Source: Gemmatimonadota bacterium
Lineage (GTDB): Bacteria > Gemmatimonadota > Gemmatimonadetes > Gemmatimonadales > GWC2-71-9
Direction of reading: 5' to 3'
NCBI GenBank assembly: GCA_003223395.1
Contig: QHUZ01000043.1
Coordinates: 1 to 37,356, forward strand
Length of the DNA stretch: 37,356 nucleotides
Shown: positions 1 through 37,356 of the stretch, piece after piece
Layout of the letters: the number at the start of each line of letters is the position of its first letter
Numbering within the stretch: the first letter of the stretch is position 1
The notes under the pieces: model-generated
What the model was told of the DNA's origin: nothing
The model's database searches: none
What the model saw: only the letters and a program-made list of their open reading frames with translations
Made by a program: the position numbers and the translations under genes

Positions 1-2
1 TC

Positions 3-1430
3 CTGCCGGCCCATATCCGCCGGCGCATCGGGATCATTGCCGATGATTCCATGCGTGGTCGTGACACACCGAGTGCCGAGCTCGACAAAGTCGCAGCCTA
101 CATCGGGCGCGAGTACCGCCGGCTGGGCCTCACGCCAGGTGGCAACAACGGGACGTTCATTCAGCGCTACTCACTGGATCGCGTGCAAGTCGTCGCCGAG
201 AGCTCGGTGGCATTCGTGCACGGCGGCGGCGGCGGCGGCGGCGCCACGATGAAGTACGGGAAGGACTTCGTGTTTTCCGATAACAACTTTGAAAGCGGCG
301 ACTACGCGGGCGGCGTGGTGTTGGTCACGGGTCCGTTGACCGGTCCGCTGACTGCGGACACGGCCACGTTCGCGGGCAAGATAGTGATCTTCGCGAGCCC
401 CCGTTTTCGTGACCGGCAGAGGCTGTTCGCCTGGAAGCCCGCTGGCGTCGTGCTGCTCACGTCCGCTGATGACTCCGACTGGTCGAGGATTGTCAGTCGC
501 AGACGTCGGCCGCAGTCCCGCGACCCCAACAATTCCGTCGGTGGCCCGATCCTGCTCATGCGGATGTCCTCGTTCCAGCCGATCGTGGCGCAATTCGGGC
601 TCGATCTGGCCGGCGCGCAGTCCGCGGCAGCGTTCGAGGCGAGGCCGTTGGGAGACGTCCAGCTGCACGTGCACGCGCGAATGGCTGTGCGCGAGAAGAA
701 GTCCGCGCCCAACGTGGTTGCCATTCTCGAGGGCAGCGATCCGACACTCAAGAACGAATACGTGGTGTTCAGCGCGCACATGGATCACATCGGGGTCGCG
801 GGACCACGGGGCAGCGGCAGCTGCCAGGCCGAGGGGGCAGACTCGATTTGCAACGGCGCCGACGACGACGGTTCAGGCACGGCCGCCGTCGTGGAGATCG
901 CCGAGGCATTCTCGGGGCTGCGGCCGCGCCCCCAGCGTTCGATCATCTTCCTGAACGTGAGCGGCGAAGAAAAGGGACTGTGGGGCAGCCAATACTTTGT
1001 CGATCATCCCACGGTGCCGATCACCAGCATGGTCGCCGATCTCAACATCGATATGATCGGTCGTAACTGGAAGGACACCATCGTCGCGATCGGGAAGGAA
1101 CACTCGGATCTCGGCGCAACTCTGAACCGGGTCGCCGCGGCGCATCGCGAGCTGAACATGCAGCCGATCGACGATAAGTGGCCCGGCGAGAACTTCTACG
1201 GGCGCTCCGATCACTTCAACTTCGCGAAGAAGGGCGTGCCGATCCTGTTTTTCTTCAGCGGCACCCACATCGATTACCACAAGGTGGGTGACTCGCCGGA
1301 CAAGATCGACGCGGAAAAGGAGTCGCGCGTCGCGCAGCTCATCTTCTACCTCGGCCTCGACGTCGCGAACAGTGCCGAGCGGCCGAAGTGGAATCCGGAC
1401 AGCTACAAGCGCATCGTCAGCGCTAACTAA
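3..1430 (+). CDS. M28-family zinc aminopeptidase, 5'-truncated by window edge
   Basis: The reading frame is open to the left edge, so the true start is outside the window; the ATG at 51 is internal because homologous-looking sequence (ARG-rich helix, IIADDSMRGRDTPS) runs in frame before it. About 475 residues are visible. A PA-like insert occupies the first part, followed by the M28 peptidase core. Zinc-site residues are visible in order: SAHMDHIG (His), NGADDDGSG (Asp bridging), SGEEKG (catalytic and ligand Glu), DMIGR (Asp) and GRSDHFNF/THIDYH (His). Family members are usually exported aminopeptidases that bind two zinc ions and release N-terminal residues. The gene ends with TAA 68 bases before a response regulator and shows no operon link with it. 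A seven-glycine run is encoded by a perfect GGC repeat. Family confidence is high; the substrate is unknown. Confidence 0.9.
   Translation: MPAHIRRRIGIIADDSMRGRDTPSAELDKVAAYIGREYRRLGLTPGGNNGTFIQRYSLDRVQVVAESSVAFVHGGGGGGGATMKYGKDFVFSDNNFESGDYAGGVVLVTGPLTGPLTADTATFAGKIVIFASPRFRDRQRLFAWKPAGVVLLTSADDSDWSRIVSRRRRPQSRDPNNSVGGPILLMRMSSFQPIVAQFGLDLAGAQSAAAFEARPLGDVQLHVHARMAVREKKSAPNVVAILEGSDPTLKNEYVVFSAHMDHIGVAGPRGSGSCQAEGADSICNGADDDGSGTAAVVEIAEAFSGLRPRPQRSIIFLNVSGEEKGLWGSQYFVDHPTVPITSMVADLNIDMIGRNWKDTIVAIGKEHSDLGATLNRVAAAHRELNMQPIDDKWPGENFYGRSDHFNFAKKGVPILFFFSGTHIDYHKVGDSPDKIDAEKESRVAQLIFYLGLDVANSAERPKWNPDSYKRIVSAN
222..242 (+). repeat. (GGC)7 trinucleotide repeat inside the M28 gene
   Basis: Seven consecutive GGC codons encode a Gly7 linker between the N-terminal part and the PA-like region of the peptidase. 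Slippage by one unit would change linker length without shifting the frame. Confidence 0.85.
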
Positions 1431-1448
1431 CGGCATCAGGTGAAGGGA

Positions 1449-1482
1449 CGCCCCCGACCCGGGATGACCGCGGGCGGGGGCG
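1449..1482 (+). terminator. GC-rich stem-loop after the M28 gene (weak terminator candidate)
   Basis: CGCCCCCG (1449-1456) and CGGGGGCG (1475-1482) form an 8-bp perfect stem with an 18-base loop, 18 bases after the M28 stop codon. No U-tract follows, so intrinsic termination is doubtful. The hairpin overlaps the -35 and spacer of the next promoter. Confidence 0.35.
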
Positions 1483-1492
1483 CGCCTATCTT
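1464..1492 (+). promoter_or_regulatory. Promoter for the two-component/efflux operon, apparently leaderless
   Basis: ATGACC (1464-1469), a 17-base spacer and TATCTT (1487-1492) resemble a sigma-70 promoter. The expected transcription start falls on or next to the GTG start codon at 1499, and there is no Shine-Dalgarno between them. Confidence 0.5.
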
Positions 1493-1498
1493 AGGCTG

Positions 1499-2176
1499 GT
1501 GCGCGTACTGATCGTCGAAGACGACCCGGAACTCGCAGGTCTCCTGCGTGATGGGTTGCGCGAGCATCGCATCGACCCGACGGTGGCGGCGGGGTTTGCG
1601 GAGGGACGCGAGCAGGCGCTCATCGGCGACTACGACGTCGTCATCCTCGACGTCCGGTTGCCGGGCGGCAGCGGGTTCGACCTCTGCGCCGATCTGCGTC
1701 GCCAGAAAGTGGGCGTGCCCGTCCTGATGTTGACGGCGCTCGACGCCGTGGACGATCGCGTGCGCGGCCTCGAAGTTGGTGCCGACGACTATCTCACGAA
1801 GCCGTTCGCGTTTCGCGAGCTGGTCGCTCGGCTGCAGGCGCTGGCGCGCCGCCGCGCCTTGACACTCACCCCCACCATCGTGCGCGTCGCCGATCTCGAG
1901 GTAGACCTCGGCGCCCGCCACGTGCGCCGCAGCGGCCGATCGATTGATCTCACCGCGAAGGAATTCGCCCTGCTCGAGCTCCTGCTGCGCCACTTGGAAC
2001 AGGTCGTCGATCGGTCCGCGATTACGGCGCACGTCTGGGACAACAACCACGATCCTTTCGCCAACGTGCTCGAAGTGCTGGTTCGCCGCCTGCGCAGCAA
2101 GATCGACGACGGCTTCGAGCCGAAGCTGATCCGCACCGTGCGCGGCGCCGGTTATCGTCTCGGTGTATCCGGATGA
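1499..2176 (+). CDS. OmpR/PhoB-family response regulator
   Basis: This 225-residue DNA-binding response regulator has a receiver domain (about residues 1-115) beginning MRVLIVEDDPEL with the acidic pair, the phospho-acceptor Asp in VVILDVRLPG and the conserved Lys in YLTKPF. A winged-helix C-terminal domain (about 125-222) has the family signatures DLTAKEFALLELLLRH and IRTVRGAGYRL. The GTG start is chosen because the receiver begins directly there and a -10 hexamer lies 6 bases upstream. Its stop overlaps the ATG of the sensor kinase by 4 bases (ATGA). It probably controls the efflux genes that follow, since all five genes are in one orientation; the signal is not visible from sequence. Confidence 0.93.
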   Translation: MRVLIVEDDPELAGLLRDGLREHRIDPTVAAGFAEGREQALIGDYDVVILDVRLPGGSGFDLCADLRRQKVGVPVLMLTALDAVDDRVRGLEVGADDYLTKPFAFRELVARLQALARRRALTLTPTIVRVADLEVDLGARHVRRSGRSIDLTAKEFALLELLLRHLEQVVDRSAITAHVWDNNHDPFANVLEVLVRRLRSKIDDGFEPKLIRTVRGAGYRLGVSG

Positions 2177-3420
2177 GCCTCAGCCGGCTGCGGGTTCGTC
2201 TCACGCTGTGGTACGCGGCGACCTTCACGCTCATCCTGGTGCTGCTCGGCGCCGGTTTGTTCGTGGCGATCGGGACGCAGGTATCGCGGCGCCTCGATCT
2301 CTCACTCGCCGCGGCCACCGCGGCGATCGTGGGCGCGACGCATGATCTGGAGAACGAGCGCGCGGCTGGCGGCGCGGCGGATGCCGTGGAAGAGCTCCAC
2401 ATTCCCGATCGCGAGCTGTACCTCTTCGACGCCAACGGAGGACCACTCACCCCACCCAACGCCGAAGCCTGGATTGTCGAAGCGGCGCGCGCGGCAACGA
2501 CGAATGGCAGCGCCGACGTGCAGCACGTCACGGGCGGCAGCCACGAGCGGCGGCTGCACGCCGAGCGATTCGTGGGACACTCAGGCACGACGTACGTCGC
2601 CGCCGCGGTCGCCGATCGGCCGAATATCCGGGAGCAGTACGCGTCGTTGATCGGGATCTTCGGCGCGGCCGCGCTGGCGGCGCTGTTGCTGGTGGCGGCC
2701 GGCGGCTTCATGCTCGCTCGAAAATCCACGATTCCGGTCGAGCGCTCGATGGAGCAGATGCGTCGCTTCATGGCCGATGCCGCGCACGAGCTGCGGACGC
2801 CCGTGACGATCCTTCGCACCCGGACCGAGCTCGCGCTCGCGCAACCGCGTGACGCCACGGGTGACACCGCCGCCTTTCAGGCAATCGAGCGGGAGGCGGA
2901 CCGGCTGGGGGGAATCGTAGGCGACCTGCTCACACTCGCGCGGGCCGATGCCGGTGAGCGACAGGTCGTGCGGGCGTCGCTGTACCTCGACGATGTCGTC
3001 TCGCAGGTCGTCGCAGCGGCTCGGGCGTTGGCCGAGCGCAAAGGGGTGGCGCTGGTCGTCGGATCGTTCGAAGAAGCGCAAATCAGCGGCGACGCGGGAC
3101 TCGTGGAGCGGCTCGTCCTCATCGTGCTCGACAATGCGATCAAGTACACGCCCGAGGGCGGCCGCGTGCGGCTGGATGTCACCGCCCGCGACGGCGGGCG
3201 CTCCGTCATCGTGTCAGACAGCGGCGTCGGCATCCCGTCCGACCAGCTGCCGCGAATCTTCGAGCGATTCTACCGTGGTGAGAGCGCCCGCACCCTTGCC
3301 GAGGGCTCGGGGCTCGGCCTTCCGATCGCGCGCTGGATCGCCGACCTCCACGGCGCCCGGATTTCCGTCGCCTCCGACGCCACCGGAACCCGCGTCGAAA
3401 TCGCATTTCCTGCCGCGTAA
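2173..3420 (+). CDS. Membrane sensor histidine kinase
   Basis: The 415-residue protein has a first transmembrane helix near residues 10-34, a periplasmic sensor segment of about 120 residues, and a second helix near 157-182. The H-box is FMADAAHELRTP with His205 as likely phosphorylation site. ATP-binding motifs follow: N-box VLDNAIKYTPEGG, G1 VSDSGVGI, F-box IFERFYRG and G2 GSGLGLPIAR. The linker between helix 2 and the H-box is short for a full HAMP domain. It overlaps the response regulator by 4 bases, so the two are translationally coupled partners. A TolC-like gene starts 35 bases downstream. Confidence 0.92.
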   Translation: MSLSRLRVRLTLWYAATFTLILVLLGAGLFVAIGTQVSRRLDLSLAAATAAIVGATHDLENERAAGGAADAVEELHIPDRELYLFDANGGPLTPPNAEAWIVEAARAATTNGSADVQHVTGGSHERRLHAERFVGHSGTTYVAAAVADRPNIREQYASLIGIFGAAALAALLLVAAGGFMLARKSTIPVERSMEQMRRFMADAAHELRTPVTILRTRTELALAQPRDATGDTAAFQAIEREADRLGGIVGDLLTLARADAGERQVVRASLYLDDVVSQVVAAARALAERKGVALVVGSFEEAQISGDAGLVERLVLIVLDNAIKYTPEGGRVRLDVTARDGGRSVIVSDSGVGIPSDQLPRIFERFYRGESARTLAEGSGLGLPIARWIADLHGARISVASDATGTRVEIAFPAA

Positions 3421-3455
3421 GCCTGCTGTAAGGTAGAGACACTAGCTTCGTGGCC

Positions 3456-4649
3456 ATGCGCCTCGTGTCAGTTCTGACCCCGGTGCTGTTTCCGTTCGCG
3501 TTAGTGGCTCAGCAGCAGGTCACGCGTGCCGATGCCGTCGCCGCCGCGCTGGCCCGCGGCGCGCGCGTGGCGCTCGCCCGCGCCGATACGACGGCGGCGT
3601 TGGGCGCCGCGCGGGCAGCCCGGGCATTTCCGAATCCCACGGTGTCGGGGAGCTACACGAAGGACACGCCGAACTATCACGCCGTCGGCGAGCTGCCCCT
3701 CGACCTTCCGTGGCTGCGCGGCGCCCGGATCGGGGCGGCGGAATCGGCGCGCGACGCCGCGCGCTATCGCTTCGCCTTCGAGCGCGCGGCGATTCGGTTC
3801 GACGTGGATACCACGTACACCCGCAGCCTCGCGGCCGCGCTGCTGGCCCGTTTGTCTCGCCGCACCGCCCTCGATGCCGACAGCCTGCTGCGGATCGCCG
3901 AGCTGCGGCGGGACGTGGGCGACGTGAGCGAGCTCGACGTCCGGCTCGCCGCGGTGAATGCGGGTCAGTTGACGAACGCCGCCGCGGATGACTCGCTCGC
4001 GGCGCTCGAGAAGCTGCTGTCGCTGCAATTGCAAATGGGCCTGACCGGCGACCAGCCGGCGATCCTGTTGGTGGATTCGCTGCGTCCACCACCCGACAGC
4101 GCACCGACGGAGGGTCGCGTGCTGCTCCCCATCGCTGCGGCCGAGGCGTCGCTGCGTTCCGCGGAACGGTCGCTGGCATTCGCGCGCCGCAGTCGCTTCG
4201 CGCCGAGCGTCCAATTCGGCTTCGACACGGGCGACCCCGCGAGCCCCATACCGCATCAGCTGTTGCCGGTCGTTGGGTTCTCGCTGCCGTTCCCGCTCTT
4301 CAACTTCGGCCGCGGCGACGTGCTCCGTGCGGCTGCGGAGCGCGATCGAGCCAGCGCCGAGCTCGACCTGGCACGGCGGGAGACCGCAGCCGCCGTCGCG
4401 CGCGCGCGCCGCGACCTGGTCGCCGCACGCGATCGGCTGCGGCGCAGCGCGGGACTCGTCGAGAGCGCCAACCGCGTGGCGACGATGTCGCTGCAGGCTT
4501 ACAGCGAGGGCGCGATCCCGCTGGCGAACGTGCTCGAGGCGCAGCGTAACGCGCGCGAGATCCTGGCGCGTTACATCGACGACCTCGCCACCGCCGACGC
4601 GGCAGCCCGTGCCCTGAAGATGCTCACCGCCGCTCCGGACGAGCCGTGA
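3456..4649 (+). CDS. TolC/CzcC-type outer-membrane efflux channel
   Basis: About 397 residues with an N-terminal signal peptide (MRLVSVLTPVLFPFALVAQ) and two Ala/Arg-rich outer-membrane-efflux repeats, including the typical hairpin ending in the YSEGAIPLANVLEAQRNAREI region. It should form the outer-membrane exit duct of the RND pump encoded next. The start is ambiguous: GTG at 3450 adds two residues, while ATG at 3456 lies 7 bases after a possible -10 (TAGCTT, 3443-3448) and places the signal peptide directly at the N-terminus. No clear Shine-Dalgarno is present. Its TGA overlaps the GTG of the adaptor gene by 4 bases. Confidence 0.88.
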   Translation: MRLVSVLTPVLFPFALVAQQQVTRADAVAAALARGARVALARADTTAALGAARAARAFPNPTVSGSYTKDTPNYHAVGELPLDLPWLRGARIGAAESARDAARYRFAFERAAIRFDVDTTYTRSLAAALLARLSRRTALDADSLLRIAELRRDVGDVSELDVRLAAVNAGQLTNAAADDSLAALEKLLSLQLQMGLTGDQPAILLVDSLRPPPDSAPTEGRVLLPIAAAEASLRSAERSLAFARRSRFAPSVQFGFDTGDPASPIPHQLLPVVGFSLPFPLFNFGRGDVLRAAAERDRASAELDLARRETAAAVARARRDLVAARDRLRRSAGLVESANRVATMSLQAYSEGAIPLANVLEAQRNAREILARYIDDLATADAAARALKMLTAAPDEP

Positions 4650-5701
4650 ACCGCCGCGTCTGGATGAGTGTCGCGCTGGCTGGAGTCGGCGCGGCGTGCG
4701 GCGGCCGAGGCTCGGGGAACGGGCAGGATGTCTCGCGCGAACCCGGCGTGCTCGGCGTCTCCACGAGCGTCGCGACGACTCGCGCCTTCCCGCACGAGGT
4801 CAGCGCAATCGGGATGGTGCTGCCGCGGCCGGATCGCTTCGCCTCGCTCGCACCACCGGGACAGACGCGCGTCGCGCGCATCTTCGTGGTCGCGGGCCAG
4901 GCCGTCGCCAAAGGCGATCCGTTGATCGAATTCGAACGCGCGCCGTTCGAAGCGGCGGCACAAAGCGCTGCGGCCGCGCTCGCGAACGCAGAGCGCGCCT
5001 ACGCGCGCGCCGTGCGACTCGTCCAGGCCGGCGTACTCGCCCAAAAAGACAGCGGCCAGGCCGCCGCCGACCTTGCCGCGGCCCAGGCCGCCGCGGTCAC
5101 GGCGCGACGCGCGCAGGAGCTGGCAACGCTGCGCGCTCCCTTGAACGGCGTCGTGACGCGCATGAGCGCTGTGTTGGGCGCGTCCGTCGATGCGAACCAG
5201 ACCATGGTCGAAGTCGCCGACCCGATGGCGCTGGACATCGTCTTCAACGTCTCGCCGGCGGAGGCGAGCCGCATCCATCGCGGCGATACGGCCACGGTTA
5301 CGAGCGGTGAAGGCACGAGCGTCGAGGCGCTCGGTCCGGGTGTGGTAACGAGCATCGGGGTGGCGGTGGATTCCGCGTCGCGCGCGGTCGCGGTGCGGGC
5401 GCGGCTCACCGCGCCGACGCGGGCGCTGCGGATCGGCGAGTCGGTCGTCGGCCGCATCGTCACGGGCGTGAACCCGCGCGCCGTGGTGATTCCCGTGGAC
5501 GCCCTGGTTCCCGAGGGGGATGGCTACCGCGTCTTCGTCGTTGACTCGGCCGGCATCGCGCACGCGCGAGCGGTCACCGTCGGCGGCCGCACCGAATCAC
5601 TCGCCGAGATCCTGTCGGGCGTCGCTACCGGCGAGACCGTCGTAACCACCGGGGCGTACGGCGTGCAGGACAGCGCCAGAATCGGCGGCGCGCGGCGGTG
5701 A
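4646..5701 (+). CDS. RND periplasmic adaptor (membrane fusion protein)
   Basis: This 351-residue adaptor starts at GTG within GTGA, overlapping the channel gene. The N-terminus is hydrophobic and ends at a Cys in GVGAACGG, a near-match to a lipobox, so it is probably a lipoprotein. It then shows a split biotinyl-lipoyl domain (FVVAGQAVAKGDPLIEFE and LRAPLNGVVTRM), an Ala-rich alpha-helical hairpin between them, and a beta-barrel domain (LDIVFNVSPAEASRIHRGD). Such proteins bridge the inner-membrane RND permease and the TolC-type channel. It is followed by the permease with another GTGA overlap. Substrate, metal or organic compound, cannot be told. Confidence 0.88.
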   Translation: MNRRVWMSVALAGVGAACGGRGSGNGQDVSREPGVLGVSTSVATTRAFPHEVSAIGMVLPRPDRFASLAPPGQTRVARIFVVAGQAVAKGDPLIEFERAPFEAAAQSAAAALANAERAYARAVRLVQAGVLAQKDSGQAAADLAAAQAAAVTARRAQELATLRAPLNGVVTRMSAVLGASVDANQTMVEVADPMALDIVFNVSPAEASRIHRGDTATVTSGEGTSVEALGPGVVTSIGVAVDSASRAVAVRARLTAPTRALRIGESVVGRIVTGVNPRAVVIPVDALVPEGDGYRVFVVDSAGIAHARAVTVGGRTESLAEILSGVATGETVVTTGAYGVQDSARIGGARR

Positions 5702-8577
5702 AGCTCTTCGACATCCTGAGTCGCCAGCAACGACTCGTGTATCTCCTCGTCGCCCTGCTCAGCGCCGCCGGGGTCTGGAAGGCGTTGCGGCTCCCGTCCG
5801 CCATCTACCCAGAGCTGCGGTTCTCGCGTATCACGATCGTCGCCCAGGGCTCGACACTCGGCGCGCGCCAGGTCGTGTTCAGTATCACACGGCCGCTCGA
5901 GGAAGCCGTGAGCATCGTGCCCGGCGTAACGCGCGTCCGCTCGCATTCGATCCGCGGCGCCAGCGAGATCTCGATTACGTTCGCGCCCGGGACCAACATG
6001 GATCAGGCGCTGCAACTGGTGCGCGCCCGCGTGAACCAGGTCCAGAGCGCGCTTCCTACTAATCAGAGCATCGAGGTCGAACAGCTCACACCATCCTTGT
6101 TCCCAATCGTGTCCTACAACGTCGAGGGCGGAGAGCCCGCGACGCTGTACGACCTCGCACGCTACGAGATCAAGCCGTTGATCTCCCGCGTGCCCGGCGT
6201 CGGACGCGTCGACGTGCAGGGCTCCGACGTGCGCGAGCTCGAGGTGATCGCCGACCCTGGCCGTCTCGCGTCGCAGGGAATGACCTACGCCGATCTGGCG
6301 GACGCGATCCGGCGTGCCATCACCGTACAGGCGGTCGGGCGGGTCGCGCAGGACTATCGGCAGTACTTGATCGTGACGGATCAGGAAGCTCATGCGCCCG
6401 ACGACATCGGCGCAGTGGTCATCCGCGGCGGGCTGCGCGTCCGGGACGTCGCGAGCGTGCAGTTGGGCACCGAGGACCATGTCCGGATCATCGCGGGAGA
6501 CGGCAAGCCCGCGGCGCTGATCAACGTGACACGGCAGGTCGGCGGCAACACGCTGGCGCTCGCCGACAGTGTCGCGCGAATCATGGCGACCGTCGCGCCC
6601 TCGCTGCCTCCCGGCGTGCACCTCAAGCCGGTCTACGACCAGGCGGAGCTCGTGCGCGAAGCCGTCCGCTCGGTGCGAGACGCGATGCTGATCGGCGCGA
6701 CGCTGGCAGTCATCGTGCTGCTGGTCTTCCTCCGTCACGGCCGCATCACGGCCATCAGTGCCGCATCGATCCCGCTCACGCTCGCGATCACGGTGTTCAT
6801 CATGAGCATGATCGGTCAGACCTTCAATCTCATGACGCTCGGCGCGATGGCGATCGCCATCGGCCTCGTCATCGACGATGCGGTCGTCATCACGGAGAAC
6901 ATCGCCCGCCACCTGCGGCTCACGACCGATCGTCTGCAGGCGATTCGCGCGGCGGTGCAGGAGCTGATCTGGCCGGTGACCACGTCGACCCTGACGACGG
7001 TCGTCGTGTTCCTGCCGCTGGGTTTGCTGCAGGGCGTCGTGGGACAATTTTTCGCGGCCCTCGCGACAACGCTCACCGTGGCTGTACTAGCGTCGCTGGT
7101 GCTTGCCCTGACCATCATTCCCTTGCTCGCCGAGCAATTCGTGACCGCGCACGAGGTCGAGTCCACCACTACCGGGCCGCTGGCTCGAGCGCAGCGCGCG
7201 CTCGACGCACTGGGATCGCGCTACGAGCGGGCGCTGGCGGCCGTGCTGCACCACACGCGGCGCATCGGCGCCCTTGCGTTGGGTTTTGGGGTGGCGGGCA
7301 TCATCCTCATGCGTCTCGTGGGTACGGGCTTCCTGCCCGAGATGGACGAAGGTGCGTTCGTGCTGGATTACTGGACGCCCGGTGGAACGGCGTTGGCCGA
7401 GACAAACCGCCAGGTCGGTATCGTCGAGCAGATCCTGGCCGCCACCCCCGAGATCTCGGGGACGTCGCGACGGACGGGCGCCGAGCTGGGACTGTTCGCC
7501 ACGGCGCAGAACACGGGGGACCTGGTGGCCCGGCTCAAGCCTTCCAATGAGCGGTCACGCGACATCTTCGCGGTGATGGACGGCGTTCGGGACGAGGTGA
7601 ACGCGGCGGTTCCCCGCCTCCGGATCGAGTTCGTGCAGATTCTCTCCGACGTGGTCAACGACCTCGCGGGCAACCCGAAACCGGTCGAGATCAAGCTGTT
7701 CGGCGAACGGCTCGATACGCTCGAAGCGTATGCGCAGCGCCTCGCGCCAGACCTGGAGGGCGTCACGGGCCTCGAGGACATGTTCAACGGCGTGGCCGAG
7801 CCGTCTCCCGAACTCATGATGCGCATCAACCAGGCCGAGGCTGACCGGATCGGCATGACGCCCGAGGATGTGGGAAGTGCCGTGAGCGCGGCATTGCTCG
7901 GGACCGAGGCCGGCGAGATCCGCACCGAGGACCGGCCCGTTGGGGTGCGAGTGCGCGTCCCCGATTCGGTGCGCTACAATCCGCTGCGGCTGCGCGCGCT
8001 GCCCGTCGTCGCGAGCGGCACGGGACGCGTCACGCCACTCGGTAGCCTGGCCACGTTCAACGCCGTGCCGGTGACCAGCAGCAGCCCGAGCGCTCCGACG
8101 AACGACACCGGCGCGACGAGCAGTACGATCAAGGGCTCGACGAAGGACTCGAACTGCACGACCATGACGGCGCAGACGCTCACCGCGGCGAGCGCCAGTA
8201 CGAGCAGCAGGGCACGGAAGGCTTGCTGCTGGCTCTCGTATTGCCCGCCGAGCACGACCCGGACCCCCGCCGGTGCAGGATGGGCGCGGAGCGCACGCTG
8301 CACGTCGCCCATGACCCCGCCCAGCGAGCGGCCGCTGACGCCGGCCGTCATCGCGATCATCTGCTGTTGGTTCTCGCGCTCCAGGCTGATGCGCGCGACG
8401 CTGTGCACGCTGTTCGGCCTGCTGCCGCTGGCACTTGGCATCGGCGCGGGGAGTGAGCTGCAGCGGCCGCTGGCGCTGGCCGTGATCGGCGGCTTGATCC
8501 TCTCCACGCCCATTACGTTATTTGCCGTCCCCACGCTGCTTGTCGCGATCCGGGGTGCGGATTTCCGCCTGCGGTGA
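5698..8577 (+). CDS. RND efflux permease, internally inverted and probably non-functional
   Basis: The frame encodes 959 residues, short for RND permeases (about 1,020-1,060). Residues 1 to about 782 are normal: first helix LVYLLVALLSAAGVW, porter motifs (LPSAIYPELRFSRITIVAQG, RGASEISITFAPGTNMDQ) and the helix-4 proton-relay motif AIAIGLVIDDAVVITEN with two Asp. From about residue 783 to 897 the sequence becomes Ser/Thr/Cys-rich with no helices, then returns to a normal RND C-terminus (TLCTLFGLLPLALGIGAG onward). The complementary strand of the abnormal stretch reads as the missing RND sequence. About 10 residues before and 50 after it, including the helix expected after TALNV, are absent. 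As assembled the protein would lack part of its second porter domain and three or four helices. It could be a true lesion, an invertible allele, or an assembly/amplification chimera. Confidence 0.88.
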   Translation: MKLFDILSRQQRLVYLLVALLSAAGVWKALRLPSAIYPELRFSRITIVAQGSTLGARQVVFSITRPLEEAVSIVPGVTRVRSHSIRGASEISITFAPGTNMDQALQLVRARVNQVQSALPTNQSIEVEQLTPSLFPIVSYNVEGGEPATLYDLARYEIKPLISRVPGVGRVDVQGSDVRELEVIADPGRLASQGMTYADLADAIRRAITVQAVGRVAQDYRQYLIVTDQEAHAPDDIGAVVIRGGLRVRDVASVQLGTEDHVRIIAGDGKPAALINVTRQVGGNTLALADSVARIMATVAPSLPPGVHLKPVYDQAELVREAVRSVRDAMLIGATLAVIVLLVFLRHGRITAISAASIPLTLAITVFIMSMIGQTFNLMTLGAMAIAIGLVIDDAVVITENIARHLRLTTDRLQAIRAAVQELIWPVTTSTLTTVVVFLPLGLLQGVVGQFFAALATTLTVAVLASLVLALTIIPLLAEQFVTAHEVESTTTGPLARAQRALDALGSRYERALAAVLHHTRRIGALALGFGVAGIILMRLVGTGFLPEMDEGAFVLDYWTPGGTALAETNRQVGIVEQILAATPEISGTSRRTGAELGLFATAQNTGDLVARLKPSNERSRDIFAVMDGVRDEVNAAVPRLRIEFVQILSDVVNDLAGNPKPVEIKLFGERLDTLEAYAQRLAPDLEGVTGLEDMFNGVAEPSPELMMRINQAEADRIGMTPEDVGSAVSAALLGTEAGEIRTEDRPVGVRVRVPDSVRYNPLRLRALPVVASGTGRVTPLGSLATFNAVPVTSSSPSAPTNDTGATSSTIKGSTKDSNCTTMTAQTLTAASASTSSRARKACCWLSYCPPSTTRTPAGAGWARSARCTSPMTPPSERPLTPAVIAIICCWFSRSRLMRATLCTLFGLLPLALGIGAGSELQRPLALAVIGGLILSTPITLFAVPTLLVAIRGADFRLR
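8044..8387 (-). other. Inverted segment of the RND permease gene, bounded by 7-bp inverted repeats
   Basis: AGCCTGG (8044-8050) and CCAGGCT (8381-8387) bound exactly 330 bases. Read on the minus strand, the segment gives typical RND sequence: ERENQQQMIAMTAGVSGR, then VLGGQYESQQQAFRALLLVL and a helix-rich stretch ending LLLVTGTALNV. Flipping 8051-8380 back restores an uninterrupted frame: GSL-EREN at the left joint and TALNV-ARLMRATLCTLFG at the right. Real breakpoints are uncertain by about 20 bases because short palindromes lie at both joints. Confidence 0.85.
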
Positions 8578-8636
8578 CGGCTCCGGGAATGGTGTGGTCT
8601 CAACAAGCGACGACCACCTTCTCAGGAGCCTGAAAT

Positions 8637-8969
8637 ATGCGCCTGCTGGCCTCATTGACGCTCGTGACGGCGTTGACGTTCGCCGCCGGAAGACTCGCTG
8701 CTCAAGACCGGAACGTTCCGGACAGTCTCGTTGCCAAAGCAAAGATCAGCGAAGACTCCGCCCGTGCCATCGCGCTGAAGCGCGTCCCCGGCGATGTCGA
8801 GGGCATTACGCTCGCGAAGATGAAAACCCGCCTCGTGTACACGTTCAAGGTTCAACGGAAAGGCCGGCCGGGTTTGACCGACGTCCAGGTGAATGCCGCG
8901 ACTGGGCACGTCATGGCCGTGCGGCGCGAGAGCACTAAATCGCGCTCAACAACTCGGCATTCGTCTTAG
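8637..8969 (+). CDS. Small exported PepSY-like protein
   Basis: 110 residues with a signal peptide (MRLLASLTLVTALTFAAGRLAAQ) followed by one PepSY-like module: a helix ISEDSARAIALKRVPGDVEG, two strands around TRLVYTFKVQ, and a final DVQVNAATGHVMAVRRE. An AGGAG at 8624-8628 lies 8 bases before the ATG and fixes the start. PepSY modules are often inhibitory or sensory and sit in the periplasm or cell wall. It lies 59 bases after the RND permease in the same orientation, so it may be part of the same transcript. Its last 35 bases overlap the 3' end of rho on the other strand. Confidence 0.75.
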   Translation: MRLLASLTLVTALTFAAGRLAAQDRNVPDSLVAKAKISEDSARAIALKRVPGDVEGITLAKMKTRLVYTFKVQRKGRPGLTDVQVNAATGHVMAVRRESTKSRSTTRHSS

Positions 8970-10005
8970 CGCGCTTCATCTGTTGCAGTAGACTTTGCAT
9001 CGCCTGCTCCGGCGGGAGGTCCACGAGGGCCCGCCGGAGCTTTTGTTTCGATTCGACCGTCTTTGCATCAGCGAGCAGCTCTTCGCGGCGTGTGCCGCTC
9101 GCCGCGATGTCCACCGCCGGGTAGATGCGCCGGTCAGCCAGCGCACGCGTCAGCCGCAGCTCGGCGTTGCCGGTCCCTTTGAACTCCTCGAAGATGATGT
9201 CGTCCATCTTGCTTTCGGTTTCGACGAGGGCGGTGGCGATCACCGTGAGCGAACCCCCCCCATCCTTCGGGGGCACGGCCCGCGCGGCGCCGAACAGCCC
9301 TTTGGGCTTCGCCAGCGCATTCGCGTCGAGCCCGCCCGACATGGTGCGCCCGGTGCCCCGCCCCGTCGTATTGTGGGAGCGGGCCAGCCGCGTGAGCGAG
9401 TCGAGGACGATGACGACGTCGCGTCCCAGCTCGACTTGCCGGCGGGCGTGCTCGAACACCATGTCCGCGGCGGCCACGTGCCGCTCGTGCGGCAAGTCGA
9501 AGCTCGAGGCGATCACTTCCCCCCGCCCCCAGTCGATCATCTCGCTGACTTCTTCCGGCCGCTCGTCCACGAGCAGGATCAGCAAAATCGCTTTGGGGTG
9601 ATTCTCGGCCACCGACTCCGCGATCGCCTGCAACATCATCGTTTTCCCGGCTTTGGGCGGCGAGACGATCAGCGCCCGCTGGCCGAAGCCGAAGGGGCAG
9701 ATGAGATCGACGACGCGCTGCGTCTCCGCGGTGCGGGGACTCGATGCCTTGGGCGTCTCGAGCGTCAGCGGACGGTTTGGATGGACAGCGCCCAGATTAG
9801 CGAAATCGGGCCGCCCGTCGAGCTGGCCTGCCGGCTCGCCGTTCACCGTCGTCACGCGACCATTGTCGAGTACGATCAGATCCCCGCGGCGGAGACCGGG
9901 CAGGCGCACGGCAGGATCGCCTTTCGCGGGCAGATAACTGTTGGCGGCGAGCCGGAGCGCGCCGCCTTTCTGCGAAGGATCAAACCAACCGGTGATGGGA
10001 GGCAT
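8935..10005 (-). CDS. rho: Transcription termination factor Rho, short form with altered primary RNA site
   Basis: The 356-residue protein carries the Rho helicase core: Walker A SPPKAGKT (about 115-122), DERPEEV, Walker B VIVLDSLTRLAR (about 198-209), Q-loop region RSHNT, and R-loop GTGNAELRLTR. It lacks the N-terminal Rho_N helical domain of typical ~420-residue Rho, and an in-frame TAA lies immediately before the ATG, so no longer start is possible. The cold-shock-like primary RNA-binding region is present (about 5-80), but the usual aromatic GFGFLR motif reads GGALRL. The secondary, translocating site is intact. It is divergent from lepA and its 3' end overlaps the PepSY-like gene by 35 bases. 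It may be the sole Rho or a paralogue; the window cannot tell. Confidence 0.93.
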   Translation of the reverse strand: MPPITGWFDPSQKGGALRLAANSYLPAKGDPAVRLPGLRRGDLIVLDNGRVTTVNGEPAGQLDGRPDFANLGAVHPNRPLTLETPKASSPRTAETQRVVDLICPFGFGQRALIVSPPKAGKTMMLQAIAESVAENHPKAILLILLVDERPEEVSEMIDWGRGEVIASSFDLPHERHVAAADMVFEHARRQVELGRDVVIVLDSLTRLARSHNTTGRGTGRTMSGGLDANALAKPKGLFGAARAVPPKDGGGSLTVIATALVETESKMDDIIFEEFKGTGNAELRLTRALADRRIYPAVDIAASGTRREELLADAKTVESKQKLRRALVDLPPEQAMQSLLQQMKRAKTNAELLSAI

Positions 10006-10047
10006 TTAGGAAGGCTGACTAAAGCTACACGCTATATTTAGCGCCGC
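10006..10047. promoter_or_regulatory. Shared rho/lepA divergent promoter region
   Basis: Only 42 bases separate the two start codons. TATATT (10033-10038) is a -10 candidate for lepA with the ATG 9 bases after it, so the leader is a few bases at most. On the minus strand TAGCTT (10027-10022) or TTTAGT (10023-10018) could serve rho. Neither gene has a clear Shine-Dalgarno. Confidence 0.5.
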
Positions 10048-11847
10048 ATGCGCCAGGACCATATCCGTAATTTCTGCATCGTCGCCCACATCGACCATGG
10101 GAAGTCGACCCTCGCCGACCGGCTGATCGAGCTGACCGGCACGCTCGACAAGCGCCTCATGCGCGACCAGGTCCTCGACACGATGGACCTGGAGCGCGAG
10201 CGTGGCATCACGATCAAGCTGAATGCGGTGCGGATGAGCTATCACGCGAAAAACGGCCAGTTGTATGAGCTCAACCTCATCGATACGCCAGGACACGTCG
10301 ATTTTACGTACGAGGTGTCGCGGTCATTGGTTGCCTGCGAGGGCGCGATTCTGGTCGTGGATGCGTCGCAGGGGATTCAGGCCCAGACGTTGTCTAATCT
10401 CCTGCTGGCGATGGACGCCGGGCTAGAAATCATACCCGTCCTCAACAAGATCGATCTGCCGGGCGCCGAGCCGGACAAGCGCGCCCACGAGATCCATGAC
10501 CTAATCGGCACGAAGCCGGATGAGATCCTCCGCATCTCTGCCAAGGAGGGGCGAGGGGTCCCGGAGCTGCTCGAGGCCGTCGTCGCCCGCGTGCCGCCCC
10601 CCCGCGGCAACCATGAGGCGCCGCTCCGCGCGCTGATCTTCGACTCCTACTACGACCGCTACCGCGGCGCGATCCCCTCGATCCGCTTGGTTGACGGGGT
10701 GGTCAAGCCGGGGATGAAAATTGCGTTCGGCGCGCACCGCGACGATATCTACGAGGTGGATGAGGTCGGCTACCTGCAGCTGGGCCACAAGCCGGCCGAG
10801 CAGCTCGAGGCCGGCGAGGTCGGCTACGTGGTCGCGAACGTGCGCGGCGTGCGCGAGACGCGCCCGGGCGACACCATCCTCGACGCCGAGTATCGGGACG
10901 TCGAGCTGCTGCCCGGCTATCGTGACATCCAATCGATGGTCTTTGCGGGCCTCTATCCGACCAACGCCGAACAGTATGAGGAGCTCCGCGACGCGCTCGC
11001 CAAGCTACAGCTGAACGACGCCTCGCTGCACTACGAACCGGAGACCTCGGTCGCTTTGGGCTTCGGCTTCCGGTGCGGCTTCCTCGGTCTGTTGCACATG
11101 GAGATCGTGCGCGAGCGGCTCGAGCGGGAATTCGATCTCGACCTGATCAGCACGGTTCCGAACGTGGAATACCACGTCTACAAGACGGACGGCAGCATGG
11201 AGCTGGTCGAGAACCCGAGCCTGTTGCCGCACGGCTCAGAGGTGGACCGCATCGAAGAGCCCTACGTGAAGGCGCGTATCTTCGCGCCGGCCGAGTACAT
11301 CGGCGGCATCATGAACCTGGGACAAGAGCGGCGCGGCGTGTACGGTGGCATGCAGTACCTCGACCCGACCCGTGTCGAGTTCGACTGGGAATTTCCGCTC
11401 GCCGAGATCATCCTCGATTTTTACGACAAGTTGAAGACGATCTCTCGCGGCTATGCGTCGCTGGATTACGAGTTCCTCGCCTACCGGACGGGCGAGCTCG
11501 TCAAGCTCGACATGCTGCTCAACAGCGAAGCGGTGGATGCGTTCAGCGTCATCATTCACAAGGACAAAGCCTACGAATGGGGTCGCAAGATTGCCGAGAA
11601 GCTGAAGGAGCTGATCCCGCGCCAGTTGTTCGAAGTGGTGATTCAGGCGGCGATCGGGACGAAGGTGATTGCGCGCGAGTCGATTAGGCCGCTGCGTAAG
11701 AATGTCACCGCGAAGTGCTACGGCGGCGATGTCACCCGCAAACGCAAGTTGCTGGAGAAGCAAAAAGAAGGTAAGAAACGGATGAAGCAGGTCGGGACGG
11801 TGGAGATACCGCAAGAAGCGTTTCTCGCAGTGCTCCAGGTGGAATAG
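10048..11847 (+). CDS. lepA: Elongation factor 4 (LepA), back-translocating GTPase
   Basis: The 599-residue protein has the usual LepA length and domain order. The GTPase domain shows G1 AHIDHGKST (13-21), [14 protein letters not shown] and NKIDLP. Domains II and III follow, and the LepA-specific C-terminal domain ends with the basic [20 protein letters not shown] stretch and a final QEAFLAVLQ. LepA binds ribosomes and can reverse translocation. The gene is divergent from rho and heads a 15-gene plus-strand run; the S9 peptidase gene begins 8 bases after its stop. No deviation from the family is visible. Confidence 0.97.
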
Positions 11848-11855
11848 GGGGTCTC

Positions 11856-14015
11856 ATGCGCACCATCGTCGCGGCGGTAGCTGGTCTGAGCCTTGTTACG
11901 TCGTCCATTGCGGCGGCCCAGTCGTCCCGGGCCACGCCGTTCACCGTGAATCAGGTGCGCTCGTATCCGTTCCCAAACGAGCTCACGGCCGCCGCGACCG
12001 GGAGCCGACTCGCATGGGCGTTCAACGAGCAGGGCCGCCGAAACATCTTCGTCGCCGAAGGCCCCGCGTTCTCGGCGCGCCAGCTCACGCATTACGACCG
12101 CGATGACGGCCAGGAGCTCAGCAGCGTTGCGGTCTCGGCGAACGGAAAATGGGTCGTGTATGTGCGCGGCGGTGATCACGGCTCGAACTGGGACGACGGG
12201 CTTCCGGTGAACGTCGGCTCGAACCCGACCGCACCGAAGGTGCAGATCTTCAGCGTCGCCTTCGACGGCGGCGATCCCAAGCCGATCGCCGACGGGGATG
12301 AGCCGGTGGTTTCCCCACGCAGCGATGTCGTGGCCTTTATCAAAGGCGGCCAGATCTGGACCGTGCCGATCGACGGCTCGGCGCCCGCCAAGACGCTGTT
12401 CACGGCACGCGGCGAGAACGCGGACCCGCGCTGGTCGCCCGACGGCTCCCGGCTCGCCTTCGTCGCCAATCGCGGCGATCACGCCTTTATCGGCGTCTAC
12501 GCGAACGACAGCACGGCGATCACGTGGCTCGCACCCGCGTTCGCCCGCGACCGCTCGCCGCGCTGGTCTCCCGACGGGAAGCGCATCGCGTTCGTGCGGC
12601 TGCCCGGTGCCGGCGGCGCGCCGGACTCGTTGCTCCCACCCCGGCCCAATCCCTGGGAGATCTGGACCGCCGACGCAATGACCGGAACAGCACAGCGACT
12701 CTGGAAGTCGCCCGAGACGCTCAGCGGCTCCGTGCCCAGCACGGATGGCGGGACGAATCTCGGCTGGGGGGCCGGCGACCGCGTGGTGTTTCTGTCGTAT
12801 CAGGACGGGTGGCCGCATCTCTACTCGATTCCGGCTTCGGGGGGCACTGCTCTGCTCCTCACTCCTGGCCGCTACATGGCCGAGCACATCTCGCTCAGTG
12901 CGGACGGACGCTGGCTCGTGTTTGCGGGCAACATGGGCGCGGACTCGCTCGACATCGATCGGCGCCACGTGGTTCGCGTGCCGGTTGATCGTGCGGCGCC
13001 GCAGGTCATGACGCCCGGCAGCGGCCTCGAGTGGTCGCCTGCAGTTACTGGCGACGGCACGACGCTCGTCTTTATCAGCGCGACGCCGCAGCGGCCCCCG
13101 TTGCCCGCGGCGCTAACGCTCGGCGCCTCGCGCGCCGCGATCCGTCCCATCGGCGCCGATCACATTCCGGCCGACTTTCCGACTGCGCTGGTCACGCCGA
13201 AACAGGTCGTGTTTCGCTCGGCTGACGGTTTGACCATCCACGGGCAGTTGTTCGAAGCACCGGGCGGTGGGAACACGCGAAAGCCGGCCATCGTCTACGT
13301 CCACGGTGGGCCACCGCGGCAAATGCTGCTCGGCTGGCACTACTCGGACTATTACTCGAACGCCTACGCGCTCAATCAGTATCTCGCGAGCCGTGGGTTC
13401 ATCGTCCTCTCTGTGAACTACCGACTCGGCATCGGGTACGGCTACGATTTCCATCAGCCGCCCAGCTCCGGAGCGCGCGGCGCCGCGGAGTATCGCGACA
13501 TTCAGGCAGGGGCGGCGTATCTCCGCTCCCAGCCCCGCGTCGATGCGAGCCGTATCGGAATTTACGGCGGCTCCTACGGCGGCTACCTGACGGCCCTGGC
13601 GCTGGCGCGAAACTCCGACGTCTTCGCCACGGGCGTCGATATCCACGGCGTCCACGACTGGTCGACATACGCGCGCGGCCTCGACCGGCAACGCTACGAG
13701 CAGGCGCCGGACGTTGACTCCGCAGTCGCCACCGCGTGGCACTCTTCTCCGGTGTCGTCTGTCGCCAGCTGGAAGTCGCCGGTCCTTCTGATTCACGGGG
13801 ATGACGATCGCAACGTCCGATTCACCCAGAGCACCGATCTCGTCCGGCGGCTTGCGGCTGCCGGCGTCCCGTTTGAGACTCTCGTCATCCCGGACGACAC
13901 GCATCATTTCCTGCGGTATGCGAATATTCTGACGGTGGACAAGGCCACGGCGGAGTTCCTGGAGCGCCAGCTTCAGACAACCGCCGCGCAACCACGGGCT
14001 ACGGGCCGACAGTAG
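11856..14015 (+). CDS. Exported S9-family prolyl oligopeptidase-like peptidase
   Basis: 719 residues with a signal peptide (MRTIVAAVAGLSLVTSSIAAAQ). Residues about 25-430 form TolB/PD40-like beta-propeller repeats, recognisable by DPRWSPDGSRLAF and SPRWSPDGKRIAF. The C-terminal alpha/beta-hydrolase domain has the nucleophile Ser573 in GGSYGG, the Asp in HGDDDRNV, and the His in DDTHHFLRY, a complete triad. Enzymes of this family cleave short peptides after proline or dipeptides. A purine-rich AGGGGG lies just before the ATG and overlaps the lepA stop region. The next gene starts 12 bases downstream. Confidence 0.92.
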   Translation: MRTIVAAVAGLSLVTSSIAAAQSSRATPFTVNQVRSYPFPNELTAAATGSRLAWAFNEQGRRNIFVAEGPAFSARQLTHYDRDDGQELSSVAVSANGKWVVYVRGGDHGSNWDDGLPVNVGSNPTAPKVQIFSVAFDGGDPKPIADGDEPVVSPRSDVVAFIKGGQIWTVPIDGSAPAKTLFTARGENADPRWSPDGSRLAFVANRGDHAFIGVYANDSTAITWLAPAFARDRSPRWSPDGKRIAFVRLPGAGGAPDSLLPPRPNPWEIWTADAMTGTAQRLWKSPETLSGSVPSTDGGTNLGWGAGDRVVFLSYQDGWPHLYSIPASGGTALLLTPGRYMAEHISLSADGRWLVFAGNMGADSLDIDRRHVVRVPVDRAAPQVMTPGSGLEWSPAVTGDGTTLVFISATPQRPPLPAALTLGASRAAIRPIGADHIPADFPTALVTPKQVVFRSADGLTIHGQLFEAPGGGNTRKPAIVYVHGGPPRQMLLGWHYSDYYSNAYALNQYLASRGFIVLSVNYRLGIGYGYDFHQPPSSGARGAAEYRDIQAGAAYLRSQPRVDASRIGIYGGSYGGYLTALALARNSDVFATGVDIHGVHDWSTYARGLDRQRYEQAPDVDSAVATAWHSSPVSSVASWKSPVLLIHGDDDRNVRFTQSTDLVRRLAAAGVPFETLVIPDDTHHFLRYANILTVDKATAEFLERQLQTTAAQPRATGRQ

Positions 14016-14027
14016 GAGACGGCGACG

Positions 14028-14840
14028 TTGAAGAGACTCACCTCCTTGCTGCTGCTCGTCGTAGTGCTGGCGAGCTGCCGTGCGGTGCTCAATTATCCGA
14101 GCGCGCTCGGGCCCCGATACGCCGGCGCGCCCACGACGACATCCACGTTGCACGCCGACGGTCACGTGCTGCGCGTCGTCACCTACAACGTGCAATGGGG
14201 CAAGCACATCGATCGCGCGATCACCGTGCTCCAGACGCGTGCGCCACTCGCCGATGCGGACATCGTCGTGTTGCAGGAGATGGATGCCGACGGGACACGG
14301 CGCATCGCAGATGCATTGGGGATGTGCTGGGTCTACTATCCCGCCGCGGTCCATCCCAAGCTGGGGCACGACTTCGGCAATGCGGTGTTGTCGCGCTGGC
14401 CGATCGTCGAAGATGAAAAACTGCTGCTGCCGCACATCGGTGGACTGCGACATGCGCAACGCATCGCGACCGCGGCGACGATTCTGGTGGGGACCGTCAG
14501 AGTCCGCGTGTACAGCACGCACCTCGGCACGCCGAGTGACATTCGGCCGTCCAAGCGGCGCGATCAGGCCTGGACGATTCTCGCGGATGCGGCCGCGTAC
14601 CCCCTTGTCATCGTGGCCGGTGACATGAACAGCCATGGTATCGGCAAGGAGTTCGTGGCCGGCGGTTTCCTCTGGCCGACGGAGCACAATCGCTTCACGA
14701 CGGCGCTGTTCAACTGGGATCACGTCTTCTTCAAGGGTTTCACGCCGCTGGCGCCCGATCGACGATTCACGGGGGTCGTGCGCGACACGCTGGGAACGAG
14801 CGACCACGACCCCGTTTGGGCCGTGGCTCAGCTCCCTTGA
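14028..14840 (+). CDS. Endonuclease/exonuclease/phosphatase-family lipoprotein
   Basis: 270 residues starting at TTG, supported by AGGAGA (14014-14019) 8 bases upstream and by an immediate lipoprotein signal MKRLTSLLLLVVVLASC with lipobox LASC. Family motifs are TYNVQWGKHI (Asn), VVLQEMD (metal-ligand Glu), NAVLSRWPI, STHLGTP, VIVAGDMNS (Asp-Met-Asn) and the terminal SDHDPV (catalytic His). The fold hydrolyses phosphodiester or phosphomonoester bonds in nucleic acids, inositol phosphates or sphingolipids. A lipid-anchored periplasmic member is more likely to act on phospholipid-type or scavenged substrates than on chromosomal DNA, but this is inference. It overlaps the next gene at TTGA. Confidence 0.85.
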   Translation: MKRLTSLLLLVVVLASCRAVLNYPSALGPRYAGAPTTTSTLHADGHVLRVVTYNVQWGKHIDRAITVLQTRAPLADADIVVLQEMDADGTRRIADALGMCWVYYPAAVHPKLGHDFGNAVLSRWPIVEDEKLLLPHIGGLRHAQRIATAATILVGTVRVRVYSTHLGTPSDIRPSKRRDQAWTILADAAAYPLVIVAGDMNSHGIGKEFVAGGFLWPTEHNRFTTALFNWDHVFFKGFTPLAPDRRFTGVVRDTLGTSDHDPVWAVAQLP

Positions 14841-15835
14841 GCTCGGCCACCCTCGTCATCCAAACCGCTTTCCTGGGCGACGTCGTGCTGACGACGGCGC
14901 TGCTGTCCGCCGTCGCGGCCGACGACGGTCCGGTGGACGTCGTGACGACCCCGATCGCGGCGCCGTTGCTCGAAACCCATCCCGCGGTCCGGAACGTGAT
15001 CGCCTACGACAAGCGCGGCAGCGACCGCGGCTGGACTGGGCTGCGGAAACTCGCGCAACGATTGAAGGCGGAGCAGTACGCACGTGCCTACCTGCCCCAT
15101 CGATCGTTACGGAGTGCAGCACTGAGCGTCCTTGCCCGCATACCCACCCGGATCGGGTTTTCGGGCCGGTGGTCCTTCCTCTATACAGACGCTCGCCCCA
15201 AGCCTGCTCTCGGGCACGAAAGTGACCGGCTCTTGGCCCTCGCGAACAAGCCGCCGGGCGTCTATCCTCCCCTCCTGCAGCCAACGGCGGCGGACGCACA
15301 GGTGGCAGCAGCGCTGATTTCCGAACCGTTTGTTGCCCTGGCGCCCGGCTCGATCTGGGGCAGTAAGCGCTGGGGGTACTATCCGGCGCTGGCCGCGCGG
15401 CTCGCCGAGCAGGTCGCGGTTGTTGCGGTGGGCGGGCCTAACGACGTCGAAGTGGGGGAGCAGATCGTTGCGGCCGTCCGGCCGTCGGGCCGTCAGGCCG
15501 TCAATGCGTGCGGCAAGCTGACGTTGCGGCAGTCGGCAGCACTGATCGGACGGGCACGCGTGCTGGTTACCAATGACAGCGCCCCGCTGCATCTGGCGAC
15601 TGCGATGGGGACGCCGCTCGTCGCGTTGTTCGGGCCCACGGTGACCGAATTCGGGTTTGGGCCGTTGCGCGCGGGAGATGTGGCACTGGGTATCGACGGG
15701 CTGCAATGCCGGCCCTGCTCGCCGCACGGTCCGCCGCAGTGTCCGTTGGGACATCACCGCTGCATGCATGAAATCACTGTTGAGGCCGTGATCGCGGCCG
15801 TCGAGGAGATTGGTGCGCTACGTCGTCGGCGTTGA
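14837..15835 (+). CDS. Glycosyltransferase family 9 (WaaF-like heptosyltransferase)
   Basis: About 332 residues. The start is placed at the TTG of a TTGA overlap with the previous stop, because the family N-terminus (ATLVIQTAFLGDVVLTTAL) begins right after it; a TTG at 14816 would add seven residues. Heptosyltransferase features include the GDVVLTTAL loop, FVALAPGSIWGSKRW at the donor site, VTNDSAPLHLATAMGTP and the Cys-rich C-terminal segment CRPCSPHGPPQCPLGHHRC. The enzyme would add a heptose to the lipopolysaccharide inner core at the inner membrane. Two sugar kinases follow directly, which may supply activated sugar, but the family does not prove this. Confidence 0.87.
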   Translation: MSSATLVIQTAFLGDVVLTTALLSAVAADDGPVDVVTTPIAAPLLETHPAVRNVIAYDKRGSDRGWTGLRKLAQRLKAEQYARAYLPHRSLRSAALSVLARIPTRIGFSGRWSFLYTDARPKPALGHESDRLLALANKPPGVYPPLLQPTAADAQVAAALISEPFVALAPGSIWGSKRWGYYPALAARLAEQVAVVAVGGPNDVEVGEQIVAAVRPSGRQAVNACGKLTLRQSAALIGRARVLVTNDSAPLHLATAMGTPLVALFGPTVTEFGFGPLRAGDVALGIDGLQCRPCSPHGPPQCPLGHHRCMHEITVEAVIAAVEEIGALRRRR

Positions 15836-16775
15836 CGTCGGGGGAACGAATCTTGTTGCCGGAGTCCTCGCGGAGGACGGCTCCGAGATTCATGGCGTCG
15901 TTTCCGAGCCGACGATGGCCGCGCAGGGCGCGGATGCGGTCACGGCGCGCATCATCAAGCTTGCCAAGGCGTCGATTGCGGAATCCGGCAAGAAGATCGA
16001 AGGCGTGGGGATCGGCTCACCCGGACCCCTCAATACCAAGACTGGCGTCGTGCTCCTGACGCCGAACCTTGGCTGGACGAACATGCCGCTCCGCGACCGC
16101 GTCAGTGAAGGACTCAGCCTCCCCGCGACGCTGGATAACGACGCCAACTGCGCGATTTTCGGTGAATGGTGGCGCGGCGCCGCGCGCGGCGCGAAGTACG
16201 TCATCGGGTTCACGCTCGGCACGGGAATCGGCGGGGGCATCGTCATCGACGGTGAGATCTATCATGGCGTGACCGACGTCGCCGGTGAATTCGGGCACGT
16301 CACGATCGACGCCAACGGCCGCCGTTGTAAATGCGGCAACTACGGCTGCATCGAGGCCTACGCGTCCGGGCCGGCGATCGCGGAGCGGGCGATCGAAGGG
16401 GTCGAGTCGGGCGTGGACACGTCGCTGGCGCAGTACGTGAAGGGCGATCTCTCGAAGCTCACCGCCCAGATCGTGTACGAGGCCGCCAACGACGGCGACC
16501 CATGGGCGCTCGAGGTCGTGCGCGAGACCGCCGCGCTGCTCGGCGCGGCGGTCGCCAGCTTCATTAATATCTTCAACCCGGAAGTCGTGGTGATCTGCGG
16601 GGGAGTCACGCAGGCGGGCGACAAGCTGTTTCAGCCGCTGCGGAGCGAGGTCAAGCGACGGGCGTTCAAGCCGGCGTGGGAGGCGTGCAAGATCGTGCCG
16701 GGAACGCTTCCCGGCACCGCCGGGGTGTACGGCGCCGCGGGCGTGTTCATTCAAAAGCATTGGGGACTGCGCTGA
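15813..16775 (+). CDS. ROK-family sugar kinase (glucokinase-type)
   Basis: 320 residues starting at GTG 15813, 4 bases after the AGGAG at 15804-15808; the TTG at 15810 would sit too close to it. The N-terminal phosphate-binding loop is GVDVGGTN, and the catalytic Asp lies in LDNDANCA. The ROK zinc signature is GEFGH followed by CKCGNYGCIE with three Cys. TLGTGIGGG contacts the sugar and nucleotide. It should phosphorylate glucose or a related hexose in the cytoplasm. It overlaps the upstream glycosyltransferase by 23 bases and runs into the PfkB kinase. Confidence 0.9.
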   Translation: MRYVVGVDVGGTNLVAGVLAEDGSEIHGVVSEPTMAAQGADAVTARIIKLAKASIAESGKKIEGVGIGSPGPLNTKTGVVLLTPNLGWTNMPLRDRVSEGLSLPATLDNDANCAIFGEWWRGAARGAKYVIGFTLGTGIGGGIVIDGEIYHGVTDVAGEFGHVTIDANGRRCKCGNYGCIEAYASGPAIAERAIEGVESGVDTSLAQYVKGDLSKLTAQIVYEAANDGDPWALEVVRETAALLGAAVASFINIFNPEVVVICGGVTQAGDKLFQPLRSEVKRRAFKPAWEACKIVPGTLPGTAGVYGAAGVFIQKHWGLR

Positions 16776-17695
16776 AGCGACTGGGTGTCATCGGGTCGAT
16801 GGTGTGGGACACGATTCATGGCCGGGATCCCGCTCAGGCCGCCGTGCAGGAATGGGGCGGCATCTCGTACGCGCTCGCCGCGCTCGACGCCACGCTGCCC
16901 GATGATTGGCAGATCGTCCCGCTCATCAAGGTCGGTAGAGACCTGGCGGCGAAAGCCAACCAGTTCTTGTCCAGCTTACGGCGCACGGCGCACGGCGCAC
17001 GCTTTTTGGAAGTCCCCGAGCCCAACAACCGGGTCACGTTGCGCTACGAATCGGCCGACCGGCGCTGCGAGCAGATGAGCGGCGGCGTGCCCCCGTGGAC
17101 CTGGCCCGAGCTCGGGCCGCTCGTCCAGGACCTCGATGCCGTGTACATCAATTTCATTTCCGGTTACGAGATGAATCTCGAGACCGCGCAGCTCCTGCGG
17201 CGCGGATTCCCCGGATTCATCTACGCCGATCTTCACAGCCTTTTCCTGGCCAAGGAACCGGACGGCACTCGAGTCCCTAGCCCCCTGCCCCAAGCCCCTA
17301 CGTGGTTCGGCTGTTTCAACGTCGTGCAGCTGAACGAGGACGAGATGGGCCAGCTGGGACCGGATGCGCTCGCGATCGCCGCCGACGCGCTGCGGCAGGG
17401 CTGCAGCACGTTGTGTGTGACGCTGGGCAAACGGGGCGCCGCGTACTTCACCGGCAATCCGATTCGTACCGAGCTGATTCCCGCACCAGCGATGCATCAG
17501 GCGGCCTTCGATCAGATCGTCGATCCGACGGGATGTGGCGACGTGTTCGGCGGCGCCGTCGCCGCGCTGCTGCTCGCCGGCGCGACGCTCGAAGACGCGC
17601 TGCGCACGGGCAACCAGCTCGGCGCGCGGAACGTGAATCACCACGGTGCGAGCGGCCTGCGCGATCACCTGATGGGAAAGCTCTCCATGGCATGA
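16760..17695 (+). CDS. PfkB-family carbohydrate kinase
   Basis: About 311 residues. PfkB signature 2 is clear: DPTGCGDVFGGAVAALL with the catalytic Asp, then the adenine-site region GNQLGARNVNHHGASG. The N-terminus LGVIGSMVWDTI matches the first strand of the ribokinase fold. The start is uncertain: TTG at 16760 is given, but CTG at 16772 would make a 4-base CTGA overlap with the ROK stop, matching the overlap style of its neighbours, and has GGGGA about 6 bases upstream. The kinase would phosphorylate a sugar or nucleoside; the substrate is unknown. Its stop overlaps the ATG of the next gene. Confidence 0.82.
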   Translation: MGTALKRLGVIGSMVWDTIHGRDPAQAAVQEWGGISYALAALDATLPDDWQIVPLIKVGRDLAAKANQFLSSLRRTAHGARFLEVPEPNNRVTLRYESADRRCEQMSGGVPPWTWPELGPLVQDLDAVYINFISGYEMNLETAQLLRRGFPGFIYADLHSLFLAKEPDGTRVPSPLPQAPTWFGCFNVVQLNEDEMGQLGPDALAIAADALRQGCSTLCVTLGKRGAAYFTGNPIRTELIPAPAMHQAAFDQIVDPTGCGDVFGGAVAALLLAGATLEDALRTGNQLGARNVNHHGASGLRDHLMGKLSMA

Positions 17696-18585
17696 CGCGC
17701 CTGATCGAAGTGCCCACGCAGTTCGACGACCGCTCATTCGACCAATTCGCGGCGTCGTACGCGCAGGCCGTCGATGGCGAGCGCCTGCTGTTCGACGCGC
17801 ACGCCGCCGAATGGGCGTCGCCCTACGGGCTCGTGGGCCTGCTCGCCGCCGGCGAGGCGGCTGCCCGCAAAGGCGAGCGGCCGCTGCTCACCGCGCCGGC
17901 GAATCCGGACGTCGTGAGCTACTGGGCGCGCGCCGGTTTCTTCCGGGAAGCGGCGGACCTGTTCGAGGTGCACGGCAAGGTGCCGAAGGTCAAAGTCGCC
18001 GTGGAGAGTGAAGTGCTGCTCCCGGTCACACCCGTGCGCGCGGCCGAAGACGTGCATGCGGTCGTGTCCACGATTCAGCAGCGCGCGTCCGCGATCCTCA
18101 GCTCGGAGTTGGGACTCGATCCCAAGGCGACCATGGGCTTCGCTATGGCGCTTTCGGAGTCTTGTCAGAATATTGTGGAGCACGCGGGCACCGGCGGTTG
18201 GGTTGCGGTGCAGGCGTACAACTGGCGGCGCAAGCTGGCGCGGCGCGTCGTTGTGATCGCGGTGGCGGACGCCGGGGTGGGATTCCGGCATTCATTGGAG
18301 CCCACGCAGGCCAAGCGGTTCGGCGAGCGCTGGGGTGATGCCGCGGCGCTGGAGGCGGCGCTGATCCAGGGCGTGAGTCGATTTCGGGATCCGGGGCGGG
18401 GACAAGGGCTTGCCGGGATCCGCCGGTACCTCGCGCGCTGGGAAGGCAAAGTGGCCATCCGCAGCGGCAGTGCGCGGATCGCGATCGTGCCCCGCTGGGA
18501 CGACGATGTGCCGCTGAGGGACGGACTGCCGGCATTTCCGGGGTCGCAGGTCCTGCTCATCATTCCAGAGCAAGAGGCGAAGTGA
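17692..18585 (+). CDS. STAS-like plus HATPase (anti-sigma-kinase-like) fusion protein
   Basis: 297 residues starting at the ATG of an ATGA overlap. Residues about 1-95 look like a STAS/MlaB-type alpha-beta domain (RLLFDAHAAEWASPYGLVGLLA). Residues about 115-295 form a GHKL ATPase: N-box ALSESCQNIVEHAG with Glu156 and Asn160, G1 VADAGVGF (Asp193), and G2 GRGQGLAGI. There is no dimerisation H-box, so it resembles SpoIIAB/RsbW-type serine kinases rather than sensor kinases. Together with the STAS-like gene that overlaps it by 4 bases it could make a partner-switching pair. No sigma factor or PP2C phosphatase gene is in the window. The target is unknown. Confidence 0.78.
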   Translation: MTRLIEVPTQFDDRSFDQFAASYAQAVDGERLLFDAHAAEWASPYGLVGLLAAGEAAARKGERPLLTAPANPDVVSYWARAGFFREAADLFEVHGKVPKVKVAVESEVLLPVTPVRAAEDVHAVVSTIQQRASAILSSELGLDPKATMGFAMALSESCQNIVEHAGTGGWVAVQAYNWRRKLARRVVVIAVADAGVGFRHSLEPTQAKRFGERWGDAAALEAALIQGVSRFRDPGRGQGLAGIRRYLARWEGKVAIRSGSARIAIVPRWDDDVPLRDGLPAFPGSQVLLIIPEQEAK

Positions 18586-19013
18586 TTCAACACATCATGG
18601 TACAGGCGGTCTTACAACAGTCGGTCTCCGGTTTTTACACCGACCTCGTCACGCGGCCCACCGGCCGCGCCGTCCGCGAAAACATCGAGCGAGATCTTCC
18701 CCCCGGCACGATCGCCGTGATGGATTTCACGGGCGTCGGCTGCCTCGACTACTCGTGCGCCGACGAGATCGTGGCGAAGCTGGTCCGGGACAAGGTCAAA
18801 ATGCTGCTGCTGCGCGGGCTGACGGACGCGCACCGTGAGGCGATCGAACCTGTGCTCGCCGGCGCCGGGCTTGCCGTCCTGTGCGAGCGCCCCGACGGTG
18901 CACTCGAGGGGCTCGGCGCCAGTGAGCCGGCCCCGGCGCTGCTCGATGAACTGGTCGAGCGGCGGCTGGCCGCACGCAATCCGGGAGGCTCCATCAGACT
19001 CACCGCGGCGTGA
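18582..19013 (+). CDS. STAS-like (anti-anti-sigma-type) protein
   Basis: 143 residues, GTG start in a GTGA overlap with the HATPase gene. The central segment IAVMDFTGVGCLDYSCADEIVAKLV has the STAS pattern: a hydrophobic strand, DFTGV, then a Ser (Ser58) at the position phosphorylated in SpoIIAA-like proteins, followed by a helix. The C-terminal third is Ala/Leu-rich and not recognised. Tight coupling to a HATPase suggests that the two proteins interact through phosphorylation. It overlaps the next gene by 4 bases (GTGA). It could instead belong to the DUF4325-type STAS-like group, which has no proven partners that I know of. Confidence 0.7.
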   Translation: MIQHIMVQAVLQQSVSGFYTDLVTRPTGRAVRENIERDLPPGTIAVMDFTGVGCLDYSCADEIVAKLVRDKVKMLLLRGLTDAHREAIEPVLAGAGLAVLCERPDGALEGLGASEPAPALLDELVERRLAARNPGGSIRLTAA

Positions 19014-20167
19014 AACGCCGCCGCCTGGGACTCTCCACCCTCGCCATTCACGGCGATCCCAAGGCCCGCGCCGATTGGACGGCCGTCGCGCCCCCGCTGT
19101 ACCAAAGCGCCACCTTCACCAATCCTGTCGGCTCGACCGCCGAGGTCCTGTACACGCGGTACGGCAACAATCCCAATCAGGTAGACATCGGGAAGAAACT
19201 GGCCCTGCTCGAGGGCGCGGAGGCGGCGCTGTTCCTGGCGAGCGGCATGGGCGCAACCGCGCTCGCACACCTGGCGGTGTTGCGTCCCGGTGATCACCTG
19301 CTCGCGAGCGAATGGATTTATGGCGGCGTGTACCGCCTGTTCCGCGAAGAGTTCGGGAAGCTGGGCATCGAGGTCTCATTCGTAAATCCGACGCAAGCCC
19401 GCGCGTGGAAGCGCGCGATGCGCAAGACGACGCGCGCCGTCTTTCTCGAGACGCCGACGAATCCGCTGATGCGCGTGATCGATCTCGAGCCGGTCGCGAC
19501 GCTCTGCAAAGCCGAAGGACTCGCGCTCATCGTCGATTCGACCTTCGCGTCACCCGTCAACTTCCGGCCGCTCGAGCATGGGGCCGATCTCGTCATCCAC
19601 TCCGCGACCAAGTATCTGAACGGGCACACCGACGTGATCGCCGGCGCGGTCGTGGGAACGGATCAAGTCGTGGACGAGGTGCGGCGCTTGATGCAGGTGT
19701 GGGGACAGGCCATCGATCCCTTCGCCGCCTGGTTGATCGACCGCGGCATGCGGACCCTAATGGTGCGCGTGCGGCGCCAGAACGAGATCGGCCTCGCCGT
19801 CGCGGAGTGGTGCGCGAAGCAGGACGGCATCTCGAAGGTCCACTACCCCGGCCTGCCGTCGCATCCGGATCACGAGCTGGCGAAACGCACCCTGGAAGGC
19901 TTCGGCGGGATGCTCGGCATCGAGCTGAAAGGCGGCGTGCGCGCCGCCGAGCGTTTCCTCAAGGCGCTGACGATCGCCGCCCATGCGCCCAGCCTGGGCG
20001 GCGTCGAGACGCTGGTCTCGGAGCCGCGGCTCACCTCGCACGCCAGTCTCACGGCGGAACAGCGCGCGCAGGCTGGCATTCCGGACGGATTCCTGAGATT
20101 TTCCCTGGGACTGGAGGATCCCGATGATCTCATCGCGGACTTCGCCCAGGCCTTGGCGCGGCACTAA
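19010..20167 (+). CDS. Cys/Met-metabolism PLP enzyme (cystathionine gamma-synthase/lyase or methionine gamma-lyase type)
   Basis: 385 residues from GTG. Family features are PLYQSATFTNP, YTRYGNNPNQ, the cofactor-stacking SGMGATA, ETPTNPLMRVIDLE, VDSTFASPVNFRPLEHGADLV and the PLP Lys201 in SATKYLNGHTDVIAG. The C-terminal VETLVSEPRLTSHASL segment fits the family. These enzymes handle cystathionine, homocysteine or methionine in the cytoplasm; sequence alone does not separate synthase from lyases. The stop is immediately followed by the GTG of ftsE with no gap, although the functions are unrelated. Confidence 0.9.
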   Translation: MKRRRLGLSTLAIHGDPKARADWTAVAPPLYQSATFTNPVGSTAEVLYTRYGNNPNQVDIGKKLALLEGAEAALFLASGMGATALAHLAVLRPGDHLLASEWIYGGVYRLFREEFGKLGIEVSFVNPTQARAWKRAMRKTTRAVFLETPTNPLMRVIDLEPVATLCKAEGLALIVDSTFASPVNFRPLEHGADLVIHSATKYLNGHTDVIAGAVVGTDQVVDEVRRLMQVWGQAIDPFAAWLIDRGMRTLMVRVRRQNEIGLAVAEWCAKQDGISKVHYPGLPSHPDHELAKRTLEGFGGMLGIELKGGVRAAERFLKALTIAAHAPSLGGVETLVSEPRLTSHASLTAEQRAQAGIPDGFLRFSLGLEDPDDLIADFAQALARH

Positions 20168-20859
<692 letters not shown>

Positions 20860-20863
<4 letters not shown>

Positions 20864-21717
20864 ACCTGACGTTCCGCGAGGCAATCCTCACCTTCAAGCG
20901 TGCACCGCTGCTCTCGGTGCTCTCGGTGACGACGATCGCGTTCTCGCTGTTCGTCCTGGGGCTCTTCGGTCTGGTCGTCATCAATCTCCAGGACGCGCTG
21001 CATAACGTAGAGGAGCGGGTGGAGGTCGTCGCTTATCTGCTGCCCGGCGCCCCGATCGAGGCGACCGCCCAGGCGCTCAAGGACATCGAAGCTTTCCCCG
21101 AGGTGCAGTCCGCGACGTACGTCTCGGAAGACGACGCGCTCGCGCGGGCACGCGCCGAGCTCGTCGAGCTGCGGGACGTGATGCAGGAGCTGGAGCGGAA
21201 TCCCCTGCCCGCCTCCATCGAAGTGAAGCTCAAGCCCGGATTCCGCGACACCGATCACGTCGCCGCCGTCGCCGAGCGGATGCGGGGATTCGGGTTCGTG
21301 GATGACGTGCGGTTCGGGCGCGATTGGGTCGAGAAGCTCGATCGCCTACGGGGCCTCGCGGCGGCCGTGGGCATCGTGGTCGGGGCGGCGTTCGCCGTCG
21401 TCGCGATCATCATCATCGGCACGACGATCCGCATGGCCGTGTTGCAGCGCAGCCGCGAGATCGCGATCATGCGGCTGGTCGGCGCGACGGACGGCTTCAT
21501 TCGCCTGCCATTCCTGCTGCAGGGCGCCATCAAGGGCCTGCTGGGGGGCATGGTCGCGGTTGGCCTGTCGTTCGCCGCATTTCTGCTGATCAATCGGTAC
21601 CTGCTCCAGTCGGCGTTCTTCACCCAGGAACAGGCGGTCGCGATCATCGCCTTCGGGGCGTTGATCGGACTCCTCGGAAGCACCATCAGTGTCGGACGGC
21701 ACCTGAAGCGCGTATGA
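20860..21717 (+). CDS. ftsX: Cell-division membrane protein FtsX
   Basis: 285 residues, GTG in a GTGA overlap. One helix near residues 20-45 (SVTTIAFSLFVLGLFGLVVI) is followed by an extracytoplasmic domain of about 125 residues containing the FtsX pattern YVSEDDALARARAEL and LPASIEVKLK. Three helices then occupy about 165-285 around the MRLVGATDGFIRLPFLLQG motif. The extracytoplasmic domain should bind the EnvC-like coiled-coil protein encoded next, transmitting ATP-driven movement to cell-wall hydrolases. It overlaps that gene by 4 bases (ATGA). Confidence 0.93.
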
Positions 21718-22952
21718 ACCAGGGACGAGGGACGGGGGAAGCGGGACGGGTACTACTCGGCGCGACGATCGTCGCTTGCCTTACCCTTCCCTCGTCCCCC
21801 GTCCCCCTTCCCGCGCAGCGTCCGACGTACCAGCAGCAGATGCAAGAAAACCAGCAGAGGCTCGAGGGCATCCGCCGCGAGCGCTCCGAGGTCGAGCAGG
21901 AGCTCGCGCGGCTCCGCACGCAGGCGCACTCGCTCTCGGACGAAATCGCGAACATCGAATCACAGAAACAGAGCACCAACCGCATCGTCAACGAGTTGGA
22001 TCGGCAGATCGCCGGACTCGGCGGGCAGATCGACCAGATCACGGTGGATCTGCTGATCGCGCAGGACGCGCTGCTCGAGAAGCGCGCGGTGCTCGAGCGG
22101 CGGCTCGTGGACATCTACAAGCGGGGCGCATTGTACAGCTGGCAGGTGCTGCTCGCCGCCGAGAGCTTCGGCGACCTGCTGTCGCGCTACAAGTATCTCT
22201 ATCTCGTCACCCAGCAGGACCGGCTACTCGCCAACGACATGGACAAGCTCCGGCGCCGCGTCGAGCGGCAGCGCCAGCTACTGGTGGACGCGCGCGAGAC
22301 GCTGGGCCGGCGCCGCCGCGAGCGTACCGACGAGCTGGGGCGCTACCTCACGCTCGAGCACGAGCGGGAGACCAACCTGCGGGAGACTCGGCGCAATGCG
22401 CGCCAGGCAGAGCAACGGCTGACGCGCCTCGACAAGGACGAGAAGTCGCTCAACGACCGCATCGAGGCGCTCGAGCGCGCGCGGCGCGCGGCGGAGTCAC
22501 GCGGCGTCACCGCGGCGGCCGGCACCATCACGACCGCCGACCTCGGCAGTCTCGACTGGCCGGTGGAAGGGGGGGGGTCGATCATCTACCCCTTCGGGAC
22601 GACGACCGGCCCCAACAACACGCGCATCCCACGCCACGGGATTGGCATCAAGGCCGCAGTCGGCACGCCGGTCCGCGCGGTCGCGGCCGGCACCGTCAGC
22701 CTCGCCGGTCCGCTCGGGCTGTACCTGACGTCGGTGCTGATCGATCACGGCGGCGGTTACTACACGTTCTACGCCTACCTGAATGACGCGACCGTCCGCC
22801 CAGGCGACCGGGTGATTCGCGGGCAAGTGATCGGGCACGTCGGCGGCGAGTCGAGCGACGAAGGCCCACACCTCCACTTCGAGATTCGCGGCCAAGGCGG
22901 CATCGCGCTGGATCCCGGCAATTGGCTGCGCGCACCCCGACCGCGGCGGTAG
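21714..22952 (+). CDS. envC: EnvC-like coiled-coil LytM-domain activator with degenerate active site
   Basis: 412 residues from the ATG of the ATGA overlap with ftsX. A short hydrophobic export signal (about 12-35) precedes a long coiled coil (about 38-270, rich in Arg/Glu/Gln) and a C-terminal LytM/M23 domain (about 300-408). The metal site is broken: the canonical H-x-G-x-D reads R307-H308-G309-I310-G311, and YAHL reads YAYL, while the last H386-L-H388 remains. This matches EnvC/NlpD-type factors, which do not cut peptidoglycan but activate amidases, and fits its place after ftsEX. The signal-peptide region is built on inverted heptad repeats. A run of nine G (22569-22577) lies just inside the LytM region. 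Confidence 0.87.
   Translation: MNQGRGTGEAGRVLLGATIVACLTLPSSPVPLPAQRPTYQQQMQENQQRLEGIRRERSEVEQELARLRTQAHSLSDEIANIESQKQSTNRIVNELDRQIAGLGGQIDQITVDLLIAQDALLEKRAVLERRLVDIYKRGALYSWQVLLAAESFGDLLSRYKYLYLVTQQDRLLANDMDKLRRRVERQRQLLVDARETLGRRRRERTDELGRYLTLEHERETNLRETRRNARQAEQRLTRLDKDEKSLNDRIEALERARRAAESRGVTAAAGTITTADLGSLDWPVEGGGSIIYPFGTTTGPNNTRIPRHGIGIKAAVGTPVRAVAAGTVSLAGPLGLYLTSVLIDHGGGYYTFYAYLNDATVRPGDRVIRGQVIGHVGGESSDEGPHLHFEIRGQGGIALDPGNWLRAPRPRR
21722..21812. repeat. Inverted pair of four-unit heptad repeats in the envC-like signal-peptide region
   Basis: Four heptads GGGACGA-GGGACGG and GGGAAGC-GGGACGG occupy 21722-21749. After 35 bases, four heptads in the opposite orientation (CCTTCCC-TCGTCCC and CCGTCCC-CCTTCCC) occupy 21785-21812. 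Perfect 11-bp complementarity exists between 21722-21732 and 21788-21798, giving a strong potential hairpin straight after the start codon. Confidence 0.8.
22569..22577 (+). repeat. G9 homopolymer in the envC-like gene
   Basis: Nine consecutive G encode part of VEGGGS just before the LytM domain. A one-base slip would remove the domain. Confidence 0.8.
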
Positions 22953-23809
22953 CGCTCGCCGCGGGAATACTCGCGGCAGCGTGCGGCGGATCCACTAACA
23001 CCTTGACCGTGGCCGGCACGGTCGAGATTCGCGAGGTCAGGCTCAGCCCGCTCGCGTCCGGCCGACTGCAACGCTTGCTCAAGGATGAAGGCGACTCGGT
23101 GCGCGTCGGCGATACGGTCGCCGTCCTAGAGCAGCCCGGCCTGGCGGCGCTGATCGAGCAGCGCCGCGCACTTGCCGACGCCGCCTCCATCCGCACCGCC
23201 GAGATCCGCGCCGCCGAGGCGGACAGTCAGCGCGCCGCGAACGATCTCGGGCGGGCACGCGTGCTGGCCGGCCAGGGCATTGCGTCCGCGCAGGAGCTCG
23301 AGCGCCTGCAGGCGGCGGCGGCCGCCGCGGGTGCCAGGCTGCAAGCCGTCCGCGCGTCGGTGCGCGAGTCACAGGCCGCACGCGCCGCCGCCGAGGCCAC
23401 CGCGTCTGTCCTCGATCAACTGGTCCTGGTGTCGCCCGCGGACGGCATCGTCTTGACTCGTTTCGCAGAGCGCGGCGAGGTGATTGCCGCCGGCGTTCCG
23501 GTGGTGTCGGTCGGCCTGGTGCGCACTCCGTGGATCCGGGCGTACGTGGGCGAGCGGTTTGTGACGCGGCTCAGGACCGGGCAGGACGTGCGCATTCGCG
23601 TCGATGGATCTGACTCGGCGTTCGCGGGGAGAATTACTGAAATCGCGCCGCGGGCGGAGTTCACGCCGCGCGCGGCGCTGACCGAACGCGAGCGTGCCGA
23701 CCTCGTCTTCGGCATCAAGATCACGACCGACGGCGCCGGCGGGGCGGGCGGGGGGGGGCGGCTCAAGGCGGGAATGCCGGTGCAAGTGGAGATCCCGTTG
23801 CTCCCGTGA
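22922..23809 (+). CDS. HlyD/YbhG-type adaptor lipoprotein of an ABC exporter
   Basis: 295 residues from TTG, overlapping the end of the envC-like gene by 31 bases; the start is supported by an immediate lipoprotein signal MAARTPTAAVALAAGILAAAC with lipobox AAAC. It shows the two halves of a lipoyl domain (RLLKDEGDSVRVGDTVAVLE and LVSPADGIVLTRFAERGE) separated by an Ala/Arg-rich helical hairpin, then a beta-barrel domain. Such adaptors connect an ABC exporter in the inner membrane to an outer-membrane channel. ABC ATPase and permease genes follow with 4-base overlaps. A nine-G run near the 3' end encodes part of a Gly-rich loop. Confidence 0.86.
   Translation: MAARTPTAAVALAAGILAAACGGSTNTLTVAGTVEIREVRLSPLASGRLQRLLKDEGDSVRVGDTVAVLEQPGLAALIEQRRALADAASIRTAEIRAAEADSQRAANDLGRARVLAGQGIASAQELERLQAAAAAAGARLQAVRASVRESQAARAAAEATASVLDQLVLVSPADGIVLTRFAERGEVIAAGVPVVSVGLVRTPWIRAYVGERFVTRLRTGQDVRIRVDGSDSAFAGRITEIAPRAEFTPRAALTERERADLVFGIKITTDGAGGAGGGGRLKAGMPVQVEIPLLP
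23750..23758 (+). repeat. G9 homopolymer in the adaptor gene
   Basis: Nine consecutive G lie in the Gly-rich segment about 15 codons before the end. A slip would replace the last beta-strand of the adaptor and disturb the overlap with the ABC gene. Confidence 0.8.
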
Positions 23810-24558
23810 TCGATTCAGCCATCACGGTTGAGACCCGCCACCTCACGCGGCGCTTCGGTCCCATCGTAGCGGTCCGCGACCTCAATCTCACCATCGCACA
23901 GGGCGAAGTCTTCGGCTTGCTGGGGCCCAACGGCTCAGGCAAGACGACGACGATCCGCATGTTTTGCGGGCTGCTCGCGCCATCCGAGGGAACTGCGATC
24001 GTCGCCGGCGTGGACGTGCGGGAGTCGCCCGATCTGATCAAGGAGCGCATCGGCTACATGTCGCAGCGCTTCGGGTTGTACGAGGACCTCACCGTCGCCG
24101 AGAACATGGATTTCTTCGCGGGGATTTACGGGCTCGAAGGACCGAGCCGCCGCGGGCGCATCGCCGAGGTCGTGAGCTTTCTGGGACTGAATCGCCGGCT
24201 GAACCAGCTTGCCGGGACGTTGTCGGGCGGTTGGAAACAGCGTCTCGGCCTTGCCTGCGCGCTCATGCATCGGCCGCCGGTGCTCTTCCTTGACGAACCG
24301 ACGGCAGGGGTAGACCCGGCGGCACGACGGGGATTCTGGAGCACCATCCGCACGCTCGCCAGCCAGGGGACGACCGTCATCGTCACCACACACTACATGG
24401 ACGAAGCGGGCCGCTGCCATCGCGTTGGTCTGATGAGCCAGGGCCACCTGATCGCGCTGGGGACGCCGGACGAGGTAGCCACGCAGGTCGGCGGAAAGAG
24501 TCTGGAAGACGCCTTCATCATTCTGCAGGAGCGCGACGAGCAGGAGCAGGACGCGTGA
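23806..24558 (+). CDS. ABC exporter ATPase
   Basis: 250 residues from GTG in a GTGA overlap. Motifs: Walker A GPNGSGKTT (about 40-48), Q-loop MSQRFGLYEDLTV, signature TLSGGWKQRLGLACAL, Walker B VLFLDEPTAGVDP and switch His in TTHYMDEA. The FGLYEDLTVAENMDFFAGIYGL stretch resembles the YbhF/drug-exporter ATPase group. It would power export through the ABC-2 permease encoded next, with the HlyD-type lipoprotein as adaptor. The substrate is not evident. Confidence 0.92.
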   Translation: MIDSAITVETRHLTRRFGPIVAVRDLNLTIAQGEVFGLLGPNGSGKTTTIRMFCGLLAPSEGTAIVAGVDVRESPDLIKERIGYMSQRFGLYEDLTVAENMDFFAGIYGLEGPSRRGRIAEVVSFLGLNRRLNQLAGTLSGGWKQRLGLACALMHRPPVLFLDEPTAGVDPAARRGFWSTIRTLASQGTTVIVTTHYMDEAGRCHRVGLMSQGHLIALGTPDEVATQVGGKSLEDAFIILQERDEQEQDA

Positions 24559-25664
24559 AGCGCTTCGGTCCGATGTTCCGCAAAGAGTTCATTCAGATGC
24601 GGCGCGACCGGCTCACGCTGGGCATCATGGTCGGAATTCCCGTCATCCAGCTGCTCCTGTTCGGCTTCGCGATTCAGACCGACGTGCGTCACATCCCTAC
24701 CGTAGTCCTCGATGAATCGCGCACGCCGACGAGCCGCGATGTCATCGCGGCGTTCCAGAACACCGGGAACTTCCGGATCGTGACCCACGTGGATGGGCGC
24801 GCTACGCTGGACGCCTGGATCGCGCGTGGGGACGCCCAGGCGGGCATCGTGATCCCTCAGGACTTCCCCCGCGATCTGGCTCGCGGCACGACGGCGACGA
24901 TCCAGGTCATCGTCGACGCATCAGATCCGCTGTCATCGCAGGCCGCGCTCGCCGCGGCCGCCGGCGTCGCGCAGGTGCGCAACCTCGCAATCCTGTCGGC
25001 GGCCGCACATCGCAACACGCTGCCGTTGGAGACGCGCGTCCGGCCGCGCTACAACCCCGGCCTCCGCAGCCCGAACTACATCGTGCCGGGGCTCGTCGGC
25101 GTGATCCTCACGATCACGCTGGTGCTGGTGACGGCGATGGCGATCGTGCGCGAGCGCGAACGCGGCACCCTGGAACAGCTCATCGTCACGCCGATCACCA
25201 AGACGGAGCTCATGCTCGGCAAGATCGCGCCGTACGTCGGCGTGGGTCTCGTGCAAATGACGACGGTGCTCCTGCTCGGCAGATTTGTGTTCGATGTGCC
25301 GCTGACCGGCAATGTGGTCCTGCTCTACGGGGTCGCATTCGTCTTCATCGTGGCGAGTCTCGCGCTCGGGTTGTTCGTCTCGACGCTCGTCCGCACGCAG
25401 CAGCAGGCGATGCAGGCCAGCTTCTTCTTCGTCCTGCCCAATATCCTGTTGTCGGGATTCATGTTTCCGCGGCAGGCGATGCCCGCCTTCTTTCAGTGGA
25501 TTGGTGCGTTCCTGCCCCTCACGCATTTCCTCAAGGTCTTGCGCGGGATTCTGCTGAAGGGTGTGGGCGTGACCGAGCTATGGCAGGAGATGGCGATCTT
25601 GCTGCTGTTCGCGACCGTGCTCATAGCGCTATCAGTCCGCCGCTTTCAAAAGACCCTCGACTAA
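24555..25664 (+). CDS. ABC-2 type exporter permease (YbhS/YhhJ-like)
   Basis: 369 residues from GTG in a GTGA overlap. A first helix near residues 24-43 is followed by a large periplasmic domain (about 45-175) and five or so helices in the C-terminal half, with the ABC-2 hallmark MAIVRERERGTLEQLIVTPITKTELMLGK at about 194-222 and the LSGFMFPRQAMPAFFQWIGAFLPLTHFL segment. Related systems usually carry two permease genes; only one is present, so it probably works as a homodimer. It ends the 15-gene run, 6 bases from the convergent diguanylate cyclase gene. Confidence 0.9.
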   Translation: MKRFGPMFRKEFIQMRRDRLTLGIMVGIPVIQLLLFGFAIQTDVRHIPTVVLDESRTPTSRDVIAAFQNTGNFRIVTHVDGRATLDAWIARGDAQAGIVIPQDFPRDLARGTTATIQVIVDASDPLSSQAALAAAAGVAQVRNLAILSAAAHRNTLPLETRVRPRYNPGLRSPNYIVPGLVGVILTITLVLVTAMAIVRERERGTLEQLIVTPITKTELMLGKIAPYVGVGLVQMTTVLLLGRFVFDVPLTGNVVLLYGVAFVFIVASLALGLFVSTLVRTQQQAMQASFFFVLPNILLSGFMFPRQAMPAFFQWIGAFLPLTHFLKVLRGILLKGVGVTELWQEMAILLLFATVLIALSVRRFQKTLD

Positions 25665-25670
25665 ACCGGC

Positions 25671-27083
25671 TTACGGTTCTCCCACCACTCCAATCCGATC
25701 CGGCGCACCGGATTTCGCCTTCTGTAGCGCTCCTTCGGCGAGCGTAAAGAGATCTTCCGGGCGTAGTGCTTCGCTGTGCGGGTAGCCGACGACGCCGGCT
25801 GAGATGCCCGGTGCGTTGGCGGGGCCCAGGTCGCCGAAGGTGTGGCGCGCGAACACCTGCCGCAGCCGCTCCACGAAGTGGCGGCCGCCGGCGCCATCCG
25901 TCTCCGGCAGCACGCACGCGAATTCGTCACCGCCGTAGCGCGCCACGAAGTCGGGGGCGCGCAGCTCGCGCTGCAGGATAGCACCGATTTCGCCGAGCAC
26001 GCGATCGCCGGCGGTGTGGCCCAGCCGGTCGTTGATCTCGCGCAGGCGATCGATGTCGATCAGCACGAGCGAAAAGTGCAGTGAGTAGCGGCGTGCGCGC
26101 TCGAACTCATCGCGCATGCGGCGATCGAGCGCGTCGAGGGACGCGCAGCCGGTCGTCTCGTCGGTGGTACCGGCGCTGATCTGGCGCCGATAGATGGCCG
26201 AGCGGCGCTCTTCGTTTTCGAGCACGCGGGCGGCCGCCTGCGCGATCGTGTTGGCAAAGGCCACGTCCGCGGCCCGTAACTGGGGGTCGCCTTTTTCGGT
26301 CCGCAGGAAGAAAACCGCAGCGGCCCGGCCCTGCACGAACACCGGCAACGCCACAGCCGCCTGCACATTCACCTCGATCTGCTGCTTGCTCCAATGCTGC
26401 CGGATCGAGGCGAAGAGCGGATCCTCGTGCACGTTGTGGATGACCACAGGGCGCTCACTCCGGATCGCCTCCTGGATCTCGGGATAGCGCCCGAGGTCCA
26501 CGCGCAGATCGCGGATCGCTGGGTTCTCGTAGACCGCGACCACGCGACCCTTATCGTCTCCCGGCGCGGTGAGCACGAGCGAGCAGTGCGACAGGCCGAA
26601 CGCCTGGCCCACGCGCCGTACCAGGGTCTGGAAAATCTCGTCCGCACGCGCAGCTGCCGAGACTTCCTGGAAGATGTCGAACAACAGATCACGGGCGCGC
26701 AGCGCTTCCTGGGCTTCCCGCGCCTCGGTGCGCGCGCGGATGTGCACGTCCAGGCGGGCCCGCAGCTCGGCGAGGTGGATCGGGGCCACGAGCACGTCCC
26801 GCGCGCCGGCGAGCAGCGCTTCGGTTGCCGTCTCGGCCGGTCGGTGGGTCAGCAAGACGAAGATCGGCGCTCCACCATGGGTCGATTCGGTCGCCAGGGC
26901 GCGGATTTCAGCCGCGAGATCCGCGACGCCGGGATCGGGCGCATAGAGAATGAAATCGGGAGGAGTGGCCGACGCCGCTTCGGCTACCTGAAAGCCACCA
27001 CGAACCAGCATCCGCTCCAAACCATCGGGACGACGGCTGGGACTGCCGAGCAGCAGAATGCGATGACGCAACAGGTCCGGCAA
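25671..27083 (-). CDS. Diguanylate cyclase: pseudo-receiver, GAF and GGDEF domains
   Basis: 470 residues from TTG. Residues about 6-117 have a receiver-like fold but lack the paired acidic residues and the clear phospho-acceptor, so it is likely a pseudo-receiver. A GAF-like domain spans about 135-292. The GGDEF domain has the intact signature ARYGGDEFACVLPET (GGDEF at 384-388), the metal Asp342 in LIDIDRLREIND, and an allosteric I-site RAPD (375-378) exactly five residues upstream. It should make cyclic di-GMP from two GTP with product inhibition. There is no EAL domain. It is divergent from pcm across 46 bases and convergent with the ABC permease. Confidence 0.92.
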   Translation of the reverse strand: MPDLLRHRILLLGSPSRRPDGLERMLVRGGFQVAEAASATPPDFILYAPDPGVADLAAEIRALATESTHGGAPIFVLLTHRPAETATEALLAGARDVLVAPIHLAELRARLDVHIRARTEAREAQEALRARDLLFDIFQEVSAAARADEIFQTLVRRVGQAFGLSHCSLVLTAPGDDKGRVVAVYENPAIRDLRVDLGRYPEIQEAIRSERPVVIHNVHEDPLFASIRQHWSKQQIEVNVQAAVALPVFVQGRAAAVFFLRTEKGDPQLRAADVAFANTIAQAAARVLENEERRSAIYRRQISAGTTDETTGCASLDALDRRMRDEFERARRYSLHFSLVLIDIDRLREINDRLGHTAGDRVLGEIGAILQRELRAPDFVARYGGDEFACVLPETDGAGGRHFVERLRQVFARHTFGDLGPANAPGISAGVVGYPHSEALRPEDLFTLAEGALQKAKSGAPDRIGVVGEP

Positions 27084-27116
27084 ACGTCTTCTACCGCGCT
27101 AGGGGCGGGGGCAAGC

Positions 27117-27122
27117 TATAGT
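27117..27122 (+). promoter_or_regulatory. -10 hexamer for pcm, leaderless type
   Basis: TATAGT ends 7 bases before the pcm ATG (27130), so transcription should begin at the start codon. There is no Shine-Dalgarno and no convincing -35. Confidence 0.45.
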
Positions 27123-27129
27123 TCAGCGC

Positions 27130-27813
27130 ATGCCCCGGCAAGCACGTCCCGCACCGCACACCCGTGGACCTCGCACGCGCATGGTGGCACGGCAACTCGC
27201 GGGGCGCGGGATCAGGGATCCGCGGGTGCTCGCGGCAATGCGCTGGGCGCCACGCGAATGGTTTCTGCCGCCGCATCTCGCCGGCGACGCGTATAACGAC
27301 GGCCCCCTGCCGATTGGGAGCGGGCAGACGATTTCGCAGCCGTACGTCGTCGCACTGATGACTGAGCGCCTCGAGCCGAAACGCACGGACCGGATTCTCG
27401 AGATCGGCACCGGCTCCGGGTACCAGACCGCCATTCTCGCGTATCTCAGCTCGAGCGGCAGAGTTTTCACGGTCGAGCGCCTCCCCGACCTCCTCGTCGA
27501 AGCCGAAGAGCGGTTTCGGCGGCTCGGACTCAGCAACATCGAAACCCGGTTGGGAGACGGCGCGGCGGGCTGGCCGGAGGCAGCGCCCTTCGACCGGGTT
27601 ATCGTGGCCGCGGCGGCACCCCGCATTCCCGAGCAACTGACCGCCGAGCTGGCACCAGGGGGGCGGCTGGTCATTCCCGTCGGTGACCTCTCGTCGCAAG
27701 AGCTGGTCATTCTGGAACGGCCCGCGAGCGGCGCACGGTTGGTACAGCATCAAGCCGGCGGTGTGCGCTTCGTGCCGCTGATCTCGCGGTTCGCGTTCAC
27801 CGAAGAAGCGTGA
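27130..27813 (+). CDS. pcm: Protein-L-isoaspartate O-methyltransferase
   Basis: 227 residues with the Pcm pattern: RDPRVLAAMRWAPREWFLP, the substrate-loop PIGSGQTISQPYVVALM, SAM-binding motif I ILEIGTGSGYQTAIL, the acidic post-I FTVERLPDL and PGGRLVIPVG. The enzyme methylates L-isoaspartyl residues in aged proteins using S-adenosylmethionine, starting their repair. The ATG directly follows a -10 element. The first 15 residues are basic and not conserved, so a slightly later start cannot be excluded. Its TGA overlaps the ATG of nfo (TGATG). Confidence 0.94.
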   Translation: MPRQARPAPHTRGPRTRMVARQLAGRGIRDPRVLAAMRWAPREWFLPPHLAGDAYNDGPLPIGSGQTISQPYVVALMTERLEPKRTDRILEIGTGSGYQTAILAYLSSSGRVFTVERLPDLLVEAEERFRRLGLSNIETRLGDGAAGWPEAAPFDRVIVAAAAPRIPEQLTAELAPGGRLVIPVGDLSSQELVILERPASGARLVQHQAGGVRFVPLISRFAFTEEA

Positions 27814-28676
27814 TGCTCGGCGCGCACGTCTCGAGTCAGGGCGGGGTGGCGACGGCACCGGCGCGGGGCGGATCGCTGCGCGCCACGGCGATTCAGCTCT
27901 TTACCAAGACGCCGAACCAGTGGCGCGAGCGCGTGCTCGGCGCGGAACAGGTCGAGCGATTCCGGCAGGAGGTCGTGCGTCACAAGCTCGAGGCGGTAGT
28001 GTCGCACGACAGCTATCTCATCAACCTCGCCTCGCCGGACCCGGTGCTACGGGCGCGCAGCATCGAGAGTTTCCGACAGGAGCTCGAGCGCTCGCGAGCG
28101 CTGGGGTTGCGCGCGGTCGTCTCACATCCGGGCAACTACATGGATGAGCGCGCGGCGGGGGTCGAGCGCAATGCCGCGGGTTACGCGGAGTGCCTGCGGT
28201 CGGTTCCGGGCGATGTGGAGGTGTGGATCGAAGGCACAGCGGGATCGGGCACCGCGCTGGGCGCGAGGTTCGAGGAGCTGCGCGATTTGCGCAACGCGCT
28301 GCCTGACGGAATCCGGACGCGCGTCGGCTTCTGCCTCGATACCGCCCATCTGCACGCGGTCGGGTACGATCTGGCGCGGATCGAAGCGGTGTGGGAGGAG
28401 TTCGACCGCGTGATCGGGCTCGATCTACTTAAGTGCTTGCATCTCAATGACTCCCGCGCGGCGCGCGGATCGCGGGTAGATCGGCACGAATGGATCGCCG
28501 AGGGGCAAATCGGGCCGGAGCCGTTCCGGCGCATCATGCGGGACGCGCGATTGGCCGGGGTCGTTAAGATTATCGAAACGCCAAAGCGGGATGACCCGCT
28601 GCGGCACGATCGCCGGATGCTGCGGCGGTTGCGCGCGTACGCGCGCGGCAACACGCGAGCCGCTGTCGGCGTATGA
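27813..28676 (+). CDS. nfo: Endonuclease IV (AP endonuclease)
   Basis: 287 residues beginning MLGAHVSSQGG, the family N-terminus. ATG at 27813 is preferred over GTG at 27810 because it starts exactly there and overlaps the pcm stop. Metal-ligand regions are visible: VVSHDSYLINLASP, VVSHPGNYM, the Glu in WIEGTAGSGT, CLDTAHLHAVGYD, CLHLNDS, VDRHEWIAEG and IIETPK. It cuts the backbone 5' of abasic sites in base-excision repair and needs zinc. Length and motifs are complete. The small exported ORF that follows has its own Shine-Dalgarno 1 base after this stop. Confidence 0.94.
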   Translation: MLGAHVSSQGGVATAPARGGSLRATAIQLFTKTPNQWRERVLGAEQVERFRQEVVRHKLEAVVSHDSYLINLASPDPVLRARSIESFRQELERSRALGLRAVVSHPGNYMDERAAGVERNAAGYAECLRSVPGDVEVWIEGTAGSGTALGARFEELRDLRNALPDGIRTRVGFCLDTAHLHAVGYDLARIEAVWEEFDRVIGLDLLKCLHLNDSRAARGSRVDRHEWIAEGQIGPEPFRRIMRDARLAGVVKIIETPKRDDPLRHDRRMLRRLRAYARGNTRAAVGV

Positions 28677-28684
28677 AGGAGACC

Positions 28685-29008
28685 ATGCTGAAACGCATCT
28701 CGCTCATGCTGCTGCTCGCCATTCAGGCCCTTGGCGGTGGCGCGATCACGTTGGCGCACGCGCGCGACGCGGTCGTGGCGCCGCCCGGGTTTGAGGCGCG
28801 GCATGACGCGCGGTGCGCAATTCTTCACGACGAGCTGCGCTGCGCGCTCTGCCATTACGCGAGCGCCCGCGTCGTCCGGCAACAGGCCTTTACCCTCAAC
28901 ACGCCCCAGGTCGCCGTCCGCGTTGCGCCCGTGCAGCCGGTGGTCGTCTTCGCGGCCGTCGTTCCACTCACCGCCCCCGCGCGAGCGCCGCCTCCGTTCC
29001 TCTCCTGA
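28685..29008 (+). CDS. Exported Cys/His leader protein with C-terminal RAPP motif (copy A)
   Basis: 107 residues. AAGGAG at 28677-28682 selects the ATG at 28685 over one at 28673. A signal peptide (about 1-28) is followed by a metal-binding-type cluster His40, Cys44, His48, Cys53, Cys56, His57 and a hydrophobic stretch. It ends R100-A-P-P-P-F-L-S-stop. RAPP is known as a ribosome-arrest motif in exported arrest peptides, and DUF2946-type leader ORFs with CxxC regulate copper-uptake genes. The final codons pair with the Shine-Dalgarno of the next gene. A paralogue with the same design lies at 36202-36540 on the other strand. A regulatory leader role is inferred; it could also have a periplasmic metal-binding role. 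Confidence 0.75.
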   Translation: MLKRISLMLLLAIQALGGGAITLAHARDAVVAPPGFEARHDARCAILHDELRCALCHYASARVVRQQAFTLNTPQVAVRVAPVQPVVVFAAVVPLTAPARAPPPFLS

Positions 29009-29065
29009 ATCACCAGTACGCGCTCCGCACGTTGCGGAGCCCACGTTTCGCACATACAGGAGAGG
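28999..29065 (+). promoter_or_regulatory. Shine-Dalgarno-sequestering stem between leader A and the porin-like gene
   Basis: CCTCTCCTG (28999-29007, last codons plus stop of leader A) is perfectly complementary to CAGGAGAGG (29057-29065), which holds the Shine-Dalgarno of the gene starting at 29075. The loop contains a second perfect hairpin, GCTCCGCA (29022-29029) with TGCGGAGC (29033-29040). RAPP codons lie at 28982-28993, so a ribosome stalled there would cover the first arm and expose the Shine-Dalgarno. No U-tract follows, so it is not an intrinsic terminator. Confidence 0.65.
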
Positions 29066-29074
29066 TCATCCAAC

Positions 29075-30325
29075 ATGATACGCACGGTGTGCGCGGTGCT
29101 GCTTGCGGCGACGTGTTTCACGGCGCCCGGAGTCAGCCAGCAACCGACGCAACGACAGATGGATTCTTTAGCGGCGCAGGTCCGACAGCTGCGCGCCAGG
29201 CTGGACAGTGTTCTCGCCGCACTCGGACGTCGCCCTGCCCCGCCACCTCCCGCAGCGCCGGTCGGTGACGAGCTTGCCGCATTGCGGGCCGCTGCGAGCC
29301 AGGCCGCGGGCGGTGGCCTCAGCGACACCACGCGGGCCGCCGACACGCTGACGCAAGCCATGGGTCGGGAGCGGAACCAGGCCCAGCTGAATCCGGAGAT
29401 CGGCGCCACGGGAGACGTGCGCGCCTACGCGACGGGGCGCGGGGTGCAGCGCGAGAATTTCGATCCGCGAGAGTTCGAAGTCGGCTTCCAGTCGGCCCTC
29501 GATCCCTACTCGCATACGAAAATCTTCATCAGCCTCGAAGGCGGACACGTTAGTGTGGAGGAAGGGTACGCCTATTGGACCGGCCTGCCGGGACATATTC
29601 GACTCGACCTCGGTAAATACCGTCAGCAATTCGGCGAGCTCAATCGCTGGCATCTGCACGCGGTGCCGGAGACCGAGTACCCGCTCGCGATTACCACCTT
29701 CCTGGGGGAGGATGGGCTCTCGGGAACGGGGATTTCGCTGTATCGCGCCTTTGGCGGATTGGGGACACACGAGTTCACGGCACAGGTCACACGAAGCGCC
29801 AGTGACTCGGAGTTGTTCGGAAACAGCGGCCGGCCGACCTACCTGCTGCATCTCCTCAACTTCTGGCAACTCAACCATTCGACGTACATGCAGATCGGCG
29901 GCACGGCGCTGTACGGCACCGACCCCGATTCGGCGCTGCGCACGAAGGTCGGCGGGCTCGAGTTCCGCCTCACGTGGCGGCCGCCGCTCCGGGCGATGTA
30001 TCACGAATGGACGCTGCGCGGCGAACTGCTCGCGTTGCAGAAGCAGGTCGCCGGTACCGGGCCGACGCGCCTGGGAGGCTATGTCAGCTCCACCTACAAG
30101 CTGAACCAGCGTTTCATCCTCGGCGCCCGCTACGACTACGTCGAGTCGCCGGATTTCGGCGTGATCACGAGACAACTGATCCCCTCGCTCACGCTCTGGC
30201 AGAGCGAGTGGGTGTTCCTCCGCGCTCAATACCAGTGGCAGCAGATCGCGAATGCGCCCGCGAATCACCAGATCGCCTTCCAGGCGGTCTGGGCCATCGG
30301 ACCCCATAAACACGAGACCTACTGA
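29075..30325 (+). CDS. Porin-like outer-membrane beta-barrel protein
   Basis: 416 residues starting at ATG behind AGGAGAGG. A signal peptide (about 1-21) is followed by a short coiled coil (QRQMDSLAAQVRQLRARLDSVLAAL, about 27-51), a Pro/Ala linker, then a region of alternating amphipathic strands rich in Tyr, Trp and Gly typical of outer-membrane barrels, ending in HKHETY. No named family is recognised with certainty. It lies between the RAPP leader and ZnuA/ZnuB-type genes with only one base before the next ATG, so it probably passes metal or a metal complex across the outer membrane. Its Shine-Dalgarno lies in the leader stem. Confidence 0.72.
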   Translation: MIRTVCAVLLAATCFTAPGVSQQPTQRQMDSLAAQVRQLRARLDSVLAALGRRPAPPPPAAPVGDELAALRAAASQAAGGGLSDTTRAADTLTQAMGRERNQAQLNPEIGATGDVRAYATGRGVQRENFDPREFEVGFQSALDPYSHTKIFISLEGGHVSVEEGYAYWTGLPGHIRLDLGKYRQQFGELNRWHLHAVPETEYPLAITTFLGEDGLSGTGISLYRAFGGLGTHEFTAQVTRSASDSELFGNSGRPTYLLHLLNFWQLNHSTYMQIGGTALYGTDPDSALRTKVGGLEFRLTWRPPLRAMYHEWTLRGELLALQKQVAGTGPTRLGGYVSSTYKLNQRFILGARYDYVESPDFGVITRQLIPSLTLWQSEWVFLRAQYQWQQIANAPANHQIAFQAVWAIGPHKHETY

Positions 30326-30326
30326 C

Positions 30327-31373
30327 ATGCTAGCGATCATTGCTCTGTTACTTGGCGCCGTCAGCCCGTCGCCTTCACGACCAAACGCACCGGCGGCGCC
30401 GGTCAAGGTGGTCACCTCGCTCACGACGTACGCCGCGATCGCAGTGGAGATCGTGGGCGATCGGGGGAAAGTCAGCTCGATCGCCGTGGGTGACGAGAAT
30501 CCGCACTACGTGCAGCCCAAGCCGAGCTTCGTGCCGACCCTGGCACAGGCCGACTTGTTCGTGACGACGGGACTGGACCTCGAGCTCTGGGTGCCGGCGC
30601 TGCTCGACAAGGCGAACAATGCGAAGATCACCGAGGGTGGGCCCGGATATGTCGCGGCCTACCAGGGCCTGCCGCTGCTCGACGTTCCCGTCAACCTGTC
30701 GCGCTCCCAGGGCGACATCCACGTCTACGGCAACCCGCACATCTGGACCGACCCGCTGAATGCCGTGCTCATCGCGCGCAACATTCTGCGAGGGTTGAAG
30801 CGCGTCGCGCCCGAGAATGCGGACTATTTCACGGCTCGCGAAAAAGATTTCGAGGACCGGATGTATCGCGCATTGTTCGGCGACGAACTGGTGAAGTTGA
30901 TCGGCGGTGAGACGCTTGCCGATCTCGATCGTCAGGGCAAGCTGTTCAACTTCCTCGGGCAACAGCAGTATCAGGGCGCTCCGCTCATCGGCCGGTTGGG
31001 TGGCTGGCTGAAGCAGGGGATGCCGTTCCGCGGCAAGCTGGTGGCGTGCTACCACAAGGAGTGGGACTACTTCTCGCGCGAGTTCCAGGTCACCTGCTTC
31101 GATTATATCGAGCCGAAACCCGGTATTCCGCCGACGCCGCGCCATGTGCAGGAGATCATCACCGCGATGCGGGACCAGCACATTCAGGTGCTCTTGTCGA
31201 CGAATTACTACGATCGCAGTCAGGTGATGGACGTGGCCCAGCGGACGGGTGCCAAAGCGGTCATCGTGCCGTCCAACACCGGAGGTCAGGCCGGCGTGAA
31301 TACCTATTTCGATCTCATGAATCTCTGGGTCACGGAGCTCACCCAGGCCTTCGGCGCGAAGGAGGTTCCGTGA
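30327..31373 (+). CDS. ZnuA-type metal ABC transporter binding protein
   Basis: 348 residues with ATG one base after the previous stop. A short signal peptide precedes a cluster A-I solute-binding fold. Metal-ligand positions are His60 in ENPHYVQPKP, His138 in GNPHIWTDP, the His in ACYHKEWDYFSREF, and an acidic site near STNYYDRS. The His-rich loop common in zinc-specific ZnuA is absent, so manganese, iron or zinc are all possible. It should capture the ion in the periplasm and deliver it to the permease encoded next, which overlaps it by 4 bases. Confidence 0.88.
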   Translation: MLAIIALLLGAVSPSPSRPNAPAAPVKVVTSLTTYAAIAVEIVGDRGKVSSIAVGDENPHYVQPKPSFVPTLAQADLFVTTGLDLELWVPALLDKANNAKITEGGPGYVAAYQGLPLLDVPVNLSRSQGDIHVYGNPHIWTDPLNAVLIARNILRGLKRVAPENADYFTAREKDFEDRMYRALFGDELVKLIGGETLADLDRQGKLFNFLGQQQYQGAPLIGRLGGWLKQGMPFRGKLVACYHKEWDYFSREFQVTCFDYIEPKPGIPPTPRHVQEIITAMRDQHIQVLLSTNYYDRSQVMDVAQRTGAKAVIVPSNTGGQAGVNTYFDLMNLWVTELTQAFGAKEVP

Positions 31374-32233
31374 GCGGCTTGGAGTTGATGCTGCCGCCAT
31401 TCGTCGCCTGCATGATTCTCGTGGCCATGTTGTCGTACCTCGGCCTGCACGTCATCGCGCGCGAGGTCATCTTCGTAGACCTGTCGCTCGCGCAGATGGC
31501 GGCGCTGGGGAGTTTGTCCGCGCTGCTCTTCCACGTATCCCCCGACTCCGCGAAGACGTACGTGTTCGCCTTGCTGATGACGGCGGTTGGCGCGTTTCTG
31601 TTCGCGCTCACGCGGTCATCGGTGCACGGCGGCAGCGGGGCGGGCCGGGTGCCGCAGGAGGCCTTCATCGGCATCGTGTACGTGGTCGCGTCCGCTGCCG
31701 CGGTCCTGGTGGCGAACAAAGTCCCGGGCGGAGGCGAAGCGGTAGAGAAAACACTGGTGGGCAGTCTGCTGTGGGTCACGTGGCCGACGATCCGAAAGCT
31801 CGCGATCGCGTACGCTGCGTTGGGCGTGTTCCATTACGTCCTGCGGCGCCGCTTCCTCACAATCTCGTTCCATCCGCAGGAGGCCGAGGCGCAGGGTTGG
31901 AAGATTCGCTGGTGGGACTTCGTCTTTTACCTGTCGTTCGGCGTCGTGATTACGCTCGCGGTGCCGATTGCCGGCGTGCTGATGGTGTTCAGCTTCCTTG
32001 TTGTGCCGGCGGTGATCGCGAATCTCTTCACCGCGGACAAGCGCCGGCTGACGATTATCGCGTGGAGCTCAGGGGCCCTGGCATCGGTCCTCGGCCTGTG
32101 GCTGTCCTACACCAAGGATTTGCCCACCGGCCCGCTGGTCGTCTGCATGTACGGCCTACTGCTCGTTGCGGCGGCAGTGCTCCGCAGGCTCGGTATAGGC
32201 AACAAACCGCTACCGAATCCGCAGAACCACTAG
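31370..32233 (+). CDS. ZnuB-type metal ABC transporter permease
   Basis: 287 residues from GTG in a GTGA overlap. About eight hydrophobic helices are visible, with ABC-3 family features: LSYLGLHVIAREVIFVDLSLAQMAALG near the N-terminus and the EAF/SLLWVTWPT region in the middle, then GVLMVFSFLVVPAVIANLF. It forms the membrane channel for the metal held by the ZnuA-type protein. No ATPase gene is adjacent on either side, which is unusual; the motor must be encoded elsewhere. Its last 24 bases overlap the 3' end of the convergent metalloprotease gene. Confidence 0.88.
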   Translation: MSGLELMLPPFVACMILVAMLSYLGLHVIAREVIFVDLSLAQMAALGSLSALLFHVSPDSAKTYVFALLMTAVGAFLFALTRSSVHGGSGAGRVPQEAFIGIVYVVASAAAVLVANKVPGGGEAVEKTLVGSLLWVTWPTIRKLAIAYAALGVFHYVLRRRFLTISFHPQEAEAQGWKIRWWDFVFYLSFGVVITLAVPIAGVLMVFSFLVVPAVIANLFTADKRRLTIIAWSSGALASVLGLWLSYTKDLPTGPLVVCMYGLLLVAAAVLRRLGIGNKPLPNPQNH

Positions 32234-33895
32234 GCGCGGAATGACCGCCGGCGAAACGGCGGTCGTTCCATTCCCGCTGAAATGGAGCGTGAACGCCGCT
32301 CCCCCCGCCGGCTGCACCGCCCGCAGGTACGCGCCTGAGCCCGACTTGAGCGTACCCGTGAGGTTCACAGCGCCTCCCGCCGAGAATGTCGGGACGAGCG
32401 GGTACACCCGCGGGAAGACCTGGGCGTTCTGACTGTGGAGCGAGCTGAACGTGCGGCGGAAGTGCCAGCTCGTGTACTGGAGCTCGCTCGGCGCCGCGAA
32501 TCCGGGCAGATCGGAGACCCAGTTCGCGAGCGCCCAGTTGCTGACCGTCTGGCCGAAGGGCTGGCCGGTTTGCGCCGCGACGTTCGAGGCTCCCGTCAAT
32601 GACGTTTGGACGAGCTTGCCCGGCAACGCCGCGCCGAATTGATCCACGATGTAGCGGGTGAAGAGCCAGCTCCCGCCGACCATCGCCAACGACCCGTTAT
32701 CGACGGGGATCAACAACGGTGTATCCGCAGTTGCCAGCAGATATTGATAGGCATCGTACGCGTCCCCGAACGCGTAATTGCTGAACATCGCCGTGTCTGC
32801 CTCGGCGAGGTAACTCCGACCCGCGAGCTCCTCGGCGTATTTGGAGAGACCCTCGTCCAGCCATCCCTCTTCTGGGTTATTGGCACCCCTCAGCACGTGC
32901 TCGACGAAATTGATCATGTGCTGGAATTCGTGAGTGAAGGTGACCGGCGTGATGAAGTTGACCTCTGAATTCTTGTGCGCACAACTCAGCGTGCCTGCCG
33001 AATCGGCCACGATCGAGTAGAAGATCTCGCCGTTGTTGTAGGTCGTGGAGAATCCGGGAGCGAGGTCGCCGGGGAAGAAAAAGCCCGCGATGTAGCCGGC
33101 TCCAGGAGTGTTGCACTGCGCCGCCGTGACAAGCTTGTTCACCTGGTTGGTCATCAGGACGATGACGACGGAGTTGGAATCGATGTCCGACACGTGACCG
33201 AACGTGGTCGTGTCGAGCGGGTAGAGCCGCGAATCGAACACGTTCTTGAGCGAATCAAGATCGGTGGCGCTGAGCCCAGGAGAAGGAGCCAGCGAATCTA
33301 TGTAGATGGCGATGTGCACACCTACCGCCCGCGCAACGGCACGAACATTGACCGTCGTCAAACAGTTCGAGTCTGCACAGACTTTGAACGCTCGTTTGCT
33401 GCCAACCACCGGTGGGCCGGCGGCCGGTGACGGCTGTGGCACTCCGGCGCTGACCGCGGGCGCCGATCGATCGGCTGGCGGATAGCGACGATTGGTGGCG
33501 AGGTCCCGCAGGAAGTGATCGAAGGCCGCGGCTGTCGCACCCCGGCTGCGCGGACCGGACGGCGTGAAAGCGCGGGACATCGCGATCGACGGCACGGGTT
33601 CCGCCGACTGCAGCATGAAGGGCGCCGATGCCCCCGGCGTGCCGACGGTCGACCACGGCAGTACCAAGTACTCGGCGGTGTCGGGTGCGGTATTCGCCGC
33701 GAACGTCACGCAACCGGCATCGCTTGCGGGGTCGATGGACGTGTAGGCACCAACGGCAAGGGCCAGCGGCGTGCCGTGCGCCCCGCAGGACGGCAGGCCA
33801 GGCCCCGCCGAATCGCTACTGCATGCGACCGTCAGGACCAGGCCTCCCACACTTGCAAGAATTCCCAGCAATGAAACCCGAGTGCTCACAGCCAC
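32210..33895 (-). CDS. M30-like zinc metalloprotease lipoprotein
   Basis: 561 residues from GTG, starting one base after the TonB-receptor stop. A lipoprotein signal ends at VLTVACSS. The catalytic domain (about 175-440) carries the zinc motif TFTHEFQHMINF (HExxH) and, about 25 residues on, a downstream Glu in GWLDEGLSKYAEELAG. The arrangement resembles M30 hyicolysin-type proteases. The C-terminal 100 residues form a beta-rich domain. It would be anchored in the outer or inner membrane facing the periplasm or outside. Co-transcription with the TonB receptor suggests it may free metal or peptide for uptake, which is inference. Confidence 0.83.
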   Translation of the reverse strand: MAVSTRVSLLGILASVGGLVLTVACSSDSAGPGLPSCGAHGTPLALAVGAYTSIDPASDAGCVTFAANTAPDTAEYLVLPWSTVGTPGASAPFMLQSAEPVPSIAMSRAFTPSGPRSRGATAAAFDHFLRDLATNRRYPPADRSAPAVSAGVPQPSPAAGPPVVGSKRAFKVCADSNCLTTVNVRAVARAVGVHIAIYIDSLAPSPGLSATDLDSLKNVFDSRLYPLDTTTFGHVSDIDSNSVVIVLMTNQVNKLVTAAQCNTPGAGYIAGFFFPGDLAPGFSTTYNNGEIFYSIVADSAGTLSCAHKNSEVNFITPVTFTHEFQHMINFVEHVLRGANNPEEGWLDEGLSKYAEELAGRSYLAEADTAMFSNYAFGDAYDAYQYLLATADTPLLIPVDNGSLAMVGGSWLFTRYIVDQFGAALPGKLVQTSLTGASNVAAQTGQPFGQTVSNWALANWVSDLPGFAAPSELQYTSWHFRRTFSSLHSQNAQVFPRVYPLVPTFSAGGAVNLTGTLKSGSGAYLRAVQPAGGAAFTLHFSGNGTTAVSPAVIPRLVVLRIR

Positions 33896-33896
33896 T

Positions 33897-36101
33897 TTAG
33901 AACTCCGTCGTTATCCGCGCGATGAGTGAACGGCCCATGCCTGGATCCACTGCGTTGGTCTTGATACGGCTCAAGTAGTCCGCATAACGCCTGTCGAACG
34001 CGTTGCGCAACGACAGATCTACCATGATCGTGCGAGATCCGGCGACGAACCCCGCACCAGCACCGACGTTCATGAGCGCGTAGGGACGAGATTGATACCC
34101 CGCTCCTCCAAAAGCGTCCGCAAAAAACTGCCGCTCCGCGGGGTCGAGGCGTGTCTGGCGAGCATTGGTCTCACCGCCGATCGAGAAGTAGGCCCGCTGG
34201 CCGTGCTCAAGCCGCGCCGTCCACGTTGCGCGGAACGGCGGCATGTTGGGGAGCGGCTGATCGGTTGACGTGTTCTGGCCGCGCACATAATCCGCGGTGC
34301 CCTGCAGATGCAGATACGCTGTCGGGTGCCACTGGAACGCGCTCTCGAAGCCCGTGAGGCGAGCGTTTCCTTGGGTGACGTCGTAGATCTGAAAGCCCGA
34401 CGCGCTGTCGACGGTCCCAGTGGGGAACGTATAGATGTAGTCCTGAATCAGGTTGACGAACGCCCCCACCTCGAAGGCCAGCCGCGCCGTCTGTGCCCGC
34501 ACGGCAACATCGGTGTTGATGGACTTCTCCGTCTTGAGATTCGGGTTGCCCCGTTCGAAAGCGACAGTGCCCTCGTGCACGCCGTTCGAGTACAAGTCGA
34601 ACGAGGACGGAGCGCGGAACCCCCGACCCACGTTGATGACCAGCGCCGCCGGCTCACTGAGGTGGAACAACAGTCCCGCGTTGGCGATCGCCGAGCTCCA
34701 GGTGTGCGTCCGCGCGCTGTTTCCCAGGGCGGTATCGGCGTCCACATCGAGGCGGCGGTAATCGTAGCGCGCGCCGAACGATAGGTTCACGCGCCGTCCT
34801 TCGGACTGTTCGAATGCGTAGATACCCACCGTATTGAGCCGCGAGGGCGGGATCAACGTCTCTTCACCGAACTTGTTGAACGTCGTCCGCAACCCGGACA
34901 GACCGAGCAGGCCGGAGAACTGCCCGAGGGGCGCGTGGTGGTAGTGGACGTCCGCCAGATAGGTCTGCGAGAGCAGTCCCAGCCCCACGGTGCTCGTCGT
35001 GTCGTCTTCGAACTCCCGGCGCCGGCTGCGTTCGTAGCCGGTCGAGACCTCGAGACGAGCGGCGCCGAGCGGCAACGCGAGATCGGCCCGGGCGTGACTC
35101 GTGGACATCCGTTGCGTCGGGGTCGCGAGGGGATCTTCGTCCGTCATCGATATCCGCTCGTCGCGCTGCGAGAACGTTCCCGATAGACTCCCCCACGTTC
35201 CGCGCGCGCCGATGGTCCCGCTTCCACCGAGGGCTCGATCGCCGCTATTCCAGAGCACGTAGTCGGGCGTGTGTACATCGCCGCTGCTCCGTCCGCTGAG
35301 ACTGCCGCGGAATCCGACGCTCCCGCTCCCCCCCTCCAGATCGAGCGCGCCATCCTTGAGACCGTTGCCGCTGCCGTAAGCCGCCGACATCGTGCCGCGC
35401 ACGAACCCGGGCACCCCCACCGCGTCCGGAAGGTCCTTCTCGATGACGTTCACCACACCACCCAATGCGTCTGAGCCATACAGTACGCTCGCCGGACCGC
35501 GAATCACCTCGATCCGCTCGGCGTTCGCCGTCTCGATGTTAGGACTGTGCTCATCGCCCCACTGCTGGGTCTCGAGCCGCTGGCCGTCGTCCAGCACGAG
35601 CACCCGATTCGAGGTGAGACCGCGAATGACCGGCTTCCCGATCCCCACCCCGGTGCTCCAGCTGCGCACGCCGGCGACGCCCGAGAGCGTCTCACCGAGA
35701 CTCTGCGATTGCGACTGGCGGAGCTCATCGCCCGCCACGACGCTGGTAGGCTGGGGCGAGTTCAATGGGCTCGTAGCATTGGCACTGGCGGTAACCTGAA
35801 CGCCCGTCAATTCGACCACCGACTCCCGCATCGTCACGTCAGCGGTGACGTCGCCGCCCGTCGCGACGACGCTGCGGACCGCCGGGGCGTAGCCAATACG
35901 TTGGAAGGTGACGGTGAAGGTGCCCGCCGGGAGGCCGGCAATCGAATAGCGTCCTGAGGTATCGGTCGTCGTCGACCGATGCAGATCGGGAAGTGAGACC
36001 AGAACATCCGCAACCGGCGCACCGGCCGGGGTGGTGACGCGACCGGACAATATCCCGGTGCTGCCGGACAGTAGCGTGAGCAGCAATGTGAGGAAATGCA
36101 T
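33897..36101 (-). CDS. TonB-dependent outer-membrane receptor
   Basis: 734 residues; ATG at 36101 is chosen because AGGAGA lies 5 bases upstream and a signal peptide (MHFLTLLLTLLSG) starts there. An N-terminal carboxypeptidase-regulatory-like domain (about 18-95) precedes the plug: QSLGETLSGVAGVRSW, GKPVIRGLTSNRVLVLDDG and ERIEVIRGPASVLYGSDALGGVVNVI. A 22-strand-type barrel ends in Phe (RITTEF). The plug resembles ZnuD-like metal receptors in its PVIRG and DEHSPNIE segments, but the ligand is not proved. The upstream RAPP leader probably regulates it; the metalloprotease gene follows with a one-base gap. Confidence 0.92.
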   Translation of the reverse strand: MHFLTLLLTLLSGSTGILSGRVTTPAGAPVADVLVSLPDLHRSTTTDTSGRYSIAGLPAGTFTVTFQRIGYAPAVRSVVATGGDVTADVTMRESVVELTGVQVTASANATSPLNSPQPTSVVAGDELRQSQSQSLGETLSGVAGVRSWSTGVGIGKPVIRGLTSNRVLVLDDGQRLETQQWGDEHSPNIETANAERIEVIRGPASVLYGSDALGGVVNVIEKDLPDAVGVPGFVRGTMSAAYGSGNGLKDGALDLEGGSGSVGFRGSLSGRSSGDVHTPDYVLWNSGDRALGGSGTIGARGTWGSLSGTFSQRDERISMTDEDPLATPTQRMSTSHARADLALPLGAARLEVSTGYERSRRREFEDDTTSTVGLGLLSQTYLADVHYHHAPLGQFSGLLGLSGLRTTFNKFGEETLIPPSRLNTVGIYAFEQSEGRRVNLSFGARYDYRRLDVDADTALGNSARTHTWSSAIANAGLLFHLSEPAALVINVGRGFRAPSSFDLYSNGVHEGTVAFERGNPNLKTEKSINTDVAVRAQTARLAFEVGAFVNLIQDYIYTFPTGTVDSASGFQIYDVTQGNARLTGFESAFQWHPTAYLHLQGTADYVRGQNTSTDQPLPNMPPFRATWTARLEHGQRAYFSIGGETNARQTRLDPAERQFFADAFGGAGYQSRPYALMNVGAGAGFVAGSRTIMVDLSLRNAFDRRYADYLSRIKTNAVDPGMGRSLIARITTEF

Positions 36102-36102
36102 G

Positions 36103-36213
36103 ACGCTCTCCTGTTCAGGCGCGCGCACACCCCTCCAACGGAGTCGTGAACGCGAGCGAGTTGTTTGAATTGCGGTCGCCGCGGAAGCGCGGCGCCGTTA
36201 CTCAGGAGAGCGT
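36103..36213 (-). promoter_or_regulatory. Shine-Dalgarno-sequestering stem between leader B and the TonB receptor
   Basis: On the minus-strand transcript ACGCTCTCCTG (36213-36203, last codons plus stop of leader B) is perfectly complementary over 11 bp to CAGGAGAGCGT (36113-36103), which contains the receptor's Shine-Dalgarno. The 89-base loop holds a 7-bp GC hairpin (36177-36183 with 36188-36194). RAPP codons at 36225-36214 lie directly before the first arm, so an arrested ribosome would mask it. Confidence 0.68.
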
Positions 36214-36540
36214 GGGAGGAGCGCGCGAACCAGGAAGAGTGAGATCAGCGGCAGTCGACGAGTGCTGAACGACAATCGGCGCCCATCTGATGCCCCGCCC
36301 TTCGGGAATGCGAATGACAGTCGTTGCTGTACGGGCGAGTGGTGCCGAGAGAAGTCGGTGGAATGCGCAGTCGGCCGGATGGATGCGGGGGCACCCGGCC
36401 GTGGAGTGCGACTCGATGTGCGCCGGACCGGACTGCTCGCCGATGCTGGCATCGGCCCACGCCGCGGCCGCCGGCACGCTGAATTGCAACAGCGCGAGGA
36501 GGAGAAGCGGCGTCCGGACCCACAGCGAGCGTTTCCGCAT
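36202..36540 (-). CDS. Exported Cys/His leader protein with C-terminal RAPP motif (copy B)
   Basis: 112 residues, starting at the ATG that lies 7 bases after TAATAT on the minus strand. A signal peptide (about 1-28, MRKRSLWVRTPLLLLALLQF) is followed by the cluster His41, His45, Cys50, His54, Cys58, His61. It ends R106-A-P-P-T-L-S-stop. Alignment with copy A by eye gives H-x(3/4)-C-x3-H-x(3/4)-C-x2-[C/H] and the same RAPP...LS tail. It is 100 bases upstream of the TonB receptor on the same strand and its last codons pair with that gene's Shine-Dalgarno. A metal-responsive arrest-peptide role is inferred; the metal (copper, zinc or other) is unknown. Confidence 0.75.
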   Translation of the reverse strand: MRKRSLWVRTPLLLLALLQFSVPAAAAWADASIGEQSGPAHIESHSTAGCPRIHPADCAFHRLLSAPLARTATTVIRIPEGRGIRWAPIVVQHSSTAADLTLPGSRAPPTLS

Positions 36541-36547
36541 CGGGGGC

Positions 36548-36553
36548 ATATTA
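36548..36553 (-). promoter_or_regulatory. -10 hexamer for leader B / TonB receptor operon
   Basis: TAATAT on the minus strand ends 7 bases before the leader ATG (36540), predicting a leaderless transcript. No good -35 is seen. Confidence 0.5.
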
Positions 36554-36570
36554 CAACGCACGACTCGGTC

Positions 36571-36600
36571 TTGACAGCCTCCGTCACACCCCCTTAGCAT
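36571..36600 (+). promoter_or_regulatory. Sigma-70-like promoter for the malic enzyme gene
   Basis: A perfect TTGACA (36571-36576), an 18-base spacer and TAGCAT (36595-36600) precede the gene, predicting a start near 36607 and a leader of about 20 bases. A second -10-like TATAAA lies at 36612-36617. It is back to back with the leader B promoter. Confidence 0.55.
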
Positions 36601-36615
36601 AACCCCTTCTCTATA

Positions 36616-36631
36616 AAGGACTTCTGTCCTT
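36616..36631 (+). promoter_or_regulatory. Hairpin enclosing the malic enzyme Shine-Dalgarno and start codon
   Basis: AAGGAC (36616-36621) and GTCCTT (36626-36631) form a perfect 6-bp stem with a TTCT loop. The stem contains the Shine-Dalgarno AAGGA and the first two bases of the TTG start, so it may limit translation. Confidence 0.45.
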
Positions 36632-37356
36632 GGTCCCGCCCAGCCGCCGCCAGGAGGCCCTCGACTATCACTCGCAGGGCCGCCCTGGGAAGATCCAGGT
36701 CACACCTACAAAGCCGTTCAAGGATCAGCGGGATCTATCCCTCGCGTACACGCCGGGCGTCGCCGAGCCGTGCCTGGACATCGCGAAGAACCCGGACGAC
36801 GCCTACCGCTACACGGCCAAAGGCAATCTCGTCGCCGTGGTCTCGAATGGGACGGCGGTGCTTGGCCTGGGAAACATCGGCGCGCTCGCGGGCAAGCCCG
36901 TGATGGAGGGCAAGGGCATCCTCTTCAAGGCCTTCGCCGACATCGACGTGTTCGACCTCGAGGTGGGCTCCGAGAATCCGGAAGACGTCATCCGCTTCTG
37001 CCAGCTGCTCGAGCCGACGGTCGGCGGGATCAATCTCGAGGACATTCGCTCGCCGGACTGCTTCCATATCGAGCAACGCCTGCGCGAAACGCTCGGCATC
37101 CCCGTGTTCCACGACGACCAGCACGGCACGGCGATTATTTCGGGCGCGGCGCTGCTCAACGCGCTCCTCCTCGTCAAGAAAGACCTCGCCAAGGTCAAGA
37201 TCGTATTCGCAGGCGCCGGCGCGGCCGCCATCGCGACCGCCGAGCACTACGTGCGCCTCGGCGTGCGTCGCGAGAACATCGTCATGTGCGACCACAAGGG
37301 CGTGATCTACAACGGCCGCGACGGGTTGGATGAGTTCAAGCAGCGCTTCGCGATCG
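36630..37356 (+). CDS. maeB: NADP-type malic enzyme (MaeB-like), 3'-truncated by window edge
   Basis: 242 codons are visible before the window ends. TTG at 36630 is the first usual start after an in-frame TAA at 36600 and has AAGGA 9 bases upstream. The sequence matches bacterial Mae[27 protein letters not shown] (catalytic Tyr region), [54 protein letters not shown] (metal Asp residues) and the NADP-binding start [13 protein letters not shown]. The enzyme oxidatively decarboxylates malate to pyruvate, making NADPH. Whether the C-terminal phosphotransacetylase-like domain of large MaeB proteins is present cannot be seen. Confidence 0.93.

Follow-up and report, generated by a model that had tools for sequence, protein, structure and literature searches.

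Results

Two related exported ORFs precede metal-uptake genes

The window, a stretch of 37,356 nucleotides from the metagenome-assembled genome of a Gemmatimonadota soil bacterium (contig QHUZ01000043.1), contains two small ORFs, uORF A and uORF B, upstream of genes for metal uptake. A first-pass annotation had described them as related exported ORFs on opposite strands, each with a Cys/His cluster and a C-terminal RAPP, followed by a porin-like barrel in one case and a TonB receptor in the other. ORF anatomy and profile comparison with hhalign confirm the first of these statements, and the identity of the next genes is confirmed in the window. The features are as follows (SD, Shine-Dalgarno).

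28685..29008, plus strand: uORF A, a putative CruR-like exported arrest peptide (107 aa; stop TGA 29006-29008)
28802..28855, plus strand: Cys/His cluster of A, H-x3-C-x3-H-x4-C-x2-C-H, a candidate metal site (residues 40-57; invariant columns in 24 sequences)
28982..28993, plus strand: RAPP codons of A, putative stall site (P-site Pro 28988-28990; RAPP/RGPP in 24/24)
28999..29007, plus strand: anti-SD arm in the last codons of A, CCTCTCCTG (from pairing and folding)
29057..29065, plus strand: SD arm of the porin gene, CAGGAGAGG (pairs with the A tail)
29075..30325, plus strand: porin-like outer-membrane gene, POR (416 aa; synteny with znuA in many genera)
30327..31373, plus strand: znuA-like gene for the metal-binding protein of an ABC importer (PF01297, E 2.9e-42)
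31371..32233, plus strand: znuB-like gene for an ABC-3 permease (PF00950, E 1.1e-29)
33897..36101, minus strand: TonB-dependent receptor gene, nearest ZnuD (NCBIfam ZnuD, E 1.5e-51, below cut-off)
36103..36113, minus strand: SD arm of the receptor gene, CAGGAGAGCGT (pairs with the B tail)
36203..36213, minus strand: anti-SD arm in the last codons of B, ACGCTCTCCTG (from pairing and folding)
36214..36225, minus strand: RAPP codons of B, putative stall site (P-site Pro 36219-36217; RAPP in 21/21)
36202..36540, minus strand: uORF B, a putative CruR-like exported arrest peptide (112 aa; stop TGA 36204-36202)

Translation of A starts at ATG 28685, with the SD sequence AAGGAG immediately 5', and that of B at ATG 36540 on the minus strand. 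Both follow a common plan: a hydrophobic N-terminus, recognized by eye and as a predicted helix and taken as the export signal, a Cys/His cluster, a variable middle, and a C-terminal RAPP. The cluster reads H-DAR-C-AIL-H-DELR-C-AL-C-H in A and H-STAG-C-PRI-H-PAD-C-AF-H in B; 43 residues separate the Cys pair of A from the ending RAPP-PFLS-stop, and 44 separate the cluster of B from RAPP-TLS-stop. Comparison of the profiles of 24 A and 21 B homologues identifies the two as paralogous (hhalign 98.2%, E 6e-14).

Among the downstream genes, the TonB receptor matches ZnuD in the PDB (4rdr) at E 4e-28 and scores 175.9 bits against the NCBIfam ZnuD model, whose cut-off is 950 but which is still its nearest family. 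No znuC-type ATPase gene lies beside znuA-znuB within the window. Searches of POR against Pfam, NCBIfam and the PDB gave no convincing match; from its synteny with znuA, POR may be an undescribed outer-membrane partner of metal import. A good sigma-70-like promoter, TTGACA-18-TAGCAT (window 36571-36600, plus strand), lies upstream of the malic enzyme gene and overlaps the 5' region of B, and a similar sequence is found in other genomes of the genus.

The gene order in relatives is PCMT, endonuclease IV, A, POR, znuA, znuB, B, TBDT, PEP, and malic enzyme. A and B, their spacing, and RAPP/RGPP are kept upstream of the same genes in nine genera of the family, with A preceding porin-znuA-znuB and B preceding the ZnuD-like TonB receptor gene. 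In genera g16, g26, g31 and g40, B comes directly after znuB on the same strand, and in most cases the znuB stop and the B start may overlap by 4 nt, so that B is there an internal ORF of an apparent operon. The B-TBDT-PEP block is inverted in g1, the genus of the window, and in g20.

Conserved ligands, a fixed distance to RAPP, and the CruR/DUF2946 superfamily

Homologues of A were found in 29 of 151 relatives and homologues of B in 40 of 151; a profile search recovered B homologues in 83 of 395 phylum genomes, and none were found in the viral contigs searched for B relatives. H40, C44, H48, C53, C56, R100, P102 and P103 are invariant among the 24 A homologues of alignment A1, as are H41, C50, H54 and C58 among the 21 B homologues of alignment A2. 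The fifth ligand of B varies: A has CALC, whereas B has CxxC in most genera and CAFH in g1 and g20, and on the alignment CxxH in B is a derived state of these two genera. The change coincides with the B-TBDT-PEP inversion, both occurring in g1 and g20, and the two probably reflect one event of shared ancestry.

RAPP or RGPP is present in all 45 aligned A and B homologues, and the distance from Cys to RAPP is constant to about one residue among the homologues listed. The Leu-Ser-stop ending to which attention had been drawn holds for both ORFs in the window but varies among A homologues, in which the constant elements are RAPP/RGPP and the Cys/His spacing. RAPP/RGPP uORFs also occur upstream of POR-znuA in 11 of ~14 further family genera with readable upstream sequence, and several of these diverged uORFs keep H-x3-C-x3-H-x4-C while the second Cys of CxxC is gone; therefore, the common core is H-C-H-C, not CxxC. 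A different RAPP uORF (H-DETTCAVC...RAPPQLT) is found at L098 (G107) on the minus strand before a 435-aa gene, with its stop at oriented position 8767 of a 13 kb stretch and a few kb from a B-like uORF, suggesting that another family of the phylum may also have paired uORFs.

The kinship with DUF2946 that the annotation had raised was examined at two levels. The Pfam model PF11162 (DUF2946) matched neither A nor B; it gave weak matches in 7 of 21 B homologues (best E 0.012) and matches in 28 of 298 phylum genomes, of which 17 exceed the cut-off. All but two of the phylum DUF2946 loci carry a Cys pair, ~45 residues and RAPP. Against a DUF2946 profile of 16 phylum proteins passing Pfam's cut-off, however, hhalign returned E 7.6e-20 for B and 7.8e-17 for A, and the B profile matches proteins above the DUF2946 cut-off at E ~1e-18 to 1e-20. 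Thus, at the profile level A and B belong to the CruR/DUF2946 superfamily, though they fall below its curated threshold. CzcI was considered as a further relative and rejected (E 0.04).

The uORF tails pair with the next Shine-Dalgarno

The last codons of the uORFs, CTCTCCTG, are complementary to the SD of the next gene in the window, where the porin SD arm lies 9 nt upstream of the ATG. The computed pairing probability of SD core and tail is 1.00 in both folded window leaders and 0.9-1.0 in all B leaders folded; a stem masking the next SD, the feature known from CutF, is therefore present in both window leaders. Among 106 control gene pairs drawn from the same regions, 4.7% form a duplex as strong as that of A and 0% one as strong as that of B. 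Over genera, pairing with the SD is better for the real codons than for synonymous replacements (Fisher p 9e-4 for A and 8e-5 for B), also in a stricter test that varies the Pro codons as well (p 0.01 and 0.001, respectively). Blocking the tail in the window model does not free the SD core of B, which then pairs locally.

The evidence for covariation is mixed. Genus-level matched versus swapped tail/SD pairs differ modestly for B (p 0.012-0.018) and not significantly for A (p 0.08-0.13). In g26 the A tail, CTCCCGTTCC, differs and the SD, GGAACGGGAG, differs to match, which is suggestive of covariation. RNAalifold gave no consensus structure across all B leaders; on the A leaders of g1 it returned the tail/SD helix and an inner hairpin, with little covariation.

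Most DUF2946-type uORFs of the diverged family genera and of the rest of the phylum have no tail/SD pairing; the pairing is therefore a feature that this lineage has added to a conserved nascent-chain module, and it does not define the family. The pairing claimed by the first-pass annotation is accordingly real in the window and beyond synonymous expectation, but was too general for the superfamily. A few exceptions with pairing occur outside the lineage, such as L105, L112 and L127. At L112 and L127, DUF2946-type uORFs of other families, the tail CTTCCC[AG]TCTCTCTG is complementary to GAGAGATGGAAA directly upstream of the following start codon, with a duplex of ~ -17 kcal/mol and the same RNA layout.

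RAPP and RGPP both arrest ribosomes, and toeprinting places Pro3 of RAPP in the P site of the CruR stall (PMC12992588). For a ribosome placed on A in this way, with codon 28988-28990 in the P site, the leading edge lies at ~29003, on CCTCTCCTG; on B the leading edge falls at ~36203, on ACGCTCTCCTG. A ribosome stalled at RAPP would thus have its leading edge on the CTCTCC codons and would block their pairing with the SD; in the stalled state porin-znuA-znuB (for A) and the ZnuD-like receptor gene (for B) would be translated.

The strongest alternative is that A and B work as CruR proper, in which the RAPP stall shields a rut site and release by metal allows Rho-dependent termination ahead of the next gene; the tail/SD complementarity would then be incidental, arising wherever C-rich, Pro-rich codons face a strong SD. 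Rho has been demonstrated for CruR (PMC9426467), most of the superfamily lacks the pairing, and a C>G excess of at least 15 points occurs in 37% (A) and 39% (B) of the 78-nt windows covering uORF plus intergenic region, versus 2.8% for nearby coding genes. Incidental complementarity is harder to reconcile with real codons outperforming synonymous ones across genera, and with an anti-SD arm lying just where a RAPP-stalled ribosome would cover it; in addition, the intergenic spans are 66 and 100 nt here, not 162. We regard this alternative as rather doubtful, although stalling could act via Rho, via the SD, or both.

Zinc is the best candidate for the sensed metal

An H-C-H-C core is a typical zinc ligand set, though no proof of zinc. 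All 48 ZnuA homologues keep the three His of the metal loop, and no acidic residue is conserved as a fourth ligand, an arrangement that resembles zinc rather than manganese binding proteins. The neighbours (PF01297/PF00950, the three-His site, and ZnuD as the nearest receptor) point to zinc, which is our best guess for the sensed metal from these sequence features. A search of the window's genome, which is 97.6% complete, for the FUR family (Zur/Fur) returned no match, and a strong match was found in only 1 of 10 members of its genus. Strong matches occur in 9 of 27 A-positive genomes, so the absence of FUR is only supportive; the same count weakens the idea that the uORFs replace Zur throughout the lineage.

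It is unlikely, in our judgement, that copper is sensed and that the znu-like genes import or co-import it. This alternative draws on the tested Cys-bearing family members, which sense copper (PMC9426467, PMC9973294), and on OprC copper receptors, which are distant matches of the TonB receptor. The ABC-3/ZnuA import genes, the invariant three-His site and the receptor nearest ZnuD argue against it, as does the second Cys of CxxC, which several POR-znuA uORFs do without and which His replaces in the B of g1 and g20, whereas Roy et al. describe CXXC as invariant in CruR. The suggestion that A and B may serve different metals (CxxC against CxxH) is not supported: most B genera have CxxC-H, CxxH is the derived state of g1 and g20, and the neighbours of both uORFs point to zinc.

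A proposed nascent-chain switch

We infer stalling, metal binding, zinc as the metal, and the direction of the response in A and B from the features above together with the known family members. A metal, most likely zinc, would bind the nascent chain at its H-C-H-C(-C/H) cluster, ~45 residues upstream of RAPP, and relieve stalling; the ribosome would then depart at the stop codon, the tail/SD helix would close, and uptake would be switched off. With the stalled ribosome gone, the C-rich stretch might also be open to Rho, as in CruR. The exported arrest-peptide switch proposed by the annotation gains support from its CruR/DUF2946 kind, the position of RAPP, the ligands, the metal-uptake neighbours, and the anti-SD arm under the expected leading edge. 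We consider it probable that A and B are cis-acting metal switches of the CruR type with SD unmasking like that of CutF and SecM, and that the metal is zinc. More tentatively, and with somewhat less than even confidence, we propose a zinc switch of two arrest peptides, ancestrally serial in one zinc-uptake operon, that combines stalling and SD unmasking. We are similarly guarded about the extension of this zinc-switch proposal in which separate peptides serve the inner- and outer-membrane importers, in a genus mostly lacking detectable Zur/Fur.

Two further alternatives would dispense with a metal-responsive arrest. A redox or export monitor of the SecM or Dsb type, read by the CxxC/H cluster, would agree with the export signals of A and B and with the RAPP uORFs upstream of sec, DsbA and thioredoxin genes (PMC12992588), but it is very improbable here: the His positions are no less invariant than the Cys, and a Cys can be replaced by His, as expected of metal ligands but not of a disulfide; in addition, the neighbours are metal-uptake genes. 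The export of A and B and their many metal ligands would also suit ordinary periplasmic metal chaperones, small proteins that act once fully made. This reading is hardly credible given the C-terminal RAPP at fixed spacing with an otherwise unconserved middle, a mostly disordered, low-confidence AlphaFold model of A (mean pLDDT 60), and the lack of action in trans of CruR.

Post-transcriptional metal sensing by a nascent chain is shown for copper only in the open-access journal literature searched, which contained no zinc arrest peptide and no zinc-uptake operon under such a uORF. The annotation had taken the two paralogous copies to be apparently undescribed; the kind is in fact described for copper (CruR, PMC9426467; CutF, PMC9973294), while this literature gave no example of a zinc setting, a paired layout or an operon-internal position. 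According to Roy et al., neither copper nor zinc has a known riboswitch. If the proposal is correct, a zinc version would extend sensing by nascent chains to a metal that Zur usually handles, and the pair, one member of which is operon-internal and overlaps znuB in the sister genera, would show how uptake across the inner and the outer membrane can be adjusted independently from one transcript. With its conserved geometry (ligands, ~45 residues, RAPP and anti-SD), the question is testable.

Comparison with known systems

The genes downstream of A and B belong to or lie near the ZnuABC and ZnuD families that are elsewhere under Zur; the difference is that no FUR-family gene was detected here and that control by the uORFs is proposed instead. 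With ApdA/ApdP (PMC10951233) and SecM-type peptides, A and B share the presumed RAP-Pro stall, assigned from the same motif, and the freeing of a downstream start, whereas those peptides lack a metal cluster, act as monitors of Sec/YidC, and are found upstream of secretion genes.

CutF of Rhodobacter capsulatus, an exported nascent sensor with an SD-masking stem-loop before the next gene (PMC9973294), resembles A and B in being an exported nascent metal sensor with a Pro-rich C-terminus and an SD-masking stem. It differs in having CxxxC and another Pro-rich end, where A and B have CxxC/CxxH, in a stem that is intergenic, where the anti-SD of A and B lies within the last ORF codons, and in a target that copper switches on. 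Its authors noted that such proteins are not all copper-specific and named nickel and cobalt as candidates (PMC9973294).

The closest system is CruR (DUF2946) of Bordetella pertussis (PMC9426467), for which arrest has been shown (PMC12992588); RAPP/RGPP uORFs are reported broadly upstream of TonB receptors (EMBO J 2025, PMC12992588). CruR is likewise a small exported uORF before a TonB receptor, with a Cys pair ~45 residues before a C-terminal RAPP and a C>G bubble as in both uORF plus intergenic regions here. Its gap between CxxC and RAPP is 45 residues, compared with 43 in A and 44 in B, and five added residues strongly reduced the copper effect (PMC9426467). A and B differ from it in their zinc-type neighbours and two copies in one region, in an H-C-H-C core whose second Cys is lost or His in some, in a tail complementary to the next SD, and in missing the Pfam cut-off. 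Roy et al. describe CruR genes in first position; therefore, the internal B of the sister genera is a further difference. CruR would be the precedent for the protein module of A and B and for the direction of their response, with metal turning uptake off.

Follow-up and report, generated by a model that had tools for sequence, protein, structure and literature searches.

How is translation of a metal-uptake gene controlled when its ribosome-binding site is paired with the end of the small gene in front of it? This question is raised by leader A, a short gene in a stretch of 37,356 nucleotides (hereafter, the window), which is the first gene before those for a porin-like protein, a ZnuA-type binding protein and an ABC-3 permease (Table 1). 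We consider it reasonably probable that leader A is a nascent-chain metal switch resembling CruR and CutF, in which ribosome arrest at a RAPP sequence would free the Shine-Dalgarno (SD) sequence of the porin-like gene and turn zinc uptake on when zinc is scarce. Copper-responsive leaders have already been published, and a zinc-uptake form in Gemmatimonadota would make such a sensor a general module, the motif of which sets the metal.

Table 1. Features of the window, with positions counted from its first base
Feature	Position	Strand	Remarks
Probable SD of leader A, AAGGAG	28676..28681	+	from sequence; precedes ATG 28685
Leader A coding sequence	28685..29008	+	probable start ATG 28685, 107 aa; ORF call from 28673, 111 aa
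Cys/His motif H-x3-C-x3-H-x4-C-x2-C-H	28802..28855	+	leader A
RAPP codons, predicted arrest site	28982..28993	+	third and fourth codons in P and A site
5' arm of SD-masking stem, CCTCTCCTG	28999..29007	+	leader A
Leader A stop codon TGA	29006..29008	+	partly within 5' arm
Inner 8-bp hairpin	29022..29040	+	arms GCTCCGCA/TGCGGAGC, 29022-29029/29033-29040; 3-base loop
3' arm, CAGGAGAGG	29057..29065	+	includes SD AGGAGAGG of porin-like gene
Porin-like outer-membrane barrel gene	29075..30325	+	416 aa
ZnuA/AztC-type metal-binding protein of ABC transporter	30327..31373	+	probable start; Pfam ZnuA 2.9e-42
ABC-3 metal permease (AztB/ZnuB type)	31370..32233	+	probable start; Pfam ABC-3 1.1e-29; NCBIfam
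ZnuD-like TonB-dependent receptor	33897..36101	-	probable start ATG 36101
Leader B 3' arm, CAGGAGAGCGT	36103..36113	-	contains TonB receptor SD
Leader B 5' arm, ACGCTCTCCTG	36203..36213	-	
Leader B, related RAPP leader	36202..36540	-	ends SRAPPTLS and stop; motif CPRIHPADCAFH

Leader A and the pairing at its end

Leader A is a true coding gene. Its SD overlaps the end of an AP-endonuclease-type gene (stop TGA 28674-28676), and in-frame homologues were found in 33 of 102 family genomes; across the phylum, 44 of the 395 sampled genomes have a homologue, the homologue-bearing contigs with names being Gemmatimonadetes metagenome bins. The upstream ATG at 28673 is missing in four relatives (L013, L015, L027 and L060). 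From the probable start, leader A begins 8 bases past the AP-endonuclease stop (28673-28687).

As judged by eye, the leader has a candidate Sec signal peptide with a basic start and a long hydrophobic stretch with an A-x-A-like end, and its Cys/His motif is made up of H44, C48, H52, C57, C60 and H61 (111-aa numbering), including the CXXC motif CALC at residues 57-60. All six positions are invariant in an alignment of eight sequences; His61 is changed to Gln in several members of the wider leader set, and CxxC is present in 33 of the 36 leader-A-type loci. The C terminus reads PARAPPPFLS, and the last codons are CGA GCG CCG CCT CCG TTC CTC TCC TGA.

The sequence-only reading had described a perfect 9-bp stem that joins the end of the leader to the SD of the porin-like gene, with an extra perfect 8-bp hairpin inside it; both are exact in the sequence, as are the 66 bases that it counted between stop and start (29009-29074) and the 5 bases between the RAPP codons and the arm (28994-28998). 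The 5' arm consists of the last base of the third-last codon, the last two codons and the first two bases of the stop. RNA folding bore out most of this arrangement: in the minimum-free-energy structure of 28940-29110, the inner hairpin forms together with eight of the outer pairs while the ninth base joins another helix, and all nine outer pairs are present when a shorter stretch is folded by itself. This 171-nt fold is mildly unusual (z -1.78; 8 of 200 shuffles were as stable), and when the leader A tail is recoded synonymously, 6% of the versions match the native pairing with the SD. A search of the 3.41-Mb genome with the pattern TCTCCTGA-N30-60-AGGAGA returned a single match, which is leader A itself, and none with the reversed control. 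The stem of window leader A alone is modestly unusual, and the comparative tests carry the main weight. A two-part fold is present in 8 of 8 same-genus loci, with a hairpin at the inner position in each.

An Rfam search of the window yielded no riboswitch or other known RNA. The search for an intrinsic terminator near leader A was negative, as was that for a sigma-70-like promoter in 27000-29300. Considering this promoter result together with the adjoining AP-endonuclease gene, the uptake genes may be transcribed together with housekeeping genes.

Recurrence of leaders, motifs and pairing

A related leader, leader B, precedes the gene of the ZnuD-like receptor, the SD of which pairs with the final codons of leader B in a helix of 11 bp. 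The leader A and leader B families match each other in profile comparison (hhalign probability 96.0, E 4e-9), 99 of the 395 genomes have leader-B-type matches (among which are a few leader-A copies), and the pattern CTCTCCTGA-N61-91-AGGAGAG also has one match in the 3.41-Mb genome, namely leader B, with none for the reversed control. The metal motif of window leader B ends in CxxH, not CxxC.

A total of 110 leader loci were parsed, 22 of which were left out of the pairing tests (ambiguous downstream start or no RAPP), including L107 and L133, which run off their locus ends. For these tests, start codons were chosen by SD strength and 10 of them were set by hand. Weak matches to the A1 profile lie outside the 110 (G033, G300, G313, G329, G306, G221, G082, G180 and G038); some of these matches entered an initial trial of 46 loci, and no RAPP was seen in L058 (G180) or L059 (G038). 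Leader-B-type genome matches weaker than approximately 2e-6 are mostly outside the locus sample.

R[AGP]PP was detected near the C terminus in 108 of the 110 loci (95 RAPP, 11 RGPP and 2 RPPP), a count that, like the other motif counts, is partly selected for because the loci were found with motif-containing profiles, and the two loci that lack it run off their locus ends. The distance from the cysteine motif to RAPP is 43-46 residues in all 105 measurable loci, and 43 in window leader A. Among the 74 leader-B-type loci, 67 have CxxC and five others have CxxH, window leader B included.

In the 54 family loci (19 genus-by-type groups), arms of the same locus pair at -15.12 kcal/mol versus -12.85 kcal/mol for mismatched arms, a result matched by 1 of 5000 permutations; for the 34 loci from other families (14 groups), the corresponding values are -12.85 and -9.08 kcal/mol, and none of 5000 permutations did as well. 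With the tail recoded synonymously, none of 300 trials matched the native pairing in either set. The tail pairs best with the SD in 23 of the 54 family loci versus 3.0 expected, and in 4 of the 34 loci outside the family (f2, 3/28 with 1.6 expected; f3, 0/3; f6, 1/2; f7, 0/1), so that SD masking proper is well supported within the family and weak outside it. Helices of at least 8 bp are formed in 39 of the 54 family loci versus 25% of mismatched arm pairs, and poorly pairing members also exist (arm duplex energies of -7.1 in L014 and -9.2 in L065). The stem is conserved while its sequence changes: the pair types are, for example, CG, GC, UA, UG and GU at position -7 from the stop, and UA, GC, CG, UG and AU at position -9, these being taken from predicted best duplexes and thus illustrative, with the mismatched-arm and recoding tests as the controls. 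Pairs were counted by duplex in each locus because the same-genus DNA alignment misplaced the 3' arm in L012, L013 and L027.

Comparison with known arrest leaders

RAPP is known from the literature as an arrest motif (PMC10951233, PMC12992588), and arrest of CruR at RAPP was shown in vitro and toeprinted at the matching position (PMC12992588). In the CutF-CutO system of Rhodobacter capsulatus (PMC9973294), the leader is exported, resembles DUF2946, carries a Cys motif and a proline-rich C terminus and must be translated in cis, and an mRNA stem masks the SD of the next gene; leader A, with its candidate signal peptide, has a similar layout. CutF serves copper detoxification and has CxxxC (PMC9973294), whereas leader A precedes uptake genes and has CxxC plus His as well as a clean RAPP; unlike in CutF, the masking arm of leader A consists of its final codons and stop. 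CruR-bfrG of Bordetella pertussis (PMC9426467) shares with leader A a CXXC motif and a C-terminal RAPP, the 45 residues between which vary by one or two across the CruR family; CruR heads an outer-membrane metal importer, and its RAPP is needed for downstream expression. Copper relieves the arrest of CruR and the importer is turned off (PMC9426467), while copper is proposed to prolong stalling on CutF and so to turn a detoxifying oxidase on (PMC9973294). RAPP/RGPP uORFs that precede metal genes are reported from several phyla, TonB-related genes included (PMC12992588); zinc and Gemmatimon are absent as words from the main text of that paper, the relevant parts of which do not discuss an SD-masking stem.

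On these comparisons, leader A would work like CutF in masking the SD, with the motif layout of CruR, and this system of a soil bacterium looks like a zinc version of a known copper switch. Searches of a collection of open-access papers found none on a RAPP leader that controls zinc uptake.

With regard to family assignment, leader A was tried as a member of Pfam DUF2946 and gave no match even at E 10, nor did DUF2946 match anything in the leader's own genome. Weak matches to DUF2946 were obtained for five of eight leader-A sequences (best E 0.013) and four of six leader-B sequences (best E 0.018), and since the cut-off is missed the leader is not filed under this family. Leader A also has a weak local similarity to the CzcI family (NCBIfam NF045614) over residues 54-96 (E 0.048), far below the cut-off (14.3 versus 100 bits). 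CzcI is without the C-terminal proline motif according to the CutF authors (PMC9973294).

CruR-bfrG differs from leader A in responding to copper and in relying on Rho-dependent termination in a 162-bp gap (PMC9426467), and the words Shine and hairpin are absent from the main text of that paper. If leader A were an attenuator of the CruR type, the arrested ribosome would keep Rho from loading onto a C-rich stretch, with a secondary or RNA-protective role left for the stem. C exceeds G at approximately 28829-29062 (40-47% C versus 22-32% G), which is the signature used in PMC9426467, and the terminator search would agree with such a role; however, the gap of leader A is short and structured compared with the 162 bases of CruR, and the covarying conservation of the SD-arm pairing would be unneeded, which makes this explanation unlikely.

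ApdA and ApdP (PMC10951233) have a RAP-P arrest motif near the C terminus, like leader A, and are thought to regulate the protein localization machinery; the passages concerned mention no conserved Cys/His motif. Leader A could similarly be a secretion monitor comparable to SecM/ApdP, with Sec export of the leader, not metal, relieving arrest and tuning outer-membrane protein synthesis to export capacity. Its N-terminal hydrophobic segment, its ApdA/ApdP-like C-terminal RAPP and the exported appearance of the downstream products are in line with this proposal, but the Cys/His positions and the cysteine-to-RAPP spacing are kept and the downstream genes are for metal uptake, not sec, and we find it improbable.

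A model of the switch

In the nascent-chain switch that we favor, the mRNA would by default adopt a fold in which the SD of the porin-like gene is hidden by the last codons and stop of leader A; the porin-like gene would head the binding-protein and permease genes under leader A control. A ribosome on leader A would then arrest with the RAP-P codons in its P and A sites. The leading edge of a ribosome lies 16 bases from the first P-site base, and that of the arrested ribosome would cover about half of the 5' arm, opening the stem and exposing the SD for as long as the arrest lasts. The ribosome tunnel is 30-40 residues long, and the Cys/His motif, about 44 residues before RAPP, would be near or just outside the tunnel exit. 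Ample metal, probably zinc, would bind this motif and relieve the arrest, after which termination would occur, the stem would re-form and uptake would be off; when metal is scarce, the arrest would persist and uptake would be on. The sequence, the conserved motifs with their spacing, the covarying stem and the gene context are observed, whereas the arrest, the identity of the metal and the direction of the response are what we infer here, and the direction expected is that of CruR (low zinc, arrest, uptake on) because uptake genes lie downstream.

In a folding model, the SD of window A is unpaired with a probability of 0.12 in the free RNA, 0.10 with a sham ribosome placed 12 codons back and 0.47 with a ribosome at RAPP. 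Across the family, the RAPP ribosome raises SD opening by more than 0.1 relative to the sham in 35 of 54 loci and lowers it by more than 0.1 in four. With window leader B, the value is 0.46 for the sham ribosome and likewise 0.46 for the RAPP ribosome, so that the model predicts no gain from stalling.

The sequence-only reading had placed the porin-like gene under the control of the leader's stop codon. This proposal is supported in part: the closing codons of the leader mask the SD, so that exposure of the SD should require translation of the leader, and relatives have the arrangement with altered sequence. The stop codon itself is unlikely to be the controlling point, as ribosomes at the stop and at RAPP both give 0.47 in the folding model versus 0.12 without a ribosome. 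Since both open the SD equally, the regulated quantity would be dwell time, and the switch is likely to be the arrest site rather than the stop codon. The same equality would be expected from plain translational coupling, in which any ribosome that reaches the stop opens the SD and RAPP acts without regulated arrest; nevertheless, such coupling would have no need of the R[AGP]PP kept in nearly all loci, and RAPP is a known arrest motif, which leaves this explanation with little probability. It is very improbable that a secreted metal-binding leader has C-rich end codons that match a purine-rich SD by chance or under other selection, for which the mild z value, the recodings of the window stem and the 8-bp helices of mismatched family arms would speak, given the family-wide own-versus-mismatched and recoding tests and the two leaders in one locus, each the sole match of its own-genome pattern.

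The nascent-chain reading can be extended to both leaders, and we tentatively regard it as plausible, if short of probable, that a zinc switch of this kind is used twice in one zinc-uptake locus by related exported Cys/His leaders with RAPP arrest. The covered anti-SD arms would lie in the leaders' own last codons and stop, each leader would unmask a separate outer-membrane zinc uptake gene, and leader B would act for the ZnuD-like receptor as leader A does for the porin-like gene. If true, control would reside within an operon that is possibly co-transcribed with housekeeping genes, and would act in addition to Zur or in its place; a search of the same genome for FUR-family proteins gave one match, below the cut-off, which neither proves nor excludes a Zur. 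An arm located in the last codons and stop would couple arrest to SD exposure in a compact and testable way, and natural variants for in vitro tests are available among the 110 loci.

The metal and the wider leader family

The placement of the leader as a CruR/CutF-like protein with a Cys/His motif ahead of zinc-type uptake genes, which the sequence-only reading lacked, suggests what the signal might be. The porin-like protein has no Pfam or NCBIfam match; its structural model, which is of low confidence (mean pLDDT 50.9), has many long strands and an N-terminal helix, and its best Foldseek matches are porins, although weak. The end of this protein, WAIGPHKHE, is nearly invariant in nine relatives. 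For the binding protein, the best NCBIfam match is AztC (5e-20, under its cut-off), the best PDB matches by E-value are iron/manganese-type proteins such as YfeA, and three His align with those of a laminin-binding protein. Laminin-binding protein binds zinc through three histidines. The order of porin-like, ZnuA-type and ABC-3 genes is repeated in L070 and L073, as judged from ORF maps.

The best PDB match of the receptor is ZnuD (4rdr, 3.9e-28), which is also its best NCBIfam match (1.5e-51), but with 175.9 bits versus a cut-off of 950 the protein is termed ZnuD-like. Its start at ATG 36101, with a strong SD, is preferred over GTG 36128 of the mechanical ORF call. This context of ZnuA/AztC, AztB and ZnuD-like genes makes zinc the probable metal.

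Elsewhere, one of five tested receptors behind leader B (G269) is ZnuD-like at 1e-15, and those in G111, G282, G145 and G137 are not at this threshold. In L075 (3293-4669, G033), a related RAPP leader is followed after approximately 190 bases by a gene for outer-membrane efflux (OEP), indicating that the leader family heads export systems too. In view of the receptors, mostly not ZnuD-like, and this efflux gene, the leader family probably serves several metal systems, with zinc as a candidate metal; nickel and cobalt were proposed by the CutF authors for some relatives (PMC9973294).

Between the permease and the receptor lies a gene of 561 aa (32210-33895, minus strand) with weak Pfam matches below the cut-off (peptidase MA, COX2), and in L068, L069 and L071 the receptor has near it a gene about as long, with the ending IRIR or ARIR.

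Follow-up and report, generated by a model that had tools for sequence, protein, structure and literature searches.

The gene cluster and its two leaders

The analysed window, 37,356 nucleotides of a Gemmatimonadota contig, holds two leader reading frames that carry the codons for Arg-Ala-Pro-Pro (RAPP) close to their ends: leader B precedes the gene of a TonB-dependent receptor on the minus strand, and leader A, whose tail after RAPP is one residue longer, precedes an operon on the plus strand (Table 1). Compared with proteins of known structure in the PDB, the receptor was nearest to the zinc receptor ZnuD (3.9e-28), the copper channel OprC coming no closer than 3e-13; ZnuD also ranked first in NCBIfam, below its cut-off. 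For the leader A operon the best NCBIfam match was AztC (zinc), likewise below cut-off. The overall similarity of the binding protein did not separate zinc from manganese/iron proteins; its third metal ligand is presumably a histidine (in CYHKEWDYF), as in ZnuA and AztC, where manganese/iron proteins have glutamate. Judged by these neighbouring genes, zinc is the better guess for the metal, copper being possible, and the series leader A, porin, ZnuA, ABC-3 permease, leader B and ZnuD-like receptor looks like a zinc-uptake cluster. A gene for an ABC ATPase is absent beside the ZnuA-type and ABC-3 genes (29075-32233, plus strand) as well as from the relatives' clusters looked at.

Table 1. Coordinates of the leaders, their RNA elements and the neighbouring genes in the window.
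Feature	Position	Strand	Remarks
Leader A, second RAPP leader	28682-29008	+	CALCH motif; RAPP at 28982-28993
Leader A stem	28999-29065	+	CCTCTCCTG (28999-29007) with CAGGAGAGG (29057-29065); from fold; before ATG 29075
Leader A operon	29075-32233	+	porin-like protein, binding protein, permease
Porin-like outer-membrane protein	29075-30325	+	
ZnuA-type binding protein	30327-31373	+	Pfam ZnuA 2.9e-42
ABC-3 permease	31370-32233	+	Pfam ABC-3 1.1e-29
Secreted protein	32210-33895	-	weakly similar to HExxH metalloproteases of the MXAN_6640 type; immediately 3' of receptor gene
TonB-dependent receptor, 734 aa	33897-36101	-	Pfam plug and barrel; nearest ZnuD by sequence; ATG 36101-36099
Arm 2	36103-36113	-	CAGGAGAGCGT; contains receptor Shine-Dalgarno AGGAG
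G+C-rich hairpin in loop	36173-36197	-	directly 3' of leader B stop; minimum-energy fold; predicted there in most relatives
Leader B coding sequence with TGA stop	36202-36549	-	orthologues, alignment A1, upstream DNA comparison
Arm 1 (anti-Shine-Dalgarno)	36203-36213	-	ACGCTCTCCTG; codons ACG CTC TCC and TG of the TGA stop (36204-36202)
RAPP, putative arrest motif of leader B	36214-36225	-	CGC GCT CCT CCC (36225-36214); invariant in leader B
Putative metal site of leader B	36358-36420	-	H-x3-H...C-x3-H-x3-C-x2-H; other clades C-x3-H-x3-C-x2-C
Signal-peptide-like N-terminus of leader B	36448-36540	-	MRKRSLWVRTPLLLLALLQFSVPAAAAWADA; from sequence, by eye; LLQ..LP.AAAWADA conserved in A1

The arrangement of the cluster varies among the relatives. 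The genera g3, g6 and g7 have both leaders on one strand, separated by about 3.6 kb that hold the porin, ZnuA and ABC-3 genes. Where the cluster is undivided in this way, the start of leader B runs into the stop codon of the permease gene ahead of it, mostly as GTGA or ATGA. The window's genus and the neighbouring g2 differ in that leader B with its receptor is convergent to the operon of leader A. The MXAN_6640-like secreted protein adjoins the receptor in several relatives, too.

Among 102 genomes of the family, 28 had a leader match and 24 have true orthologues of leader B (weak hits L025, L026, L028 and L029, which have no RAPP end, were left out); the named relatives with the leader are Gemmatimonadetes metagenome-assembled genomes. 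Alignment A1 of these proteins has 22 invariant columns, among them H44, C53, H57, C61 and R109-A-P-P (numbered from ATG 36549), and H48 is nearly invariant. The CxxC/H motif and RAPP are 44 residues apart in the leader B set (43 in a single case), and each leader B ends three residues past RAPP. According to this comparison leader B is a conserved, real gene. Its small product probably acts as a metal binder that stalls the very ribosome making it.

Translation of leader B likely begins at ATG 36540 or 36549. A promoter-like site (TTGACA-18-TAGCAT, 36571-36600, plus strand) is directed towards the divergent malic-enzyme gene and overlaps the upstream part of the long leader frame; ATG 36600 sits in this stretch, and the portion common to other genera begins near 36540, so that a start at 36600 is less likely. 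The initial annotation had predicted that leader B is translated from a leaderless mRNA. A TGTAAT-like box just 5' of ATG 36540 is common to the five same-genus species examined and makes a leaderless transcript possible in the window's genus, but the plus-strand site was the only promoter-like one in the scan, which gave no minus-strand promoter; the proposal is inapplicable in genera in which leader B overlaps the permease gene.

The stem at the receptor start

The C-terminus of leader B reads ...P-G-S-R-A-P-P-T-L-S-stop, and a base-by-base check bore out the geometry first described for it: a perfect stem of 11 base pairs, all of them Watson-Crick, spans a loop of 89 bases (36202-36114), and the RAPP codons abut its first arm exactly, ending at 36214 where arm 1 begins at 36213. 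This stem is real and not due to chance. The 11-mer is present in the window at the two arm sites only (0.04 expected), and when arm 1 was shuffled against the real start region, a run of at least 11 pairs arose in 2 of 20,000 trials. A mechanical, blind scan of about 155 kb for stop codons located 60-130 nt ahead of GGAG...ATG covered 165 combinations, and all 12 matches of at least 8 bp were RAPP leaders, gene pairs other than those with RAPP giving none of that length. Rfam returned no RNA family match at E up to 1 for 28500-37356. C>G-rich stretches occur on the transcribed (minus) strand at about 36412-36309 and 36282-36153, that is in late leader B and just past it.

Comparison of 25 leader B loci indicates that the stem is conserved as RNA. 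The Leu-Ser codons of the arm are CTC TCC in 24 of the leaders and CTT TCC in one, even though leucine and serine have six codons each and the spelling of RAPP varies widely. Complementarity of 6 to 11 bases between the arm and the start region of the next gene is present in all 25 loci, and in minimum-energy folds of the intact sequences the arm is paired with the Shine-Dalgarno sequence (SD); when the ten bases after RAPP are blocked, this helix is gone from the folds. Blocking lowers the median predicted SD opening cost from 9.0 to 4.4 kcal/mol, with a clear drop in 21 of the 25 loci; in the exceptions, L015, L016, L017 and L022, it barely changes or even rises. In the window itself the predicted cost falls from 13.3 to 6.2 kcal/mol, so that 6.2 kcal/mol remain, and for leader A from 8.1 to 0.9 kcal/mol.

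Across the 25 aligned arm pairs, 80% of the cells pair, compared with 74% after shuffling, and the covariation score is 0.188 versus 0.116 for shuffled pairs. None of 500 shuffles reached 0.188, and a shift of the register by one base lowers the score to 0.03. Since the six core pairs had served to choose the register, the flanking pairs provide the more independent evidence here. The pair adjoining the SD core is G-C in 13 loci, U-A in 4 and C-G in 3, and the flanking pair of the leader A stem (C-G, versus G-C in leader B) covaries as well.

Pairing after RAPP across Gemmatimonadota

Profile searches and fetched regions yielded a wider set of 126 leaders from the phylum (CxxC/H, 43-46 residues, R[AG]PP and a nearby stop; start codons assigned by a simple script), which fall into 56 clusters at 45% identity. 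In an initial permutation test on 125 loci with 200 nt of downstream sequence, the median rank was 0.23 and 23 of 125 loci ranked at 0.05 or lower; since relatives share arms, this unclustered test is diluted, and the clustered one was used instead. In the clustered test, the mean pairing energy of the post-RAPP bases was -14.5 kcal/mol with the cluster's own downstream start region and -11.65 kcal/mol with those of other clusters (z -7.7; 0 of 20,000 permutations). When an 18-nt segment was slid along the sequence, z was -7.9 at offset 0, -3.6 at -12 and -4.0 at +6, and near zero elsewhere except for a weaker -2.2 at +36. An arm directly after RAPP is in these sequences a rule across the phylum in the statistical sense, many of the 56 single clusters being without convincing pairing.

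Other Gemmatimonadota families achieve the pairing by sequences unrelated to the window stem: AGTGTGATC with GATCACACT in L049, CGGTTGAGT with ACTCAACCG in L052 and GAGAGCTG with CAGCTCTC in L050. In these three loci and in L133 the start region paired with the arm lacks an obvious SD; the target therefore seems to be the start region itself and not the SD only. Two relatives of leader A, L037 and L041, have RGPP for RAPP (RGPPTSRS), and here, too, the arm that comes next can pair with the start region of the following gene. In a plasmid collection, a Gemmatimonadota leader used as query had no relatives and a made-up generic RAPP leader no match.

A candidate nascent-peptide switch

Leader B gave no match to DUF2946 (Pfam PF11162), the family of the CruR-type leaders, nor any other Pfam or NCBIfam match above cut-off; a DUF1589 match (E 0.02-0.03) lies below cut-off and is absent from the relatives. 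Its link to the CruR type is provided by weak DUF2946 matches in 13 of 23 close relatives (best E 0.013) and by the leader profile, which recovers loci that pass the Pfam cut-off for DUF2946 (e.g. G269:C27, G301:C12 and G255:C414). By sequence, leader B would be a remote or divergent member of the type that lacks one of its defining features, the CxxC motif. CruR of Bordetella pertussis (bp2923-bfrG; PMC9426467) is likewise a small exported uORF protein ahead of a TonB-dependent receptor gene, at a long gap; like CruR, leader B stands at the head of metal-handling genes of its own strand (here the ZnuD-like receptor) and has an apparent export signal, a hydrophobic N-terminus ending in the conserved AAAWADA (by eye). 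The motif-to-RAPP distance is 45 residues in CruR and 44 in leader B, and three residues follow RAPP in both. They differ in that CruR has CxxC, responds to copper and acts by Rho termination, no SD-masking arm having been described for it, whereas leader B has CxxH (in its own genus), a zinc-type cluster and a conserved pairing of the arm with the SD.

Taken together, a metal-responsive translational switch is the probable function of this region. Toeprints show that a ribosome covers about ten bases past its A-site codon. A ribosome arrested on RAPP would thus cover arm 1; the SD-hiding helix would be blocked and the receptor would be ON. Binding of a metal, most likely zinc, to the Cys/His motif of the nascent chain would release the arrest, and once the leader is finished and the ribosome gone, arm 1 would close on the SD and turn the receptor OFF. 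RAPP-dependent arrest of CruR has been documented by toeprinting (PMC12992588), the arrest geometry of RAPP leaders has been described (PMC12992588, PMC10951233), and CruR is released by copper via its CxxC motif (PMC9426467); release by the metal, as in CruR, suits an importer and would leave the receptor OFF when metal is present. For leader B, we infer all three of arrest, zinc as the ligand and this polarity, and the unmasking of the SD by the arrested ribosome follows from geometry in the same conditional sense. The protection of the arm by a ribosome on RAPP, as put forward in the initial annotation, is strongly backed on its comparative side: RAPP, the position of the arm and its complementarity to the start show conservation and covariation, and the signal lies in the bases that immediately follow RAPP and is limited to them. 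The metal-binding motif, the kinship with CruR and CutF and the metal-uptake cluster go beyond that annotation.

Attenuation of the CruR type, in which arrest on RAPP would keep Rho off the RNA and release would lead to termination before the receptor, with the stem as a secondary or extra element, is unlikely as the main mechanism. It is the mechanism demonstrated for CruR (PMC9426467), and the C>G-rich stretches mentioned above resemble in composition the Rho-dependent terminator of CruR; the gap, however, is 100 nt here versus 162 bp in CruR, and a covarying post-RAPP arm paired with the start region would be left unexplained. Given these stretches, Rho termination may act in addition to the proposed translational switch.

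Somewhat less probable still is a polarity as in CutF of Rhodobacter capsulatus (cutFOG; PMC9973294), by which the metal would strengthen the arrest and turn the receptor ON. CutF, too, is an exported nascent sensor of the DUF2946 type; it controls an mRNA stem over the SD of the next gene, and its arrest is enhanced by copper (PMC9973294). It has, however, CxxxC and a proline-rich tail other than RAPP where leader B has CxxH and RAPP, and it controls a multicopper oxidase, in contrast to the TonB receptor downstream of leader B. For an importer next to an uptake ABC system repression by the metal is expected, and RAPP with its three-residue tail matches CruR, which the metal releases.

That leader B is a secretion monitor resembling SecM or ApdA, released by the pulling force of Sec and not by a metal, is improbable to a slightly greater degree. 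The signal-peptide-like N-terminus speaks for it, and RAPP arrest in Sec-related leaders is force-sensitive. Leader B shares the RAPP chemistry with ApdA and ApdP, whose arrest others have demonstrated, and, by its predicted fold, the stem hiding the SD of the next gene with SecM and CutF. Against a monitor of this kind stand the Cys/His residues, which are invariant and evenly spaced among the leaders, and the genes downstream, which serve metal uptake and are not Sec components. SecM, ApdA and ApdP survey export or insertion and control Sec/YidC genes, and they have no metal motif. In SecM-secA and the Sec/YidC arrest peptides (PMC10951233, PMC10987492), arrest close to the end of an exported leader opens an SD stem. 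Trivial complementarity, i.e. that a C/T-rich tail pairs with any purine-rich SD, deserves hardly any credence: the six-base core would indeed pair with most GGAG-type start regions, but the permutation, position and control scans contradict such an origin, and L049 and L052 pair via unrelated sequences.

A wider proposition combines these observations: two CruR-like RAPP leaders would gate the outer-membrane and the periplasmic parts of one zinc-uptake cluster as nascent-peptide zinc sensors, with a co-evolving, ribosome-masked anti-start arm in the last codons and stop throughout Gemmatimonadota. We put it forward tentatively and with some doubt. RAPP arrest, metal sensing by CruR, SD unmasking by an arrested ribosome and RAPP leaders before TonB receptors are already known, RAPP uORFs ahead of TonB-related genes being widespread in Gram-negative bacteria (PMC12992588). 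As far as the CruR, CutF and RAPP papers show, the post-RAPP arm as a rule for the phylum, two RAPP leaders in one uptake cluster of the zinc type and the CxxH variant are new. Zinc is unmentioned in the main texts on CruR, CutF and the RAPP survey, that of the RAPP/RGPP survey also leaving Gemmatimonadota, Shine-Dalgarno sequences and stem-loops unmentioned (PMC12992588), and a literature search for bacterial arrest peptides that respond to zinc brought up no paper.

How the arrest regulates downstream genes was left open by the 2025 RAPP survey (PMC12992588); the covariation suggests an answer for one phylum, in that the arrest site would be set such that the footprint of the stalled ribosome covers an arm able to pair with the start. 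According to Roy et al. (PMC9426467), no riboswitch for copper or zinc has been described; if the proposal is true, zinc sensing by a nascent peptide in an uptake operon would close this gap. The capacity of the bases immediately 3' of the RAPP codons to pair with the following start region furthermore offers a computable signature for arrest-regulated genes. CAFH, the CxxH form, occurs in 6 of the 126 leaders including that of the window, the remaining 120 having CxxC, and the change from CxxC to CxxH may mark a change of ligand. The CxxH form (36358-36393, minus strand) is found in the window's genus and its sister g2, the two lineages with the convergent arrangement.
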